DNA from: Paracoccus zhejiangensis
GTDB lineage: Bacteria > Pseudomonadota > Alphaproteobacteria > Rhodobacterales > Rhodobacteraceae
Assembly (NCBI RefSeq): GCF_002847445.1
Contig: NZ_CP025430.1
Span: forward strand, 372,001-436,000
Length of the DNA stretch: 64,000 nucleotides
Reading direction: 5' to 3'
Both the position numbers and the translations under genes were made by a program. Each line of letters starts with the position of its first letter. Position 1 is the stretch's first letter. A model generated the notes under the pieces. It saw only the letters and a list, made by a program, of their open reading frames with translations. It was not told where the DNA came from and made no database searches. This document shows positions 1 to 64,000 of the stretch, piece by piece.

Positions 1-670
1 CCACGACCAGCGCATCGCCACCGGCAGCGGCCAGCGCCGCCACTTCGGCGGTATAGTCGGCCTTGCCGTCGTCATGCGGGGCATTGATGGTGACCTTGCC
101 GCCCTTGGCTTCGTAGGCTGCGGCAAAGCTGTCGGCCAGGCCCTTGCCATAGTCGTTGTTGGTATAGGTCACCGCGACCGTCTTGATGTCCTTGGCGATC
201 AGCAGGTCGGCCATGACTTCGCCCTGACGCGCATCCGAGGGCGCGGTGCGGAAGAACAGCCCGCCATCCTCCATCGAGGTCAGTGCCGGCGAGGTGGCCG
301 AGGGCGAGATCATCACGATGCCGTTGGGCATCCCGACCTTCTCCAGCGTGGCGATGGTTTCGCCCGAGCACATGCCGCCCATGATGCCCTTCACACCTTC
401 GGCGGTCACCAGACGCTCGGCCGCGGCGGTGGCAGCGGCAGCGTCGATGCAGGTGGTGTCGGCGGTGACGGCGGTCACGGTCGAGCCACCCAGCAGCTTG
501 CCCGAGTCGCTGACCTCTTTCATGGCGAGTTGCGCGCCGGCATCCATCGGGCCGGCGAGCGATTCCAGCGGGCCGGTATAGCCCAGCAGAATGCCCATCT
601 TGACATCTTCAGCGCCTGCGGCACCGGCCATCAATGCGCCGGTGGCGGCGGCAAGAAGTAGTTTTTTCAT
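1..670 (-). CDS. Branched-chain amino acid-type ABC transporter substrate-binding protein (LivK-like), 3' end off the window
   Basis: Periplasmic solute receptor of the type-1 binding-protein fold that delivers a ligand, typically a branched-chain amino acid or related amide, to a Liv-type ABC permease. The start ATG is at 670. About 223 residues are visible; the family is usually 370-400, so the C-terminal part lies beyond the window. The N-terminus MKKLLLAAATGALMAGAAGA is a clear Sec signal peptide with an AxA-like cleavage site, followed by a strand typical of the family (DVKMGILLGYTGPLES). Around residue 120 the GVKGIMGGMCSGET stretch and the later FFRTAPSDARQ match the ligand-binding cleft region of LivJ/LivK proteins. 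No permease or ATPase partner is visible on this side, so the true ligand cannot be assigned. The family call is firm and the substrate is not. Confidence 0.85.
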   Translation of the reverse strand, partial: MKKLLLAAATGALMAGAAGAEDVKMGILLGYTGPLESLAGPMDAGAQLAMKEVSDSGKLLGGSTVTAVTADTTCIDAAAATAAAERLVTAEGVKGIMGGMCSGETIATLEKVGMPNGIVMISPSATSPALTSMEDGGLFFRTAPSDARQGEVMADLLIAKDIKTVAVTYTNNDYGKGLADSFAAAYEAKGGKVTINAPHDDGKADYTAEVAALAAAGGDALVV

Positions 671-830
671 ATGCTTGTCTCCCAGTTGGAACAATGTCCT
701 GCGCGGCAGGTTAAAAGGCGCATTCCCAAAAGAAAAGCATCATATCTCAGTGTCGGACCTGCCTATTCGGGCAGTTCGACATGATTCCGGGCGGAATGCC
801 TGTTGCCGGTTGGCTGACACCCGTGCCGGG

Positions 831-1319
831 TCAGCGCCAACCCAACCGCTCGCGCCGGCGGAAGGGGCTGGCGAGGAGGGTGAAGACGATCCAGCCGAGG
901 AGGAAGCCGATGCCCGCCGCGGCCAGCCCGGCGAAGGTCACCGGTACGGCGGGGCTGAAATCGCCCCAGGTCGCGGCGAGGGTTTCGCGGTCGCGCAGCC
1001 GGTGGGGCAAGGCCATCCGCTCCAGCGGGCCGGCGAGGCGCAGCATGGCGAGGTCCGCCGCCGCGTGCTCGAGCCTGTCGAAGGTCCGGCGCATATCGCC
1101 CTGATGCAGATCGCGAAATTCGCTGCCGCCGAGATCGGCCAGCGCCGCCTCGCGGGTCAGGCCGGCGCGGGACGCGCTTGCGTCGAATTCGGCGGCGACG
1201 CGAGTCAGGGCATCGACCTGTCCGCCAAGCCGCTGGACGTACTGGTCGGAAAAGGCCGGGAACTGCGACAGGCCGGCGGCGCAGAGCAGCGCCACCAGCA
1301 GCCGCAGGAACCCGGTCAC
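831..1319 (-). CDS. DUF2937 family small membrane protein
   Basis: A 162-residue protein with a hydrophobic N-terminal helix (about residues 4-22), a charged helical central part of about 110 residues rich in Asp, Glu, Arg and Leu, and one strong C-terminal transmembrane segment (about 130-152) followed by a basic tail ([10 protein letters not shown]). This hairpin-like topology, with the middle probably periplasmic, matches DUF2937, which has no known function. The start is GTG and its GTGA overlaps the proS stop by four bases, so the two genes are almost certainly translationally coupled. The coupling does not reveal a role, since proS is a housekeeping gene. Alternative: any small two-helix inner-membrane protein. 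Confidence 0.7.
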
Positions 1320-2671
1320 AGCTTCGCGGCCGCCAGCACCGGCCGGTAGATCTCGTCCAGACGGGCGACGGCATCCTGCGCCGCGATCTCTTCGCTTTCG
1401 CCGCTGCGCCGGTTGGTCAGCTCGACCTTGTTATTGGCCAGCCCGCGCGGGCCGACGGTGATGCGCCAGGGCAGGCCGATCAGGTCCATGGTGGCAAACT
1501 TCGCCCCCGCCCGCTCGTCCCGGTCGTCGTAAAGCGGATCGAGCCCCTTGGCCTTCAGCTCGCGATACAGCGCCTCGCAGGCACTGTCGGTCGAGGGATC
1601 GCCCTGCTTCAGGTTCACGATGCCGACATGGAAGGGGGTCACGCCCTCGGGCCAGATGATGCCCTTCTCGTCATGATTGGCCTCGATGATCGCCCCTAGC
1701 AGGCGGCTGACGCCGATGCCGTGGCTGCCCATATGCACCGGCACCCGCGCGCCATCGGGGCCGACGACCGTGGCGCCCATCGGCTCGGAATACTTGGTGC
1801 CGAAATAGAAGATCTGCCCGACCTCGATGCCGCGCGCGGTGCGGCGGCGTTCCTCGGGCACCTTGTCGAAGATCGCCTGGTCATGGGTCTCGTCGGTGCG
1901 GGCATAGCGGCTGGTGAATTCCTCCAGCACGGCCTGGCACTGCTCGACGCTGTCGTAATCGATCTCGCGGTCGCCGAAGGTCAGGTCGGTGATCTCGCTG
2001 TCATAGAAAACTTCCGACTCGCCGGTCTCGGCCAGCACGAGGAACTCATGGGTATAGTCGCCGCCGATCGGCCCGCCATCGGCGCGCATCGGGATGGCCT
2101 GCAGGCCCATGCGCTCATAGCTGCGCAGGTAGCTGACCAGGTGCCGGTTATAGGCGTGCAGCGCGTCCTCCTTGGTCAGGTCGAAATTGTAGCCGTCCTT
2201 CATCAGGAACTCGCGCCCGCGCATCACGCCGAAGCGCGGCCGGATCTCGTCGCGGAACTTCCACTGGATGTGATAAAGCGTCAGCGGCAGGTCCTTGTAG
2301 CTGCTGACATGGCTGCGGAAGATGTCGGTGATCATCTCCTCGTTCGTCGGACCGTAAAGCAGGTCGCGCTTGTGGCGATCCTTGATCCGCAGCATCTCCT
2401 CGCCATAATCGTCATAGCGCCCGCTTTCGCGCCAGAGATCGGCCGGCTGAAGGGTCGGCATCAACAGCGGGATATGGCCCGCGCGCTGCTGTTCCTCGTG
2501 GACGATGGTCTGGATGCGGTCCAGCACCTTGTAGCCCAGGGGCAGCCAGGAGTAGATCCCCGCCGTCTGCTGCTTGATCATCCCCGCGCGCAGCATCAGC
2601 CGATGGCTGACGATCTGGGCTTCTTTGGGATCCTCTTTCAGGACCGGCAGGAAATAGCGCGACAGACGCAT
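1316..2671 (-). CDS. proS: Prolyl-tRNA synthetase, short type lacking the editing insertion
   Basis: Charges tRNA-Pro with proline in the cytoplasm. At 451 residues it is about 120 shorter than the enterobacterial enzyme. Class II core motifs are present: motif 2 around [16 protein letters not shown] with the following [10 protein letters not shown], and motif 3 [15 protein letters not shown]. The C-terminal anticodon-binding domain begins near [15 protein letters not shown]. The long INS editing domain found between motifs 2 and 3 in E. coli is absent, as is usual in alphaproteobacteria, where free-standing editing proteins take over. The start chosen is the ATG at 2671 ([15 protein letters not shown]), the conserved N-terminus of this type; the reading frame remains open 19 codons upstream but that stretch looks non-coding. 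The gene is divergent from the pentapeptide-repeat gene. Confidence 0.96.
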
Positions 2672-2772
2672 GGGTGGCCTCATAGCTAGGGTTGGACACC
2701 GTGTAGGGCACGGGCGGGGATGGGGCAAGATGGGTGGATTACAGGGCGGCGTTTCGGTGGCATGATGGGGTC

Positions 2773-4482
2773 ATGTCACGAGGTCCCGCCCTCAACATGC
2801 GCCTGTCGAAACGCCGCCGGTCGCGCGCGGGCGGTGATGGCGAAGGGCGGTCTGATCCCGCCGAGATTGCCCGGATCGATGCGCTGATCCGTACCTGCCG
2901 GACAAATTGGTTCCTGCTGATGTCCTATCTGGCCTTTGTCGGCGTGACGCTGATCGGCGTGGTCGATCTGGATTTCTTCATTCCTGAACGGCGAACAGAG
3001 CTACCGTTGATCGGCGTGACGATCCCCACGTCGTTGTTTTTCTACATCGCGCCGGTTCTGGGGGTGATGCTCTATGCACACCTGCATTTCTACCTGTTCC
3101 GGTTGTGGCGCGCGCTGTCGAGTGAGGGGGCGCCATCCGCCGAGATGCTGAGTCCGTGGGTGGTGGTGGATTTCGCGCTGTATGTGCGGGGGCGGCGAGG
3201 ATATCGCTATCCGCTTCAGTGGCTGGTGAATCTTGTCGTTTTGGTCCTCATCTTCCTTGCGACGCCGATTGTTCTGACCGCCTTCTGGTGGTGGTCGATG
3301 CCAAAGCACGATGGTCTGCTGACAATCATCTTCTGCGGAGTGCCGCTGTTCTTGTCGATTCTCGTTTGCGTGGAAAGCTGGTGGGTGCTGCGGCGTGGCG
3401 TAGGTCAGGTCAAAGTCCAACGCCGGAGATCGTTGGCGACGGATTTTTTGCTGGGCCTCGGTCTGGTCTCGATTCCAATCCTAGGATTCGCGCGCTCGGT
3501 GAACATGTGGCCTTGGCCAAATGGTGAAACGCTCTGGCCAACACTACTGGCAAGAGCGGAATTGAATGGTGCGGTCCTCGTCGAAACGCCGGAGGATTGG
3601 CTGCCGCGTGACAGGGCAGAGCTAGGTTTTCGCACCAAATGGTGCGCAGGGCAGGGTTTCTCCACATCGGAATGTGGCCCCGGACCGATTGCCGACACTG
3701 ACCAGCCGGAGTTTTTGCTTCACCAAAGACAGATCTGGTGCGACAGGGTTTTTTCACCTGCGAAGCGTGGCAATCTGGCTGTTTGCATCAGCCATTTCGA
3801 GGTGCTCGATCAATCCTATGAGGCTGATTGGAACCGCGCGCGGGACGATGCTTTGAGCCTTTTGCAGAAGCGGAACTTGTCTAACGCTGATCTGCGGCAT
3901 GCGAGACTGGAGGGGGCGAGACTGGAGGGGGCGAACCTGAGGAACGCGCGGCTGGAAGGGGCGAACCTGTGGGACGCGCGGCTGGAAGGGGCGAACCTGA
4001 GGGACGCGCGGCTGGAAGGGGCGGACCTTAGGGGCGCGCGGCTGGAAGGGGCGGACCTGACGCAGGCGCGGCTGGAACGGGCGGACCTGAGGGACGCGCG
4101 GCTGGAAGGGGCGGACCTGACGCTGGCGCGGCTGGAACGGGCAGACCTGAGGGACGCGCGGCTGGAAGGGGCGGACCTGACGCTGGCGCGGCTGGAACGG
4201 GCAATCCTGTTGGGCGCGCGGCTGGAAGGGGCGAACCTGAACACTGCTAGTCTTCGAGGTGCAGCGCTCAGGTCCGCCGATCTTACAACAGCCGTCGATC
4301 TGACCGCCGATCAAATCGGATCATTCTTTGGCGATGCCAGCGTGATCTTGCCCGAGAAGTTCCGGCCACCTCCTGCGCATTGGCCCGACTGGGTACTCGA
4401 TTTCGAAACCTCCAGCTCCGAATACCGCCGTTGGCGCGCCAACCCCTCCACCTACACCCCACCTCGACCTCGTGGTCGGTGA
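2773..4482 (+). CDS. Multi-pass membrane protein with C-terminal pentapeptide-repeat domain
   Basis: About 569 residues; no specific function recognised. After a short basic N-terminus there are four or five hydrophobic segments (near residues 41-60, 77-100, 145-170, 180-203 and 225-245), then a polar region of about 110 residues with four Cys (WCAGQG, STSECG, QIWCDR, AVCISH). This is followed by roughly 12 pentapeptide-repeat coils of the form A(D/N)L-xxARLEG from about residue 372, and a short tail. Pentapeptide repeats fold into a right-handed quadrilateral beta-helix. Membrane-anchored versions are common in alphaproteobacteria and mostly uncharacterised. The DNA of the first half is visibly less GC-rich than its neighbours, suggesting acquisition. 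ATG 2773 is preferred; an in-frame ATG at 2734 and another at 2797 are alternatives. A repressor-like gyrase-protection role (Qnr type) is unlikely because of the membrane part. Confidence 0.7.
   Translation: MSRGPALNMRLSKRRRSRAGGDGEGRSDPAEIARIDALIRTCRTNWFLLMSYLAFVGVTLIGVVDLDFFIPERRTELPLIGVTIPTSLFFYIAPVLGVMLYAHLHFYLFRLWRALSSEGAPSAEMLSPWVVVDFALYVRGRRGYRYPLQWLVNLVVLVLIFLATPIVLTAFWWWSMPKHDGLLTIIFCGVPLFLSILVCVESWWVLRRGVGQVKVQRRRSLATDFLLGLGLVSIPILGFARSVNMWPWPNGETLWPTLLARAELNGAVLVETPEDWLPRDRAELGFRTKWCAGQGFSTSECGPGPIADTDQPEFLLHQRQIWCDRVFSPAKRGNLAVCISHFEVLDQSYEADWNRARDDALSLLQKRNLSNADLRHARLEGARLEGANLRNARLEGANLWDARLEGANLRDARLEGADLRGARLEGADLTQARLERADLRDARLEGADLTLARLERADLRDARLEGADLTLARLERAILLGARLEGANLNTASLRGAALRSADLTTAVDLTADQIGSFFGDASVILPEKFRPPPAHWPDWVLDFETSSSEYRRWRANPSTYTPPRPRGR
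3901..4240 (+). repeat. 30-bp tandem repeats inside the pentapeptide-repeat gene, with a 60-bp higher-order duplication
   Basis: The segment encoding the repeat coils is a tandem array with a 30-bp period, each unit coding for two pentapeptides (pattern gc-ggacctga-gggacgcgcg-gctggaa). From 4081 to 4200 there are two consecutive 60-bp blocks that differ at one position only (g at 4083 versus a at 4143), which implies a very recent duplication. The array stays in frame throughout, so the copy number can change by whole coils. Confidence 0.9.
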
Positions 4483-4544
4483 CCACACCCTTGCATCCCC
4501 CCGCCCAACCCGCCACATAGCCTCAAGGCCAGAGGGGACCATCC

Positions 4545-5717
4545 ATGCGCATTCCGGTTCAGAAACAGGCGAAATGGTGGGGCGTCGCGGCGGCGATTCT
4601 GCTGTTGGTGATGTGGCTTCTGGGCAGCGCGGTTCTGCCCTTCATCCTTGGCGCGGGCGTGGCCTATCTTCTGGACCCGGTGGCTGACCGGCTGGAGCGG
4701 ATGGGGCTCTCGCGGACCATGTCGGTGGTGGTGATCACCGGCTTCGCGGTGCTGATCTTCGTCATTGCGATCCTCTTGGTCGTGCCGGTCCTCGTGAGGC
4801 AGGCGACGGCGCTGATCGAGACCTGGCCGCAGATGGTCGAGGGGCTGCAGCGTTTCCTGACCGCGCAATTCCCCAGCCTCTTCCCCGAGGGCAGCACGCT
4901 CTCCTCGACGCTGTCGCAGATGGGTTCGGCCATTGGCGAGCGGGCGGGCGAGCTGTTGTCGACCGTCATGGGCTCGGTCGCGGGCGTCATCAGCGTCATC
5001 GCGCTTCTGGTCATCGTGCCGGTCGTGGCCTTCTACCTGCTCCTTGATTGGGACCACATGGTCGCCAAGATCGACACGCTGCTACCGCGCGAACATGCGC
5101 CGACGATCCGCCAGCTGGCGCACGAGATCGACGAGGCGCTGTCGGGCTTCATCCGCGGGCAGGGGCTGGTGATGCTGATCCTCGGCGCCTGGTATTCGGT
5201 GATGCTGGCGGTGGTCGGGCTGCCCTTCGGCTTCTTCATCGGCATCATGGCGGCGGCTTTGTCCTTCATCCCCTATGTTGGCACGGTGCTGGGCGGCGGC
5301 ACGGCGCTTGGGGTTGCGCTGTTCAGCTTCTGGGGTGACCCGATGTGGATCGGCGCGGTGGCGGCGATCTTCATCATCGGGCAGGTGGTCGAGGGCAATT
5401 ACCTGCAGCCCAAGATCGTCGGCGGCAGCATCGGGCTGCACCCGGTCTGGCTGCTTCTGGCCCTGTCGGTCTTCGGCGCGCTGTTCGGCTTCGTCGGGCT
5501 GGTCGCGGCCGTGCCGCTGGCCGCGGCGCTTGGCGTCATCGTCCGCTTCATGATCCAGCGCTATCGCGAAAGCAGCGTCTATACCGGCCGCGCCGCCCCG
5601 CCCGAGCCGGCGCAGCCGATGCTGGTCGAACTGGTTCCGCGCGGCACGGTCGAGGCCGAGCGTCACATCGCCCGGGTCGAGAATGCCGCTGCCGCCGGTC
5701 GGGACGAGACCGCCTGA
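4545..5717 (+). CDS. AI-2E family transporter / PerM-like permease
   Basis: A 390-residue integral membrane protein of the AI-2E transporter (UPF0118) superfamily. Members export or exchange small solutes including autoinducer-2 and, in some cases, act as Na+/H+ antiporters. Hydrophobic segments occur near residues 12-38, 60-85, 145-170, 205-235, 240-262, 268-290 and 305-335. The typical extracytoplasmic helical region lies between the second and third segments, and the family signature GxxLGLHPVW-like stretch (GGSIGLHPVWLLLALSVFGALFG) is present in the last third. hdaA begins three bases after its stop. A permease upstream of hdaA and ppk is a recurrent alphaproteobacterial arrangement, so co-transcription with hdaA is likely. 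The substrate is unknown. Confidence 0.85.
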   Translation: MRIPVQKQAKWWGVAAAILLLVMWLLGSAVLPFILGAGVAYLLDPVADRLERMGLSRTMSVVVITGFAVLIFVIAILLVVPVLVRQATALIETWPQMVEGLQRFLTAQFPSLFPEGSTLSSTLSQMGSAIGERAGELLSTVMGSVAGVISVIALLVIVPVVAFYLLLDWDHMVAKIDTLLPREHAPTIRQLAHEIDEALSGFIRGQGLVMLILGAWYSVMLAVVGLPFGFFIGIMAAALSFIPYVGTVLGGGTALGVALFSFWGDPMWIGAVAAIFIIGQVVEGNYLQPKIVGGSIGLHPVWLLLALSVFGALFGFVGLVAAVPLAAALGVIVRFMIQRYRESSVYTGRAAPPEPAQPMLVELVPRGTVEAERHIARVENAAAAGRDETA

Positions 5718-5720
5718 TCC

Positions 5721-6410
5721 GTGGCGCGGCAGCTGACCTTTGACCTCGCCGGCGATCCGGCCCATGCGCGCAGCGATTTCCTGGTCGCCGGGGCAAACCG
5801 GCTGGCGCTTGCCACGCTGGACGCACCCGAAACCTGGCCGCAGGGGCGGATGCTGCTGATCGGCGAGGCCGGTGCGGGCAAGACCCATCTGGCGAGCTTC
5901 TGGGCGGTTGAACAGGATGCCGAGCGCATTCCGGCCCGGCTGCTGTTGCCCGAGATGACCGATGCGCTGGCCTTTGACGGCGGCGCGCTGGTGGTCGAGG
6001 ACGCGCATCGGGTGGGCGGGTTTCCCGAGGCCGAACAGGCGCTGTTCCACCTGTGGAACCTCTGCCATGCGCGCGACTGCAAGCTGCTTCTGACCGCGCG
6101 CACGCCGCCGCGCGACTGGGGGCTGGGCTTGCCCGACCTGCGCAGTCGCATGGACGCCATGCCGCAGATCCGCATCGACGCGCCCGACGAGACGCTGCTG
6201 GCCGCCGTGCTGGTGAAGCTCTGCGCCGACCGGCAATTGCCGGTGCCGTCCGCCGTGATCGACTGGCTGGTCCTGCGCATGGATCGCGACCTGGGCCTTG
6301 CCCGCAAGCTGGTCGAGGCGCTGGACCAGGCGGCGATGTCGGACCAGAAGCCGGTCAGCCGGCGGCTCGCCTCGGAGTTGCTGGACAAGCTGGCCACCGC
6401 CGACGCATGA
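5721..6410 (+). CDS. hdaA: DnaA-related replication inhibitor HdaA
   Basis: A 229-residue AAA+ protein homologous to the ATPase part of DnaA without the DNA-binding domain. Hda-type proteins bind the loaded sliding clamp and stimulate hydrolysis of DnaA-bound ATP, preventing re-initiation. The N-terminal QLTFDL (residues 4-9) matches the clamp-binding motif of Hda. A Walker A GEAGAGKT is at 48-55 and a Walker B-like VVEDAHR near 90. LLLTARTPP fits sensor 1, and the DLGLARKLVEAL region fits the sensor 2 helix. The start is GTG at 5721, chosen because it places the clamp motif at the extreme N-terminus. Genes upstream and downstream are the PerM-like permease and ppk1, the classical alphaproteobacterial context. 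Confidence 0.9.
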   Translation: MARQLTFDLAGDPAHARSDFLVAGANRLALATLDAPETWPQGRMLLIGEAGAGKTHLASFWAVEQDAERIPARLLLPEMTDALAFDGGALVVEDAHRVGGFPEAEQALFHLWNLCHARDCKLLLTARTPPRDWGLGLPDLRSRMDAMPQIRIDAPDETLLAAVLVKLCADRQLPVPSAVIDWLVLRMDRDLGLARKLVEALDQAAMSDQKPVSRRLASELLDKLATADA

Positions 6411-6446
6411 TCCGGCCGTTCCTGCCCGCCCAGCACATGACGAGAC

Positions 6447-8612
6447 ATGACCCAGGCCGATTTCCTTCGTAACCCCTTTCCCACGGCACAAGAAGTTCCC
6501 GGCGGTACGCCCGAGGGGCCGGCGCGCTTTTTCAACCGCGAACTCAGCTGGCTCAGCTTCAATTGGCGGGTGCTGGACGAGGCCCGGAACGAGCGCGTGC
6601 CGCTGCTGGAGCGCCTGCGCTTCCTGTCGATCAGCGCCACCAACCTTGACGAGTTCTACACCGTCCGCGTGGCCGGCCTGCGCGAACTGGTGCGCGAGGG
6701 CAATGGCGTGCCCTCGGATGACGGGCTGACGCCCTCGGAACAGCTGATGCTGATCAATGCCGATGCCCGCCGGCTGATGGGTGCGCAGCAGGCGGTCTGG
6801 AACCGGTTGCGCCGCGCCATGGCCGAGCAGGGGCTGACCATCCTCGAGCGCGAGGACGTGACCGCCGAGGAAATGACCTATCTGAGCCGCTATTTTCAGG
6901 ACAGCGTCTTCCCGGTGCTCTCGCCACTGGCCATCGACCCGGCCCATCCCTTTCCCTTCATCCCCAATGCCGGCTTCTCGCTGGCGCTTGAGCTGGTGCG
7001 CGACCGCGACGACCGGCGGATGCAGGCGCTCTTGCCGATCCCGGCGCAGCTGGCGCGCTTCATCCGCCTGCCGGGGACCGAGCGTTTCCTGCGGCTGGAA
7101 GACCTGCTCTTGATGAACCTTGCGAGCCTGTTTCCCGGCTACCGCGACAATGGCCATTGCGCCTTCCGCGTGCTGAGGGACAGCGATCTGGAGGTCGAGG
7201 AAGAGGCCGACGACCTGGTGCGCGAATTCGAGACCGCGCTGAAGCGCCGCCGCCGTGGCAGCGTGGTGCGGCTGAAGATCACCGCCGGCGCACCCGAGCG
7301 GATGCGGGCGCTGATCATGGAGGAACTCGAGGTCCATCCCGACGAGATGGTCGAGGTGCAGGGCCTTCTGGGCATGGCCGACCTGTCGGAACTGGTGCTG
7401 GACAACCGCCGCGAGCTGCTGTGGCCCGGTTTCACGCCGCGCGTGCCGGAACGGGTGCAGGACCATGACGGCGACATGTTCGCGGCGATCCGGCAAAAGG
7501 ACATGCTGCTGCATCACCCCTATGAAACCTTCGACATGGTGATCCGCTTTCTGGCGCAGGCGGCGCGCGATCCCGATGTGCTGGCGATCAAGCAGACGCT
7601 CTATCGCACCTCGCGCGACAGCCCGATCGTCGAGGCACTGTGCGAGGCGGCGGAATCGGGCAAGTCGGTGACCGCGCTGGTGGAACTGAAGGCGCGCTTT
7701 GACGAGGCCGCCAATATCCGCCAGTCGCGGCGGCTGGAACGCTCGGGTGCGCATGTCGTCTATGGCTTCGTGAACCTCAAGACCCATGCCAAGATCAGCA
7801 GCGTGGTGCGGCGCGAGGGCGACCGGCTGGTCACCTATACCCATTTCGGCACCGGCAATTACCACCCGATTACCGCCCGCATCTATACCGACCTGTCGCT
7901 GTTCACCTGTGACCCGGCGCTGGGACGCGATGCGATCAAGGTGTTCAACTATCTCTCGGGCTATGTCAGCCCCGAAGGTCTGGAAAACCTGTCGATCAGC
8001 CCGGTGGACCTCAAGGAAGACCTGCTGGCGATGATCAATCGCGAGGCGGAACTGGCGCGCCAGGGCCGGCCCGCCGCGATCTGGGCCAAGATGAACGCGC
8101 TGATCGAGAAGGACGTGATCGAGGCGCTTTATGCCGCCAGCCAGGCCGGGGTGAAGATCAGCCTGGTCATTCGCGGCATCTGCGGCGTGCGCCCGGGCAT
8201 CAAGGGCCTGTCCGAGAATATCCGGGTGAAATCCATCGTCGGTCGCTACCTGGAACATTCGCGCATCGTCTGCTTCGGTAATGGCCATGGCCTGCCCTCG
8301 GAAAAGGCGCGGGTGTTCTTTTCCTCGGCCGACTGGATGGGGCGGAACCTGTCCTTCCGGGTGGAAACGCTGGTCGAGTGCAAGAACGAGACGGTGAAGG
8401 CGCAGATCGTCAGCCAGATCATGGCGGCGAACATGGCCGACGAGGCGCAAAGCTGGATCCTGCAGCCCGACGGGCGCTATATCCGCTACCTGCCGACCGG
8501 GCGCGATGACCTGTTCAACTGTCATCGTTTCTTCATGGCAAATCCATCATTGTCGGGTCGCGGCACGGCGGGGCATCGCGACGTGCCGGCGCTGACCCAT
8601 TCGTCGGATTGA
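6447..8612 (+). CDS. ppk1: Polyphosphate kinase 1
   Basis: Reversibly polymerises the terminal phosphate of ATP into polyphosphate. At 721 residues it is the normal length. The N-domain opens with RFFNRELSWLSFNWRVL, the invariant PPK1 start. The catalytic domains contain the NLKTHAKIS segment, whose His is the autophosphorylated residue, followed by YTHFGTGNYHP, and a second conserved His in YLEHSRIVCFGNG. FFSSADWMGRNL near the C-terminus completes the family signature. It lies 36 bases after hdaA and 75 bases before ppx, which encodes the degrading enzyme, so synthesis and breakdown of polyphosphate are encoded together. Confidence 0.98.
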   Translation: MTQADFLRNPFPTAQEVPGGTPEGPARFFNRELSWLSFNWRVLDEARNERVPLLERLRFLSISATNLDEFYTVRVAGLRELVREGNGVPSDDGLTPSEQLMLINADARRLMGAQQAVWNRLRRAMAEQGLTILEREDVTAEEMTYLSRYFQDSVFPVLSPLAIDPAHPFPFIPNAGFSLALELVRDRDDRRMQALLPIPAQLARFIRLPGTERFLRLEDLLLMNLASLFPGYRDNGHCAFRVLRDSDLEVEEEADDLVREFETALKRRRRGSVVRLKITAGAPERMRALIMEELEVHPDEMVEVQGLLGMADLSELVLDNRRELLWPGFTPRVPERVQDHDGDMFAAIRQKDMLLHHPYETFDMVIRFLAQAARDPDVLAIKQTLYRTSRDSPIVEALCEAAESGKSVTALVELKARFDEAANIRQSRRLERSGAHVVYGFVNLKTHAKISSVVRREGDRLVTYTHFGTGNYHPITARIYTDLSLFTCDPALGRDAIKVFNYLSGYVSPEGLENLSISPVDLKEDLLAMINREAELARQGRPAAIWAKMNALIEKDVIEALYAASQAGVKISLVIRGICGVRPGIKGLSENIRVKSIVGRYLEHSRIVCFGNGHGLPSEKARVFFSSADWMGRNLSFRVETLVECKNETVKAQIVSQIMAANMADEAQSWILQPDGRYIRYLPTGRDDLFNCHRFFMANPSLSGRGTAGHRDVPALTHSSD

Positions 8613-8687
8613 CCCCGGCGGGATGACGGGTCATCTACACATGGCAAACCCGGCGCGCTTGGCCGGACGGCCAGAAGGAGACAGGCG

Positions 8688-10217
8688 ATGAACGGGGTTC
8701 TGACGACTGCTGGCAAGAAGATCGAGCCCTGGGGCGATTCGATCTTCACCGATGATTCGGCCCGGGCACTCAGCCGTGTGGGCGTGGTCGATGTCGGCTC
8801 GAACTCTATCCGTCTGGTGGTGTTCGAGGGTGCGGCGCGCAGCCCGGCCTATTTCTACAACGAGAAGGTCATGGCCGGCCTGGGGCAGGACATGGCCGCC
8901 ACCGGCAAGCTGAACCCCCAAGGCGTGGAACGCGGGTTTTCGGCGCTGAAACGCTTTGCCGCTTTGGCCGAGGGCATGGGCGTCAAACCCCTGACCTGCG
9001 TTGCCACCGCCGCCGTGCGCGATGCCGAGGATGGCCCGGCCTTCCAGAAGCGCGTCGAGGAGGAACTGGGGCTGAAGCTCTGGGTCATCGACGGCCAGGA
9101 AGAGGCGCGGCTCTCGGCGCAGGGCGTGCTGCTGGGCTGGCCCGATGCCAGCGGGCTGGTCTGCGACATCGGCGGCAACTCGATGGAACTGGCGGTGCTG
9201 AAGGACGGCAAGGTCGGCAAGCGCGCCACCTCGCAGCTTGGCCCCTTCCGCCTGCAGCAGGTCAAGGGCGGCAAGGATGGCCTGCGCGCCCATATCAAGG
9301 CGGTGATGGAGGAGCTGGCGGCGCAAGTCGGCACCGATCACGACCGCATCTACCTGGTCGGGGGCTCCTGGCGGGCCATCGCGCGGCTGGATATCGAGCG
9401 CACGCAATACCCGATGACCGTTCTGCACGAATACCGCATGGGTCCCGCGGCGGTGCAGGACACCGTGAAGTGGATCGAGGAGAACGACATCGAGCATCTG
9501 CGCAAGCTGGTGGGCATCGGCACCGCGCGGATGGAACTGGTGCCCTTGGCCGCGCAGGTGCTGCGCCAGCTGGTCCTGACCTTCAAGCCCAAGGAACTGG
9601 CGGTCAGCAGCTATGGCATCCGCGAGGGCCTGCTTTACGAGCACATGTCCAAGACCCTGCGCAAGCGCGACCCGCTGATCGAGGCCGCCCGCTTCACCGA
9701 GCGGCAGATGGCCCGCACCCCCGGTTTCGGCAAGAAGCTCTACAAGTTCCTCGAACCGCTCTTCGCCGGCGTGACACCCGAGCGCGACCGGCTGATCCGC
9801 GCCGCCTGTCTCTTGCACGACACCACCTGGCGCGCCCATCCCGATTACCGCGCCGAGGCCTGTTTCGACAACGTCACCCGCGCCAACATGGCCGCGCTGT
9901 CCCACCCCGAGCGCATCTTCCTCGGCCTCGCCTTGCTGCACCGCTACAAGAACAGCCGCGAGGATTCTCCGATGACGCCGCTTTTCGCGCTGCTGAACGA
10001 ACGCGAGACCAAGGATGCTGAAATCCTCGGCAAGGCCATGCGCTTCGGCGCCATGTTCTCGGTCAAGGACCCGAACAGCGCGGGGACGCTGACCCTGCGG
10101 CCGAAGGCGCTGGAGCTGAAGCTGACCCGGGTGGGGCAGGCGCTGTTCGGCGAAGTGGCGCGGTCGCGGTTCGAGTCGCTGTGTAAGTCGATGGAGGTGG
10201 AGGCGGTGGTGGTGTGA
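8688..10217 (+). CDS. ppx: Exopolyphosphatase, Ppx/GppA family
   Basis: Releases orthophosphate from polyphosphate ends and, in some relatives, hydrolyses pppGpp. It has 509 residues. The actin-like ATPase fold shows the phosphate 1 loop VDVGSNSIRLVVF (about residues 28-40) and phosphate 2 loop CDIGGNSMELAVL (about 161-173). The second half carries an HD-like helical region (LLHDTTWRAHPDY). A clear AAGGAG ribosome site precedes the ATG at 8688. The TGA stop is followed at once by five Gs and then by the AT-rich OLD island. The final codons are a run of Glu/Val (MEVEAVVV), so the 3' end is somewhat variable-looking, but the catalytic region is intact. Confidence 0.95.
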   Translation: MNGVLTTAGKKIEPWGDSIFTDDSARALSRVGVVDVGSNSIRLVVFEGAARSPAYFYNEKVMAGLGQDMAATGKLNPQGVERGFSALKRFAALAEGMGVKPLTCVATAAVRDAEDGPAFQKRVEEELGLKLWVIDGQEEARLSAQGVLLGWPDASGLVCDIGGNSMELAVLKDGKVGKRATSQLGPFRLQQVKGGKDGLRAHIKAVMEELAAQVGTDHDRIYLVGGSWRAIARLDIERTQYPMTVLHEYRMGPAAVQDTVKWIEENDIEHLRKLVGIGTARMELVPLAAQVLRQLVLTFKPKELAVSSYGIREGLLYEHMSKTLRKRDPLIEAARFTERQMARTPGFGKKLYKFLEPLFAGVTPERDRLIRAACLLHDTTWRAHPDYRAEACFDNVTRANMAALSHPERIFLGLALLHRYKNSREDSPMTPLFALLNERETKDAEILGKAMRFGAMFSVKDPNSAGTLTLRPKALELKLTRVGQALFGEVARSRFESLCKSMEVEAVVV

Positions 10218-12312
10218 GGGGGCACAAAGGGCTGCGAGATAGAATGTTCGACAAGCTATGCAAACTTTTTTGGGGGCGCCGGTGTCGATCGCACATCGGC
10301 TAGAGAAGGGAAAAACAATTGTCTCTCGATCTCCTATGTGAGACCTAGTTTCTCGATAGGTTTCTGCACTTACAACACAATTAAAGATTGCAAACTTACA
10401 ACTGATAGGCGAAATTCGGTTTATCGCACTATCGTGGGGTTGGAATGCACCGAATTTTCAAGATCAATATTAGTAATTTCAAATCTATCAAGGAAATAGA
10501 GCTTCCTCTTGAGTCTTTTACCCCGCTAGTTGGCTACAATAATGCTGGTAAGACGAATATTCTTCAAGCCCTGTCATGGGTAGTAAAAAAATACTCTCTA
10601 CAGGCATCTGACTTTTGTCGTCCTGAATCTCCGGTTGTAGTCACGGCAGAGATTTCTGGCATAGACGAGAATGTCCTTGGCGCATTGGGAGCCAATCACA
10701 GAAATCGAATTGAGCCGTACGTGCTGGGTGGGGTTATATCCCTTCGTCGAAAGCAGGATGCTCCAGATTTGCCAGTCGCTCAGATCAGCCTGCAAATCAA
10801 AAGAATTGAAAATGAAGAAGAAATCTGGGATGCCAACCCTGCAGGGATAGATCAGGCGATTTCTCAACTATTTCCGGAACCAATTTTCATTGGAGCTATG
10901 GAGAATGCAGCTGAAGACGTTGGAAAATTCGCTTCAGGCACGACAATTGGAAAGCTTATAAAGGAAATAGTTGGACCCGTCAGTCAGCGCAATTCCGATT
11001 CGGTGAGAGATTCGCTAGCACAGGTCGCCAAGAGATTGTCTGCCGACGGCGATGAGAAGGACGAGTCGCTAGTAAATTTGGATAATCAAATTCATGCGGA
11101 GCTCGAACGGTTTTTCCCTGGAGTTATCGCAAAAACTCATATACAGACACCAGAATTTTCTGATTTTCTCAAAAGTGCAACGATCAAAATCTATGATCAG
11201 CAGAATGACGGAGCAATAGGCCGCGATGCTTCCGCTTTTGGTCACGGCGCACAACGTTCTGTTCAGATAGCATTGATCAAGTGCCTATCCAAAATACGCA
11301 GACAAGCTGCCGAAAATCAGGCTCGGACTACGCTTCTGCTTATCGATGAGCCCGAGCTATACCTGCATCCACAGGCAATCGAGGTTGTTCGGGTCGCACT
11401 GAGCCGGCTCTCAGCGGAGGGTTATCAAGTTGTTTTTACAACCCACTCCGCAAACATGATAGCTCGCTCGATCGCGCCGAACGCCTTGTTGATCCGCCGC
11501 ACACCGGAGCAAGGCACAATATGTTTTCCAAGGATGGTCGATGCCGTTCAGAATGCGATCGCGGATGCCGATCATCAGTCGGCAACACTGTTTGCTCTTT
11601 CGAACTCGACACGGCTGCTGTTCGCGGAAAAGGTAGTGTTAGCTGAAGGTAAAACTGAGCAAACGCTTCTTCCGGACCTATTTCAATCTGAAGCCGAATG
11701 CTCGCTTGAGGAGGATAGACTCGGATTGGTTTCCCTCGGTAGTTCGAGCGATGTACCAAAAGCGCTTCCTGTACTATCGGCCATGGGAATCCCCACCAAG
11801 GCGGTCGTCGATCTTGATTTCGCCTTTAGGCCAGCTATCCAGCACGAACTCATCGCGAATGACAATGTCGCCGTCTTGGGCTGCCGGGCGATTTTAGCTC
11901 GACTTCAGGGCGAGGGTAAAATTGACCTAGCTGAGGACGGGTTTCCTAAAAAGCACGGTGAGGTCACCGCCGCCAGAGCGTACGAGATAATGGCGGCAGA
12001 GCCAGACGCTCGCGAGCACGTCGCCGCAGTCCACGAATATCTTAAGCAACTAGGCATATGGGTGTGGACGGACGGAACGATAGAAACGCATCTTGGCTTG
12101 GAGGGTAAAACGCCGTCTGTACACAGCACATTTCTGTCCAAGTTTTTATCCGATGGGTTTCGAGAGGCCCTTCCAAACTATGCGAGTGTTCAACAGATGC
12201 TCCAATGGCTTAGGCAATAGATGAAGCCGTCTTCTTCTACCCTAACACGTCAACGAGCTGCGTGTTTACTCGCCGACCGACTAAGGCCTCGAAATGCCAT
12301 TATCTCCCCCCC
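10218..12312 (+). other. AT-rich island 1 between ppx and hisH, carrying one OLD-family gene
   Basis: Between the converging ppx and hisH genes the sequence turns abruptly AT-rich with ATA, AGA and AAA codons that are rare elsewhere in the window. It holds 227 bases of non-coding DNA with no recognisable gene, one gene (10445-12220), and 92 further non-coding bases. No integrase, transposase, tRNA or clear target-site duplication is visible. On both sides the flanking gene's TGA stop is followed by a G tract reading into the island (10215-10222 on the plus strand, 12315-12306 on the minus strand). Confidence 0.7.
10445..12220 (+). CDS. OLD-family ATP-dependent endonuclease (AAA ATPase plus TOPRIM), stand-alone class 1 type
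   Basis: A 591-residue protein with two domains. The N-terminal ABC/RecF-like ATPase has Walker A GYNNAGKT (residues 30-37), a signature-like GHGAQRSVQ near 263, Walker B LLLIDEPELYLHP near 297-309, and an H-loop FTTHSANM near 331. The C-terminal TOPRIM nuclease domain starts at KVVLAEGKTEQTLL (about 397), whose Glu is a metal ligand, with a later acidic VVDLDFAF (about 453). OLD nucleases cleave DNA and several act in anti-phage defence, as in phage P2 OLD or Gabija GajA. No UvrD-like helicase (GajB) follows, so this is not a Gabija operon. Codon use and composition are foreign to the neighbours. The ATG at 10445 has a plausible GGGGTTGGA site just upstream. The exact target and trigger are unknown. 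Confidence 0.85.
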   Translation: MHRIFKINISNFKSIKEIELPLESFTPLVGYNNAGKTNILQALSWVVKKYSLQASDFCRPESPVVVTAEISGIDENVLGALGANHRNRIEPYVLGGVISLRRKQDAPDLPVAQISLQIKRIENEEEIWDANPAGIDQAISQLFPEPIFIGAMENAAEDVGKFASGTTIGKLIKEIVGPVSQRNSDSVRDSLAQVAKRLSADGDEKDESLVNLDNQIHAELERFFPGVIAKTHIQTPEFSDFLKSATIKIYDQQNDGAIGRDASAFGHGAQRSVQIALIKCLSKIRRQAAENQARTTLLLIDEPELYLHPQAIEVVRVALSRLSAEGYQVVFTTHSANMIARSIAPNALLIRRTPEQGTICFPRMVDAVQNAIADADHQSATLFALSNSTRLLFAEKVVLAEGKTEQTLLPDLFQSEAECSLEEDRLGLVSLGSSSDVPKALPVLSAMGIPTKAVVDLDFAFRPAIQHELIANDNVAVLGCRAILARLQGEGKIDLAEDGFPKKHGEVTAARAYEIMAAEPDAREHVAAVHEYLKQLGIWVWTDGTIETHLGLEGKTPSVHSTFLSKFLSDGFREALPNYASVQQMLQWLRQ

Positions 12313-12957
12313 TCACACCCTCCACCCCAGAAAATTCCCGATCATCCTCAACCCCACCCCCTGCGACTTCTCCGGGTGGAACTGCGTCCCGACGATATTG
12401 TCCCGCCCGACCACCGCCGTCACCGCGCTGCCATAACCCGCATGGGCCAGGCGCTCGGCGGGGTTTGCCACGCGGAACTGCCAGCTATGGACGAAATAGG
12501 CGTGATCGCCGGTGGTGATGCCCTCCAGAACCGGGTGGGGGTGGTCGATGACGAGGTCGTTCCAGCCCATATGCGGGACTTTCAGGCCGGCGGCGCGGGT
12601 TTCCGCCGCGTCGATGGCCACCACCTCGCCGCCGATCCAGCCCAGACCCTCGGTCGGGCGGTATTCATGGCCGAGATCGGCCAGCATCTGCATGCCGACG
12701 CAGATGCCCATGAAGGGCACCCCGCGCGCCAGCACCGCGTCCCGCAGCGCCTCGGTCATGCCGTCCACCGCGTCCAGCGCCGCCCGGCAGGCGGGAAAGG
12801 CGCCGTCGCCCGGCAGGACGATCCGGTCGGCCCGGGCCACGACCTCGGGGTCCGAGGTGACCACCACCTCGGCGCCGGCCTCGCGGCCCATCAGCTGGAA
12901 CGCCTTTTCCGCCGAATGCAGGTTGCCGCTGTCGTAATCGACCAGCGCCACCCGCAT
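12313..12957 (-). CDS. hisH: Imidazole glycerol phosphate synthase, glutaminase subunit HisH
   Basis: Class I glutamine amidotransferase subunit that hydrolyses glutamine and channels ammonia to HisF for histidine and AICAR formation. It has 214 residues. The nucleophile is Cys86 in PFMGICVGMQML, and the His/Glu pair lies in TQFHPEKSQ near residues 197-199. The N-terminus [20 protein letters not shown] is typical. The ATG shares one base with the hisB stop, so hisB-hisH are translationally coupled; hisA and hisF are not in the window upstream or downstream. The stop codon is followed on its own strand by seven Gs, the border of the AT-rich island. Confidence 0.97.
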   Translation of the reverse strand: MRVALVDYDSGNLHSAEKAFQLMGREAGAEVVVTSDPEVVARADRIVLPGDGAFPACRAALDAVDGMTEALRDAVLARGVPFMGICVGMQMLADLGHEYRPTEGLGWIGGEVVAIDAAETRAAGLKVPHMGWNDLVIDHPHPVLEGITTGDHAYFVHSWQFRVANPAERLAHAGYGSAVTAVVGRDNIVGTQFHPEKSQGVGLRMIGNFLGWRV

Positions 12958-13544
12958 CAGAGCGCCCCCTTGGTCGAGGGCAGGAGGCCGGCCATGCGCG
13001 GATCGGGCTCGACCGCCTCGCGCAGGGCGCGGGCCACCGCCTTGAACGCGGCCTCGGCGATGTGGTGGCTGTTCAGCCCGTGCAGTCGGTCGACATGCAG
13101 GGTGATGCCGCCATGGGTCGAAAGCGCCTGGAAGAACTCGCGCACCAGTTCGGTGTCGAACGTGCCGATCTTCTGGGTCGGGAAATCGACATTCCAGACC
13201 AGAAACGGCCGCGCCGACAGGTCCAGTGCCGCCCGCACGAGGCTGTCATCCATCGCCAGAAGGAACGAGCCATAGCGGCGGATGCCGCGCTTGTCGCCAA
13301 GGGCCTGGATCAGCGCCTGACCGATGGCGATGCCCACATCCTCGACCGTGTGGTGATCGTCGATATGCAGATCGCCCTCGGCCCGCACGGTCAGGTCGAT
13401 CAGCGAATGCCGCGACAGCTGGTCCAGCATGTGGTCGAAGAAGCCGACCCCGGTCTGGTTGTCATAGACCCCGCTGCCGTCGAGGTTCAGGCTGACCTCG
13501 ATCTTGGTTTCGGCGGTGTTGCGGGTGAGGGTGGCGCTGCGCAT
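12957..13544 (-). CDS. hisB: Imidazoleglycerol-phosphate dehydratase
   Basis: Catalyses the sixth step of histidine synthesis, dehydrating imidazole glycerol phosphate to imidazole acetol phosphate. It has 195 residues, the monofunctional length. The manganese-binding repeats are visible: [17 protein letters not shown], then [17 protein letters not shown], and in the second half [18 protein letters not shown]. It heads the pair hisB-hisH, overlapping hisH by one base. The N-terminus [19 protein letters not shown] is typical and supports the ATG at 13544. Confidence 0.97.
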
Positions 13545-13591
13545 CGGCTGATCCTTCGACTGTCGCGGCGGTTATAGGCCGGGCAGGGCGG

Positions 13592-14947
13592 TCAGCCAAG
13601 ATGCAGTTGTCCCTGCGGATAACGCACGCGAGACGGCACGCTGGTCGCGAGGAAAACCCCAAGCGTCAGCGGCCCGACCCGGCCGAGGAACATCACCACC
13701 ATGATGACGATGCGGCCAAACTCGCTTAGCTCGGGTGTGACCCCGCGCGAGAGGCCGGTGGTGCCGAAGGCGCTGGCGACCTCGAAGCTGATATCGAGGA
13801 AATCCGCCGTCTCGGTCATCATCAGGACGAAGATCGCGCTGAACATCAGCACGGCGGAGAGCGCGATCAGCGCCATGACCTTCAGCACCTCCTCGAGCCC
13901 GACCGAACGCCCGAAGGCCCAGACATGGGTCCGCCTGCGAAAGAAGGCCAGCGTGGCAAGGAACAGCACCATGATCGTGGTGACCTTCAGCCCGCCCGCT
14001 GTCGAGGTCGGGCCGGCGCCGATGATCATCAGCGCCATGTAAAGAAGCGAGGTCGACTCGTGCAGCTCGCCGATGGGCACGGTGTTGAAGCCGGCGGTCC
14101 GCGGCACGACGCCCTGGAACCAGGCCACGGTCATGCGGGCGAGCCAGCTGTCGAACTGCCCCAGCGTCTCGGGGTTGTTCCATTCCAGCACCGCCGTCAG
14201 CCCGACGCCCAGCACGATCAGCACCGCCGTGCCCACCAGCATCAGCCGGGTGTGCAAGGTATAGCCCTGCCAGAACTTGCGCCGGGCGATCTCGGAGGTG
14301 ACCAGGTAGCCGATGCCGCCGGTGATCCAGAGTGCCGGCAGCACGACATTGATGATCGGGTCGGTGGCATAGTTGACCAGCCCCGGCGAGAAGGTCGAGA
14401 AGCCGGCATTGTTGAAGGCCGAGACCGAGTGGAAGATGGCGTGCCAGAGGCCCATCTCGAACCCGTATTTCGGCACGAAGGTCAGGCACAGCAGCATTGC
14501 GCCCGCGACCTCGGCCAAGAGCACGATGCGCAGGATGGTATAGGTCAGCCGCGACAGGCTTTCATAGGAGGTCTGCTTCAGATCCTCGCGCAGGTAATGG
14601 CTCTGGGCCACGCCGATGGACATGCCAAGCGCCGAAAAGACCAGCACGGCGAAGGTCATCAGCCCCAGCCCGCCCAGCTGGATCAGCATCATGACGATGA
14701 GCTGCCCCCAGAAGGTCAGGGTCAGCTCGGAATCGATGACGCCAAGCCCGGTCACCGTCACCGCCGAGGTCGAGGTGAACAGCGCGTCCAGCAGCGTGAT
14801 CGGTCGCGTGGTGGCAATGGGCAGCATCAGCAGGAAGCCGCCCAACAGGATCAGCGCCAGGTAGCCGGTGGCCAGAACCGCCGTTGGCGGGGTGCGGCTG
14901 AGCCAGCGCTGGAAGCCGCGCCGGGTCAGGCGGGGGAAGCGTGTCAC
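13592..14947 (-). CDS. TrkH/KtrB-family potassium uptake channel subunit
   Basis: Membrane subunit of a cation uptake system, 451 residues, with four pore-loop repeats. The selectivity-filter segments are readable in order: SAVTVTGLG (about 60), SAFNNAGFS (about 170), VPRTAGFNT (about 285) and SAFGTTGLSRG (about 400). The Gly of each filter is present. The length and the absence of the two extra N-terminal helices point to the KtrB subgroup rather than classical TrkH. Its start ATG overlaps the stop of the upstream RCK gene by four bases, so the two are a coupled operon. K+ is the expected substrate; a role for Na+ in Ktr transport is family knowledge, not visible here. Confidence 0.93.
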   Translation of the reverse strand: MTRFPRLTRRGFQRWLSRTPPTAVLATGYLALILLGGFLLMLPIATTRPITLLDALFTSTSAVTVTGLGVIDSELTLTFWGQLIVMMLIQLGGLGLMTFAVLVFSALGMSIGVAQSHYLREDLKQTSYESLSRLTYTILRIVLLAEVAGAMLLCLTFVPKYGFEMGLWHAIFHSVSAFNNAGFSTFSPGLVNYATDPIINVVLPALWITGGIGYLVTSEIARRKFWQGYTLHTRLMLVGTAVLIVLGVGLTAVLEWNNPETLGQFDSWLARMTVAWFQGVVPRTAGFNTVPIGELHESTSLLYMALMIIGAGPTSTAGGLKVTTIMVLFLATLAFFRRRTHVWAFGRSVGLEEVLKVMALIALSAVLMFSAIFVLMMTETADFLDISFEVASAFGTTGLSRGVTPELSEFGRIVIMVVMFLGRVGPLTLGVFLATSVPSRVRYPQGQLHLG

Positions 14948-15600
14948 AGCCGGTCGCCGAAGGCCGTCAGCTCGGGCCGCTTGCCCAGCAGCAACATGCG
15001 GTCGGCCTCTTTCAACAGATAGCCCTCGTCCTGACCGCTGAAATACTCGGTGCCGCGCATGACGCCCAGCACCCGCACGCCTTCGCCGATCGCCAGATCG
15101 CCGATGGCCTTGCCGGCCAGCCGTTTCGGGATCAGCAGGTTCACCACGCTGAAGCCATTGCCAAGCGCGACATAATCTTGGACCGCCGGGTTGTTCAGCA
15201 TCTGCGCCGTGTGCCGGCCCATCTCCAGCGCCGGCAGAATCACCCGGTCGACGCCGATCTTGGACAGGATGCGGTGCTGAGTGCGGTTCTCGGCCTTGGC
15301 CCAGATGGTCTCGACCCCGATCAGCCGCAGGTTCATCGCCGCGAGGATGCTGGCCTCGAGATCGTTGCCGATCGAGACCAGCGCGACATCGTATTGATAG
15401 GCGCCCGCCTCGCGCAGCGCGCCCTCGTCGGTGGCATCCAGGATGACCACGCTCGACAGGGTTTCGGCCATGGCCGACACCCGCCGCTCGTCATTGTCGA
15501 TGCCAAGGACCCGGTTGCCGAAGCGCGCCAGTTCGGCCGCGACCACGCTGCCGAAGCTGCCAAGTCCGACGACGACGAAATTGCGGTTCTCGCGACTCAT
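14944..15600 (-). CDS. TrkA/KtrA-type RCK regulatory subunit of potassium uptake
   Basis: Cytoplasmic gating ring subunit of 218 residues for the adjacent KtrB-like channel. The N-terminal RCK_N Rossmann fold has the nucleotide-binding loop VVVGLGSFGSVVAAEL (residues 9-24) with the acidic VLGIDNDERRV at the end of beta-2. An RCK_C domain follows from about residue 135. It is single-length like KtrA, not doubled like E. coli TrkA. The ATG at 15600 is chosen; the frame is open further upstream but that part is non-coding. The 214 bases between this gene and the divergent BCCT transporter hold both promoters; they are unremarkable apart from a small GGCGGAAATCCGCC hairpin near 15765-15780. Confidence 0.93.
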   Translation of the reverse strand: MSRENRNFVVVGLGSFGSVVAAELARFGNRVLGIDNDERRVSAMAETLSSVVILDATDEGALREAGAYQYDVALVSIGNDLEASILAAMNLRLIGVETIWAKAENRTQHRILSKIGVDRVILPALEMGRHTAQMLNNPAVQDYVALGNGFSVVNLLIPKRLAGKAIGDLAIGEGVRVLGVMRGTEYFSGQDEGYLLKEADRMLLLGKRPELTAFGDRL

Positions 15601-15814
15601 GTGTCCCGGCTCCTTTTCGGTGGGCGGATACTGCGCAGGGGCGCCGCGAAGGGTCAAGACGGGGTGCGCATTGGTCGCATCAGGCCCCGGATTCGTCGCG
15701 AAAACTGCCACGCGGGGCGGGTGGGTGGCCATTCTGGACAGGATGTGGCAGGTTTCTCGCCCCCGGCGGAAATCCGCCAGATGACCATGAAAACCAACAA
15801 AGGAAAGGGACGGA

Positions 15815-17512
15815 ATGAACAATCCCGCCGATCCACGACCCGACGATGCGGATGACCGCATCACCGAGGGGCAAGAGACTGCACCCCCCGAGGTCGAAGC
15901 GATCCCCGAGCCCGAGGGCGCAACCGAAATCATCGAGACCGATTACGAGATCGGGCAGGACAATATCCAGAACCGCGGTGGCATTCCCTACGACATCCAC
16001 AACCCGGTCTTTGTCATTTCGGCGAGTGCGATCCTGATCTTCACCGTGGTGACCATGCTGTTCGCCAGCTCGCTCGAGCCGGTCTTCACCGGCTTGCGCG
16101 ATGCGCTGACCGGCAATCTCGACTGGTTCTTCCTGACGGCGGGCAACATCTTCGTGCTGACCTGCCTGATCCTGATCGTCTCGCCCTATGGCAGCGTCCG
16201 CCTGGGTGGTCCCGAGGCCACACCGGATTTCAGCCTGTCGGGCTGGTTCGCGATGCTGTTTGCCGCCGGCATGGGCATCGGGCTGATGTTCTATGGCGTG
16301 GCCGAGCCGATGGGGCATTTCGACGCCGCGCTGGCCGGGCCGGTGGTCGAGGACGGGGTGCGCACCGATTGGGCACCGCTTGCGGGCGCGACCGGGGACG
16401 AGCTTGGCGCGCGCCGCCTTGGCATGGCCGCCACGATCTTCCACTGGGGCCTGCACCCCTGGGCGATCTACGCGGTGCTGGCGCTGTCGCTGGCGCTTTT
16501 CTCCTATAACAAGGGCCTGCCGCTGACGATGCGCTCGGTCTTCTACCCGATCTTCGGCGACCGCATCTGGGGCTGGCCCGGTCATGTCATCGACATTCTC
16601 GCGGTCTTTGCCACGATCTTCGGGCTCGCCACCTCGCTTGGCCTCGGGGCCGAACAGGCGACGGCGGGGCTGAGCCATCTCTTCGGCATCGAAGCCAGCC
16701 TCACCACCAAGATCATCCTGATCGTGGTCATTACCCTGATCGCCACCATCTCGGTCGTGGCCGGGGTCGAGAAGGGGGTGAAGCTTCTGTCCGAGGCCAA
16801 TATGGCGCTGGCGATCCTGCTGCTGGTCTTCGTCATCGCCGTCGGACCGACCTGGTCGATCCTGACCGGCTTCTTCGGCAATCTGCGCGCCTATGCGGTC
16901 GACATCATTCCGCTCTCCAACCCCTTCGGGCGCACGGATGACAATTTCCGCCAGGGCTGGACCGCCTTCTACTGGGCCTGGTGGATCAGCTGGTCACCCT
17001 TTGTCGGCATGTTCATCGCCCGCGTCTCGCGCGGTCGGACGGTGCGGCAATTCCTGATCGCCGTGCTGATCGTACCGTCGCTGGTCTGCGTGTTGTGGAT
17101 GACCGCGCTTGGCGGCACCGCCATCTCGCTGACGCTTGGCGGCTTTGCCGGCATCACCGAGGCGCCGCTGGAACTGAAGCTTTTCTCGATGCTGGAACAG
17201 CTGCCGCTGTCGCAGATCAGCAGCTTCATCGGCATCATCCTGGTGATCGTCTTCTTCGTCACCTCCTCGGATTCCGGTTCGCTGGTGATCGACACCATCT
17301 CGGCCGGGGGCAAGATCAACGCCCCAGTGCCGCAGCGGGTGTTCTGGTGCAGTTTCGAGGGTCTGGTCGCCATCGCGCTTCTGCTGGGCGGCGGGTTGAC
17401 GGCGCTGCAGGCGATGGCGGTCTCGACCGGTTTGCCCTTCACCATCGTGCTTCTGGGCGCGGTCTGGGCGATCTTCAAGGGACTGGCGGCGGAACGGCGC
17501 GAAATCGCCTGA
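15815..17512 (+). CDS. BCCT family betaine/choline/carnitine-type transporter
   Basis: Secondary transporter of 565 residues for quaternary-ammonium osmolytes such as glycine betaine or choline, normally Na+ or H+ coupled. The BCCT signature is complete in WWISWSPFVGMFIARVSRG (about residues 388-406), and the glycine-rich stretch FAAGMGIGLMFYGVAEP lies in the third helix. Twelve hydrophobic segments fit the family. The N-terminal 70 residues are strongly acidic and cytoplasmic, longer than in the shortest members. Being adjacent and divergent to a KtrAB pair, it suggests an osmotic-stress neighbourhood: K+ first, then compatible solutes. The exact substrate cannot be read from the sequence. 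Confidence 0.93.
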   Translation: MNNPADPRPDDADDRITEGQETAPPEVEAIPEPEGATEIIETDYEIGQDNIQNRGGIPYDIHNPVFVISASAILIFTVVTMLFASSLEPVFTGLRDALTGNLDWFFLTAGNIFVLTCLILIVSPYGSVRLGGPEATPDFSLSGWFAMLFAAGMGIGLMFYGVAEPMGHFDAALAGPVVEDGVRTDWAPLAGATGDELGARRLGMAATIFHWGLHPWAIYAVLALSLALFSYNKGLPLTMRSVFYPIFGDRIWGWPGHVIDILAVFATIFGLATSLGLGAEQATAGLSHLFGIEASLTTKIILIVVITLIATISVVAGVEKGVKLLSEANMALAILLLVFVIAVGPTWSILTGFFGNLRAYAVDIIPLSNPFGRTDDNFRQGWTAFYWAWWISWSPFVGMFIARVSRGRTVRQFLIAVLIVPSLVCVLWMTALGGTAISLTLGGFAGITEAPLELKLFSMLEQLPLSQISSFIGIILVIVFFVTSSDSGSLVIDTISAGGKINAPVPQRVFWCSFEGLVAIALLLGGGLTALQAMAVSTGLPFTIVLLGAVWAIFKGLAAERREIA

Positions 17513-17534
17513 ACCTGTCGAAATGACCAAAAGG

Positions 17535-17565
17535 ACGGGCGGGAAACCCCGCCCGTTCTTGTTTT
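17535..17565 (+). terminator. Rho-independent terminator after the BCCT transporter gene
   Basis: A 9-bp perfect stem ACGGGCGGG/CCCGCCCGT with an AAAC loop (17535-17556) is followed by a T-rich stretch TCTTGTTTT, 22 bases downstream of the BCCT stop. Confidence 0.85.
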
Positions 17566-17630
17566 ATGTGCCCGGGGATGCCAGAAAGTCGCATGACGCC
17601 CTGTCTGCGACAGCCTCAAGGATTTAGGTG

Positions 17631-18293
17631 ATGAGTGATATCAAGGCCAGCGAGCGCCGTCTGGCTGCTGCGCTTGACCGAATGGATTATCTTCTGGAAA
17701 CCGCCGCGCCGCGACAGGCCGGCCAGGGTGGCGCGGACCCCGCGCTGCAGGCCCGGCTGGACCAGGCGCTGGCCGATAATGACCGCCTGCAAGCCGCGCT
17801 CGAGGCGATGCGCCAGCCGCCGCAATCGCCGGCCGATCTCGACGGGCAGGGCGATGGCCGGCTGGTCGACCTGGCCGACCATGCCGCGCGGCTGTCGCAA
17901 GCCAACGAGGAACTGGTCGCCGCCAATCGCGGGCTGATCGAGGCGATGGCCGGCGAGACCGACGGGGTCGAGGCCGTGGCCGTGGCGCTGGAGGCCGAGA
18001 TCGAGGCGCTGCGCGCCGCCCGCGCCGCCGAGATCGCCCAGATCGCCGAGATCATGGCCGAGCTGCAGCGGATGCTGTCGGATTCCGCCGCCTCGGATGC
18101 CCCCTTCGCCGCCGATGTCGCCAGCCCCGCCGCTGCCGCGCGCGCCGCCGATATCGTCAGCTTCGGCGACGAAGGCGGGGTGCCCGAGCTGACCCGCGAG
18201 CGCGATCCCGGTTTCGATGCCGTCTATGGCGAGGACGGGGACGAGCTGGCCGAGGACGACGATCTGGACGACGCAGAAAGCAGGGGCAGGTAA
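17631..18293 (+). CDS. Alanine-rich coiled-coil protein upstream of zapA
   Basis: About 220 residues, no recognised domain. The sequence is dominated by Ala, Glu, Asp and Leu in heptad-like patterns: an N-terminal helix SERRLAAALDRMDYLLET, then two long helical stretches (about residues 40-145) interrupted by Gly/Pro. The tail is very acidic (EDGDELAEDDDLDDAE). It ends immediately before zapA with no gap. Proteins of this composition and position are a regular zapA neighbour in Rhodobacterales, so a structural partner in the divisome or Z-ring is a reasonable inference, not shown. ATG 17631 is chosen over the overlapping GTG at 17628. Confidence 0.7.
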   Translation: MSDIKASERRLAAALDRMDYLLETAAPRQAGQGGADPALQARLDQALADNDRLQAALEAMRQPPQSPADLDGQGDGRLVDLADHAARLSQANEELVAANRGLIEAMAGETDGVEAVAVALEAEIEALRAARAAEIAQIAEIMAELQRMLSDSAASDAPFAADVASPAAAARAADIVSFGDEGGVPELTRERDPGFDAVYGEDGDELAEDDDLDDAESRGR

Positions 18294-18656
18294 ATGGCCG
18301 AAGTCGATTTCTCCATCGGACACAAGGACTATCGCCTTGGCAGCCAGCCGGGCGAGGAAAAGCTGCTGCGCCGGGCCGCCGCACTTCTGGATGCCGAGGC
18401 GCAGGTGATCCTGGAACAGGCCGGGCGGATGCCGGAACAGCGGTTGCTGCTGCTGGCGGGGCTGATGCTGGCCGACAAGTTCTCGGTGCTGGAAGACCGG
18501 GCCGAGAAGGCCGAGAAGCAATTGGCGCGACTGCAGTCGAACCCGGCCAAGGTCGAGGTGCCGGTGATTCCCGCCGACCTGAAAGAAGCCATGGCCGAAT
18601 TGGCCGCGCGGGCGGAATCGCTGGCCGAACAGCTCGAGGACCGGCTGGTCGATTGA
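18294..18656 (+). CDS. zapA: Cell division protein ZapA
   Basis: A 120-residue FtsZ-associated protein that bundles protofilaments at mid-cell. The N-terminal globular part contains the ZapA signature EVDFSIGHKDYRLGSQPGEE, which binds FtsZ in characterised homologues. The rest is a long coiled coil (about residues 65-118) for dimer/tetramer formation. It starts at the base after the stop of the coiled-coil gene, a tight two-gene operon. The 95 bases before purA are too short for a 6S RNA, which often follows zapA in other bacteria. Confidence 0.9.
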   Translation: MAEVDFSIGHKDYRLGSQPGEEKLLRRAAALLDAEAQVILEQAGRMPEQRLLLLAGLMLADKFSVLEDRAEKAEKQLARLQSNPAKVEVPVIPADLKEAMAELAARAESLAEQLEDRLVD

Positions 18657-18751
18657 CACACCGCTAGGCTGCGCGTCGAAATCGCCGCTTTCATCCCCGG
18701 CCGCGATCCTCTATTGCCTCATCCGTAAAAACGGACCGAAAGGGGCATCTG

Positions 18752-20044
18752 ATGGCCAATGTGGTGGTGGTCGGCGCGCAATGGGGCGACGAGGGCAAGG
18801 GCAAGATCGTCGACTGGCTGAGCGAACGCGCCGATGTGATCGCGCGGTTTCAGGGCGGCCATAATGCCGGTCACACGCTGGTCATCGGCGGCGAGGTCTA
18901 CAAGCTGAACGCGCTGCCCTCGGGCGTGGTGCGCGGCGGCAAGCTGAGTGTCATCGGAAATGGCGTGGTGCTGGACCCCTGGCACCTGGTCAAGGAGATC
19001 GCCGCCATCCGCGAACAGGGCGTGGACATCAATCCCGAGAACCTGATGGTGGCGGAAAACACCCCGCTGATCATGCCCTTCCACGGTGAACTTGACCGGG
19101 CGCGCGAAGCCCAGAACAGCGTCGCCCGCATCGGCACCACCGGCCGGGGCATCGGCCCCTGCTACGAGGACAAGGTTGGCCGCCGCGTGGTGCGCGTCGC
19201 CGACCTGGCCGATGACGACACGCTGCAACTGCGCGTCGACCGGGCGCTGGTCCACCATAACGCGCTGCGCGCCGGTCTGGGTCTTGAGCCCATCGACCGC
19301 GAGGCGGTGCTGACGAGCCTGCGCGAGATCGCCCCGGAGATCCTGAAATATGCCGCCCCGGTCTGGAAGGTGCTGAACGAGGCGCGCCGCGCCGGCAAGC
19401 GCATTCTGTTCGAAGGCGCGCAAGGGTCGCTGCTCGACATCGATTTCGGCACCTATCCCTATGTCACCTCCTCGAACGTGATCGCCGGTCAGGCCGCCAC
19501 CGGCACCGGCATGGGGCCGGGCGCCATCGGTTTCGTCCTCGGCATCGTCAAGGCCTATACCACCCGCGTGGGCGAGGGGCCGTTCCCGACCGAGCTGAAC
19601 GACGAGGACGGCCAGCGTCTGGGTGAGCGGGGCCGCGAATTCGGCACCGTCACCGGGCGCAAGCGCCGCTGTGGCTGGTTCGATGCGGTGCTGGTGCGCC
19701 AGACCTGCGCCATCTCGGGCGTCAACGGCATCGCGCTGACCAAGCTCGACGTGCTGGACGGGTTCGAGACGCTGAAGATCTGCGTCGGCTACGAGATCGA
19801 CGGCGAGCGCTTCGATTACCTGCCGACCGCTGCCGCCGTGCAGGCCAAGGTGACGCCGATCTACGAGGAAATGCCGGGCTGGTCGGAATCGACCGCCGGG
19901 GCCCGCAGCTGGGCCGATCTGCCCGCCGAGGCGATCAAATATGTGCGCCGGATCGAGGAGCTGATCCAGTGCCCGGTCGCCATGCTGTCCACCAGCCCCG
20001 AGCGCGACGACACCATCCTTGTGACCGATCCCTTCGCGGATTGA
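18752..20044 (+). CDS. purA: Adenylosuccinate synthetase
   Basis: Condenses IMP with aspartate using GTP, the first committed step to AMP. It has 430 residues, the standard length. The N-terminal GTP loop is [11 protein letters not shown] (residues 8-18) with the catalytic Asp13 and HNAGHTL (about 38-44) containing the catalytic His. The IMP-site motif [15 protein letters not shown] and the GTP-site TLVTD-like end are present. It is preceded by a good ribosome site GAAAGG. A DUF2842 gene follows four bases after the stop, suggesting co-transcription. Confidence 0.98.
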
Positions 20045-20048
20045 TCCC

Positions 20049-20261
20049 ATGGACCTGAAGACCCGCAAGCGCCTGTCGCTGTTGCTCTTGGTGATCGGCC
20101 TGCCGGGCTATATCGCCATCGCCTGGATGATCCTCGGCTGGCTGGGCGACCGCTATGGCCGCCTGCCGATTCTGGTCGAGCTGCTGGTGATCGTGGTCTT
20201 GGGCATCATCTGGATCCTGCCGTTCAAGCGCATCTTTTCCGGCATCGGGAAGGGTGAGTGA
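20049..20261 (+). CDS. DUF2842 family small membrane protein
   Basis: A 70-residue protein with two transmembrane helices (about residues 9-30 and 38-58) separated by a short basic loop (LGDRYGRLP) and ending in a basic tail. It matches DUF2842, confined to alphaproteobacteria and of unknown function. It begins four bases after purA and its stop overlaps the GTG of the thiamine diphosphokinase gene by four bases, so all three probably share a transcript. Confidence 0.8.
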   Translation: MDLKTRKRLSLLLLVIGLPGYIAIAWMILGWLGDRYGRLPILVELLVIVVLGIIWILPFKRIFSGIGKGE

Positions 20262-20920
20262 CCGCGCCGGTCGTGACCTCGGCGGGCGGCGTCACCCTGA
20301 TCGGGGGCGGCGCGGTGTCGGAGCGCGATCTGGAACAGGCGCTGGCGCTCGCGCCCTTGCTGGTCGCCGCCGATAGCGGCGCCGACGAGGCGCTGGAGCT
20401 GGGACATCGCCCCTCGGCGGTGATCGGGGATTTCGACAGCCTCTCCGAAGCCGCGCGCGACCTGCTGCCGCCCGGTGCGCTCTACCGCGTCGCCGAACAG
20501 GACAGCACCGATTTCGAGAAATGCCTGACCCGGATCGAGGCGCCCTTCGTCATCGCCGTGGGTTTCGCCGGGCGGCGTCTGGATCACACGCTGGCGGCGC
20601 TGAACGTGATGGCGCGGCTGCCCGCGCCGAATGTCCTCCTGATCGCCGCCGAGGACGTCGTCTTTCTCTGCCCGCCCGCGCTGTCGCTGGACCTGCCCAT
20701 CGGATCACGTCTGTCGCTGTTCCCCATGGGTCCCTCGCAAGGCACCAGCCATGGCCTCGAATGGCCGATCGACGGGCTGGATTTTGCACCGGCGGGTGCC
20801 AGCGGCACCTCGAACCGCGTGACCGGACCCGTGCGCCTGACCATGACGGGACCGATGCTGGTGATGCTGCCCCGCGCCGGGCTGGCGGCGGCACTGGCCG
20901 GGCTCGGGTTTACTGCCTGA
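20258..20920 (+). CDS. Thiamine diphosphokinase
   Basis: Transfers pyrophosphate from ATP to thiamine, producing the cofactor thiamine diphosphate. It has 220 residues. The catalytic domain shows the family pattern ADSGADEALELGHRPSAVIG followed by DFDS, and EQDSTDFEKCL, which together hold the acidic metal ligands. The C-terminal part has the Gly-rich thiamine-binding strand GTSNRVTG. The start is GTG within the GTGA overlap with the DUF2842 stop. Its last 11 bases overlap the 3' end of the converging amidase gene. No thiamine synthesis genes are nearby. Confidence 0.9.
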   Translation: MTAPVVTSAGGVTLIGGGAVSERDLEQALALAPLLVAADSGADEALELGHRPSAVIGDFDSLSEAARDLLPPGALYRVAEQDSTDFEKCLTRIEAPFVIAVGFAGRRLDHTLAALNVMARLPAPNVLLIAAEDVVFLCPPALSLDLPIGSRLSLFPMGPSQGTSHGLEWPIDGLDFAPAGASGTSNRVTGPVRLTMTGPMLVMLPRAGLAAALAGLGFTA

Positions 20921-22130
20921 GTAGCACCGCCCGCGCGCCCTCGTCCCGCGCCCAGCCATTGATCGCCGCGACCAGCGCATTGACCATGCGCCCGCGCCAG
21001 ACCGGGTCGGTCAGGTGCTGGCGGTCGGTGGGATCGGTGAGAAAACCCAGTTCCAGCAGCACCGAGGGAATGTCGGGCGATTTCAGCACCGAGAAGCGCG
21101 CGCCCTTGACCGGGCGGCGGTGCATCTCGATCCCGGCCAGCGCCATGCGCGAGGCGAGGAACTTGGCGAAATTCTCGGACCGGGGCTGAGTCTCGGTGCG
21201 CGCCAGGTCCATCAGCACGCCGGCCAGCGCGTCGTCGGTGCCGGTCAGGTCCATGCCCGCCAGCAGGTCATCGCGCTCGTGCCGCTGCGCCAGAAGCTGC
21301 GCCGCCGCGTCATTGGCGGTTTCGTCCCAGGTATAGATGGTCGCACCCGCCGCCTCGCCCTCGGGCAGGGCATCGGCATGCAGCGACAGGAACAGGTCGG
21401 CGCCCGCCAGCCGCGCCGCCGTCATCCGCGATTCCAGCCCCATGAAGCTGTCATCGCTGCGGGTCAGCACCACGCCGATGCCGATGCGTTCCAGCGCGTC
21501 GCGTGCGGCCAGGGCCACGGTCAGCACGATCTCGGCCTCGGAATGGCCATCGGCCAGCGCACCCGGATCGATGCCGCCGTGGCCGGGATCGATGGCGACG
21601 ATCAGCCGGTCATCGGCCAGCGCCTCGGGCTTGACCACCGGCGCAACCGGCTCGGGCAGGTTGCGCAAAGCGGCGGCGGCGCTGGCGCGGGGGCGGAATT
21701 CCTCCTGCTTGACCGGCTTCAGCGCGACGCGCAGCACCGGCTGCATCGCCTTGGTCGAGAGCGCGCTTTGGGTGACCGCATAGGGACCGGGCAGTTCCGC
21801 CACCAGCCGCGACCAGCCGCGCTGGAAACGGCCCCAGCGGATCGCCGGCACCAGATCGGCCCCGAACAGCTGCTGGGGCTGCGCCTCGCCGAAATCGAAG
21901 CCCTTCATGTCGACGACCAGCCGTGGCGGACCGTCGAGCAGGAAGACCCGGTAAGGCACCGGCTCGCTGAGCGTCAGGCGCAATTCCATCGGTCGCGGCC
22001 GACCCCGGTCGCGCCCCTCGGCGGTCAGGGCCGAGGCGCCGAGATCCAGCAGGGCCTGGTCCTGCGCCGTGGCCGCAAGGGGGGCAAAGAGCGCCAGCAG
22101 CAGCGCCGCGATGCGCAGCATCAGCCTCAC
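20910..22130 (-). CDS. N-acetylmuramoyl-L-alanine amidase with AMIN domain (AmiC-like)
   Basis: Periplasmic zinc amidase of 406 residues that removes stem peptides from peptidoglycan, usually during septum splitting. A signal peptide occupies the first 22 residues (ends LAATAQ). An AMIN domain follows (LTLSEPVPYRVFLLDGPPRL, about 48-67) for septal targeting, then an Amidase_3 domain. The zinc ligands are in AIDPGHGGIDPGA (His) with a downstream Glu in GHSEAEI and the second His in LFLSLHADAL. The catalytic Glu is in VLLELGFLTD. Its start overlaps the upstream aminotransferase stop by four bases, so the two are coupled. AmiC-type enzymes usually need EnvC/NlpD activators, not present here. Confidence 0.93.
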   Translation of the reverse strand: MRLMLRIAALLLALFAPLAATAQDQALLDLGASALTAEGRDRGRPRPMELRLTLSEPVPYRVFLLDGPPRLVVDMKGFDFGEAQPQQLFGADLVPAIRWGRFQRGWSRLVAELPGPYAVTQSALSTKAMQPVLRVALKPVKQEEFRPRASAAAALRNLPEPVAPVVKPEALADDRLIVAIDPGHGGIDPGALADGHSEAEIVLTVALAARDALERIGIGVVLTRSDDSFMGLESRMTAARLAGADLFLSLHADALPEGEAAGATIYTWDETANDAAAQLLAQRHERDDLLAGMDLTGTDDALAGVLMDLARTETQPRSENFAKFLASRMALAGIEMHRRPVKGARFSVLKSPDIPSVLLELGFLTDPTDRQHLTDPVWRGRMVNALVAAINGWARDEGARAVLLRQ

Positions 22131-23263
22131 CGCGCCGCCATGAAGCGTTGCAGCCGCGCCAGTCCTTCGGCGATCTCCGCCGTCGCGCGGGCATAGGAAA
22201 AGCGCAGCATGGTCCGCCCACGCTCGGCATCGAAATCGACGCCGGGGGTGACGGCGACCCCGGCCTTGTCGAGGATCTCGGCGGCAAAAGCCACGCTGTC
22301 ATCGGTCAGGGCCGAAACATCGGCATAGATGTAGAAGGCGCCGTCGGGTGGCGCGATGCGGTCGAACCCGGCCTTGGGCAGGCCTTCCAGCATCAGCCGG
22401 CGGTTCTCGGCATAGGTGGCAAGATTGGCATCGGCCTCCCCGGTGCAGTCCAGCGCCGCAAGCGCGGCAACCTGGCTGGCATGGGGCGGGCAGATGAACA
22501 GGTTCTGCGCCAGCCGCTCGACCGTGCGCAGATGGGTTTCCGGCACCACCATCCAGCCGACGCGCCAGCCTGTCATGCTGAAATACTTGCTGAAGGAATT
22601 GATGACGAAGACATCATCGCTGACCTCGAGCGCCGAATGCGCCCGCTCGCCATAGGAGAGCCCGTGATAGATCTCGTCCGAGATCACCGCCGTGCCCTGC
22701 GCCTGTGCCGCGCCGATCAACCCGCGCAGCTGGTCCAGCGTCAGCATGGTGCCCGAGGGATTGCCGGGCGAGGCCAGCATCAGCCCCTCAACGCCCTCGG
22801 GAATATCCTCGGGGCGGGGCTGGAAGCGGTTCTCCAGCGTGGTCGGAATGCCCACCGGCTCCAGCGACATGGCCCGCATGATCTGGCGATAGCTGGGATA
22901 GCCCGGCGCCCCCAGTGCCACCCGGTCGCCGGCATCGAAAAGCGCCGAGAAGGCGAGGATGAAGGCCCCGGAGGAGCCCGGCGTCACCACAACCCGCGCC
23001 GGGTCCAGATCGACCCCGTACCAACGCTGATAGAGCGCCGCGATGCCCTGCCTCAACTCCGGCAGACCAAGCGCCACGGTATAGCCGAGCGGCTGTTCCA
23101 GCGCGCGTGCCAATGCCGCGCGGGCGCCAGCGGGGGCAGGGGTGCCGGGCTGGCCCACCTCCATATGGATGATGCTGCGGCCCGCCGCTTCCGCCCGGCG
23201 CGCGGCCTCCATCACGTCCATGACGATGAACGGGTCCACCTGCCCGCGTTGCGACTGTCTCAT
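22127..23263 (-). CDS. PLP-dependent class I/II aminotransferase
   Basis: A 378-residue fold-type I aminotransferase. The PLP-binding Lys lies in NSFSKYFSMTGWRVGW. The substrate Asp/Tyr pair is in SDEIYHGLSYG, and the Asn of the PLP pocket in SPGNPSGTML. The N-terminal HMEVGQPGTPAP is typical of the AspC/DapC-like branch. It could act on aspartate, aromatic or succinyl-diaminopimelate substrates; the sequence alone does not decide. It is the first gene of a two-gene operon with the amidase. Confidence 0.85.
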   Translation of the reverse strand: MRQSQRGQVDPFIVMDVMEAARRAEAAGRSIIHMEVGQPGTPAPAGARAALARALEQPLGYTVALGLPELRQGIAALYQRWYGVDLDPARVVVTPGSSGAFILAFSALFDAGDRVALGAPGYPSYRQIMRAMSLEPVGIPTTLENRFQPRPEDIPEGVEGLMLASPGNPSGTMLTLDQLRGLIGAAQAQGTAVISDEIYHGLSYGERAHSALEVSDDVFVINSFSKYFSMTGWRVGWMVVPETHLRTVERLAQNLFICPPHASQVAALAALDCTGEADANLATYAENRRLMLEGLPKAGFDRIAPPDGAFYIYADVSALTDDSVAFAAEILDKAGVAVTPGVDFDAERGRTMLRFSYARATAEIAEGLARLQRFMAAR

Positions 23264-23471
23264 CTGCCCGGCCTTCGGTCTTTTTCTTTGCCCGGTGTTC
23301 TAGCGCGGGCGGGGCGGCGGCTCCACCCTTTTCGGGCCGCGAGGACGGCACGGGCGGCATGGATATTTGGACGAGGAAGAAGCGACGGCGTCGGCGCGAT
23401 CACACAGCCGTGTCCTTGTCATTCAGGGTCCGGGGCGTATTCTGGCGCGCGACACGAAAAAAGGATGCCCG

Positions 23472-24224
23472 ATGAAACGCCTGATCGCCGCCCTGTTGCT
23501 GACCGCCACGCCGGTCATGGCCTTTGACATCAGCGCCATGACCGAGGACGAGAAGGCGGCCTTCGGCGTGGCCGTGCGCGAATACCTGATGGCCAATCCC
23601 GAGGTGCTGATCGAGTCGATCAACGTGCTCGAGGAACGCCGGGCGGCGGATTCGGCGCAGAACGACAAGCTTCTGGTCAGCCAGTTCCAGGACGAGCTGT
23701 TCGAGGACGGCCACAGCTGGGTCGGCGGCAATCCCGATGGCGACCTGACCGTGGTCGAGTTCATCGACTATCGCTGCGGCGTCTGCCGGCAGTTCGACCA
23801 GGAGGTTCAGGACTTGGTCGAGGCCGATGGCAATATCCGCTTCATCGTGAAGGATTTCCCGATCCTCGGGCAGGACAGCGACACCTCGGCCCGCTTTGCC
23901 GTGGCGGTGAAGCAGATCGCCGGGGACGAGGCCTATGTGAAGGCGCATGAAGAGTTGATCACCCTGCGCAGCGGCGCGACGCTCGAGGCGCTGACCAAGG
24001 TGGCCGAGGATATCGGCGTCGACGCCGAGAAGGTGCTGGCGGCGATGAATTCCGACGCGGTCAGCGAGGTGCTGCGCGCCAATCGCCAGTTGGGCGAGAA
24101 GATGGCGATCCAGGGCACGCCGACCTTCGTCATCGGCGACGAGCTGCTGCGCGGCGTGCCGCAGGCCGGGCTGACCGCCACCGTAGCCGAGATCCGCGCG
24201 AAGATGGCTGCCGACGAAGGGTAG
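23472..24224 (+). CDS. DsbA-family periplasmic thiol-disulfide oxidoreductase
   Basis: A 250-residue exported thioredoxin-fold protein. The N-terminus MKRLIAALLLTATPVMA is a signal peptide. A helical N-terminal extension (about 20-75) precedes the thioredoxin domain with active site CGVC in EFIDYRCGVCRQF (about residues 105-108). A cis-Pro loop GTPTFVIGDELL follows near 217. The CxxC with Gly-Val matches the Com1/BdbD-like group, seen in many Rhodobacterales, with oxidase or isomerase activity. The ATG at 23472 is chosen because it gives the signal peptide; the frame is open upstream. It stands alone, followed by the 113-base gap before purM. Confidence 0.88.
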   Translation: MKRLIAALLLTATPVMAFDISAMTEDEKAAFGVAVREYLMANPEVLIESINVLEERRAADSAQNDKLLVSQFQDELFEDGHSWVGGNPDGDLTVVEFIDYRCGVCRQFDQEVQDLVEADGNIRFIVKDFPILGQDSDTSARFAVAVKQIAGDEAYVKAHEELITLRSGATLEALTKVAEDIGVDAEKVLAAMNSDAVSEVLRANRQLGEKMAIQGTPTFVIGDELLRGVPQAGLTATVAEIRAKMAADEG

Positions 24225-24337
24225 GGTGATGCCCGCGACCCGGTCCCTGACCATGGGGCCGGGAATGGGCTCCGACAATCCGTTGCCCCGCCCGCCGGCT
24301 TCCGCTATGGGGACGCCATCCAAGCGAGGGCGGCGAC

Positions 24338-25384
24338 ATGAGCGATAAACCCAACGGTCTGACCTATGCCGAGGCTGGCGTCGACATCGATGCCGGCAAT
24401 GCGCTGGTCGAGCGGATCAAGCCGGCGGCGGCCTCGACCCAGCGGCCGGGGGTGGTCGATGGCCTTGGCGGCTTCGGTGCGCTGTTCGATCCGCGCGCGG
24501 CGGGCTTTCAGGACCCGGTTCTGGTCGCGGCGACCGATGGCGTCGGCACCAAGCTGCGCATCGCCATCGATACGGGCCATCTGGACGGCGTGGGCATCGA
24601 CCTGGTCGCCATGTGCGTCAACGATCTCGTCTGCCAGGGGGCGGAGCCGTTGTTCTTCCTCGACTATTTCGCCACGGGCAAGCTGTCGGTCGACGAGGGC
24701 GCGCGGGTGATCGAGGGCATCGCCAAGGGCTGTGCCGGTTCGGGCTGCGCGCTGATCGGCGGCGAAACGGCGGAAATGCCCGGCATGTACGCCAAGGGCG
24801 ATTTCGACCTCGCGGGCTTTGCCGTCGGCGCGATGGAGCGCGGTTCGGTCCTGCCGGCCGGCGTCGTCGATGGCGATGTGCTGCTGGGCCTCGCCTCGGA
24901 CGGGGTCCATTCCAACGGCTTCTCGCTGGTGCGGCACGTGGCCGAGGCGGCGGGGATGGACTGGGATTCGCCCAGCCCCTTCGGCGAGGGCACGCTGGGG
25001 CGTGGCCTCCTGGTGCCGACGCGGCTTTACGTCAAGCCGGTGCTGTCGGCGATCCGTGCCGGCGGCGTTCATGCCGCGGCCCATATCACCGGCGGCGGCA
25101 TCACCGAGAACCTGCCGCGCGTCCTGCCGAAGGATCTGGGCGCCGAGATCGATCTGGGCGCCTGGTCGCTGCCGCCGGTCTTCCGCTGGTTGCAGAAATC
25201 CGGCGGCATTGCCGAGGCCGAGATGCTGAAGACCTTCAACTCGGGCATCGGCATGATCCTGTCGGTCGCCGCCGACCGCGCCGATGCGCTGACCACGCTG
25301 CTCGAGGCCGAGGGCGAGACCGTCCATCGCCTTGGCACGGTGACCGAGGGGCGCGGCGTGCGCTATTCCGGCACGCTGGCGTGA
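24338..25384 (+). CDS. purM: Phosphoribosylformylglycinamidine cyclo-ligase
   Basis: AIR synthetase, ATP-dependent ring closure of FGAM in purine synthesis. It has 348 residues. The N-terminal [20 protein letters not shown] is the hallmark, followed by [19 protein letters not shown] and the [11 protein letters not shown] nucleotide-binding segment. The C-terminal part contains [13 protein letters not shown]. Its last four bases GTGA overlap the GTG start of purN, so the two are translationally coupled as in many alphaproteobacteria. In many relatives purMN lie beside the permease-hdaA-ppk cluster; here they are about 14 kb away. Confidence 0.98.
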
Positions 25385-25965
25385 AACGCGTCGCCATCCT
25401 GATCTCGGGTGGCGGCTCGAACATGCTGCGCCTGTTGGACAGCATGGCGGGCGATCATCCCGCGCGGCCGGTGCTGGTCGGTTCGAACGATCCCGCTGCC
25501 AGCGGTCTGGCCAAGGCCGCCGCGCAGGGCGTGCCGACTGTTGCCATCGATCACCGCGCATTTGCCAGCCGGACAGAGTTCGAGGCAGCGCTGCTCGAGC
25601 CGCTCTTGGCCGCCGAGCCCGACATCATCTGCCTTGCCGGCTTCATGCGCATCCTGACGCCGGACTTCACCCGCCGCTTTGCTGGCCGGATGCTGAACAT
25701 CCACCCCTCGCTGCTACCGAAATATCCGGGCCTGCACACCCATGCCCGCGCCATCGAGGCCGGCGATGCCGAGGCGGGCGCGACGGTGCACGAGGTGACC
25801 GCCGATCTGGATGCCGGTCCGATCCTCGGGCAGGCGCGGGTGCCGGTGCTGCCGGGCGAAACGCCCGACACGCTGGCGGCGCGGGTGCTGGTTCAGGAAC
25901 ACCGGCTCTATCCCGAGGTGCTGCGCCGTTTTGCCGCGGGCGACCGGAAGCCGGTCCTTCTCTGA
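25381..25965 (+). CDS. purN: Phosphoribosylglycinamide formyltransferase
   Basis: GART, transfers a formyl group from 10-formyl-tetrahydrofolate to GAR. It has 194 residues. The start is GTG within the GTGA overlap with purM and gives the correct N-terminus [20 protein letters not shown]. The catalytic Asn/His/Asp set is in [20 protein letters not shown] and [18 protein letters not shown] further 277 bases to sat/cysC are non-coding; within them only a palindrome TGCTGC-AAC-GCAGCA (26111-26125) stands out. Confidence 0.97.
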
Positions 25966-26242
25966 CCTGCCCATGCCCCGTTGCAGAGAAAAAAATCCCG
26001 TTCTGCAAATCGACGGCCTGCGCAAATGATTGCCGCATGGAGGCCGGGCGGCATGGAACCCGGTCCACCCGAAAGGCCCAAGACCCGGTTCAGCCATTCT
26101 TCCCGGATCATGCTGCAACGCAGCAATGGGCGGCGGATTCACGCCGCGCTTGGTTGATTGTCAGACCCGACGGGTATAGGTCCGCCGCGATCCCGCGCCC
26201 CTCTGGCGCCTGCCGATTTCTCTGGATGATCCGAGCTCAACC

Positions 26243-27958
26243 ATGACCCAAGCCAACCAAGCCCCGATTCCCGAACTCTATGTCTCGCCCGACGCCGCCG
26301 CGGCGCTGAAAGACGAGGCGGGCAACATGCCCAGCTGGGATCTGACCCCGCGCCAGATCTGCGACCTCGAACTGCTGATGAACGGCGGCTTCTACCCGCT
26401 GAAAGGCTTTCTGACCGAGGCCGATTACAACGGCGTCGTGAATGACATGCGGCTGAGCGACGGCTCGCTCTGGCCGATGCCGATCAACCTCGATGTCAGC
26501 GAGAAATTCGCCGAGGGGCTGGAGCCCGGCACCGACATCGCGCTGCGCGACCAGGAAGGCGTCATCCTGGCGATCATGTCGGTGACCGACAAATGGTTGC
26601 CGAACAAGAAGCTCGAGGCGGAGAAGGTATTTGGCGCCGGTGCCGATGACCTGGCCCATCCGGCGATCAACTACCTACACAACGTGGCCGGCCCAGTCTA
26701 TCTCGGTGGCCCGGTGAAGGGCCTGCAGGCGCCGACGCATTACGATTTCCGTGGCCGTCGCGATACGCCCAACGAATTGCGCGCCCAGTTCAAGAAGCTC
26801 GGCTGGCGCAAGGTCGTGGTGTTCCAGACCCGCAACCCGCTGCACCGCGCCCACCAGGAACTGACCTTCCGCGCCGCGCGCGAGGCGCAGGCCAACCTGC
26901 TGATCCACCCGGTCGTCGGCATGACCAAGCCCGGCGACGTGGACCATTTCACCCGCGTCCGCTGCTACGAGGCGGTGCTGGACAAGTACCCGGCGGCTAC
27001 CACCTCGCTGTCGCTTCTGAACCTCGCCATGCGCATGGCCGGCCCGCGCGAGGCGGTCTGGCACGGCATCATCCGCCGCAACCACGGCGCCACCCATTTC
27101 ATCGTCGGCCGCGACCATGCTGGCCCCGGCAAGAACAGCAAGGGCGTCGACTTCTATGGCCCCTATGACGCGCAAGAGCTGTTCAAGAAGCACGAGGACG
27201 AAATCGGCGTCCAGATGGTCGACTTCAAGCACATGGTCTATGTGCAGGAAAAGGCGCAATATTACCCGGTGAACGAGGTGCCCGAGGGCGGCACTGTGCT
27301 GGATATCAGCGGCACCGAACTGCGCCGCCGCCTGCGCGAGGGCCTGGACATCCCCGAATGGTTCAGCTTCCCCGAAGTGGTGACCCAGCTGCGCCGCACC
27401 TCGCCGCCGCGGGCGCGCCAGGGCTTCACCGTCTTCTTCACCGGCCTCTCGGGCTCGGGCAAGTCCACCGTCGCCAACGCGCTAATGGTCAAGCTGATGG
27501 AGATGGGCGGCCGTCCGGTGACGCTGCTCGATGGCGACGTGGTGCGCAAACACCTGTCGAGCGAGCTGGGGTTCAGTAAGGAACACCGCGACATCAACAT
27601 CAAGCGCATCGGCTATGTCGCTTCCGAGATCACCAAGAACGGCGGCATCGCCATCTGCGCGCCGATCGCACCCTATACCGCGACCCGCCGCGCCGTTCGC
27701 GAGATGGTCGAGCAATACGGCGCCTTTGCCGAGGTGCATGTCTCGACCCCGATCGAGGAATGCGAGCGCCGTGACCGCAAGGGTCTCTACAAGCTGGCGC
27801 GCGAGGGCAAGATCAAGGAATTCACCGGGATCTCGGACCCCTATGAAGAACCGCAAAAGCCCGAACTGCGCGTCGACACCACCGAGATCGACGTGGACAA
27901 TGCCGCGCACCAGGTGCTGCTGACGCTGGAAAACATGGGGCTGATCGGTCTGCGCTGA
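26243..27958 (+). CDS. Bifunctional sulfate adenylyltransferase / adenylylsulfate kinase
   Basis: Activates sulfate in two steps: ATP sulfurylase makes APS, then APS kinase makes PAPS for assimilation. It has 571 residues. Residues 1-385 are a Sat-type sulfurylase with QTRNPLHRAHQE (the HxxH site) and VGRDHAGPG. Residues from about 393 are a CysC kinase with P-loop FTGLSGSGKST, the acidic LLDGDVVRKHLSSELGFS, and the substrate-binding KGLYKLAREG. This fusion replaces the separate CysD-CysN enzyme and is typical for Paracoccus-like bacteria. The gene stands alone. The stop at 27958 is followed by a strong hairpin. Confidence 0.95.
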   Translation: MTQANQAPIPELYVSPDAAAALKDEAGNMPSWDLTPRQICDLELLMNGGFYPLKGFLTEADYNGVVNDMRLSDGSLWPMPINLDVSEKFAEGLEPGTDIALRDQEGVILAIMSVTDKWLPNKKLEAEKVFGAGADDLAHPAINYLHNVAGPVYLGGPVKGLQAPTHYDFRGRRDTPNELRAQFKKLGWRKVVVFQTRNPLHRAHQELTFRAAREAQANLLIHPVVGMTKPGDVDHFTRVRCYEAVLDKYPAATTSLSLLNLAMRMAGPREAVWHGIIRRNHGATHFIVGRDHAGPGKNSKGVDFYGPYDAQELFKKHEDEIGVQMVDFKHMVYVQEKAQYYPVNEVPEGGTVLDISGTELRRRLREGLDIPEWFSFPEVVTQLRRTSPPRARQGFTVFFTGLSGSGKSTVANALMVKLMEMGGRPVTLLDGDVVRKHLSSELGFSKEHRDINIKRIGYVASEITKNGGIAICAPIAPYTATRRAVREMVEQYGAFAEVHVSTPIEECERRDRKGLYKLAREGKIKEFTGISDPYEEPQKPELRVDTTEIDVDNAAHQVLLTLENMGLIGLR

Positions 27959-27987
27959 CCGGCAGCTTTGCCAAGAAAGATCGCAAC

Positions 27988-28011
27988 GGCCTCGCCCCTC
28001 CGGGCGGGGCC
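27988..28011 (+). terminator. Hairpin between converging sat/cysC and lrp genes
   Basis: A 10-bp stem GGCCTCGCCC/GGGCGGGGCC (one G-U pair) with a 4-base loop lies 29 bases after the sat/cysC stop and 15 bases before the end of the converging Lrp gene. There is no long T tract, so it may act in both directions or with Rho. Confidence 0.6.
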
Positions 28012-28026
28012 GTCCCTATCCGGGCC

Positions 28027-28458
28027 TCAGACCGCCCGGTCGAGTTTGGTCGAGAGATGAATCAGGCTTTCCGAAGACCGCACCCCGTCGAACCCGCCGA
28101 TCCGGTCCAGCACGTCATCCAGCGCGCTGGTCGAGGGCGCGGCCAGTTGCAGCGCCAGGTCGACGCGGCCGCTGGTGGTGTGGATGCGCTCGACCTCGGG
28201 CAGGGTCTTCAGCCGGGCGAGGATCGCCGCCAGCGAGCGCGGCTCGATCACCAGCAGCACCGTGGCGCGGATGCGAGTGGCACGGGCCGATTCGCCCAAG
28301 CGCACGGTATAGCCGGCGATGGCGCCCGAGCTTTCCAGCCGTTCCAGCCGCGCCTGGACGGTCGAACGCGCCACTTTCAGCCGTCGCGACAGCACCGCGA
28401 CCGAGATGCGCGCGTCCTGCGACAGCTGGGTGATGATGCTTCGGTCCAGATCGTCCAT
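28027..28458 (-). CDS. Lrp/AsnC family transcriptional regulator
   Basis: A 143-residue feast/famine regulator. An N-terminal helix-turn-helix (DDLDRSIITQLSQDARISVAVLSRRL, recognition helix VARSTVQARLERLES) is followed by an AsnC_trans_reg ligand-binding domain (from about 65) with LPEVERIHTTSGRVDLAL. It is transcribed away from the PLP decarboxylase gene across a 131-base shared promoter region, a classic arrangement for a local regulator of an amino-acid gene; regulation of the decarboxylase by this protein is inference. In the gap is a palindrome TTCA-TCGG-TGAA at 28521-28532 that could be an operator. Confidence 0.92.
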   Translation of the reverse strand: MDDLDRSIITQLSQDARISVAVLSRRLKVARSTVQARLERLESSGAIAGYTVRLGESARATRIRATVLLVIEPRSLAAILARLKTLPEVERIHTTSGRVDLALQLAAPSTSALDDVLDRIGGFDGVRSSESLIHLSTKLDRAV

Positions 28459-28589
28459 GAATCCCTCAGTCTGCTGGGTGGTTCGTCAAAATAACCGAAG
28501 CGTGACACAATTCTACCATATTCATCGGTGAAATCGGAACCTATATGCGCCATTCTTGGTTGCGGGACGAACAGAAGGAAAGGCCACCA

Positions 28590-29744
28590 ATGGGACAGAA
28601 CAAGACCGTCTGGGATAATCCCGCCGACATCATCCGGCATATGAAGCCGGATCACCCGGTGATGGCCTTCGCGCCGTCGGCCCTGCAGGAAACCGCCCGG
28701 CGCTTTGTCGCGGGTTTTCCCGGGCTGGTGACCTATGCGGTCAAGTCGAACCCCGAAGAGGTGGTGATCCAGAACCTGCTGGCGGCAGGGATCAAGGGTT
28801 TCGACGTGGCCTCGCCCTTCGAGATCGACCTGATCGGCAGGATGTCCCCGGCCGCCGCGCGGCATTACCACAACCCGGTGCGCGCCGGATGGGAAATCGA
28901 CCACGCGGTCGGTGCCGGCATCCGTGCCTGGTCGGTCGACAGCCGTTCGGAACTGGACAAGCTGTTCGCCCGCGTGCCGACCGAAACCGATCACGGCCCG
29001 GTCGAGATATCGCCCCGCTTCAAGCTGCCGGTGCTGGGCGCGGCCTATGACTTCGGCTCGAAATTCGGCGCTACGCCGGAACTGGCGGCCGAGCTGCTGG
29101 CGGCGGTCGCGGCGCGTGGCTATACCCCCTCGCTGACCTTCCATCCGGGGACGCAATGCACCGACCCGATTGCCTGGGAAAGCTATATCCGGGTCGCGGG
29201 CGAGATCTGCGAAATGGCCGGGGTGAAGGCCAAGCGGCTGAACGTCGGCGGCGGCTTCCCCTCGCATCGCGTGGTGGGCGTCGAGCCCGACCTGGAAGCG
29301 ATCTTCACCGAGATCGGCGAGACCGTTGCCGAGACCTTTGGCGACGACCGCCCCGATCTCGTCTGCGAGCCGGGCCGGGGTCTCTGCGCCGATGCCTATG
29401 CGCTGATCACCCGGGTGAAGGCGCTGCGCGACGGCAGCAGCGTCTTCCTGAATGATGGCGTCTATGGCGGGCTGGCGGAACTGCCGATCATCGGCAATAT
29501 CGACCGGCTGCAGGTGCTGACCCCGCAGGGCAAGCTGCGCGAGGGCGATCCGCAGAGCCGGGTGATCTTCGGCCCGACCTGTGATTCGGTCGATCGCCTG
29601 CCGGGCGAGCTGACTTTGCCCGAGGATATTGCAGAAGGCGATTACGTCATCGTCCACGGCATCGGTGCCTATTCGACGGTGACGAATACGCGCTTCAACG
29701 GCTTCGGTCTGATGAGTCACGCAACGGTAATGTCACTCGCGTGA
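28590..29744 (+). CDS. Fold-type III PLP-dependent decarboxylase (ornithine/lysine/diaminopimelate decarboxylase family)
   Basis: A 384-residue alanine-racemase-fold enzyme. The PLP Lys is in LVTYAVKSNPE (about residue 49), the phosphate-binding Gly-rich loop is LNVGGGFPSH, and the PLP-proximal CEPGRGLCAD follows. The C-terminal active-site Cys lies in GPTCDSVDRL, the ornithine/arginine-decarboxylase hallmark. Length and the absence of an extra domain favour ornithine decarboxylase, making putrescine; diaminopimelate decarboxylase is less likely because GPTCDS is ODC-like. Start ATG 28590, with an AAGGAAAGG ribosome site. The polyamine-type ABC operon near 42 kb fits a polyamine economy, but they are not adjacent. 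Confidence 0.85.
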   Translation: MGQNKTVWDNPADIIRHMKPDHPVMAFAPSALQETARRFVAGFPGLVTYAVKSNPEEVVIQNLLAAGIKGFDVASPFEIDLIGRMSPAAARHYHNPVRAGWEIDHAVGAGIRAWSVDSRSELDKLFARVPTETDHGPVEISPRFKLPVLGAAYDFGSKFGATPELAAELLAAVAARGYTPSLTFHPGTQCTDPIAWESYIRVAGEICEMAGVKAKRLNVGGGFPSHRVVGVEPDLEAIFTEIGETVAETFGDDRPDLVCEPGRGLCADAYALITRVKALRDGSSVFLNDGVYGGLAELPIIGNIDRLQVLTPQGKLREGDPQSRVIFGPTCDSVDRLPGELTLPEDIAEGDYVIVHGIGAYSTVTNTRFNGFGLMSHATVMSLA

Positions 29745-29804
29745 TAGATTTTTGACCGACTCGTGTTACGCTGGATTTGTTGACCATTCAGTCCAGCTTT
29801 CCGA

Positions 29805-30950
29805 GTGTTCCCCGTGCAACCCCTTGCCCCCCAACCGCTTGCCCCCCGACGGCCCCCCGTCACCCATGTCATCCTGATCGACGGCACCTTCGCGTCCCTG
29901 ACCGAAGGTCGCCGCAGCGCGATCGGCCGTATCTATGCCGCCCTGCGTGGTCGGCTGGGGCATCTGCCCCCCGATGCGGGCCGATTGCGACTGCATTACG
30001 CCGCCGGTCAGCAACTGGACAATTGGCGGATGCTGCCGGAACTGGCGTCGGGGCGTGGGATGGAGTTGCGCATCACTCAGGCCTATGGCTGGCTGGCCTC
30101 GGGCTATGCGCCCGGCGATCCCGTCTACCTGCTGGGCTATTCACGCGGGGCATTCGCCGTGCGCAGCCTTGCGGGGATGATCGGGCGGATCGGCCTTCTG
30201 CGCGACCGCCACGCGACCGAGCGGCATATCCGGCTGGCCTGGCGCTATTACCAGGGCGGCGGCAATCCGCAATCGCTCGAGGCGTTCCGGCGCAGCCGCT
30301 GCCATGACCATGTGCAGATCCGCATGGTCGGCTGTTTCGACACGGTGATGGCTCTTGGCATCCGCCTGCCGATGCTGTGGATGCTCAGCGAGCCGCGCCA
30401 CCGCTTCCACGACGCGCATCTGGGCGCGCATGTCGATTTCGGCTTTCAGGCGCTGGCGCTGGACGAGACCCGGGCGGCCTTCGCGCCGATCCTCTGGGAC
30501 GATGCCAGCGATGCCGGGCGGATCGAGCAGGTCTGGTTCAAGGGCGCCCATGCCGATATCGGCGGGCAATTGTCGGGGCTGGAGTTCGCCCGGCCACTGG
30601 CCAATATCCCGCTCGTCTGGATGATGGAACGGGCCGAGGCCGTGGGTCTGCCGCTTCCCGAGGGCTGGCGGCGGCATTTCCCCACCGATGCCACCGCGCC
30701 CTCGATCGGCAACTGGCGGCGCTGGGGCAAGGCCTTCCTCGCCCGCGCGCCGCGTCTGGCCGGCCGCGAGGCGACCGAGACGCTGCATCCGTCCGTGCCG
30801 CTGCCCTATCCCGGCCCGGCGATCCTGACCCGGCATCTGGCGCAGTTCGCCGCGCCCAAACGCCGCCGCCTGCGCCGCGCCACGCCCGAGAGCGTGGAGT
30901 TGCCGGTGCTGCCGGACCTGCCGTCGATGGACGAGGGCAAGCCGGCCTGA
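29805..30950 (+). CDS. DUF2235 alpha/beta-hydrolase-like protein
   Basis: About 381 residues with a DUF2235 domain over most of the length. The N-terminal strand THVILIDGTFASLTEG carries the acidic loop of the family. A GxSxG-type nucleophile elbow is present in LLGYSRGAFAVRSLAGMIG (Ser near residue 121), and VWFKGAHADIGGQ in the C-terminal half supplies Asp/His. The tail is basic (PKRRRLRRATPE). Related proteins include lipases of type VI effectors (Tle), but no secretion genes are nearby, and many bacterial DUF2235 members are orphan. The start is uncertain: GTG 29805 or GTG 29814, as no ATG fits. It sits alone between the decarboxylase and a repeated two-hairpin element. Confidence 0.75.
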   Translation: MFPVQPLAPQPLAPRRPPVTHVILIDGTFASLTEGRRSAIGRIYAALRGRLGHLPPDAGRLRLHYAAGQQLDNWRMLPELASGRGMELRITQAYGWLASGYAPGDPVYLLGYSRGAFAVRSLAGMIGRIGLLRDRHATERHIRLAWRYYQGGGNPQSLEAFRRSRCHDHVQIRMVGCFDTVMALGIRLPMLWMLSEPRHRFHDAHLGAHVDFGFQALALDETRAAFAPILWDDASDAGRIEQVWFKGAHADIGGQLSGLEFARPLANIPLVWMMERAEAVGLPLPEGWRRHFPTDATAPSIGNWRRWGKAFLARAPRLAGREATETLHPSVPLPYPGPAILTRHLAQFAAPKRRRLRRATPESVELPVLPDLPSMDEGKPA

Positions 30951-30970
30951 AATACGCGAGCGCGGATCAG

Positions 30971-31053
30971 CAGACCTGGCCCGGAATCGAGCGCGAAGCG
31001 CGCCGGGCCAGCGTCCGACCGCCCCCCGGGCGGACGCTGGCCCTCGTCCGGCC
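30971..31053 (+). repeat. Two-hairpin dispersed repeat, copy A
   Basis: Twenty bases after the DUF2235 stop. Hairpin 1 has 9-bp arms CTGGCCCGG (30976-30984) and CCGGGCCAG (31003-31011), with an inner GCGC-GAA-GCGC. Hairpin 2 has 10-bp arms CCAGCGTCCG (31008-31017) and CGGACGCTGG (31031-31040). The two hairpins share the bases CCAG and cannot form together fully. A second copy with the same layout is at 33021-33090. Confidence 0.75.
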
Positions 31054-31068
31054 CTCGATCCGCCATGA

Positions 31069-31097
31069 GAAAGGCGGCCGCCCTTGAGCGACCGCCC
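31069..31097 (-). terminator. Hairpin terminator downstream of metF
   Basis: Read on the minus strand, an 8-bp stem GGCGGTCG/CGGCCGCC (one G-U pair) with an 8-base loop is followed by TTTCTC, 26 bases past the metF stop. Confidence 0.65.
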
Positions 31098-31122
31098 GTA
31101 TCATGCTGTCAGGCCCTCGGCC

Positions 31123-32016
31123 TTACGCCACCGCCTTCAGCTCGCGCACCGGCTGGATGCCCAGTGCGGCGCAGACGTCGCGGGTCAGGCCCGGGCGGTT
31201 CAGCGTGTAAAAATGCAGCCGGTCGACGCCGCCTTTCAGCAGGTTGTCGCACAGTTCGGTGCAGACCGCCGTGGCCAGCAGCGCCTCGCGGCCCTCGCCA
31301 TCGCGGGCGGCGGCGGTGAAGGCGTCGTCGGCCCATTGCGGGACCGAGGTGCCGCACATGGCTGCAAACCGTTTTGCACCGGCCCAGCTCTGGATCGGCA
31401 GGATGCCGGGGATGATCGGGGCGGTGATGCCGGCCTTCTCGCATTTGTCGCGGAAGCGGAAGAAGGTCTCGGCCTCGAAGAAGAACTGGGTGATGGCGCT
31501 GGTGGCCCCGGCATCGATCTTGCGCTTCAGCCAGGCCACGTCGGCATCGGTGCCGCCCTGCGTGTCGGGATGCGGCTCGGGATAGGCGCCGACGCGGATG
31601 GTCATGTCGCCCCGCGCCGCGATCGCCTCGATCAGCTCGATCGAATTGGCAAAACCCTCGGGATGCGGGGTGAAGCGGTCGGCACCCTTCGGTGCATCGC
31701 CGCGCAGCGCCACGATTTCGCGCACGCCGGCATCGGCATAGGATTGCACGATGGCCAGCGTTTCCTCGCGCGAGGCATCGACGCAGGTCAGATGCGCGGC
31801 CACCGTCACGCCGTAGTTTTTCTGGATGGTGGTCACCGCCTCATGGGTCAGCTGCCGGGTGGTGCCGCCGGCGCCATAGGTGACCGAGACGAAATCGGGT
31901 TCCATCGGTGCCAGCGCCCGCGCCGTTTCCCACAGCGCGAAAGACGCCTCGAGCGTTTTCGGCGGGAAGAATTCGAAGCTGATCTTCGGGGCAGTGGTGA
32001 TAGTCGGCGTGGTCAT
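31123..32016 (-). CDS. metF: Methylenetetrahydrofolate reductase
   Basis: FAD enzyme reducing 5,10-methylene-THF to 5-methyl-THF, the methyl donor for methionine synthesis. It has 297 residues, the normal bacterial length. The N-terminal ISFEFFPPKTLEASF holds the catalytic Glu, then FVSVTYGAGGTTR, LRGDAPKG, and the ITQFFFEAETFFRF strand. PIIPGILPIQSW follows. The ATG at 32016 with an AAAAGGGAA ribosome site is chosen. It is divergent from metR with 93 bases between, carrying two MetR-like boxes. Confidence 0.96.
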   Translation of the reverse strand: MTTPTITTAPKISFEFFPPKTLEASFALWETARALAPMEPDFVSVTYGAGGTTRQLTHEAVTTIQKNYGVTVAAHLTCVDASREETLAIVQSYADAGVREIVALRGDAPKGADRFTPHPEGFANSIELIEAIAARGDMTIRVGAYPEPHPDTQGGTDADVAWLKRKIDAGATSAITQFFFEAETFFRFRDKCEKAGITAPIIPGILPIQSWAGAKRFAAMCGTSVPQWADDAFTAAARDGEGREALLATAVCTELCDNLLKGGVDRLHFYTLNRPGLTRDVCAALGIQPVRELKAVA

Positions 32017-32060
32017 GGCGATTCCCTTTTCTTGAGGCCCTTGTGCCATGCGCGGCGACG

Positions 32061-32104
32061 TGAGACAAATTCATGTTTCTCAAGATTGTCATGAAATCGG
32101 CTCA
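32061..32104. promoter_or_regulatory. Two MetR-like boxes between metF and metR
   Basis: Two 13-bp elements each match the consensus TGAA-N5-TTCA with one mismatch: TGAGACAAATTCA (32061-32073) and TGAAATCGGCTCA (32092-32104), 31 bases apart, about three helical turns. They lie in the shared promoter of metF and metR. Confidence 0.5.
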
Positions 32105-32109
32105 ACACC

Positions 32110-33015
32110 ATGCATCTCGAACTGCGCCACCTGCGCACCGTCCGCGCCGTCCATGAACAGGGCGGGCTCGCCCGCGCCGCTGATGTGCTGAACATCACCC
32201 AATCGGCGCTGTCCCATCAGATCAAGGGGCTGGAGGATCAGGCCGGGGTCGAGCTTTTCGTGCGCCGCGCCAAGCCCATGCGGCTCTCCGCCGCCGGGAT
32301 GCGGCTTCTGCGGCTGGCGGAGCAGGTGCTGCCGATGGTCGCCGCCACCGAGGCCGAGTTCAAGGGTGTCGAGATGGGCCGGGTCGGGAGGTTGCATATC
32401 GCGATGGAATGCCATGCCTGTTTCGACTGGCTTCTGCCGGTGCTGGACCAGTTCCGCCGCACCTGGCCGGATGTCGATGTGGATATCCGCCTTGGCCTCG
32501 CCTTCGGCGCGCTGCCGGCGCTCGCGCGGGAACAGGTCGATCTGGTCATCTCCTCGGACCCCGAGGAGGTGCCGGAGGTGACCTTCGCGCCCCTGTTCGA
32601 CTATTCGCCGACGATGGTGGTGCCGGCCGGGCATCCGCTGGTCGAGAAGGGCTTTGTCGAGCCGGAGGATCTCGCCGACCAGACGCTGATCTCCTATCCG
32701 ATGGACCGGGCGCGGCTGGATGTGTTCAGCCAGTTCCTGACCCCCGCCGGGGTCGAACCCGCCCATCACCGCAAGGTCGAGCTGACCGATGTGGCCTTGA
32801 TGCTGGTCGCCTCGGGCCGGGGCGTGGCGGTGATGCCCGACTGGGTGCTGCGCCGCCATGCCGCCAATCCCGAACTGGCGATGCTGCCCTTGGGGCAGGG
32901 CGGGATGCTGCGCCGGCTTTACGCGGCGGTCAGGGATGACGACCTGTCGCAACCCTACATGGCCCATGTGTTGCGGCTGGCGCGGACCGAGCCGGTCAGA
33001 ATGCTGAGGGGCTGA
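32110..33015 (+). CDS. metR: LysR-type regulator MetR of methionine biosynthesis
   Basis: A 301-residue LysR protein. The N-terminal winged HTH is MHLELRHLRTVRAVHEQGGL, then RAADVLNITQSALSHQIKGL with the recognition helix. A LysR substrate-binding domain follows from about residue 90 with AMECHACFDWLLPVL, the sequence characteristic of MetR, whose co-inducer is homocysteine. It is divergent from metF, the standard MetR target arrangement, with MetR-like boxes between. The stop is followed at five bases by copy B of the two-hairpin element. Confidence 0.9.
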   Translation: MHLELRHLRTVRAVHEQGGLARAADVLNITQSALSHQIKGLEDQAGVELFVRRAKPMRLSAAGMRLLRLAEQVLPMVAATEAEFKGVEMGRVGRLHIAMECHACFDWLLPVLDQFRRTWPDVDVDIRLGLAFGALPALAREQVDLVISSDPEEVPEVTFAPLFDYSPTMVVPAGHPLVEKGFVEPEDLADQTLISYPMDRARLDVFSQFLTPAGVEPAHHRKVELTDVALMLVASGRGVAVMPDWVLRRHAANPELAMLPLGQGGMLRRLYAAVRDDDLSQPYMAHVLRLARTEPVRMLRG

Positions 33016-33020
33016 GGGAG

Positions 33021-33090
33021 CAGACCCGGCCCGATACGCGGGCGAAGCCCGCCGGGCCAGCGCCGGCCCGCCCCCGGGCTGGCGCTTTGG
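33021..33090 (+). repeat. Two-hairpin dispersed repeat, copy B
   Basis: Five bases after the metR stop. It shares CAGACC, a GCGGGC-GAA-GCCCGC stem (33038-33052), outer arms GGCCCG/CGGGCC, then AGCGCC/GGCGCT arms (33059-33064 and 33081-33086). Compared with copy A (30971-31053) the GAA-capped stem differs in sequence but remains paired. The remaining 199 bases up to the inositol monophosphatase gene are non-coding with nothing else recognised. Confidence 0.75.
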
Positions 33091-33289
33091 TGCCGCTGGT
33101 CCCGAGTTCCGGCAGAAGAGGGGCTTGGCACCATAAACCGCTTTGGCGCACCGTTCCGATGCCACCCCACGGGCCGGCGCTGCCCCTCTGCCCGGAAAAT
33201 TGAGGCACGTAACGGGCCTTCCCATCCGAACCGCTTCACTTTCCTGCCCCATGCGCCTAAGAGGCGCGCAACCCGACAGGAGTCCGCAT

Positions 33290-34078
33290 ATGCTCAGCGC
33301 CAATATGAACGTCATGATCAAGGCTGCCCGCAAGGCCGGCCGCAGCCTCGTCAAGGATTTCCGCGAGGTCGAGAACCTGCAGGTCAGCGTCAAGGGTGCG
33401 GGCGATTTCGTCAGCCGCGCCGACCGCGAGGCCGAGCGGATCATCAAGGAAGAACTGCGCGGCGCGCGGCCGAACTATGGCTGGCTGGGCGAGGAAACCG
33501 GCGAGGAGGCGGGCGAGGATCCGACCCGTCGCTGGATCGTCGATCCGCTGGACGGCACCACCAACTTCCTGCACGGGTTGCCGCATTGGGCGATCTCGAT
33601 CGCGCTCGAGCACAAGGGCGAAATCGTCGCGGCGGTGATCTTTGACCCGGCCAAGGACGAGATGTTCGTGGCCGAAAAGGGCGGCGGCGCCTTCATGAAC
33701 GACCAGCGCCTGCGGGTGTCCTCGCGCGGGAAGATGATCGAGTCGATCTTTGCCACCGGTGTGCCCTTCGGCGGCCGCGGCACGTTGCCCGCGACGCTGC
33801 AGGACCTGGCCCGGTTGATGCCGCTGACCGCCGGCGTGCGCCGCTGGGGCGCTGCCTCGCTGGATCTGGCCTATGTCGCCGCCGGCCGTTACGACGGCTA
33901 CTGGGAACGCGGGATTTTCCCCTGGGATGTCGCAGCGGGCATCCTGATGGTGCGTGAGGCTGGCGGTTTTGCTGAAGGTCTGCGCGAGGGCGATCACGTG
34001 CTGGAATCGGGCCGCATCGTCGCCGCCAATGCCACCATCTTCGACACGTTCGCCAAGGTCATTCGCGCCCGCGACTGA
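33290..34078 (+). CDS. suhB: Inositol monophosphatase family protein (SuhB-like)
   Basis: A Mg-dependent phosphatase of 262 residues. The metal site is complete: WLGEETGEE (Glu ligand), WIVDPLDGTTNFLHG (the DPxDGTxN signature) and PWDVAAGILMVREAGG near the C-terminus. It hydrolyses myo-inositol 1-phosphate or related esters; SuhB homologues additionally act in rRNA antitermination in E. coli, which cannot be judged here. Start ATG 33290 after an AGGAG ribosome site. It converges on the response regulator gene. Confidence 0.92.
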   Translation: MLSANMNVMIKAARKAGRSLVKDFREVENLQVSVKGAGDFVSRADREAERIIKEELRGARPNYGWLGEETGEEAGEDPTRRWIVDPLDGTTNFLHGLPHWAISIALEHKGEIVAAVIFDPAKDEMFVAEKGGGAFMNDQRLRVSSRGKMIESIFATGVPFGGRGTLPATLQDLARLMPLTAGVRRWGAASLDLAYVAAGRYDGYWERGIFPWDVAAGILMVREAGGFAEGLREGDHVLESGRIVAANATIFDTFAKVIRARD

Positions 34079-34087
34079 TCGCGCGCC

Positions 34088-34795
34088 TCAGCCCAGTTCC
34101 GCCAGAAAGATATAACCCGCGCCATAGATCGTCTTGATCAGGCGCGGGTTTTTTGGATCCTCGCCCAGCTTGCCCCGCAGGCGGGAGATGCGCACATCCA
34201 TTGCCCGGTCGAAACTTTCCCCCGCCGTGCCGCCAAGCGCCTCGAGCATCTGGTTGCGGGTGATGAGCCGACGCGGGCTGTCCAGGAAGATGCGCAGCAG
34301 TTCCGCTTCGGCATGGCTGATCGGCGTTTCCGCACCATCGGGCGCAATCAGCATGTAGCTGTCGAAATCGGCGGTCCAGCCGGCAAAGCGGATGCGGTTG
34401 TCGCTGCGCTCGGGGCTGGCGGCGGCGGCGGGCTTGCGCAGCCGCGCGCGGATGCGGGCCACCACCTCGGCGGTCTCGAACGGCTTGATGATGTAATCAT
34501 CCGCGCCCAGTTCCAGCCCGGTGATGCGGTCCTGCACCTGCGCCCGGCCCGAGATGATGATGATCGCCGCCCCCGATTCGCGCGCCAGCCGATGCACCAG
34601 CGCCAGCCCGTCGCGGTCGGGCAGGCCCAGATCGATCAGGCAGGCCTCGGGGGTGATGCGGCGCAAAGCCGCCTCGAACTCGGTGGCGCGGGCGAAACTG
34701 GCGGTACGAAAGCCCGCCTCCTCCAGCGCGCCCGACAAGAGGCGGCGGATCTCGGGCTCGTCATCCAGAATGGCGATCAGGGGCGCGTCAGTCAT
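34088..34795 (-). CDS. OmpR/PhoB-type response regulator
   Basis: A 235-residue DNA-binding response regulator. The receiver domain has the acidic pair in AILDDEPEIRR, the phosphoacceptor Asp55 in CLIDLGLPDRDG, and the conserved Lys in DYIIKPFETAEV. The C-terminal winged helix (from about 135) shows ISHAEAELLRIFLDSPRRLI, then MDVRISRLRGKLGEDPKNPRLIKT and the wing GAGYIF. Its start overlaps the end of the hybrid kinase gene by eight bases, so this kinase-regulator pair is co-translated. The target genes and the signal are unknown. Confidence 0.95.
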   Translation of the reverse strand: MTDAPLIAILDDEPEIRRLLSGALEEAGFRTASFARATEFEAALRRITPEACLIDLGLPDRDGLALVHRLARESGAAIIIISGRAQVQDRITGLELGADDYIIKPFETAEVVARIRARLRKPAAAASPERSDNRIRFAGWTADFDSYMLIAPDGAETPISHAEAELLRIFLDSPRRLITRNQMLEALGGTAGESFDRAMDVRISRLRGKLGEDPKNPRLIKTIYGAGYIFLAELG

Positions 34796-36698
34796 GGGGG
34801 TCTTCTGGCGTGTCGGGGGCGGCGCGGCAAGCGGCATCCGCCAGCGCGCCCGCCAGCCGGTCGGCATCGAAGGGTTTGGTGAGCACCGGGGCGGTTGCGC
34901 CCGCGCGCAAGGGATCGCCCGGCGGCAGCGAGGTCATCAGCACCAGGGGCAGGCCGGCGCCCGACAGGTCCAAGCCCAGACCGTCGCCAAGCTGCATGTC
35001 CGACAGGATCAACGTCAGCCCGGGCAGGTCGGTCAGCGCCTGCGCCTCGGTCAGGCTGGCGGCCTCGATCACCGCATGGCCGAGGCCGGTCAGCATGGCG
35101 CGGACCTCGGTGCGGATGGTGTCGTCATCCTCGACCAGCAAAACGATTTGCCGCGCCACCCGGCGCAAGGGCAGGCTCAGCGTCACCCGCGCGCCGGTCC
35201 CGGTATTGTCCAGCCTGAGGGTGCCGCCGGCCAGCTTCGTCTGGTCATAGACCATCGACAGGCCCAGTCCCGACCCCTGTCCCTGCTTGGTGGAATAGAA
35301 GGGTTCGGTGGCGCGGGTCAGCGCCTCGGGCGAGAAGCCGGGGCCGCTATCCTCGACCATGATGCGCAACCAGCCGCCACGGGGCAGGGCGGTCAGGCTG
35401 ATGGTGCCGGGGCCGGATAGCGCCGCATTGGCGTTGAGGATCAGATTCAGAAGCGAATCCTGCAAGGCACCGGGATCGAGCAGCAGCGGGGCATCGTCCA
35501 GCGCAGACTCGACGGAGAGCACCACCCCCTCGGCCAGCGAGGGGCGCGCGAGCGTCGCCACCTCATTGAGCAGCGCCGGCAGGCTGACCGGCTGGAAACT
35601 CAGGTCGCGCGGCAGGCTGATGCTGGCGAGGCGATTGAGCAGTTGCGCCCCCCGCCGCGCCGCCGCCAGCGTGGCCTGTACATCCGCGCCCGCCGTTCCG
35701 GGCAGGTCGAGCCCCGCCAGCCGCCCCTGCAGCCCGAGGATGATGGTCAAGAGGTTGCCGAAATCATGCGCCATGCCCGAGGTCAGCCGCGCCGCAAGAC
35801 TGCGCTTGCCGGCATGGCTGATCGCCTCGCGGACCTGCACCTCGGCACTGACATCGGTCGAGAGGACATAGACCCCCTGTCCGGTCCGGTCCGGGGTCAG
35901 GGCGATGCGGATGCGCCGGCCCGAGGGCTGGTGCGTCATCTCGAAGACCTGCGGCTCGCCGGTCAGCGCGCGGTCGAGCCAGGGTTTCAGCGTGGCAAAG
36001 GTCTGCGGCCCCAGCGCCTCCGAGACATGCAGCCCGGTGATCCGGTCCGAGGTGCCGGGGAAAACCAGCGGCTGCTGGCGGTTCGAGAAGCTGTAGCGAT
36101 AGCTGGCATCGACATGGGCGATATGGGCCGGAACCATCTCGGTGACCTGCCGGATGCGCGCCTCGCTGGCGGTCAGGATGCGCTGCGCCTCTTGCAAAGC
36201 GGCGTTGGTGGCGGCCAGTTCGCGGTTGGCAGCGGCCAGACGCTCGGCATGGTCCAGCACCTGTTCGCTGAGTTCCTCGGAGCGTGCGCGCAGCAGCGAT
36301 TCCTGCCGCTTGGTGTCGGTGATGTCGGTATAGACGGTGATCCAGCCGCCCTCGCCAAGCGGCGCGCCCTCGACCGCGATCCAGCGGCCATTGGCGCGCG
36401 GACGTTCGAAGTAATGCGGCTCGAAGGTGGCGGCCTGTTTGACGCGGAAGGCGATGGCGGCCTCGGGGTCATCCTGCGGCCCGTATTCGCCGCGATGGAC
36501 AAGATAGCGGATGGTCGCCTCGAAGCTGGCGCCGGGCCGGGTCAACTCGTCGGGCAGGTCGAACATGGCCTGGTATTGCAGGTTCGCCACCGCCAGCCGC
36601 AGGTCGGCGTCAAAGATCGACAGCGCCTGACCGATCAGGTTCAGTCCCGAACGGGTCAGTTCGGCGCGGGTCTCGTCAGGGTTCGGGGCGCGGATCAT
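34788..36698 (-). CDS. PAS-domain hybrid sensor histidine kinase with C-terminal receiver
   Basis: A 636-residue soluble sensor with no transmembrane segments. Two PAS-like regions (about residues 12-115 and 165-275) are linked by a coiled coil (about 120-160). A dimerisation helix with the phosphoacceptor His311 in LTSGMAHDFGNLLTI follows, then a HATPase with N-box LILNANAALSG, G1 DSGPGFSP and G2 GQGSGLGLSMVYDQ. The C-terminal receiver has acidic EDDDTIR and Asp567 in LILSDMQLGDG. Receiver plus separate regulator suggests a phosphorelay, though no Hpt protein is nearby. Start ATG at 36698 was chosen; the open frame upstream is antisense to the EamA gene. Confidence 0.9.
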   Translation of the reverse strand: MIRAPNPDETRAELTRSGLNLIGQALSIFDADLRLAVANLQYQAMFDLPDELTRPGASFEATIRYLVHRGEYGPQDDPEAAIAFRVKQAATFEPHYFERPRANGRWIAVEGAPLGEGGWITVYTDITDTKRQESLLRARSEELSEQVLDHAERLAAANRELAATNAALQEAQRILTASEARIRQVTEMVPAHIAHVDASYRYSFSNRQQPLVFPGTSDRITGLHVSEALGPQTFATLKPWLDRALTGEPQVFEMTHQPSGRRIRIALTPDRTGQGVYVLSTDVSAEVQVREAISHAGKRSLAARLTSGMAHDFGNLLTIILGLQGRLAGLDLPGTAGADVQATLAAARRGAQLLNRLASISLPRDLSFQPVSLPALLNEVATLARPSLAEGVVLSVESALDDAPLLLDPGALQDSLLNLILNANAALSGPGTISLTALPRGGWLRIMVEDSGPGFSPEALTRATEPFYSTKQGQGSGLGLSMVYDQTKLAGGTLRLDNTGTGARVTLSLPLRRVARQIVLLVEDDDTIRTEVRAMLTGLGHAVIEAASLTEAQALTDLPGLTLILSDMQLGDGLGLDLSGAGLPLVLMTSLPPGDPLRAGATAPVLTKPFDADRLAGALADAACRAAPDTPEDPHD

Positions 36699-36840
36699 GG
36701 CGGGGGATTGTGCCCGGATCGGCGGGGGTTGCAATGCCCAGCCATGCGCAAGGCGCAAGGCAGGGGTGACGAACCTTGGACCGGGTTGACCCGGCATACC
36801 AAAAGGCGCATCGGGCCTGCAGTATGTGCAAGGATTCCCC

Positions 36841-37812
36841 ATGTCGGACCAGCCCCCCGCAAGTCCTAAGGCCGCCAATCCGCTGAACGCCCCGGCGGCC
36901 CGTGCCCCGGCGGTGCCGCCCCTGAACACCCCGCGCGAGGACCGCACCGGGCTGGCGATCATGATCATGTGCGCCGTGGCGATGATCTTCGCGGTGCAGG
37001 ACGGGCTGTCGCGCCAGCTTGGCAGCCAGTATCCGGCGATCTTCATCGTCATGCTGCGTTTCTGGTTCTTCGCGCTGTTCGTCATCGTGCTGGTGGCGCG
37101 CCAGCCGGGCGGGCTTGGCCGGGCAATGCGGTCCAAGCATCCCTGGATGCAGATCTTCCGGGGGGTCCTGCTGGTGGCCGAGGTGGTCATCATGGTCGAG
37201 AGCTTCGTCCGCCTTGGCCTGGTCGAGACGCACGCGATCTTCACCGCCTCGCCCCTGCTGGTCGCGGCTTTGTCGGGGCCAATCCTTGGCGAGAAGGTCG
37301 GCTGGCGGCGCTGGACGGCGATCATGATCGGCTTCCTGGGCATCCTGATCGTGCTCAATCCCGGGCAGGGCATGTTCGCCCCCGCCGCCATCCTGCCGCT
37401 GATCGCCGCGCTGATGTTTGCCGTCTACGGGCTGGCGACGCGCTATGTCTCGCGGCAGGACAGTTCGCTGGTCAGCTTTTTCTGGACCGGCATTTCCGGC
37501 GCCGCCGCGATCACGCTGGTCGGCATCTGGCAATGGGTCTGGCTGGCGCCGCTCGACTGGTTCTGGATGCTGTGCCTCTGCATAACCGCCATTGCCGGGC
37601 ACTACCTGCTGATCCGCGCCTATGAGCTGGCCGAGGCCTCGGCGCTGCAGCCCTTTGCCTATACCCAGCTGGTCTGGGCCAGCGTCATCGGGGTGATCTT
37701 CTTCGGCGATGTGGTGAAGACCAACGTGGTCATCGGTGCCGCCGTGGTGGTCGGTGCGGGTCTGTTCACCTTGTGGCGCGAGCGTCAGAAGGCAAGGGCG
37801 AAGGCGCACTGA
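36841..37812 (+). CDS. DMT-family transporter with two EamA domains
   Basis: A 323-residue inner-membrane transporter. After a Pro/Ala-rich cytoplasmic tail of about 40 residues there are ten hydrophobic helices in two EamA repeats (about 45-175 and 190-315). The first repeat ends with VGWRRWTAIMIGFLGILIVL and the second with VWASVIGVIFFGDVV. Family members export amino acids or nucleotide-derived metabolites; the substrate cannot be inferred. ATG 36841 is chosen over the in-frame GTG at 36826. The 3' end overlaps the converging lytic transglycosylase gene by 47 bases. Confidence 0.88.
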   Translation: MSDQPPASPKAANPLNAPAARAPAVPPLNTPREDRTGLAIMIMCAVAMIFAVQDGLSRQLGSQYPAIFIVMLRFWFFALFVIVLVARQPGGLGRAMRSKHPWMQIFRGVLLVAEVVIMVESFVRLGLVETHAIFTASPLLVAALSGPILGEKVGWRRWTAIMIGFLGILIVLNPGQGMFAPAAILPLIAALMFAVYGLATRYVSRQDSSLVSFFWTGISGAAAITLVGIWQWVWLAPLDWFWMLCLCITAIAGHYLLIRAYELAEASALQPFAYTQLVWASVIGVIFFGDVVKTNVVIGAAVVVGAGLFTLWRERQKARAKAH

Positions 37813-39946
37813 TCCCCTCGGGCCAGCGGAAGCCATCGCCCGCATCCGCCGCCAGACGCGGCACCGGCATGGCGGCCACGGCGGCCTGCATCTCGTCACT
37901 GACCGGCAAGCGCGCCAGTCTGAGCGGCCGGGCAGGAGGCTGGGCCGACAGCGCCAGCGTCAGCCGCAGCGGCGGTGCCGGCATCAAGCCGCCGCCAGTC
38001 AGGTCCCAGGTCGGCACGATCGGCACCGTCTTCCCCATGATCCGCGCGCGATAAATTGGCTGCGCCTCGGCCACGCGCATGACGTAATTGCGGGTCTCGT
38101 CGAAGGGAATCAGTTCCACCCAGTCGACCGCATCGGCGCCACCGTGATCGGCGCCCTTCCTCAGATCGCCGAAATCCCCGATCCAGCGCGCGGGCCGACC
38201 CGGCCCGGCATTGTAGCCCGAGGCGACCAGCGCCACCGAGGCGCCGAAACGATCGCGCAGCCCGTCCAGATAGGCCGCGCCAAGCCGGGCGTTATATCCC
38301 GCATCCTGCGTCAGCCGCGCGCGCTCATAGGGTTCGCCGATCTTGCGGGCCATGGCCTGCGCGGTGTCGGGGATGACCTGCATCAGCCCCAGCGCGCCGG
38401 CATGGCTGCCGACGGTATGGTTGAACTCGCTTTCCTGTCGGGCAATGGACAGGACCAGTTCCGGCGGGATGCCGAGATCGGTATCTTCCAGCCCGGTCAG
38501 CGGGAAATGCGCCGCCGGATAGATCGCGCCAAGCGAGGCCGCGCGCTTCGACAGCCGCAGCGCATGCCAGGGCTTGCGCGCTTCCAGCATCAGCCGGGCC
38601 ATGCGGGCGATGTCGTCGGGTTCGGCACCGGTCGCCGCCGCCTGCAGGAAGAATTGCTGCGCCTGGTCGGCGCGGCCCGTGCCCAGCATCCACAGCCCGG
38701 CATTGAACAGCTCGTTCCCGACCAGATCGCTGCCGCGCCAGTCGGGCAGGCTGTCGAGCGCCTTGCCCGGCACGGCAAATTCGGCGGGCATGGGCAGGTG
38801 CAGTTTCTCGGCGGAAAGCTGGCCGTAATAAGTGCCGATATATTCGGCCCCTGCCTGATAGGCCGCGCGGGCGGCATCACCCTTGCCAAGCGCCTCCTGC
38901 GCGCGGCCCTGCCAGTAATCGGCGCGCGCACGGCTGATGGCGCTGCCGACCACGGTTTCCAGATGGTCGAAATGGGCAAGTGCCCGGTCTGCTGCCCCGG
39001 CGCGCATCGCGGCATAGCCTGCCAGCCATTCGAGATCGGGGTAATGCTCGTTCTCGGGCGGCAGGAAATGCGCCCGCGCGAGTTTCTCGGCTGTCGCCCA
39101 ATCGCCCTGACGCATGGCAAGCCGGGCATAGTCGACCCGCATCTCGGCCCAGACTTCGGGGTCACGCAAAGCCTCGGCACTGGTCGAGCGTTCCAGCATC
39201 AGGTCCCGCGCCAGATCATGCATCTTGGCACGGACCCGCCAGCGATAGCGATCCATTGCCAGCCCGGCATCGGCGCGGGCGGGTTCGGGCAGGGCGTTGA
39301 TCAGGTCATCGACCCCGTCGCGCCGGGCCTGCAGGGCGATGCGGGCGCGGGCCAAGGCGGCATCGGGGGCCGAAAGCTCTGCCAGCCGCCGCTCGGCCGC
39401 CTGCCATTCGCCAAGGTCCAGCATGGCAAAGGCGCGGGCAGCGGCGAGGGGCGTCAGCTCGTCGGCATAGGTCTTCAGGAACGCAGCCTCTTCCGCCGGT
39501 TCCAGCGGCACCGTGGTCCAGAAGCGTTCGCGCTCCGCCTTGGCCTCGCTGGCCGAGAGCGTGGCGAGAAAGGCCGTTTCCGTGCGCAGGCTGTCGGGCA
39601 GGCGATCGCCGAACCAGTTGCGGATCTGGTCAGGCGGCAGGTCGGGACGCAAGAGCGCATCGCCGCGCCGGATCAGCGCCGCCTCGCCGGGCCAGCCGGG
39701 ATGGTTCAGGCGGAAGGCGAGGAAATCGCGGAAGGCGCCATTGCCAGCGATCAGCGCCTGCCAGCCGACCAGCGCCTCGGCCATCGGGCCGGATCGCCCG
39801 GCGGCCTTCCTCGCCGTGACCCAGTCGCCGGTCTCGGCTGCAGCCAAGGCCAGCGCCATCGCACCGGCATTTTCGGCGCGCGCGGGCAGGGCTGGCAGCA
39901 TCAAGGCCAGCGCGCCCGCCCGGAATATGTGGCCGATGAACCGCAT
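37766..39946 (-). CDS. Soluble lytic murein transglycosylase
   Basis: A 726-residue periplasmic enzyme. A signal peptide (residues 1-24, ending PALPARA) is followed by a large alpha-helical superhelix of TPR-like repeats, as in Slt70. A C-terminal SLT domain has the catalytic Glu in SIARQESEFNH and the motif GALGLMQVIPDTAQAMA. It cleaves the glycan strand with formation of anhydro-muramic ends. Its tail overlaps the EamA gene by 47 bases in the opposite orientation, and dapA is divergent upstream with 111 bases between. The frame extends upstream of the chosen ATG 39946 but the signal peptide fixes the start. Confidence 0.93.
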   Translation of the reverse strand: MRFIGHIFRAGALALMLPALPARAENAGAMALALAAAETGDWVTARKAAGRSGPMAEALVGWQALIAGNGAFRDFLAFRLNHPGWPGEAALIRRGDALLRPDLPPDQIRNWFGDRLPDSLRTETAFLATLSASEAKAERERFWTTVPLEPAEEAAFLKTYADELTPLAAARAFAMLDLGEWQAAERRLAELSAPDAALARARIALQARRDGVDDLINALPEPARADAGLAMDRYRWRVRAKMHDLARDLMLERSTSAEALRDPEVWAEMRVDYARLAMRQGDWATAEKLARAHFLPPENEHYPDLEWLAGYAAMRAGAADRALAHFDHLETVVGSAISRARADYWQGRAQEALGKGDAARAAYQAGAEYIGTYYGQLSAEKLHLPMPAEFAVPGKALDSLPDWRGSDLVGNELFNAGLWMLGTGRADQAQQFFLQAAATGAEPDDIARMARLMLEARKPWHALRLSKRAASLGAIYPAAHFPLTGLEDTDLGIPPELVLSIARQESEFNHTVGSHAGALGLMQVIPDTAQAMARKIGEPYERARLTQDAGYNARLGAAYLDGLRDRFGASVALVASGYNAGPGRPARWIGDFGDLRKGADHGGADAVDWVELIPFDETRNYVMRVAEAQPIYRARIMGKTVPIVPTWDLTGGGLMPAPPLRLTLALSAQPPARPLRLARLPVSDEMQAAVAAMPVPRLAADAGDGFRWPEGISAPSPLPSDARATR

Positions 39947-40057
39947 TCCGCATATGTGTGCGGTGCTTTGCCGCGCGGCGCAACTCACAAGCTTGGCAAT
40001 TCCGGCTGCGGGATATAGGGATTGCGCGTTCAGAAAATCGCAAATCAGGAGCGTGTC

Positions 40058-40933
40058 ATGTTCAAAGGGTCAATACCTGCCCTCGTCACGCCGTTCACCC
40101 CGGACGGCGAGCTGGATCTGGACACGCTGAAGAAGCTGGTCGACTGGCATGTGGCCGAGGGCAGCAACGCGCTCGCACCTGTGGGCACGACCGGCGAAAG
40201 CCCGACGCTGAGCCATGACGAGCATCGCCAAGTGATCGAGACGGTGATCCGCGTGGTCGATGGCCGCATCCCGGTCATTGCCGGCGCAGGCTCGAACTCC
40301 ACCCGCGAGGCGGTGGGGCTGGTGCAGTTCGCCGCCGAGGCCGGGGCGCAGGGCGCGCTGGTCGTCACCCCCTACTACAACAAGCCGACGCAAGAGGGGC
40401 TGATCGCGCATTACACCGCGCTTCATGACGCCGCCGACCTGCCGATCATCATCTACAATATCCCGCCCCGCTCGGTCATCGACATGTCGCCCGAGACGAT
40501 GGGCGAGCTGGCCAAGCTGAAGAACATCGTCGGCGTCAAGGACGCGACCGGCAAGCTGGAGCGGGTGAGCCAGCAGCGCATCACCTGCGGCACGGATTTC
40601 ATCCAGCTGTCGGGCGAGGATGCGACCGCGCATGGCTTCAACGCGCAGGGCGGCGTGGGCTGCATCTCGGTCACGGCCAATGTCGCGCCGAAGCTGCTGG
40701 CGGCGATGCAGAAGGCCACGCAGGCAGGCGATTACGCCACTGCGCTGGAGATCCAGGACCGGCTGATGCCGCTGCATATCGCCATCTTCGTCGAGCCGGG
40801 CCTGGTCGGGGTAAAATACGCCATGTCGCGGCTGGGGCTCTGCAACGAGCGCGTGCGCCTGCCGCTGACGCCGCTGCGCGAGGCGACCCGCAAACAGATC
40901 GACGACGCGCTGGCCCATGCCGGCCTGATCTGA
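40058..40933 (+). CDS. dapA: 4-hydroxy-tetrahydrodipicolinate synthase
   Basis: Condenses pyruvate with aspartate semialdehyde, the first step of lysine and diaminopimelate synthesis. It has 291 residues. The Schiff-base Lys is in [14 protein letters not shown], the catalytic Tyr in [14 protein letters not shown], and [12 protein letters not shown] is the signature near the N-terminus. Start ATG 40058 follows a CAGGAG site. The frame is open upstream from 40022, but [13 protein letters not shown] is the conserved beginning. It stands alone and is followed by a terminator. Confidence 0.97.
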
Positions 40934-40962
40934 GCATCTGATCTAACGTTGACCTGACGCAT

Positions 40963-40989
40963 CGCGGCGGTTCCCGGACCGCCGCGTTT
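40963..40989 (+). terminator. Rho-independent-type terminator after dapA
   Basis: A 9-bp perfect stem CGCGGCGGT/ACCGCCGCG with a 6-base loop, then TTTG, 30 bases past the dapA stop. The T tract is short. Confidence 0.7.
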
Positions 40990-41071
40990 GCATGTGACGG
41001 GGCAGGGGACCGCCGGCTTCCCCAGGCTGATCGACCCGCGCATTTCTTCGCGTCGAACCCGCCGATTACCC

Positions 41072-41100
41072 CTTTTCATCCGCCGCGCCTTTGGCTATCA
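41072..41100 (+). promoter_or_regulatory. Candidate promoter for tRNA-Leu
   Basis: CTTTTC (41072-41077) and CTATCA (41095-41100) are separated by 17 bases and lie 21 bases before the mature tRNA 5' end. This is a weak but correctly spaced housekeeping-like pair. Confidence 0.3.
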
Positions 41101-41120
41101 CCCCGCCCACTGCCCCGGAT

Positions 41121-41207
41121 GCGGTCGTGGCGGAATTGGTAGACGCGCAGCGTTGAGGTCGCTGTGGGGTAACTCCCGTGGAAGTTCGAGTCTTCTCGAC
41201 CGCACCA
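41121..41207 (+). tRNA. tRNA-Leu (anticodon GAG)
   Basis: The 87-base gene folds into a class II tRNA. The acceptor stem is GCGGTCG paired with CGACCGC, followed by discriminator A and an encoded CCA (41205-41207). The anticodon arm CAGCG-TTGAGGT-CGCTG gives anticodon GAG, reading CUC and CUU, which are leucine codons. A long variable arm (GGGTAACTCCC region) and the T-arm GTTCGAGTC are present, as expected for tRNA-Leu. It lies 135 bases after the dapA terminator stem and ends 47 bases before the converging transglycosylase gene. Confidence 0.96.
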
Positions 41208-41254
41208 ACTTTCTCTTCATCGGTGAACCGGCACAGCCGCCCTTGGCGGTCGCC

Positions 41255-42082
41255 TCACGGCGTCAGTGCGCTGGCCCAGAGCGAGGGCTCGCCCGCCAGC
41301 GGTGCCGCGCCGGTGTCGCCGCCGATCAGCGGGCCTTGCGTCTCTCCGATCACCGCCAGCGAGCCGGCCATGCCGGTCAGGGGCGTGCCGAGCGGGGCGC
41401 CGAGCAAGGTCAGCTTCTCGCGCGCGGCCCGGACCCTCTCCTCGGGCATCGGGGCGGCATCGGCGAATTCGTTATAGGTCTCGGGCGAGTCGGTCAGGCC
41501 GTCGAAGCCGCGGGTCTGCAGCATGGCGTACAACTCGTCGAAGCGGGCGAGGTATTTCCGGGCATTCTCGGGACTGCGCGAATGGAAGGCGCCGGCGGCG
41601 GCGCGCCAGTCACCGGTTTCCTGGTAGAGCTGCAGCACGAAGCTGGCGGCATAGCGGGCATTGGTCAGCGGGTCGAACATGGCCGCGACCGAGGTGAAAT
41701 TCGCGCCATGCCAGCGGTAATTGATCTGGAAACAGCCGATATCGACATTGGGCCGGCCCAGTGCCACCCGATCCTCGGCGAAGGCCAGGGCCGAGGCCGG
41801 ATCGTCGAACCAGGATCCCGCGCCCTCGGCATTCACGCTCCAGGCCCAGGGGCGGACATGGCCGTCCAGTCGCCGCCCGGTCTCCGTCAGGGCCAGCGCG
41901 CCGAGGATGTCCGTCGGCACGCCGTATTCCGCCGCTGCCTGCCGCGCCGCGCCCTCGCAGATCGCCGCCGGGTCGGACAGCTCTGCCTGCGACAGCACCG
42001 CAACTGCCTGCACCGGCAGCAGAAAGGCTGCCAGAAGCGCCAACAGCGCCCGGGTCCGGGCAAGTCCTTGATATTGCAGCAT
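41255..42082 (-). CDS. Small secreted lytic transglycosylase (SLT domain)
   Basis: A 275-residue exported protein with a signal peptide (about 1-30, ends VQAVAV) and one SLT domain (about 45-180). The family pattern is visible as GALALTETGRR, with the catalytic Glu in TETG, VDIGCFQINYRWHG, and the helical YAASFVLQLYQETGDW. The C-terminal 90 residues have no recognised domain. The invariant GCFQIN pattern relates it to VirB1/IagB-like enzymes that make gaps in the cell wall, yet no secretion or flagellar genes are adjacent. Start ATG 42082 was chosen; the very long open frame upstream is antisense to the ABC ATPase. Confidence 0.88.
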   Translation of the reverse strand: MLQYQGLARTRALLALLAAFLLPVQAVAVLSQAELSDPAAICEGAARQAAAEYGVPTDILGALALTETGRRLDGHVRPWAWSVNAEGAGSWFDDPASALAFAEDRVALGRPNVDIGCFQINYRWHGANFTSVAAMFDPLTNARYAASFVLQLYQETGDWRAAAGAFHSRSPENARKYLARFDELYAMLQTRGFDGLTDSPETYNEFADAAPMPEERVRAAREKLTLLGAPLGTPLTGMAGSLAVIGETQGPLIGGDTGAAPLAGEPSLWASALTP

Positions 42083-42189
42083 CTGCACCTTTCGCGGCCG
42101 TCCGATCCTGTGGAAGAGTAACCGGCCCGGCTTAAGATAAGGTAAGCCTGCGGCAGAGCCGCGCGTTGGACGAAAAGCCAGTTGCAATC

Positions 42190-42227
42190 CTTGTGGCGGC
42201 GCGCGTAACGTGACGACGCGCCACAAG
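42190..42227 (+). promoter_or_regulatory. Inverted repeat upstream of the polyamine-type ABC operon
   Basis: Perfect 9-bp arms CTTGTGGCG (42190-42198) and CGCCACAAG (42219-42227) are separated by 20 bases, ending 29 bases before the first possible start. It could be an operator, or a leader hairpin in the mRNA. Confidence 0.4.
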
Positions 42228-42256
42228 ACCAATAAGCCAATCAGGGAGTGCGCGGA

Positions 42257-43360
42257 TTGCAGCAAGATCGCATGGACGGCGGCTTTGTCGTCTTCGAGCA
42301 TGTGCAGAAAAGCTATGACGGTCAGACGCTTGTCGTCAAAGACCTGAATCTCGACATCGGCAAGGGCGAGTTCCTGACCATGCTGGGGCCCTCGGGTTCG
42401 GGCAAGACAACCTGCCTGATGATGCTGGCCGGTTTCGAACAGGCCACCCATGGCGAGATTCGGCTGGACGGCAAGAACATCAACGACGTGCCGCCGCACA
42501 AGCGCGGGATCGGCATGGTGTTCCAGAACTACGCCCTCTTCCCGCACATGACGGTGGGCGAGAACCTGTCCTTCCCGCTGGAAGTGCGCGGCATGACCAA
42601 GGCCGAGCGCGAGACGCGGGTCAAGCGGGCGCTGGACATGGTGCAGATGGGCGCCTTCATCAACCGCCGCCCGGCGCAGCTTTCGGGCGGGCAGCAGCAG
42701 CGGATCGCGCTGGCCCGCGCGCTGGTCTTTGATCCCAAGCTCGTGCTGATGGACGAACCCCTCGGCGCGCTCGACAAGCAGCTGCGCGAGCATATGCAGT
42801 TCGAGATCAAGGCCCTGCACGAGCGGCTGGGGATCACCGTGGTCTACGTGACGCATGACCAGGGCGAGGCGCTGACCATGTCGGACCGCATCGCCGTATT
42901 CAACGATGGCCGCATCCAGCAGCTGGCCAGCCCCTCGGCGCTGTATGAGCAGCCGGAAAACAGCTTTGTCGCCAGCTTCATCGGTGAAAACAACGCGCTG
43001 CCCGGCATTCTTGAGAAACTGGATGGGAATAACGCGATCATCCGCCTGCATAATGGCGAGGCGATCGATGCCACCGCCGTCAATGTGCGGCAGGTGGGTC
43101 AGGATACCACCGTCTCGATCCGGCCCGAGCGGGTCGAGTTCAAGCCCGAGTTGATGCCCTCGGGCGCGCATACCGTCGAGGCCGAGGTGATGGATGTCGT
43201 CTACATGGGCGATATCCTACGGACCCGGCTGAAGGTCGCGGGCAGCGATGATTTCGTGATGAAATGCCGCAATACCATTGGTCAGACCCGGCTGTCGCCG
43301 GGTCAGAAGATCCGCATTGGCTGGCATCCGCAGGATGCCCGCGCGCTGGACCCGGTCTGA
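42257..43360 (+). CDS. Polyamine-type ABC transporter ATP-binding protein (PotA-like)
   Basis: About 367 residues. Walker A is GPSGSGKTT, the signature LSGGQQQRIALARAL, Walker B VLMDEPLGALD, and the H-loop YVTHDQGEA. A C-terminal TOBE domain begins near residue 290. It energises import through the two permeases that follow. The start is uncertain: TTG 42257 is best placed after the AGGGAG ribosome site, but ATG 42272 is possible. It is the first gene of a five-gene cluster (ATPase, binding protein, binding protein, permease, permease), separated from the first binding-protein gene by 48 bases. Confidence 0.93.
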   Translation: MQQDRMDGGFVVFEHVQKSYDGQTLVVKDLNLDIGKGEFLTMLGPSGSGKTTCLMMLAGFEQATHGEIRLDGKNINDVPPHKRGIGMVFQNYALFPHMTVGENLSFPLEVRGMTKAERETRVKRALDMVQMGAFINRRPAQLSGGQQQRIALARALVFDPKLVLMDEPLGALDKQLREHMQFEIKALHERLGITVVYVTHDQGEALTMSDRIAVFNDGRIQQLASPSALYEQPENSFVASFIGENNALPGILEKLDGNNAIIRLHNGEAIDATAVNVRQVGQDTTVSIRPERVEFKPELMPSGAHTVEAEVMDVVYMGDILRTRLKVAGSDDFVMKCRNTIGQTRLSPGQKIRIGWHPQDARALDPV

Positions 43361-43408
43361 ACACGGGCCTTGCGCGGAGAGACAGATTTATTGAAGCGAG
43401 AGGACCTT

Positions 43409-44485
43409 ATGAAACATTCCCTGATCCTGACCACTGCCCTGACGGGCCTGATCGCGCTGCCGGCGGCAGCACAGGAGGTTGCCCTGCTGTCCTGGGGCGG
43501 CGCCTATGGCAACAGCCATCTGGAAGCCTATGCCAAGCCCTTCGAGGCCGAGACCGGGATCAAGGTGGTGATGCAGGACGCCGACAACCCGGCCACGCCG
43601 ATCAAGGCCATGGTCGAGGCGGGCAATGTGACGGTCGACGTGGCCTCGGTCGAATATGCCGATGCGGTGCGCCTGTGCGATGAGGGTCTCTTGGAAACCA
43701 TCGACGGCTCGATCCTCGCGGCGGCCGAGGATGGTACGGCGGCGGCGGATGACTTCATCGAGGGGGCCGTGACCGACTGCTTTGTCGGCACCGATGTCTA
43801 TTCGATGATCCTGGCCTATGACGACAGCAAGTTCGCCGACGCCAAGCCCGCCACCCCGGCGGACTTCTTCGACCTGGCGAAATTCCCCGGCAAGCGCACC
43901 ATGCGCAAGGGTGCCAAGTTCAACCTCGAACTGGCGCTGATGGCCGATGGCGTGGCCCCGGCGGATGTCTATGCCACGCTCGGCACGCCCGAGGGTGTGG
44001 ACCGCGCCTTTGCCAAGCTCGACAGCATCAAGTCGGACGTGATCTGGTGGGAGGCCGGGGCGCAGCCGCCGCAGCTTCTGGCCGATGGCGAAGTGACCAT
44101 GGCCTATGCCTTCAACGGCCGGATCTTCAATGCCGCGCAGGCCGAGGGCAAGCCGTTCAAGATCATCTGGGACGGCCAGATCTACGAGATGGAAGGCTGG
44201 GTGGTGCCGAAGGGCGCGCCGCACCTGGAAGACGCGCTGAAATTCGTCACCTACTCGACCTCGCCCAAGCCGCAAGCGCGGGCTGCCGAGTTCATCAGCT
44301 ATGGCCCGCCGCGCAAATCGGCGGCTGCGCTGGTCGGCAATATCGAGGGCACGGAGGTGCCGATGGGTCCGAACCTGCCGACCTCGGCCGAGAACATGAC
44401 CAATGCGCTCGGCTCGAACCTTGATTTCTGGGTCGATCACGACGCCGAGCTGAACGAGCGTTTCAACAGCTGGCTGGCCGGTTGA
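43409..44485 (+). CDS. Polyamine-type ABC substrate-binding protein, copy 1 (PotD-like)
   Basis: A 358-residue periplasmic receptor with a signal peptide (MKHSLILTTALTGLIALPAA, ends AAAQ). The mature protein starts EVALLSWGGAYGNSH, and the type-2 binding fold includes ETGIKV near 50 and WWEAGAQPPQLLADGEV near 210. The neighbouring gene encodes a paralogue of the same length, most of the binding region being clearly alignable, so this is a tandem duplication. The subgroup includes spermidine/putrescine binding proteins, although close relatives may bind other compounds. A G-C hairpin at 44498-44523 follows the stop, between the two binding-protein genes. Confidence 0.9.
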   Translation: MKHSLILTTALTGLIALPAAAQEVALLSWGGAYGNSHLEAYAKPFEAETGIKVVMQDADNPATPIKAMVEAGNVTVDVASVEYADAVRLCDEGLLETIDGSILAAAEDGTAAADDFIEGAVTDCFVGTDVYSMILAYDDSKFADAKPATPADFFDLAKFPGKRTMRKGAKFNLELALMADGVAPADVYATLGTPEGVDRAFAKLDSIKSDVIWWEAGAQPPQLLADGEVTMAYAFNGRIFNAAQAEGKPFKIIWDGQIYEMEGWVVPKGAPHLEDALKFVTYSTSPKPQARAAEFISYGPPRKSAAALVGNIEGTEVPMGPNLPTSAENMTNALGSNLDFWVDHDAELNERFNSWLAG

Positions 44486-44497
44486 TCTGACAATCCG

Positions 44498-44523
44498 GCG
44501 GGTGGTCCCATGGGGCCGCCCGC
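44498..44523 (+). terminator. Intercistronic hairpin after binding-protein gene 1
   Basis: An 11- to 12-bp stem GCGGGTGGTCCC/GGGGCCGCCCGC containing G-U pairs with a very short loop, 12 bases after the stop. There is only a TTCTG after it, so it likely stabilises the upstream mRNA or attenuates read-through. Confidence 0.5.
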
Positions 44524-44607
44524 TTCTGCCTGACAACCTGTCGGAAGCAGGACGGGCCAATAAAAACAAAAAGATAAGACAACAATCTTGAAACAGGGTG
44601 AACCATA

Positions 44608-45684
44608 ATGAAGTCTATCCTCATCGCTACCACCGCCTTGGCCGGGCTGGCATCCGCCGCGCTGGCCGAGGGCGAGGTGAACGTCGTCTCGTGGGGTGGC
44701 GCCTACGAGGTCAGCCAGGTCGAGGCCTATAACAAGCCCTTCACCGCCGAGACCGGCATCAAGGTCAACATGATCGCCGCCGACAACCCGGCCACGCCGC
44801 TGAAGGCGCAGGTCGAGGCCGGCAACATCACCGGCGACGTCTTCGACATCGAGGTGTCCGACGCCATCCGCCTGTGCGACGAGGGCGCGCTGGTCGAGAT
44901 CAACCCCGCCGATCTGCCCGCCGCCCCCGATGGCACCCCGGCCGCCGAGGATTTCATCGACGGCGCGCTGCAGGATTGCGCGGTGGCGAACATCTTCTGG
45001 GGCACGGTCATTGCCTATGACAACACCAAGTTCCCCGATGGTGCCCCGACCACGGCGGCGGATTTCTTTGACCTCGAGAAATATCCCGGCAAGCGCGGGT
45101 TGCCGAAAAGCGCCAAGCGCACGCTCTACCTGGCGCTGATCGCCGATGGCGTGCCGGCCGACCAGATCTATGAGAAGCTGGCGACCCCGGAAGGCGTGGC
45201 GCAGGCCTTTGCGAAACTCGACACCATCAAGGACAGCGTTGTCTGGTGGGAAGCGGGCGCGCAGCCGCCGCAGCTTCTGGCCGATGGCGAGGTGACGATG
45301 GCCACCGGCTATAACGGGCGCTTCTTCGACGCCATGGTTGGCGAGGGCAAACCCTTCACCATCATCTGGGACGGTCAGTACATGGATCTCGACATGTTCG
45401 CCATTCCCAAGGGCTCGCCCAACCCGGAAGCCGCGATGGCCTATCTGAAATTCGCCACCGACACTCAGCGTCTGGCCGATCAGGCGAAATACATCGCCTA
45501 TGGCCCGTCGCGGAAATCCTCGGCGGCGCTGGTCGGCAAGTACAAGGACGGCACCACCGACATGGCGCCGCACATGCCGACGAACCCGGACCACATGACC
45601 ACCTCGATCATGGATGACCCGGAATTCTGGGCCGACCACGATGCCGAGATGAGCGAACAGTTCAACGCCTGGCTGGCTGGCTGA
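44608..45684 (+). CDS. Polyamine-type ABC substrate-binding protein, copy 2 (PotD-like)
   Basis: A 358-residue paralogue of the previous gene, with signal peptide (MKSILIATTALAGLASAALA). The two share SWGGAY, KPFxAETGIKV, ADNPATP, RLCDEG, WWEAGAQPPQLLADGEVTMA and SYGPxRKS-like segments, and differ in several binding-loop positions. This suggests a related but not identical ligand or affinity. The next gene, a permease, starts 65 bases downstream, with a second hairpin in between at 45699-45723. Confidence 0.9.
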   Translation: MKSILIATTALAGLASAALAEGEVNVVSWGGAYEVSQVEAYNKPFTAETGIKVNMIAADNPATPLKAQVEAGNITGDVFDIEVSDAIRLCDEGALVEINPADLPAAPDGTPAAEDFIDGALQDCAVANIFWGTVIAYDNTKFPDGAPTTAADFFDLEKYPGKRGLPKSAKRTLYLALIADGVPADQIYEKLATPEGVAQAFAKLDTIKDSVVWWEAGAQPPQLLADGEVTMATGYNGRFFDAMVGEGKPFTIIWDGQYMDLDMFAIPKGSPNPEAAMAYLKFATDTQRLADQAKYIAYGPSRKSSAALVGKYKDGTTDMAPHMPTNPDHMTTSIMDDPEFWADHDAEMSEQFNAWLAG

Positions 45685-45698
45685 TCCGACAACCGCTG

Positions 45699-45723
45699 CC
45701 GTCCCCGGCTGGTCCGGGGGCGG
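45699..45723 (+). terminator. Intercistronic hairpin after binding-protein gene 2
   Basis: A 10-bp stem CCGTCCCCGG/CCGGGGGCGG (one G-U pair) with a 5-base loop, 14 bases after the stop and 26 before the permease ATG. Confidence 0.5.
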
Positions 45724-45749
45724 TGGCCCTTCCACCGCGAAGAGACATC

Positions 45750-47048
45750 ATGGCACAGGCCCTCGATCCCCACGCCGCCATCGCCACCCAAGCGGGTGGT
45801 ATCGATGATGGCCCGCTGACCACGGCCGATGGCCAACCCCTGGCCCGCGCGCTGCGCCGCTCGCAGAAGCGCGCCAAGCGCCGCGCCTTCCTGCTGGTGC
45901 TGCCGCTGCTGGCCTTCATCCTGCTGACCTTCGTGGTGCCGATCGCGCAGATGCTGCAGCGATCCTTCTACAATGACGGCTTTTCGGCCAACATGCCGCA
46001 GGTCTCGGCCTGGTTCGCCGATACCGAGCGTGGCACCGATCCCGACGAGGCGGCCTGGGCCGCGCTGGCCGCCGACCTGACCGCCGCCGCGGAGAACCGC
46101 AGCATCGGCGTCGTCGGCACCCGCATCAACTACGACATGGCCGGCACGCGGTCGCTGTTCACCTCGACCGGCCGCAAGGTCCGCGATGGGCTGGAGCCGC
46201 CCTACCAGGCGGCGCTGACCGAGATCGATGCGAAATGGGCCGACCCGGTGCTGTGGAGCACGATGCGCGAAGCCTCGAGCCCGGTGACGACGAATTTCTA
46301 TCTTGCCTCGCTGGACCGCAAGCGCGATGCCGAGGGCAGCATCACCCAGGTGGCCGAGAACCAGCGCGTCTACATCATGCTGTTCCTGCGCACCTTCGGC
46401 CTGTCGCTGCTGATCACCGCGCTGACCTTCGTCCTTGGCTTCCCGATTGCGCATCTTCTGGCGACGCTGCCGATGCGCAAGTCGAACCTGTTGATGATCC
46501 TCGTGCTTCTGCCCTTCTGGACCTCGCTTCTGGTGCGCACGACCAGCTGGATCGTGCTGTTGCAGCAGCAGGGCGTGGTGAATGACCTTCTGGTCTGGGC
46601 CAATGTCATCGACGCCAATGGCCGGTTGCAGATGATCTACAACCGCACCGGCACGATCATCGCGATGACCCATATCCTGCTGCCCTTCATGATCCTGCCG
46701 CTCTACTCGGTGATGCGCACGATCAACCCCTCCTATGCCCGCGCCGCGCGGTCACTGGGGGCGACCAGCTGGACGACCTTCCGCCGCATCTATTTCCCGC
46801 AGACCCTGCCGGGGCTGGGGGCAGGGGCGCTGTTGGTGTTCATCCTCGCCGTGGGCTATTACATCACGCCCGCGCTGGTCGGCGGTTCCTCTGGCCAGCT
46901 CATCTCGAACATGATCGCCATGCACATGACCGACACGCTGAACTGGTCGATGGCGGCGGCGCTGGCGGCGCTTCTGCTGGCGGCGGTGCTGCTGCTCTAC
47001 TGGTGCTATGACCGCATGGTCGGCATCGACAACCTGAAGCTGGGGTGA
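45750..47048 (+). CDS. Polyamine-type ABC permease 1 (PotB-like) with large insertion
   Basis: A 432-residue permease, about 140 longer than PotB. The first transmembrane helix is at about 45-70, then about 130 residues of soluble, mostly periplasmic sequence (about 72-205, beginning SFYNDGFSANMPQVSAW), then five further helices. The EAA loop is YARAARSLGATSWTTFRRIYF (about 330-350). It interacts with the ATPase at that loop and pairs with permease 2. The extra domain between the first and second helices occurs in this branch of the family and may contact the binding proteins. Confidence 0.9.
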   Translation: MAQALDPHAAIATQAGGIDDGPLTTADGQPLARALRRSQKRAKRRAFLLVLPLLAFILLTFVVPIAQMLQRSFYNDGFSANMPQVSAWFADTERGTDPDEAAWAALAADLTAAAENRSIGVVGTRINYDMAGTRSLFTSTGRKVRDGLEPPYQAALTEIDAKWADPVLWSTMREASSPVTTNFYLASLDRKRDAEGSITQVAENQRVYIMLFLRTFGLSLLITALTFVLGFPIAHLLATLPMRKSNLLMILVLLPFWTSLLVRTTSWIVLLQQQGVVNDLLVWANVIDANGRLQMIYNRTGTIIAMTHILLPFMILPLYSVMRTINPSYARAARSLGATSWTTFRRIYFPQTLPGLGAGALLVFILAVGYYITPALVGGSSGQLISNMIAMHMTDTLNWSMAAALAALLLAAVLLLYWCYDRMVGIDNLKLG

Positions 47049-47054
47049 CGCAAG

Positions 47055-48008
47055 ATGGCGCTTCCGAATTACGCATCCCCGGCCGAGCGGATCTGGCACT
47101 GGTCCTACCTGCTGATCTGCACGCTGATCTTCATTTTCCTGATCGCGCCGATCCTGGTGATCATCCCGCTCAGTTTCAACGCCGAGCCCTATTTCACCTT
47201 CACCGAGAAGATGCGGTCCTTTGACCCGGACGGCTATTCGATGCGCTGGTATGACAGCCTGCTGACCTTCGGGATGCAGGCGCCCGACGGGCCGCGCAAT
47301 GCCGGCTGGTGGGCCGATGCCTGGGCCAATGCCAAGTGGATCAATGCCGCCAAGAACTCGATCATCATCGGCTTCTTCTCGACCATCCTCGCCACCTTTC
47401 TCGGCACGCTGGCCGCGCTTGGCCTGTCGCGCCCGGAAATGCCCTTCCGCCGGGCGATCATGGCGATCCTGATCTCGCCGATGATCGTGCCGCTGATCAT
47501 CACCGCGACCGGCATGTTCTTCTTCTATTCGAACCCCTGTTCGGTGCTGGGCTGGGTCGGGTTGCCGACGAATTGCGGGCGGCTGGCGGGCACCTACCTG
47601 GGCGTGATCCTTGCCCATGCCACGCTTGGCATTCCCTTCGTCATCATCACCGTGACGGCGACGCTGGTGGGCTTCGACCAGTCGCTGAACCGCGCCGCCG
47701 CGAGCCTTGGGGCCAATCCGCGCACCACCTTCTTCCGCGTGACCATGCCGCTGATCCTGCCCGGCGTGATCTCGGGCGCGCTGTTCGCCTTTGTCACCAG
47801 CTTTGACGAGGTCGTCGCGGTGCTGTTCATCGCCGGCCCGGATCAGCAGACCATCCCGCGGCAGATGTGGAACGGCATCCGCGAACAGATCTCGCCGGCC
47901 ATCCTTGCCGTCGCGACCATCCTGGTGATCTTCTCGATCGCGCTGCTGACCACGGTGGAACTGCTGCGCCGCCGCTCGGAACGGCTGCGGGGCGTTACAC
48001 CGCACTGA
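47055..48008 (+). CDS. Polyamine-type ABC permease 2 (PotC-like)
   Basis: A 317-residue permease with six hydrophobic helices. The EAA loop is LNRAAASLGANPRTTFFRVTM (about 212-232). It begins six bases after permease 1 and ends the cluster; its partner gene order ATPase-receptor-receptor-permease-permease is the usual one for PotABCD. The extra segment between helices 1 and 2 (YFTFTEKMRSFDPDGYSM) is shorter than in permease 1. Confidence 0.92.
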   Translation: MALPNYASPAERIWHWSYLLICTLIFIFLIAPILVIIPLSFNAEPYFTFTEKMRSFDPDGYSMRWYDSLLTFGMQAPDGPRNAGWWADAWANAKWINAAKNSIIIGFFSTILATFLGTLAALGLSRPEMPFRRAIMAILISPMIVPLIITATGMFFFYSNPCSVLGWVGLPTNCGRLAGTYLGVILAHATLGIPFVIITVTATLVGFDQSLNRAAASLGANPRTTFFRVTMPLILPGVISGALFAFVTSFDEVVAVLFIAGPDQQTIPRQMWNGIREQISPAILAVATILVIFSIALLTTVELLRRRSERLRGVTPH

Positions 48009-48029
48009 TCCGGGCGGGGCAGGCCCCTG

Positions 48030-48974
48030 TCAGGGAAGAATCGCCAGCCACATCCAGATGGTCAGGACCGAGGCCAGGGTGCCGATCAGCACGGTCGAGG
48101 CGGCAACCCGCCGGGCCGCGCCGTAGATATTTGCGAAGATATAGGCATTGACCCCCGGTGCCATCGAGGCGGTGACGACCGCCGAGCGCATCCCGTCCGT
48201 ATCCAGCCCCAGACCGCGGCCAAGGCCGAAGCTGATCGCCGGATGCAGGATCAGGCTGATGCCGCAGCACATGGCGATGGTCGCCATGTCGCCCTCGGGC
48301 CGGTAACGCAGCAGCACGCCGCCAAGGCCGAACAAAGCAGCGGGCAGGGCCGAGCGTGCCAGCATGTCGACCCCGGCCCAGAAGCCCTCGGGCAGAGCCA
48401 GCCCGGCCTGCGTCAGCAGGTTCACCACGAAGCCCACGAGGATGCCGATGACCAAGGGCGTCCTCAGCACCCCGCCAAGCGCCCGCGCGGCCACCGCGCC
48501 GACCGACAGGTTCTTGCCGCGTGCCAGCGTGAATTCCATCATGGTGATGCCGAAGGTATAGATCAGCGGCGAATGGATCGAGATGATCGCCCAGTTTCCC
48601 ATCAGCGCGTCCGGGCCATAGGCGCGTTCCATGATCGGGATGCCCAGAAGCAGGCTGTTCGAGAACAGGCAGACGAAGCCGATCGCCACGCAATCGGCAG
48701 GCGGGCGCTTGAAGATGAACTTGGCCCCGGCCCAGCCTGCCAGGTAGCCGGCAAAGGCACCGCCATAGAAGGACAGCATCAGGTTGATGCGGAAGCCCTC
48801 GCCCAGGTCGAGCCGCGCGATCGAGGAAAACAGCAGCACCGGCACGGCGAAATTCTGGGCATAGCGCATCAGCCCATCGACGGCGCTTTCCGAGAACCAG
48901 CCGCGCCAGGCGACCAGGTAGCCGAAACCGATGACCAGGAAGACCGGCAGGATGACGGTGAAAAGATCGCTCAT
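48030..48974 (-). CDS. AEC family transporter (auxin efflux carrier type)
   Basis: A 314-residue membrane protein with ten hydrophobic helices in two halves. The centre contains NSLLLGIPIMERAYGPDAL, the broken-helix Asn/Pro motif of the family. AEC members in bacteria transport malate or other organic acids; the substrate is open. The gene is followed downstream by the converging permease with only 21 bases between. Its start overlaps the stop of the upstream metallo-beta-lactamase gene by four bases, so it may be the last gene of the dac-tmk-holB-tatD-MBL operon. Confidence 0.85.
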   Translation of the reverse strand: MSDLFTVILPVFLVIGFGYLVAWRGWFSESAVDGLMRYAQNFAVPVLLFSSIARLDLGEGFRINLMLSFYGGAFAGYLAGWAGAKFIFKRPPADCVAIGFVCLFSNSLLLGIPIMERAYGPDALMGNWAIISIHSPLIYTFGITMMEFTLARGKNLSVGAVAARALGGVLRTPLVIGILVGFVVNLLTQAGLALPEGFWAGVDMLARSALPAALFGLGGVLLRYRPEGDMATIAMCCGISLILHPAISFGLGRGLGLDTDGMRSAVVTASMAPGVNAYIFANIYGAARRVAASTVLIGTLASVLTIWMWLAILP

Positions 48975-49801
48975 GCCGGCTCCTCGGCAAGGGGCTGCGG
49001 GGCAGGGGCGTTCACGCCCACCTCGATCACCAGCCCGTCATGGGCGGGGATGACGTTCGGGGGCGTGGCCTTCATGGTCTCGGCATGGTCGAGATCGATA
49101 TGCATGTTCGTCACCACCCCGCGCTTGGCCCGCGAGCGTTCGATCCAGTCCAGCGCCAGCGCCAGATGGGCATGGCTGGGATGGGGTGTCAGGCGCAGGG
49201 CGTCGCAGACAAAGACCTCGGCCCCCTCGATCAGCGGCCAGCACTCGCCGGGGATGAACGAGACATCGGGCAGATAGACCAGCCCGCCGATGCGGAACCC
49301 CAGCGAGGTGATGTCGCCATGCTGCACCCGGAAGGGCAGGAACTGGATCAGCCCGCCGGCGCCATCGATGCCAAAGGGGCCGTCGATCAGGTTCAGGTCC
49401 GCGACCGGAGGATAGGCCGAGCCCTCGGGCGTCTCGAAGATATAGCCAAATCGCTTGACCAGCGCCCGGGTCGTCGGCGCATCGGCCCAGACCGGCATGC
49501 GCTGATGGGCATTATAGGCCAGCTGGCGGATGTCATCGATGCCATGGGTGTGGTCGGCATGGGCATGGGTATAGACCACCGCATCCACCGTGGTCACATT
49601 GGCGTCGATCAGCTGCCACACCATGTCCGGCCCGGTATCGATCAGCACCCGGGTGATGCCATGTTCGCCCACGCGCTCGACCAGAAGGGCGCAGCGGCGG
49701 CGGCGGTTCTTGGGATTGGTAGGGTCGCAGGCGCCCCAGCGGTTGCCGATCCTCGGCACGCCGCCCGATGAGCCGCAGCCGAGGATCGTGGCGCGGATCA
49801 T
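48971..49801 (-). CDS. MBL-fold metallo-hydrolase (PhnP-like)
   Basis: A 276-residue metallo-beta-lactamase-fold hydrolase. The metal-binding HxHxDH is in VYTHAHADHTHGIDD, with the Asp ligand in YLPDVSFIP and a later His in TNMHIDLDH. The N-terminus TILGCGSSGGVPRIG is typical of PhnP/ElaC-like phosphodiesterases, and the pattern of Cys/Asn near CDPTNPKNRRRRC resembles the zinc site of PhnP. It overlaps tatD by four bases at its start. Probable role: cyclic phosphodiester or tRNA-end processing; not certain. Confidence 0.88.
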   Translation of the reverse strand: MIRATILGCGSSGGVPRIGNRWGACDPTNPKNRRRRCALLVERVGEHGITRVLIDTGPDMVWQLIDANVTTVDAVVYTHAHADHTHGIDDIRQLAYNAHQRMPVWADAPTTRALVKRFGYIFETPEGSAYPPVADLNLIDGPFGIDGAGGLIQFLPFRVQHGDITSLGFRIGGLVYLPDVSFIPGECWPLIEGAEVFVCDALRLTPHPSHAHLALALDWIERSRAKRGVVTNMHIDLDHAETMKATPPNVIPAHDGLVIEVGVNAPAPQPLAEEPA

Positions 49802-50592
49802 GCGGCAGCCTTCCAGAACAGCCGGTCGAAATTCTCGGTCGTGGCACGGGCGAAATCGGCATAATCGATGCCATAGACCTGCGCGCCGACAGCGGCCGTT
49901 TTCGCCACATAGGCCGGTTCGTTGCGCTTGCCGCGATAAGGCGGCGGCGCGAGATAGGGGCTGTCGGTTTCCACAAGGATCCGCTCCAGCGGCGCGGCGG
50001 CGAAGATGTCGCGCAGTTCCTGCGAGCGGGGAAAGGCGGCGATGCCCGACATCGACAGGTAGAACCCCAGATCCAGCGCCGCCCGCGCGAGGTCCGGCCC
50101 CGAGCTGAAGCAATGCATCACACAGCTATAGTCGCCGTTGCGATATTCCTCGGTCAGGATGCGGGCCATGTCCTCGTCGGCATCGCGGGCATGGATGATC
50201 AGCGGCAGGCGGGTCCGGCGCGCGGCCTCGATATGCAGGCGCAGGCTGACCTGCTGGGCGTCCTTGCTGTCGGCAGTGTAATGGTAATCAAGGCCGGTCT
50301 CGCCGATGCCCACCATCTTCGGATGCGCGGCATAGCCCAGAAGCTCGTCCAGCGTCACCGGCGGCTGGTCGGCCACGCTCATCGGGTGCAGGCCCACGGC
50401 GTAGAAAAGCCCGTCATGCGCCTCGGCCAGTGCCTGCACCTTGGGGACATTCGGCATCTTCGTGCAGATCGTCACCATGCGCGTCACCCCGGCGGCGCGG
50501 GCGCGGGCGATGATCTCACCCTGCTGGCCGTCGAAATCCGGGAAATCCAGATGGCAATGGCTATCGACGATTGCGGGGGGCGCATCGGTCAT
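49798..50592 (-). CDS. TatD family metal-dependent hydrolase
   Basis: A 264-residue TIM-barrel nuclease. Metal ligands are in IVDSHCHLDFPDF (HxH), IGETGLDYHY (Glu), PLIIHARDAD (His), VMHCFSSG (His) and VETDSPYLAP (Asp). TatD enzymes are 3'-exonucleases acting on DNA. It is part of the compact operon with holB upstream by one intervening base and the MBL gene downstream overlapping by four. This order, tmk-holB-tatD-MBL, is widespread in alphaproteobacteria. Confidence 0.94.
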   Translation of the reverse strand: MTDAPPAIVDSHCHLDFPDFDGQQGEIIARARAAGVTRMVTICTKMPNVPKVQALAEAHDGLFYAVGLHPMSVADQPPVTLDELLGYAAHPKMVGIGETGLDYHYTADSKDAQQVSLRLHIEAARRTRLPLIIHARDADEDMARILTEEYRNGDYSCVMHCFSSGPDLARAALDLGFYLSMSGIAAFPRSQELRDIFAAAPLERILVETDSPYLAPPPYRGKRNEPAYVAKTAAVGAQVYGIDYADFARATTENFDRLFWKAAA

Positions 50593-50593
50593 G

Positions 50594-51697
50594 TCACGAG
50601 GTCCTGGCTGATTGGGCCGGCGGCAGATGCGCCAGTTCGGTCAGCATATCCATCACCAGCGCCGCAGGGTCAAGGTTCACGGACCGCCCGATCCGCGCCC
50701 GCGCCAGCAGTTCGGCCTGTGCGCCCGCCCAGTCCCGCGCGGCGCGGTCATCGGGCGAGAGCCGCGCCATCACCCGGCCCTCGCGCTCGGCCGCCTGCGG
50801 CAGCGGCGCGCCCATCAGCCCGGCGCGCGCCAGACGACTGAGCAGCCGGTCCATCAGTGTCACCATCAGGTCGAAGGGATCGCCATCGGCATCGGCACGC
50901 TTGGCCGCCTGATCCGCCAGTTTCAGCGCCTTCTGCCGGTCCATCGACGGCAGGCTGTCCATCAGGTCGATCAGGTCCTGATAGCGTGCCAGCCCGTCCT
51001 GACCGGCCAGCCGCAGCGCCTCGCCGACCGAACCACCGGCCAGCGCCGCCAGCTTCTCGGGATCATCCTCGCTGCCCAGATCCTGCAGCACCGAACCCAT
51101 GTGCTCGGGCGCCAGTGGGGTCAGGCGCAACTCCCGGCAGCGCGACCGGATCGTCGGCAAAAGCCGCGCCGGCTGATGCGCGATCATCAGGATCAACGCG
51201 TCCTTCGGCGGCTCCTCGAGCACCTTCAGCAGCGCATTGGCGGCGGCCGTGTTCATCTCGTCGGCGGCATCGATGATGGCGATGCGGCGGCCACCCTCGG
51301 CCGCGCTCATGTGGAAGAAGCCCAGTACCTTGCGGATCTCGTCCACGGTGATCTCGGCCCGCAGACGCTTGGCCTTGTCGTCCCATGGGCGGCGGATCAG
51401 CATGACATTCGGCTCTGACAGCGCGGCGATGCGGCGGGCGGCGGGGGCATCCGGCGGCGCGGTCAGGTCGTCGCTTTCGGCGCCTGTCAGCAGCCAGCGG
51501 GCGATGGACCATGCCAGGGTCGCCTTGCCCACCCCGCGCGGGCCGGTGATCAGCCAGCCGTGATGCAGCCGGTGGCTGCGCGCGGCGCTGACGAAATCGG
51601 CGACCGCCGCCGTCTGGCCGATGACGCGCGGGGCCATGCGGGGATGGGGCGCGCCGGGCACCCGGTCGGGTTCGGGAATATCGTCGGTGGCACTCAT
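50594..51697 (-). CDS. holB: DNA polymerase III subunit delta prime
   Basis: A clamp-loader subunit of 367 residues. A P-loop-like segment is in ITGPRGVGKATLAWS, sensor/Walker B-like IAIIDAADEMNTAAANALLK follows, and the conserved SRC motif is in TIRSRCRELRL. The C-terminal helical domain ends at about 340. It contributes to loading the beta clamp at replication forks. The start overlaps the tmk stop by four bases (51694-51697). Confidence 0.93.
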   Translation of the reverse strand: MSATDDIPEPDRVPGAPHPRMAPRVIGQTAAVADFVSAARSHRLHHGWLITGPRGVGKATLAWSIARWLLTGAESDDLTAPPDAPAARRIAALSEPNVMLIRRPWDDKAKRLRAEITVDEIRKVLGFFHMSAAEGGRRIAIIDAADEMNTAAANALLKVLEEPPKDALILMIAHQPARLLPTIRSRCRELRLTPLAPEHMGSVLQDLGSEDDPEKLAALAGGSVGEALRLAGQDGLARYQDLIDLMDSLPSMDRQKALKLADQAAKRADADGDPFDLMVTLMDRLLSRLARAGLMGAPLPQAAEREGRVMARLSPDDRAARDWAGAQAELLARARIGRSVNLDPAALVMDMLTELAHLPPAQSARTS

Positions 51698-52299
51698 GCC
51701 GGCAGGGCCGCGCGGACCCGGGCGGCGACATCCTCGGGCGCGCCCGAGCCGTCGATCAGCCGCACCCGTGCCGGGTTCTCGGCAGCCAGCGCGCGGAAAC
51801 CGGCGGCGAGTTTTTCCTGAAAGCCGAGGCCGAGGCTTTCAAAGCGATCTTCGCTGCCGCCCCGCGCCTTGCCGCGTGAAAGGCCGGTGGCCGGGTCGAT
51901 ATCGATGACCAGTGTCAGGTCGGGCTCGAGGCCGACGGCGGTCTCGTGCAGGCTGTCCACCATGCCGCGCAGATCGCCGCGCGTGGCGCCCTGATAGACG
52001 CGGGTGGAATCGGCGAAACGGTCGGTGATGACGGTGCGGCCTGCCGCGAGCGCCGGGCGGATCAGCCGTTCCAGATGGTCGCGGCGGGCGGCGGTGAACA
52101 AGAGGATCTCGGTCTCGGGCGACCAGCGTTCACCCGCGCCTTCGACCAGCAGCCGCCGGATCTCCTCGGCGCCGGGGGAACCGCCCGGCTCGCGGGTCAG
52201 AACGACATCACGCCCCTCGGCCCGCAGAGCCTCGGCCAGAAGACGCGATTGGGTGGATTTGCCGCTGCCGTCGATGCCCTCGAAGCTGATGAACATCAA
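51694..52299 (-). CDS. tmk: Thymidylate kinase
   Basis: Phosphorylates dTMP to dTDP. It has 201 residues. P-loop FEGIDGSGKSTQSRLL (residues 5-20), the DR(F/Y) motif in VITDRFADST, TREPGGSPGAEEI, and a LID RGKARGGSEDRFES. The start overlaps the D-alanyl-D-alanine carboxypeptidase stop by four bases, and its end overlaps holB. Together with tdk at 57 kb the window holds two consecutive steps of dTTP salvage, at different loci. Confidence 0.96.
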   Translation of the reverse strand: MMFISFEGIDGSGKSTQSRLLAEALRAEGRDVVLTREPGGSPGAEEIRRLLVEGAGERWSPETEILLFTAARRDHLERLIRPALAAGRTVITDRFADSTRVYQGATRGDLRGMVDSLHETAVGLEPDLTLVIDIDPATGLSRGKARGGSEDRFESLGLGFQEKLAAGFRALAAENPARVRLIDGSGAPEDVAARVRAALPA

Positions 52300-53453
52300 A
52301 GGCCCACGGCCTCGACCGCGCGCCCTCCAAGCCGCAGGGCCGCGCCCTTGACCCGGCCAAGGAACCCCGCCTCGGCCACGTCGGTCGCGGCCAGCAGCGG
52401 CATCCGCGCCTCGCCGGTGCCGGGGATCTGCACCACCAACTCGCCCAGTTGCTGCCCGGCCTTGATCGGCGCGGGGATGGGCGAGGTATAGACCACCTCG
52501 GCCGTCACCCGGTCGCCGGCCCCGCCGGGGATCAGCACGTTCAGCCCGTCCTTGGTGGTCAGCGCCACCCGCGAGGTCGAGCCCAGCCAGACCGGCGCCT
52601 CGACCACGGTTTCGCCCTTCGGCACCAGCGTCTTCATGGTGAACTGGCGAAAGGCCCAGTTGACGATGCGCTCGGCCTCTTCGGCCCGCGCCGTCTCGGT
52701 CGGCAGGCCGGTGACCACGAAGATGATGCGGCGATTGCCCTGCACGGCGCTGCCGGTCAGGCCATAGCCCGCCTCCTGCGTGTGGCCGGTCTTCAGCCCG
52801 TCGGCACCGATCCCCAGCTTCAACAGCGGGTTGCGGTTGAAGCGGTTCGAAGGCGCGCGGTTGTCGAACGGGTATTCGGTTTCCGAGAAGTACTTGTAAA
52901 GCTGCGGGAAATCCTGGATCAGGTGCTGCGCCAGCACGCCCAGGTCATGGGTCGACATGCGGTGGCGCGGATCGGGCCAGCCCGAGGCATTGGCGAAGGT
53001 GGAATTGGTCAGGCCCAGTTCCTTGCCCTTCTCGGTCATCTGCCGGGCAAAGGCCTCTTCGGTGCCGGCCAGGCCCTCGGCCACCACCACGCAGGCGTCG
53101 TTCCCCGACAGCACGATGATGCCCTGGATCAGTTCCTCGACGGTGGGGCGGTCCTGTTCGTTGAGGAACATGGTCGAGCCGCCCATCTGCCGCGCCTTGG
53201 TCGAGACCGGCAGGCGGGTATCCATCTGCACCCGGCCCTCGCGCACCGCCTCGAACAGCATGTAGACGGTCATCAGCTTCGACATGCTGGCCGGCGGCAG
53301 CGCCTCGTCGGCGTTCTTTTCCATCAGCACCGTGCCGGTCGCCACGTCATAGACCCAGGCCGCGCGGGCATTGGTGTCAAAGGCCTGCGCTTGGGCCAGA
53401 CCCGGCAGGGCGATCAGCAGCATGGCGGCGATGCGGAACAATTGGGCGCGCAT
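52296..53453 (-). CDS. D-alanyl-D-alanine carboxypeptidase (penicillin-binding protein, DacC/PBP5 type)
   Basis: A 385-residue exported serine peptidase that trims the terminal D-Ala of peptidoglycan stem peptides. Signal peptide residues 1-23 (ends GLAQAQ). SxxK is in PPASMSKLMTVY (about residue 59), SxN in LSGNDACVV (about 121), and KTG in DGLKTGHTQEAGYG (about 224). A C-terminal beta-rich PBP5_C-like domain follows (from about 280). ATG 53453 is chosen. First gene of the operon leading to tmk, holB, tatD and MBL, divergent from the SRPBCC gene. Confidence 0.94.
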   Translation of the reverse strand: MRAQLFRIAAMLLIALPGLAQAQAFDTNARAAWVYDVATGTVLMEKNADEALPPASMSKLMTVYMLFEAVREGRVQMDTRLPVSTKARQMGGSTMFLNEQDRPTVEELIQGIIVLSGNDACVVVAEGLAGTEEAFARQMTEKGKELGLTNSTFANASGWPDPRHRMSTHDLGVLAQHLIQDFPQLYKYFSETEYPFDNRAPSNRFNRNPLLKLGIGADGLKTGHTQEAGYGLTGSAVQGNRRIIFVVTGLPTETARAEEAERIVNWAFRQFTMKTLVPKGETVVEAPVWLGSTSRVALTTKDGLNVLIPGGAGDRVTAEVVYTSPIPAPIKAGQQLGELVVQIPGTGEARMPLLAATDVAEAGFLGRVKGAALRLGGRAVEAVGL

Positions 53454-53557
53454 GGGGTTTCCTTTGCCTGTTTGAGCCTTGACTACAACAGCTGCAGACC
53501 TGCCGCAACGCGCCCGGCACGCGCGCGCGGAGGTTTGACCCAAGGGAGACTGGGATA

Positions 53558-54016
53558 GTGAGCATTTCCGAAACCGACATGGACTTCACGGTCTGGGCGA
53601 TCATCGACAAGCCGCGCGAGACGGTCTTCGAGGCGGTGGCCGACCCGGCGCAGCTCTCGGCCTATTTCACCACCGGCGGGGCCAAGGGCCGCATGGATCG
53701 CGGCGCCACCGTCAGCTGGGAGTTCGGCGATTTCCCCGGCCCCTTCGACGTGACCGTGCTGATCGCCGAGAAACCCGAGCGCATCGAGTTCGACTGGCCC
53801 GCCCCCTCGGGCAACGGTCTGAACCGGGTGATCTTCCGCTTCGAGGAATTGCCCGCCGGCCGCACCAAGGTCCACGTCACCGAAACCGGCTGGCCCGCCA
53901 CCCCCGAGGGGCTGAAGCAGGCCTACGGCAATGTCATGGGCTGGTCCCAGATGCTGGCCGCGATGAAGGCGTGGGTCGATCATGGGGTGGGGTTGCGGGA
54001 GGGGATGTATGTGTGA
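53558..54016 (+). CDS. SRPBCC / AHSA1-like domain protein
   Basis: A 152-residue single-domain START/Bet v1-like protein. The N-terminal DFTVWAIIDKPRETVFEAV and ADPAQLSAYFTTGGAKG, then VTVLIAEKPERIEFDW, match the AHSA1 branch (activator of Hsp90-like, hydrophobic ligand-binding cavity). Start GTG at 53558, 11 bases after an AAGGGAG site. It stands alone. Its stop TGA is followed by six Gs and the AT-rich reverse-transcriptase island. Ligand unknown. Confidence 0.85.
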   Translation: MSISETDMDFTVWAIIDKPRETVFEAVADPAQLSAYFTTGGAKGRMDRGATVSWEFGDFPGPFDVTVLIAEKPERIEFDWPAPSGNGLNRVIFRFEELPAGRTKVHVTETGWPATPEGLKQAYGNVMGWSQMLAAMKAWVDHGVGLREGMYV

Positions 54017-55925
54017 GGGGGGTGACGCGATCCCGGCGTTTCGTAGATGCAGCAGCGGACCGTAGCATATCCGGCCCAAACTCGAGATATTAATCAAGTG
54101 CAGCGTCCGCCCCGCTACGACCGAAAAGCTCTAGTGCTGAACTTCAATAGATGACATTTGAACACGCTGACGGAAACCCGATCATTTTTCGGCCCATGAC
54201 TAGGAAAATTCGGCGTACTCACGAAAAAGCGAGAGCTCTTCGGTATGTGGAACTGCATCGAGTTCTTCCGGATTGCTGACAACGATTTTTTTGACATCAA
54301 GTGCCTTGAGCAAAGCTTGATTGCTGATCCAGTCATTGTTCCAGAGCTGAACACTATTGCCGTTGACTATTTGGCAAATCGGTTCGGTGCTGTCAAAGGT
54401 TAATCCAACGCCTTTGGCTCTTGTGACTCGCTGCAGCCAAATTTCGAGATGACCGTTATGCGGTATCCGCTTCAATTTCTCGGCTACCTTTCCCCATATT
54501 CCCTGGCGGTCTGACTCTGGGGCAAGTGAAATAAGTTTGGCAAGAATTCCAGATAACGCAGGAAAGGCACTAGGCGAAATCACAGCAATATCGCAAATAA
54601 TCGCCACCTGAACGCCAAGATCTTCGGGAGGTTCAGCAATCGTAGATATTTTCTTGAACGCGCTATCCGCTAAGCGTTTTATTGAACCTGTATTAGGGTA
54701 AAGGCGAGCAAACGAGTGAAGTCGCAGTAACTGCTTTTGAATAGTCTTCGCTTGTGTGATGTCCATATTCTCGAGTTGCATACCTGCCAGCTTCTCGGGC
54801 TTGATGGCGCCCTCGATAATATTGGTGCTAACAGAAGTTTTTGCAGCGCCAAGCTGCATCCCAACTTTTCTGAGACAGTCACTGATTACCCTGACGATCT
54901 CAGACGCTCGCTGATCGTTCAACGTGAAGATGCTGTAGTCGTCGCGATACCTTAGGATATGAAAGTTCTTTTCTCCTGTTAGGTTTTCGGTAATCAAGTG
55001 ATCAACATATGCTAATACCAATTCGGCGATAATATCCATCAGAACAGAGCCTTGTGTAATTCCGTTCGTCTGGCCGTAACGACTGTTCCGTATGTGAAAA
55101 TCGATTTTATTTCCAAACAGCTCTTTGTCATTCTGTGTTGCTTTAGCAGCTTTGTATCCGTGTAGAGCCCATGGAATACTGTGGGTATAGAGCGAACCAT
55201 AGCAGTTAGACACATCTGTTTTTAGCAGGTGTGTGTAATCCATCGACAGCTCTAGAGAACGTTGCTCGTATCGCAGCCACCAGTTTCGAACTTGAACGGC
55301 ATCATGCTTGTCGTCGCCATTAGATGCCATAGGAAAGCTAGTGCACTCCACAACGCCTGAGTGCAGTTCTTTAAAACGATTTTGAAGCAATTTCCAGTTT
55401 GATTCTTCGCAGAAAATCTTAACCAAAGTCATGTAAATTGCTGGATGAATGAGCTCAAACGGTCGCCAGGCAAAGCGCCCATCTTTCGTGCTCAGAAGCT
55501 CGTAGTTGACACCGGGCATATCAACTGGACGGTTAGGCTTTGTCTTTTGAAAGGCAAGATATGTATCTTCCCCCAAGGTCGCTGCAGTTTCTTTCAAAAT
55601 AGCTTCAAAGCTGATGTATGGAGGGAAATCCGACCGAAAGTAGCATTCTGGTTTCTCAAGGTAAGATCTTGCAGCAGCAGCCTCTAAATCGACAATTCGT
55701 GTCATAAACAATATTCCACAGCCATGTTAATCAAGCTTCTGGGCTATGCCTCAGCACACGGCCTATTGATGCGACATGAGCAGAGAAATGCCAAGGCCAC
55801 TAACCGCGAATAACGCTCCTCTCTGGCGACAGCGGCGAACGGCCACTTCCCGGCCTGTCTGCCGATGGCGTCCCGGCCCGATTTGGGATTGAGCATCTGC
55901 AGCGAAAAGGAGGAAGTTCCCCCCC
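54017..55925 (-). other. AT-rich island 2 between the SRPBCC and DUF2270 genes, carrying one reverse-transcriptase gene
   Basis: Like island 1 this is an AT-rich block between two converging GC-rich genes, with one gene on the minus strand (54200-55705), 183 non-coding bases after it and 220 before it. No maturase/endonuclease, integrase, transposase, or second open frame is apparent. Both neighbouring genes end in TGA plus a G tract reading inward: 54014-54022 on plus, 55928-55919 on minus. The 220-base stretch upstream of the gene becomes GC-rich again toward 55925; it is unclassified. Confidence 0.7.
54200..55705 (-). CDS. Reverse transcriptase of the Abi/DRT (unknown-group, retron-I-like) class
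   Basis: A 501-residue RNA-directed DNA polymerase. The palm motifs are readable: motif A LLKTDVSNCYGSLYTHSIPW with Asp164, motif B TNGITQGSVLMDIIAEL, and the catalytic YRDD box at residues 253-256 (HILRYRDDYSIF). The YTHSIPWAL stretch after motif A is typical for RTs that are not group II introns or DGR enzymes but belong to abortive-infection or defence-associated RT groups. A 230-residue C-terminal helical part without known domain follows. There is no nitrilase, protease or second RT alongside. AT-rich with foreign codon use. The start is ATG 55705; a TTG lies two codons upstream. The DRT subgroup and product cannot be fixed from sequence alone. Confidence 0.85.
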   Translation of the reverse strand: MTRIVDLEAAAARSYLEKPECYFRSDFPPYISFEAILKETAATLGEDTYLAFQKTKPNRPVDMPGVNYELLSTKDGRFAWRPFELIHPAIYMTLVKIFCEESNWKLLQNRFKELHSGVVECTSFPMASNGDDKHDAVQVRNWWLRYEQRSLELSMDYTHLLKTDVSNCYGSLYTHSIPWALHGYKAAKATQNDKELFGNKIDFHIRNSRYGQTNGITQGSVLMDIIAELVLAYVDHLITENLTGEKNFHILRYRDDYSIFTLNDQRASEIVRVISDCLRKVGMQLGAAKTSVSTNIIEGAIKPEKLAGMQLENMDITQAKTIQKQLLRLHSFARLYPNTGSIKRLADSAFKKISTIAEPPEDLGVQVAIICDIAVISPSAFPALSGILAKLISLAPESDRQGIWGKVAEKLKRIPHNGHLEIWLQRVTRAKGVGLTFDSTEPICQIVNGNSVQLWNNDWISNQALLKALDVKKIVVSNPEELDAVPHTEELSLFREYAEFS

Positions 55926-56606
55926 TCACCCCATCCCCAGCGGATCCCGCCGCTTCTGCGCCCGGCGGCGGTCGCGCCTGCCGCTCATCACCGCGATCAC
56001 CCCGAAGCTGGCGCAGTAGACCGCGCCCATCAGCAGGACCAGCCAGCCGGGCAGGGGGCCGATGGCGGCGCGGTCGAGGAACTGGCCGGCCGAGGTCAGC
56101 GGCGTCGGATGCACCGCCAGCTTGCCCAGGTAGGCGATGGTCTGGATGAGCAGGATCCAGAAATAGTTGCGCCGGATGCGGCGCCCCACCGCCGTCCACA
56201 TGCTGACGTGGTAGGAGGGGCGCATATAGTCATCGGCCAGCCGGTCCTGCCAGTGCTCTTCCAGGTGCAGGTCGCCCTCTTTCAGGATCGGGGCGATGAA
56301 ATGCAGCTCCAGCCAGCGGCAGCGCGCGCGCCAGACGTTGAAATAGCGATAGCGCCGGGCCTCGAGCATCAGGAAGAAGACGATCAGGATGCCGACCAGC
56401 ACCAAGGGCAGCGGCGAGGCCTGCGGCGAGGAATAGGTGATCGACAGCGCCACCCCCAGCGTCACCACCGACCAGTTGGTCGAGGTGTCGAGCCGGGTGC
56501 GCCAGATGGTCGAGCGATAGACCTCGCCGCGATAGAGATGCGCCAGCACCCCCATCTCGGCCGAGTCCAGTTGCTTGCGTTCGCGGAGCTCGCCGTCTTC
56601 GGCCAT
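55926..56606 (-). CDS. DUF2270 family predicted membrane protein
   Basis: A 226-residue protein. The N-terminal MAEDGELRERKQLDSAEMGV is cytoplasmic, then GVLAHLYRGEVYRSTIWRTR, then four hydrophobic segments (about 45-62, 65-85, 145-165, 180-205), with a soluble stretch between the second and third that holds RYRYFNVWRARCRWLELHFI. This matches DUF2270, of unknown function, a family widely found in alphaproteobacteria. Its stop is followed by seven Gs on its own strand at the island border. Confidence 0.8.
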   Translation of the reverse strand: MAEDGELRERKQLDSAEMGVLAHLYRGEVYRSTIWRTRLDTSTNWSVVTLGVALSITYSSPQASPLPLVLVGILIVFFLMLEARRYRYFNVWRARCRWLELHFIAPILKEGDLHLEEHWQDRLADDYMRPSYHVSMWTAVGRRIRRNYFWILLIQTIAYLGKLAVHPTPLTSAGQFLDRAAIGPLPGWLVLLMGAVYCASFGVIAVMSGRRDRRRAQKRRDPLGMG

Positions 56607-56723
56607 GCTGTGGCCTCCCCCTGCGGCAAGCTTGGCATGGCCCGGGGCGTTGGCGCAAGCTGGCAGCGGGATTTTTCTGCCGCTGCAAGTGCTTGGGCCG
56701 GGATCGCTGCGGGGGTTGGGGGG

Positions 56724-57296
56724 CTACTGCCCCATCGCCTCGCGCCAGTGGCGGCGGCAGAGCGAGACATAGGTTTCATTGCCGCCGACCTGCACCTGCG
56801 CACCCTCGCGGATGGCGGCCCCGTCCGCGCCGCGGCGGATGACCATGGTGGCCTTGCGCCCGCAATGGCAGATGGTGCGCACCTCGCGCAGGTCATCAGC
56901 CAGCGCCAGCAGCGCCGCCGAGCCGGGGAAAAGCTCGCCGCGGAAATCGACGCGCAGCCCATAGCACATGACCGGGATCCCCAGGTCATCGGCGACGCGG
57001 GCCAGCTGCCAGACCTGGTCCGGGGTCAGGAACTGCGCCTCGTCGACGAAGATGCAGGCGGAATTGGCCCCCTGCCGCCCGATCAGCGCGAAGAGATCGG
57101 TGGCGGCGTCAAAGGTCAGCGCGCTGTCCTCGATCCCGATGCGGCTGGCAATGCGCCCCTCGCCGGCGCGGTCATCCAGCGCGGCGGTCAGCAGCAGCGT
57201 CTCCATCCCGCGCTCGCGGTAATTGTAGGAGGCTTGCAGCAGCAGCGTGCTCTTGCCGGCATTCATGGTGGAGAAATGGAAATAGAGCTTGGCCAT
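56724..57296 (-). CDS. tdk: Thymidine kinase
   Basis: A type II thymidine kinase of 190 residues that salvages thymidine to dTMP. P-loop FHFSTMNAGKSTLLLQ (residues 6-21), Walker B FVDEAQFLTPDQV (about 88-100), lasso loop CYGLRVDFRGELFPGS, a zinc site from CHCGRKA and YVSLCRRHW, and the sugar-binding GGNETYVSL. ATG 57296. Its neighbours are unrelated. It is divergent from the methyltransferase gene 57432 with a 135-base gap. Confidence 0.95.
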   Translation of the reverse strand: MAKLYFHFSTMNAGKSTLLLQASYNYRERGMETLLLTAALDDRAGEGRIASRIGIEDSALTFDAATDLFALIGRQGANSACIFVDEAQFLTPDQVWQLARVADDLGIPVMCYGLRVDFRGELFPGSAALLALADDLREVRTICHCGRKATMVIRRGADGAAIREGAQVQVGGNETYVSLCRRHWREAMGQ

Positions 57297-57431
57297 GCGC
57301 AGGGGATTAGCGGGCGACTGCGGGGGCGGCAAGGGCGCGGCTTTGATCAGTCTGCGGCAGAACGCGCCTTTTCTATGGCGCGGTTCTGGTGGACAGTGCC
57401 GGAACGCTACCTGCTGTAAACGAGTTTCCCG

Positions 57432-59003
57432 ATGACCGACCCCTTGACCCGACTGGCGATCCTGAACGGAACCGACAAGTTCGGCTATCACGATTACACC
57501 CCACATTACTTCGGATTGCTGAACCATCTGCGCGACGAGCCGCTGAAGCTGCTCGAGATCGGCGTGGGCGGCTATGGCTCGCCGGTCAGGGGGGGCGAAT
57601 CGCTGGCGGTCTGGCGGGATTTCTTTCCCGAGGGGCAGATCACCGGGCTGGATATCCAGCGCAAGACCATCGATCTCGGGTCCCGTGTGCGCATCGTTCA
57701 GGGCAGTCAGGTCGACGCCGACTGCCTCAGCCAGATCGAGGCCGAGCGCGGGCCCTTCGACGTGATCCTGGACGATGGCAGCCATCGCAACGAGCATGTG
57801 GTCGAAAGCTTTGCCCTGCTGTTTCCGGGTCTGAAGCCAGGCGGACTTTATCTGGTCGAGGATGTGCAGACCTCGTTCTTCCCGCGCTTCGGCGGCTCGC
57901 TGACGCTGGATTCGCCGAACAGCGTCGGCATGGCGGCCGAGATCATGGCGCAGCTTCAGAGCGGGCGGGGCGGCGAGATCGTCGCGGTCGAGCGCTTCCA
58001 CAATATCTTCGCCTTCTGGAAGCGCGATCCTGGCCGGTCCGCGCCGGGCATCGAGGATGATCGCCGGGTTCGCGCCGCCGATGGCGTAACCCGGATCGAC
58101 GCTGACAGTGTGACGGATGCCGCCGCGCTGATGCAGGCGGTGGACCGGGTGGGCGAGACCGGCCTGCTGCTGATCGAGGGCCAGCCCGATCCGGCACTGT
58201 TGTTGCAGCTGTTCGTCGAGGTCGATCATACCGAGATCCGGGTACATTTCCCCGATGCGCCGCTGCTGCCGTCTGCGCCGCGCATTCTGGGCATGGCCAT
58301 CTATGGCGATGGTGTGGTGCTGCAGATCGGGGACAATACCTATCCCTCGAACTTCGACTACAGCCCGGAAAACCCGCTGGCCGCTGCCGCCATGGCGACG
58401 ATTTCCGAGGTCATCGCCGATCCTGCCGCGACCGAGAACGGTTTGCAGCAGGCCGCCGTCATGACCGAGCGGTTCCACGGCGCCGATGCCGCCGCGCCGC
58501 TGCTGCAGCGCCTGTCGCAGATGGGCTGCACCGATCAGCGCTTCTATCTGCTCTATGCCAAGCTCTTGCGCCAGTCCGAGGATTGGCCGGCGATGGAGCG
58601 GCTGTGCCGCGAGGCGCTGACCCATCTGCCGGACGATCCGCAGGTCCTGCCGACGCTGGCGCTGGCGCTGCGCCGCCAGGGCCGGCTGGACGAGGCGCTG
58701 GATCTGCTGCGGACCGCCCATGAAGCCAATCCCCGGGTCCGGTCGATCGTCACCACGCTGGCCAATCTCGAGGTTTCGGTGGGTAACCGGCCCCGCGCCA
58801 TCGAGCTGTTGGAAAAGGCGATGGTCCTGTTCCCGCCCGCCGACCGTGCCGTCCGCCAGCGCAAGCTGATCGAGCTGTGCTTGGTCAGTGGCGATCAGGA
58901 GGCCGCGCAGCGCGTCGCCCGGCGTCTGCGCGAGGCGGTGCCCGATGACCCGCTGGCGACCGAGGTTCTCGGCCCTGTCGCAGCTTCAGATGCCAAGACC
59001 TGA
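57432..59003 (+). CDS. MycE-like SAM methyltransferase fused to TPR repeats, copy 1
   Basis: A 523-residue protein. Residues 1-195 are a class I SAM methyltransferase like the MycE/rhamnosyl-O-methyltransferase group: LNGTDKFGYHDYTPHYFG, then LLEIGVGGYGSPVRGGESLA for SAM binding, GLDIQRKTIDLG, and DVILDDGSHRNEHV (the metal-binding DDGSH). A middle region (about 225-325) has a NTYPSNFDY motif, and TPR-like helices run from about 350 to 510. The enzyme probably methylates a sugar or polyketide-like acceptor, perhaps on a surface glycan; acceptor unknown. The next gene is a paralogue of nearly identical length and layout. Confidence 0.8.
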   Translation: MTDPLTRLAILNGTDKFGYHDYTPHYFGLLNHLRDEPLKLLEIGVGGYGSPVRGGESLAVWRDFFPEGQITGLDIQRKTIDLGSRVRIVQGSQVDADCLSQIEAERGPFDVILDDGSHRNEHVVESFALLFPGLKPGGLYLVEDVQTSFFPRFGGSLTLDSPNSVGMAAEIMAQLQSGRGGEIVAVERFHNIFAFWKRDPGRSAPGIEDDRRVRAADGVTRIDADSVTDAAALMQAVDRVGETGLLLIEGQPDPALLLQLFVEVDHTEIRVHFPDAPLLPSAPRILGMAIYGDGVVLQIGDNTYPSNFDYSPENPLAAAAMATISEVIADPAATENGLQQAAVMTERFHGADAAAPLLQRLSQMGCTDQRFYLLYAKLLRQSEDWPAMERLCREALTHLPDDPQVLPTLALALRRQGRLDEALDLLRTAHEANPRVRSIVTTLANLEVSVGNRPRAIELLEKAMVLFPPADRAVRQRKLIELCLVSGDQEAAQRVARRLREAVPDDPLATEVLGPVAASDAKT

Positions 59004-59075
59004 CGCCGTGTCTTCAATTGCGGCTTGATCAGCCCTAGGCTGGCTGACCATAACCCACAGCAGGGAGCCGCGCTG

Positions 59076-60650
59076 TTGACCGATGCCTTGACCCGTCTGG
59101 CCATTCTTCATGGCACCGACAAGTACGGCTTCCACGATTACACGCCGCGCTATGACGCGATGCTGGGTCCGCTGCGCGACCGGCCGGTCCGACTCTTGGA
59201 GATCGGCATTGGCGGCTATGCCGATCCGCTGCGGGGCGGCGAGTCGCTGGCGATGTGGCGCGACTATTTCCCGAAGGGTCAGGTCACCGGGCTCGACATC
59301 GCGCGCAAGGAGCTGAACCTCGGGCCGCGGGTGGCGATCCGGCAGGGCAGTCAGGTCGATGCAAACCTCCTGTCGCGGCTGGTGGAGGAGCGCGGGCCGT
59401 TCGATGTGATCCTTGACGATGGCAGCCATCAGAACGCCCATGTGGTCGAGAGCTTTCGGTTGCTTTTCCCCACGCTGGCCTCGGGCGGGGTCTATATCAT
59501 CGAGGACGTGCAGACCGCCTTTTTCGCGAAGTTCGGTGGCTCGCTTGAACTCGAGGCACCGAACAGCCTCGCCATGGCGCTGGAGCGGGTGGCCAAGCTG
59601 CAGGCCGGGCAGGGCGGCGGCATGGCCCGGATCGAGCGGTTCCACAACCTGATCGTGATCCACAAGCGCGTGGCCCGGCAGAAACGCCCGCTGCTGACCG
59701 AGGATCGCCATCTTGCTGCAGCCAAGTCCGAGGGGCGCAAGATCGTGGCGGCCGAGGCCGGCGATCTGGTCCATCCGACGGTTCTGACCGCGCTGGCCGC
59801 CAGTGCCGGCAAGGACGGTGTGCTGATGCTGCGCGGGCCGTGGCGCGACCCGGCGCTGCTGCGCGATCTCTTCGTCCAGATCGACCATCGCGAGATCCGG
59901 GTCCACCATCCCGAGGCACCGCTGCACCGGCTGGCCGGGCGCATCGCCGGCCTGGCGATCTATCCCGAGGGCGCGCTGATCCTGCTGGGCGAGAACAGCT
60001 ATCCCTCGAATTTCGCCTTCGATGCTCGTCATCCGCAGGTGGCGGCGGTGCTGGCCGAGATGGGCGAGGTGCTGACGGACAAGGCGGCGACGGAAAAGGG
60101 TCTTCTGGCCTATCTGCGCCTGAAGAACTTCCCCGGCGCGGGCAAGGTGGGGTTTGCGCTTCTGGACCGGTTGCAGGCCATGGGCTGCCGCGACCCGCTC
60201 TATCGCCTGCAGCGGGCCGGGATTCTGGCCGAGCGGCATCAATGGCGCGACCTGCTGCGGCTCTGCCGCGAGGCGGAAAGCGACGGGCTTACCGATCCCC
60301 GGCTGAGAGCGCATCTGGGCATCGCGCTGCGCGAGACCGGGCAGGGCGGCGAGGCCCTGCAGATCCTGCGCGCGGCACATGGGCGCACGCCGGATTCCCT
60401 GCCGATCATCGCGGCTCTGGCAGAGGCCGAGTTCGATCACGGCGACAAGACCGCCGCGCGGGTGCTGCTGGCCGGGGTCATCGACCGATTTCCACTGGAC
60501 GAGCAACCCAAACGCCTGCGCGCCCTGATCGAGATGGCGCAGGCGACCGGCGATGCGCAGACCGCACTGGGCGCGGCGATCCGGTTGCAGAAGCTTGACC
60601 CGGACGCGGTGTCGATCCGGCGCGAGCCGGTGACCCCGCCCGCGGGCTAA
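59076..60650 (+). CDS. MycE-like SAM methyltransferase fused to TPR repeats, copy 2
   Basis: A 524-residue paralogue of the previous protein. The methyltransferase core is ILHGTDKYGFHDYTPRY, LLEIGIGGYADPLRGGESLA, GLDIARKELNLG and DVILDDGSHQNAHV. The middle region has SYPSNFAFD, followed by TPR helices. I choose the TTG start at 59076: it has an AGGGAG site eight bases upstream and makes the N-terminus (L/M)TDALTRLAILHGTD align residue for residue with copy 1 (MTDPLTRLAILNGTD). An in-frame ATG at 59025 would add 17 residues that have no counterpart. It lies 72 bases after copy 1 and may be co-transcribed. Confidence 0.8.
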   Translation: MTDALTRLAILHGTDKYGFHDYTPRYDAMLGPLRDRPVRLLEIGIGGYADPLRGGESLAMWRDYFPKGQVTGLDIARKELNLGPRVAIRQGSQVDANLLSRLVEERGPFDVILDDGSHQNAHVVESFRLLFPTLASGGVYIIEDVQTAFFAKFGGSLELEAPNSLAMALERVAKLQAGQGGGMARIERFHNLIVIHKRVARQKRPLLTEDRHLAAAKSEGRKIVAAEAGDLVHPTVLTALAASAGKDGVLMLRGPWRDPALLRDLFVQIDHREIRVHHPEAPLHRLAGRIAGLAIYPEGALILLGENSYPSNFAFDARHPQVAAVLAEMGEVLTDKAATEKGLLAYLRLKNFPGAGKVGFALLDRLQAMGCRDPLYRLQRAGILAERHQWRDLLRLCREAESDGLTDPRLRAHLGIALRETGQGGEALQILRAAHGRTPDSLPIIAALAEAEFDHGDKTAARVLLAGVIDRFPLDEQPKRLRALIEMAQATGDAQTALGAAIRLQKLDPDAVSIRREPVTPPAG

Positions 60651-60654
60651 CGCC

Positions 60655-62457
<1,803 letters not shown>

Positions 62458-62488
62458 GTCGCTTCCTCCGGTTGCCGACAGGTTATTC

Positions 62489-62502
62489 TGTTAGCGATAA
62501 CA
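62489..62502. promoter_or_regulatory. LacI/GntR-type operator upstream of edd
   Basis: TGTTAGCGATAACA is a near-perfect palindrome (5-bp outer arms TGTTA/TAACA around a CG centre), the pattern of LacI-family gluconate/GntR operators (consensus similar to TGTTANCGNTAACA). It is 32 bases upstream of the edd ATG, between edd and the divergent methyltransferase gene, and is suited to repress edd. No LacI-type regulator gene is in the window. Confidence 0.6.
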
Positions 62503-62615
62503 GTTCAAGCCCGGATCGCCGGCAATACATACATAAATGCGGGTGTGGGCGGGTCGGGGCATGGCTTGCCCCGGTCTGCGGCCCGTGCCAGATGTGGCAG
62601 CGAAAGGACCCTTCC

Positions 62616-63812
62616 ATGACCGACCTGCCCATCATCCGCCTGCGCCCGAAATCCAAGCCCCAGGCGATACGCCACGGCTTTCCATGGGTTTTCGCCGATG
62701 AGGTGGTCACCGACCGCCGCACCCGCGCCATCGAGCCCGGCAGCTTCGCCATCCTGGAGGATGCCGAGCGCAAGCCCTTGGCGCTGGTGACGGTCAATCC
62801 GAACTCGAAGATCATCGGCCGGGTGATGGATGCCGATGCCGAGGCGCGAATCGATGGCGCATGGATCGCCGGGCGGCTGTCCCGCGCGCTGGCCATGCGT
62901 GAACGGCTTTACGACGCGCCCTTCTATCGTCTGGTCCATGCCGAGGCCGACGGCCTGCCTGGTCTGGTGATCGACCGTTTCGGCGACGCGGCGGTGATGC
63001 AGCCCAATGCCGCATGGGCCGACCGCATGGCGGGCGAGATCGCGACGGCCTTGGCCGAGGTGACGGGGGTGAAAACCGTCATCCTGAACGGGCAGGGGCG
63101 GGCGCGCGGCCTTGAGGGGCTGGACGAACGGATGGAGGTGCTGCTGGGTCAGGCGCCCGAGGCGCCGGTCGAGGTGCCGATGAACGGGGCGATCTACCTG
63201 GCCGACCTGATGGGCGGGCAGAAGACCGGCCTCTTCTATGACCAGCGGCCGAACCACGCCTTTACCCAAGGGCTCACCAAGGGCGCGCGGGTGCTGGACG
63301 TGTTTTCCCATGTCGGCGGCTTCGGGCTGGCGGCGCTGGCGGCCGGGGCCGAGCACGCCACCTGTATCGATGGCAGCGCACCGGCCTTGGGGCTTGCCGA
63401 GGGCGGAGCGAAGGCGATGGCGGCGGAAACGCGCCTCAGCATCACCCAGTCCGACGCCTTCAAGGCGATGGAGGCATTGGCCGAGGAGGGCGCGCAATTC
63501 GATGTGGTGGTCTGCGACCCGCCGGCCTTTGCGCCCTCGAAACCGGCGCTCGAGGCGGGTTTGCGCGCCTATGAGCGGGTGGCGAAACTGGCCGCGCCGC
63601 TGGTCGCGCCCGGTGGCTACCTGGTGCTCTGCTCCTGCTCCCATGCCGCCGATCTGACGGCCTTCCGCAATGTCTCGGCGCGCGGCATCGGACGCGGTGG
63701 GCGGCGGTCGCAGCTGATCCATACCGGGCAGGCCGGGCCGGACCATCCGACCCTGCCGCAGCTCGCCGAAACCGGCTATCTGAAGGCGCTGTTCTTCCGG
63801 CTGGACGGGTAA
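62616..63812 (+). CDS. RlmI-like class I SAM-dependent RNA methyltransferase
   Basis: A 398-residue protein. An N-terminal PUA domain (about 1-75, KSKPQAIRHGFPWVFADEV) is followed by an EEHEE linker and a Rossmann methyltransferase domain with LMGGQKTGLFYDQRPNH, SAM-binding VLDVFSHVGGFGLAALAAGA, and VVCDPPAFAPSK. The late CSCSHAAD holds the catalytic Cys of the RlmI group (23S rRNA m5C). ATG 62616 with a GAAAGGA site is chosen. It shares a stop/start TAATG with the PIN gene. Confidence 0.9.
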   Translation: MTDLPIIRLRPKSKPQAIRHGFPWVFADEVVTDRRTRAIEPGSFAILEDAERKPLALVTVNPNSKIIGRVMDADAEARIDGAWIAGRLSRALAMRERLYDAPFYRLVHAEADGLPGLVIDRFGDAAVMQPNAAWADRMAGEIATALAEVTGVKTVILNGQGRARGLEGLDERMEVLLGQAPEAPVEVPMNGAIYLADLMGGQKTGLFYDQRPNHAFTQGLTKGARVLDVFSHVGGFGLAALAAGAEHATCIDGSAPALGLAEGGAKAMAAETRLSITQSDAFKAMEALAEEGAQFDVVVCDPPAFAPSKPALEAGLRAYERVAKLAAPLVAPGGYLVLCSCSHAADLTAFRNVSARGIGRGGRRSQLIHTGQAGPDHPTLPQLAETGYLKALFFRLDG

Positions 63813-64000
63813 TGAAGGCACTGCTCGACGCCAATGTCCTCTATCCGACCGTGTTGCGGGAGGTGTTGGCGGACGTGGCGGCGGCGGGGCTTTACCAACC
63901 ACTCTGGTCTCAGCGATTGCTGGAGGAATGGCGCCATGTTGCCGCGCGTCAGGGGGCTGATGTTGCTGCCGTGGCCGGGGCCGAGATCGCGCTGCTGACC
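63812..64000 (+). CDS. PIN domain protein, truncated by the window end
   Basis: Only the first 63 residues are visible: MKALLDANVLYPTVLREVLA with the catalytic Asp7 of the PIN nuclease fold, then DVAAAGLYQPLWSQRLLEEWRH. The ATG overlaps the RlmI-like gene's TAA stop as TAATG, so they are coupled. Rhodobacterales carry PIN proteins of this type next to this methyltransferase. It could be a toxin-type RNase, but no antitoxin gene precedes it. Confidence 0.75.
   Translation, partial: MKALLDANVLYPTVLREVLADVAAAGLYQPLWSQRLLEEWRHVAARQGADVAAVAGAEIALLT

Follow-up and report, generated by a model that had tools for sequence, protein, structure and literature searches.

Does a lone reverse-transcriptase (RT) gene in an AT-rich island represent a defence system of a new kind, or a known one in an unfamiliar setting? 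The question arises at a locus in a 64,000-nucleotide window of the Paracoccus zhejiangensis genome, which a preliminary description, made from the letters alone, had singled out as the best candidate there for an undescribed or poorly described anti-phage system. Our analysis confirms that the observation is real and not due to chance, and resolves the question in favour of the known: the gene is a member of the already described family Abi-P2. It very probably encodes a 501-residue polymerase that is predicted to synthesise untemplated DNA on its own Tyr30 and likely acts in abortive infection against phage.

The open reading frame comprises 503 codons on the minus strand, starting with a TTG at 55711 and reaching its stop at 54200. 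An ATG at 55705, two codons past the TTG, gives a protein of 501 residues, the usual length among the closest homologues, and all residue numbers and codon coordinates below are computed from this ATG (Table 1). In this numbering Asp164, the YTHSIPW stretch (173-179) and Tyr253-Arg-Asp-Asp256 lie where the preliminary description had placed them. The gene is under purifying selection: of five close homologues compared, four give a dN/dS of 0.05-0.07, and dS is saturated for the fifth. Its GC content is 45.6% (46.6% at third positions) and that of its flanks is 55.4% upstream and 52.5% downstream, compared with 65.6% for the window, which bears out the AT-rich island and its foreign look. The flanks alone hold four ATG reading frames of at least 25 codons, ranging from 29 to 50 codons. 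A GTG frame of 79 codons (54115-54354) overlaps, in a different frame, the final part of the RT gene. A sigma-70 promoter scan returned two sites against 2.1 in shuffled sequence, both within the RT gene.

Table 1 Features of the Abi-P2 insert and its neighbours in the window.
Feature	Coordinates	Strand	Evidence
AHSA1-domain gene, left neighbour, outside insert	53558..54016	+	ORF, domain match
Non-coding tail within insert	54021..54199	-	comparison with G095, RNA folding
Abi-P2 family reverse-transcriptase-like polymerase gene	54200..55705	-	ORF, profile, homologues, tree, fold
Tyr253-Arg254-Asp255-Asp256 codons	54938..54949	-	alignment, homologue counts
Catalytic Asp164 codon	55214..55216	-	alignment, homologue counts
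Tyr30 codon, counterpart of priming Tyr61 in P2-EC30 Abi-P2	55616..55618	-	alignment
Tyr22 codon, conserved like Tyr30	55640..55642	-	alignment, homologue counts
Non-coding leader within insert	55706..55922	-	flank comparison, RNA folding
DUF2270 membrane-protein gene, right neighbour, outside insert	55926..56606	-	ORF, domain match

The single gene noted in the preliminary description proved to be a one-gene insert between the AHSA1 and DUF2270 genes, absent at the equivalent site of G095, the nearest genome compared as judged by DUF2270 (94% identical). In that genome 484 bp separate the two neighbours, with no RT in between. Homology to the window breaks off at 54020 on the left side and restarts at 55923 on the right, a few bases from both neighbours' stop codons. 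The intervening 1.9 kb or so is therefore an insertion, or a replacement of other cargo. The G095 spacer (L021:2194-2472) carries a 93-codon reading frame with a bacterial SH3 domain where the window has the RT. Among relatives, AHSA1 is present in 7 of 29 DUF2270 loci, where 6 to 484 bp separate the two genes, and was not found in the other 22 within about 1.5 kb per side (less at contig ends). A transposon origin was considered because a 10-nt perfect inverted repeat flanks the insert (54013-54022 and 55920-55929), and was rejected: G095 lacks the RT, yet the ends of the same two genes read GTGAGGGG and CCCTCAC there, and since most of the repeat is thus present there too, it is largely a product of the host gene ends. 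All in all, this is a real and intact gene, probably acquired by horizontal transfer and predicted to be anti-phage, but its family has already been described and the structure of a member solved.

The family profile, the sequence, a tree and the predicted fold all show that the protein belongs to Abi-P2. The AbiP2 profile covers residues 3-500 with 585.5 bits, against 175.1 for the next-best RT profile, and the same model gives 531.5 bits for the protein of phage pro147 and 530.4 bits for that of P2-EC58. The solved Abi-P2 structure (PDB 7r08) matches both by sequence and by predicted fold, and the domain build is that of the family, an RT-like domain that lacks a thumb and leads into the helical domain of Abi-P2. 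Because of these full-length matches the RT cannot be called undescribed. Nor is its C-terminal part of unknown fold, as had been thought, given that the fold alignment to 7r08 spans model residues 1 to 494; the idea that this part is an effector or a primer also falls, since priming probably occurs at Tyr30, close to the N-terminus, and the protein shows no distinct effector domain. In the tree, which was the check proposed for placing the RT, the window protein groups with known Abi-P2 proteins (96/98 for the 30 Abi-P2 rows), although the outgroups sit on long branches, for which the program cautions that joins can be spurious. Six of these 30 rows were profile-scanned and the others were included by similarity; L056, which is the same contig as L016 found twice, and the Agrobacterium plasmid copy L068, whose reading frame is broken, were excluded.

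The known Abi-P2 proteins come from P2-like prophages (ORF570 of P2-EC30 and ORF544 of P2-EC58), and they share with the window protein the two-domain build, the catalytic aspartates, the position of the priming tyrosine and the occurrence as a single gene in a variable site. Identity to them is about 30%; the window gene, known here from its sequence, is chromosomal, between AHSA1 and DUF2270, rather than part of a P2-like prophage. Much closer are alphaproteobacterial relatives such as L002, L013, L019, L050 and L051, with 80-85% identity and 500-501 residues, whose genes occupy other sites. Other systems are more distant: identity is 17-18% to DRT6, DRT4 and UG15, with 175 bits for the Drt6 and 149 bits for the Drt4 profile compared with 585 for AbiP2, and 16% over the aligned part to AbiK, whose profile gives 110 bits.

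The catalytic residues and the putative priming tyrosine are conserved. Among the best 120 of 1905 homologues, a set that includes the window's own protein (P0001), Asp164, Asp255 and Asp256 are found in all 120, Tyr253 in 118 and Arg254 in 119. Tyr30 is a tyrosine in 119 of them, with a gap in the other. In P2-EC30 numbering, the tyrosine of LPAYINF is residue 61 and that of YRDD is residue 282, and Tyr61 aligns with Tyr30 of the window protein. Tyr46 and Tyr61 are the tyrosines reported as tested in Abi-P2 of P2-EC30: Y61F abolishes DNA synthesis and Y46F retains it (Figiel et al. 2022, PMC9508834). The same work describes Abi-P2 as a trimer and reports that ORF570 confers resistance to T5. 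Tyr30 is not absolute, since this position is tyrosine in 29 of the 30 tree rows and tryptophan in L061. Tyr22, which corresponds to Tyr53 of P2-EC30, is a tyrosine in 119 of the same 120 homologues (one gap) and in every one of the 30 tree rows, including L061 with its tryptophan at the usual priming position. On this ground Tyr22 might be able to prime in Abi-P2, as an alternative or ancestral site of DNA attachment, but we regard this as quite unlikely.

By analogy with 7r08, the protein would form trimers in which the RT-like domain of each chain may add nucleotides, template-free, onto its own Tyr30. The helical domain, which takes the place of the thumb of other RTs, would then grip the growing single strand instead of a template. 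Infection would free or raise this polymerase activity, and the infected cell would die or enter growth arrest ahead of phage release. The Abi-P2 paper leaves open the trigger and the mode of DNA toxicity (PMC9508834). With an identity of only about 30% to the tested E. coli enzymes, the window protein may differ from them in its trigger, in its range of phages and in its product. An anti-phage role, as the preliminary description had supposed, is probable in view of family membership; a counter-point is that no other defence gene adjoins the RT, its neighbours being AHSA1 and DUF2270.

A different product is conceivable within the same family. DRT3b (UG8) shares two motifs of the RT core, YTHSIxWA and TNGI, with the window protein. 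It is reported to synthesise poly-(dCdA) with no nucleic acid as template, its residues R241 and E22 selecting the nucleotides (PMC13174585). An Abi-P2 enzyme whose side chains likewise select nucleotides to give a defined repeat, unlike the type member, is very unlikely all the same: the window protein scores 123 bits with the Drt3b profile and 585 with that of AbiP2, the tree places the Drt3b rows outside those of Abi-P2, and the Drt3b rows carry different residues at Arg254 and Asp224. According to the same source, DRT3b also differs in working with DRT3a and a non-coding RNA and in priming at the C-terminal Tyr666 (PMC13174585); no DRT3a partner RT stands beside the window RT, which is flanked by AHSA1 and DUF2270. 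The curated NCBIfam cut-offs are missed for Drt3b (115 of 350 bits) and Drt4 (135 of 450 bits), and equally for the group II intron maturase (42 of 300 bits) and retron St85 (33 of 235 bits). The latter two scores reflect an RT core in common, and the gene almost certainly encodes neither the RT of a mobile intron or retron nor a decayed relic of such an RT, in view of the AbiP2 profile, these missed cut-offs, the tree and the fold match to 7r08. No Rfam match to an intron RNA was found around the gene. The earlier assignment to the Abi/DRT class, as opposed to group II intron, DGR or retron RTs, holds.

We take Abi-P2 to be one of the class 1 UG/Abi systems. These are reported to be template-independent (PMC13174585, PMC13275509), and AbiA, AbiK and AbiP2 are reported to function without nucleic acid cofactors (PMC12596737), which speaks against a need for a flank-derived non-coding RNA like those of the RNA-templated DRT2, DRT9 or DRT10. 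In favour of such a need, about 170-180 nt upstream of the gene are shared, at 63% identity, with L002 and L013, relatives at other sites. Yet this leader is recognisable only in these two among 25 loci (E 1e-4; the flank comparison covered 11, then 25 loci), the predicted RNA folds of both flanks gain no stability over dinucleotide-shuffled sequence (z of 0.91 and 0.78), and Rfam gives no match, either at gathering thresholds on the window or up to E 1 on 53900-56050. A conserved structured RNA in cis thus finds no support, in a set of close relatives too small for covariation, and a required flank RNA is highly improbable. Upstream similarity in L052, L061 and L062 was rejected as leader conservation, the strong similarity deriving from a thyX gene.

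The distribution of the Abi-P2 gene is patchy. Ten of 196 relatives searched give a match at E 0.001, and four carry an Abi-P2 of the window type: the genome itself, G007, G032 and, in pieces, G021. Of the remaining six genomes, two contributed L009 and L010; a profile scan that covered the other four assigns five RTs from them to Drt3b or Drt6. At E 1e-60, matches occur in 6 of 394 genomes of the family, 15 of 390 of the order and 2 of 385 of the class, sets that overlap and each count the genome itself. Plasmid records match in 205 of 72,556 cases, one of them above 60% identity, and phage records in 9 of 50,697, all below 60%; among viral contigs no relative was found for the patterns used. 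The one plasmid match above 60% is a copy from Paracoccus, 80% identical, that lies between IS1182 and IS66-type genes; type I restriction genes adjoin the Abi-P2 gene in L016, and L072 has resolvase genes on both sides of it. Such a patchy, site-changing distribution would fit a mobile defence gene.

In two alphaproteobacterial relatives at other sites (L013:525-4808 and L014:8001-11936) the Abi-P2 gene stands near a DRT8 pair, an RT with a PDDEXK nuclease, in differing relative orientation, an adjacency that looks like defence-island clustering. In phage pro147 (L064:562-4551) it lies beside a retron Ec48-type RT and its effector, according to the record's annotation. The G021 copy (L073:6662-9239, L011) is broken after about 414 codons, with the remainder at the end of another contig; some 50 bp separate the break from a gene for a Mutator-family transposase. 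As in the window, the close relatives have no recurrent partner gene: reading frames of at least 80 codons, clustered over 25 loci with flanks of differing length, yielded only the RT and its antisense frames in at least three loci, with Drt8, present in two loci, merged into the RT cluster. A common neighbourhood appears on a more distant branch, in three loci from three genera (L083:7905-10321, L084:7055-9488 and L085:7050-9482), where Abi-P2 lies directly downstream of thyX (thymidylate synthase) in the same orientation, either overlapping it or separated from it by a few bases, in a shared chromosomal setting; the Pfam Thy1 domain was checked in L084 only. It is curious to see a gene for dTMP synthesis placed in line with one for a template-free DNA polymerase, but the arrangement may simply mark a shared insertion site.

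A lead that resembled an unknown defence system is thus resolved as the known Abi-P2 family. The finding adds to that family an alphaproteobacterial branch that moves as a one-gene insert. Among the best 120 of 1905 homologues its members are about 70-86% identical to the window protein, whereas identity to the tested E. coli enzymes is about 30%. It provides a divergent enzyme for testing which traits of template-free, protein-primed synthesis are general.
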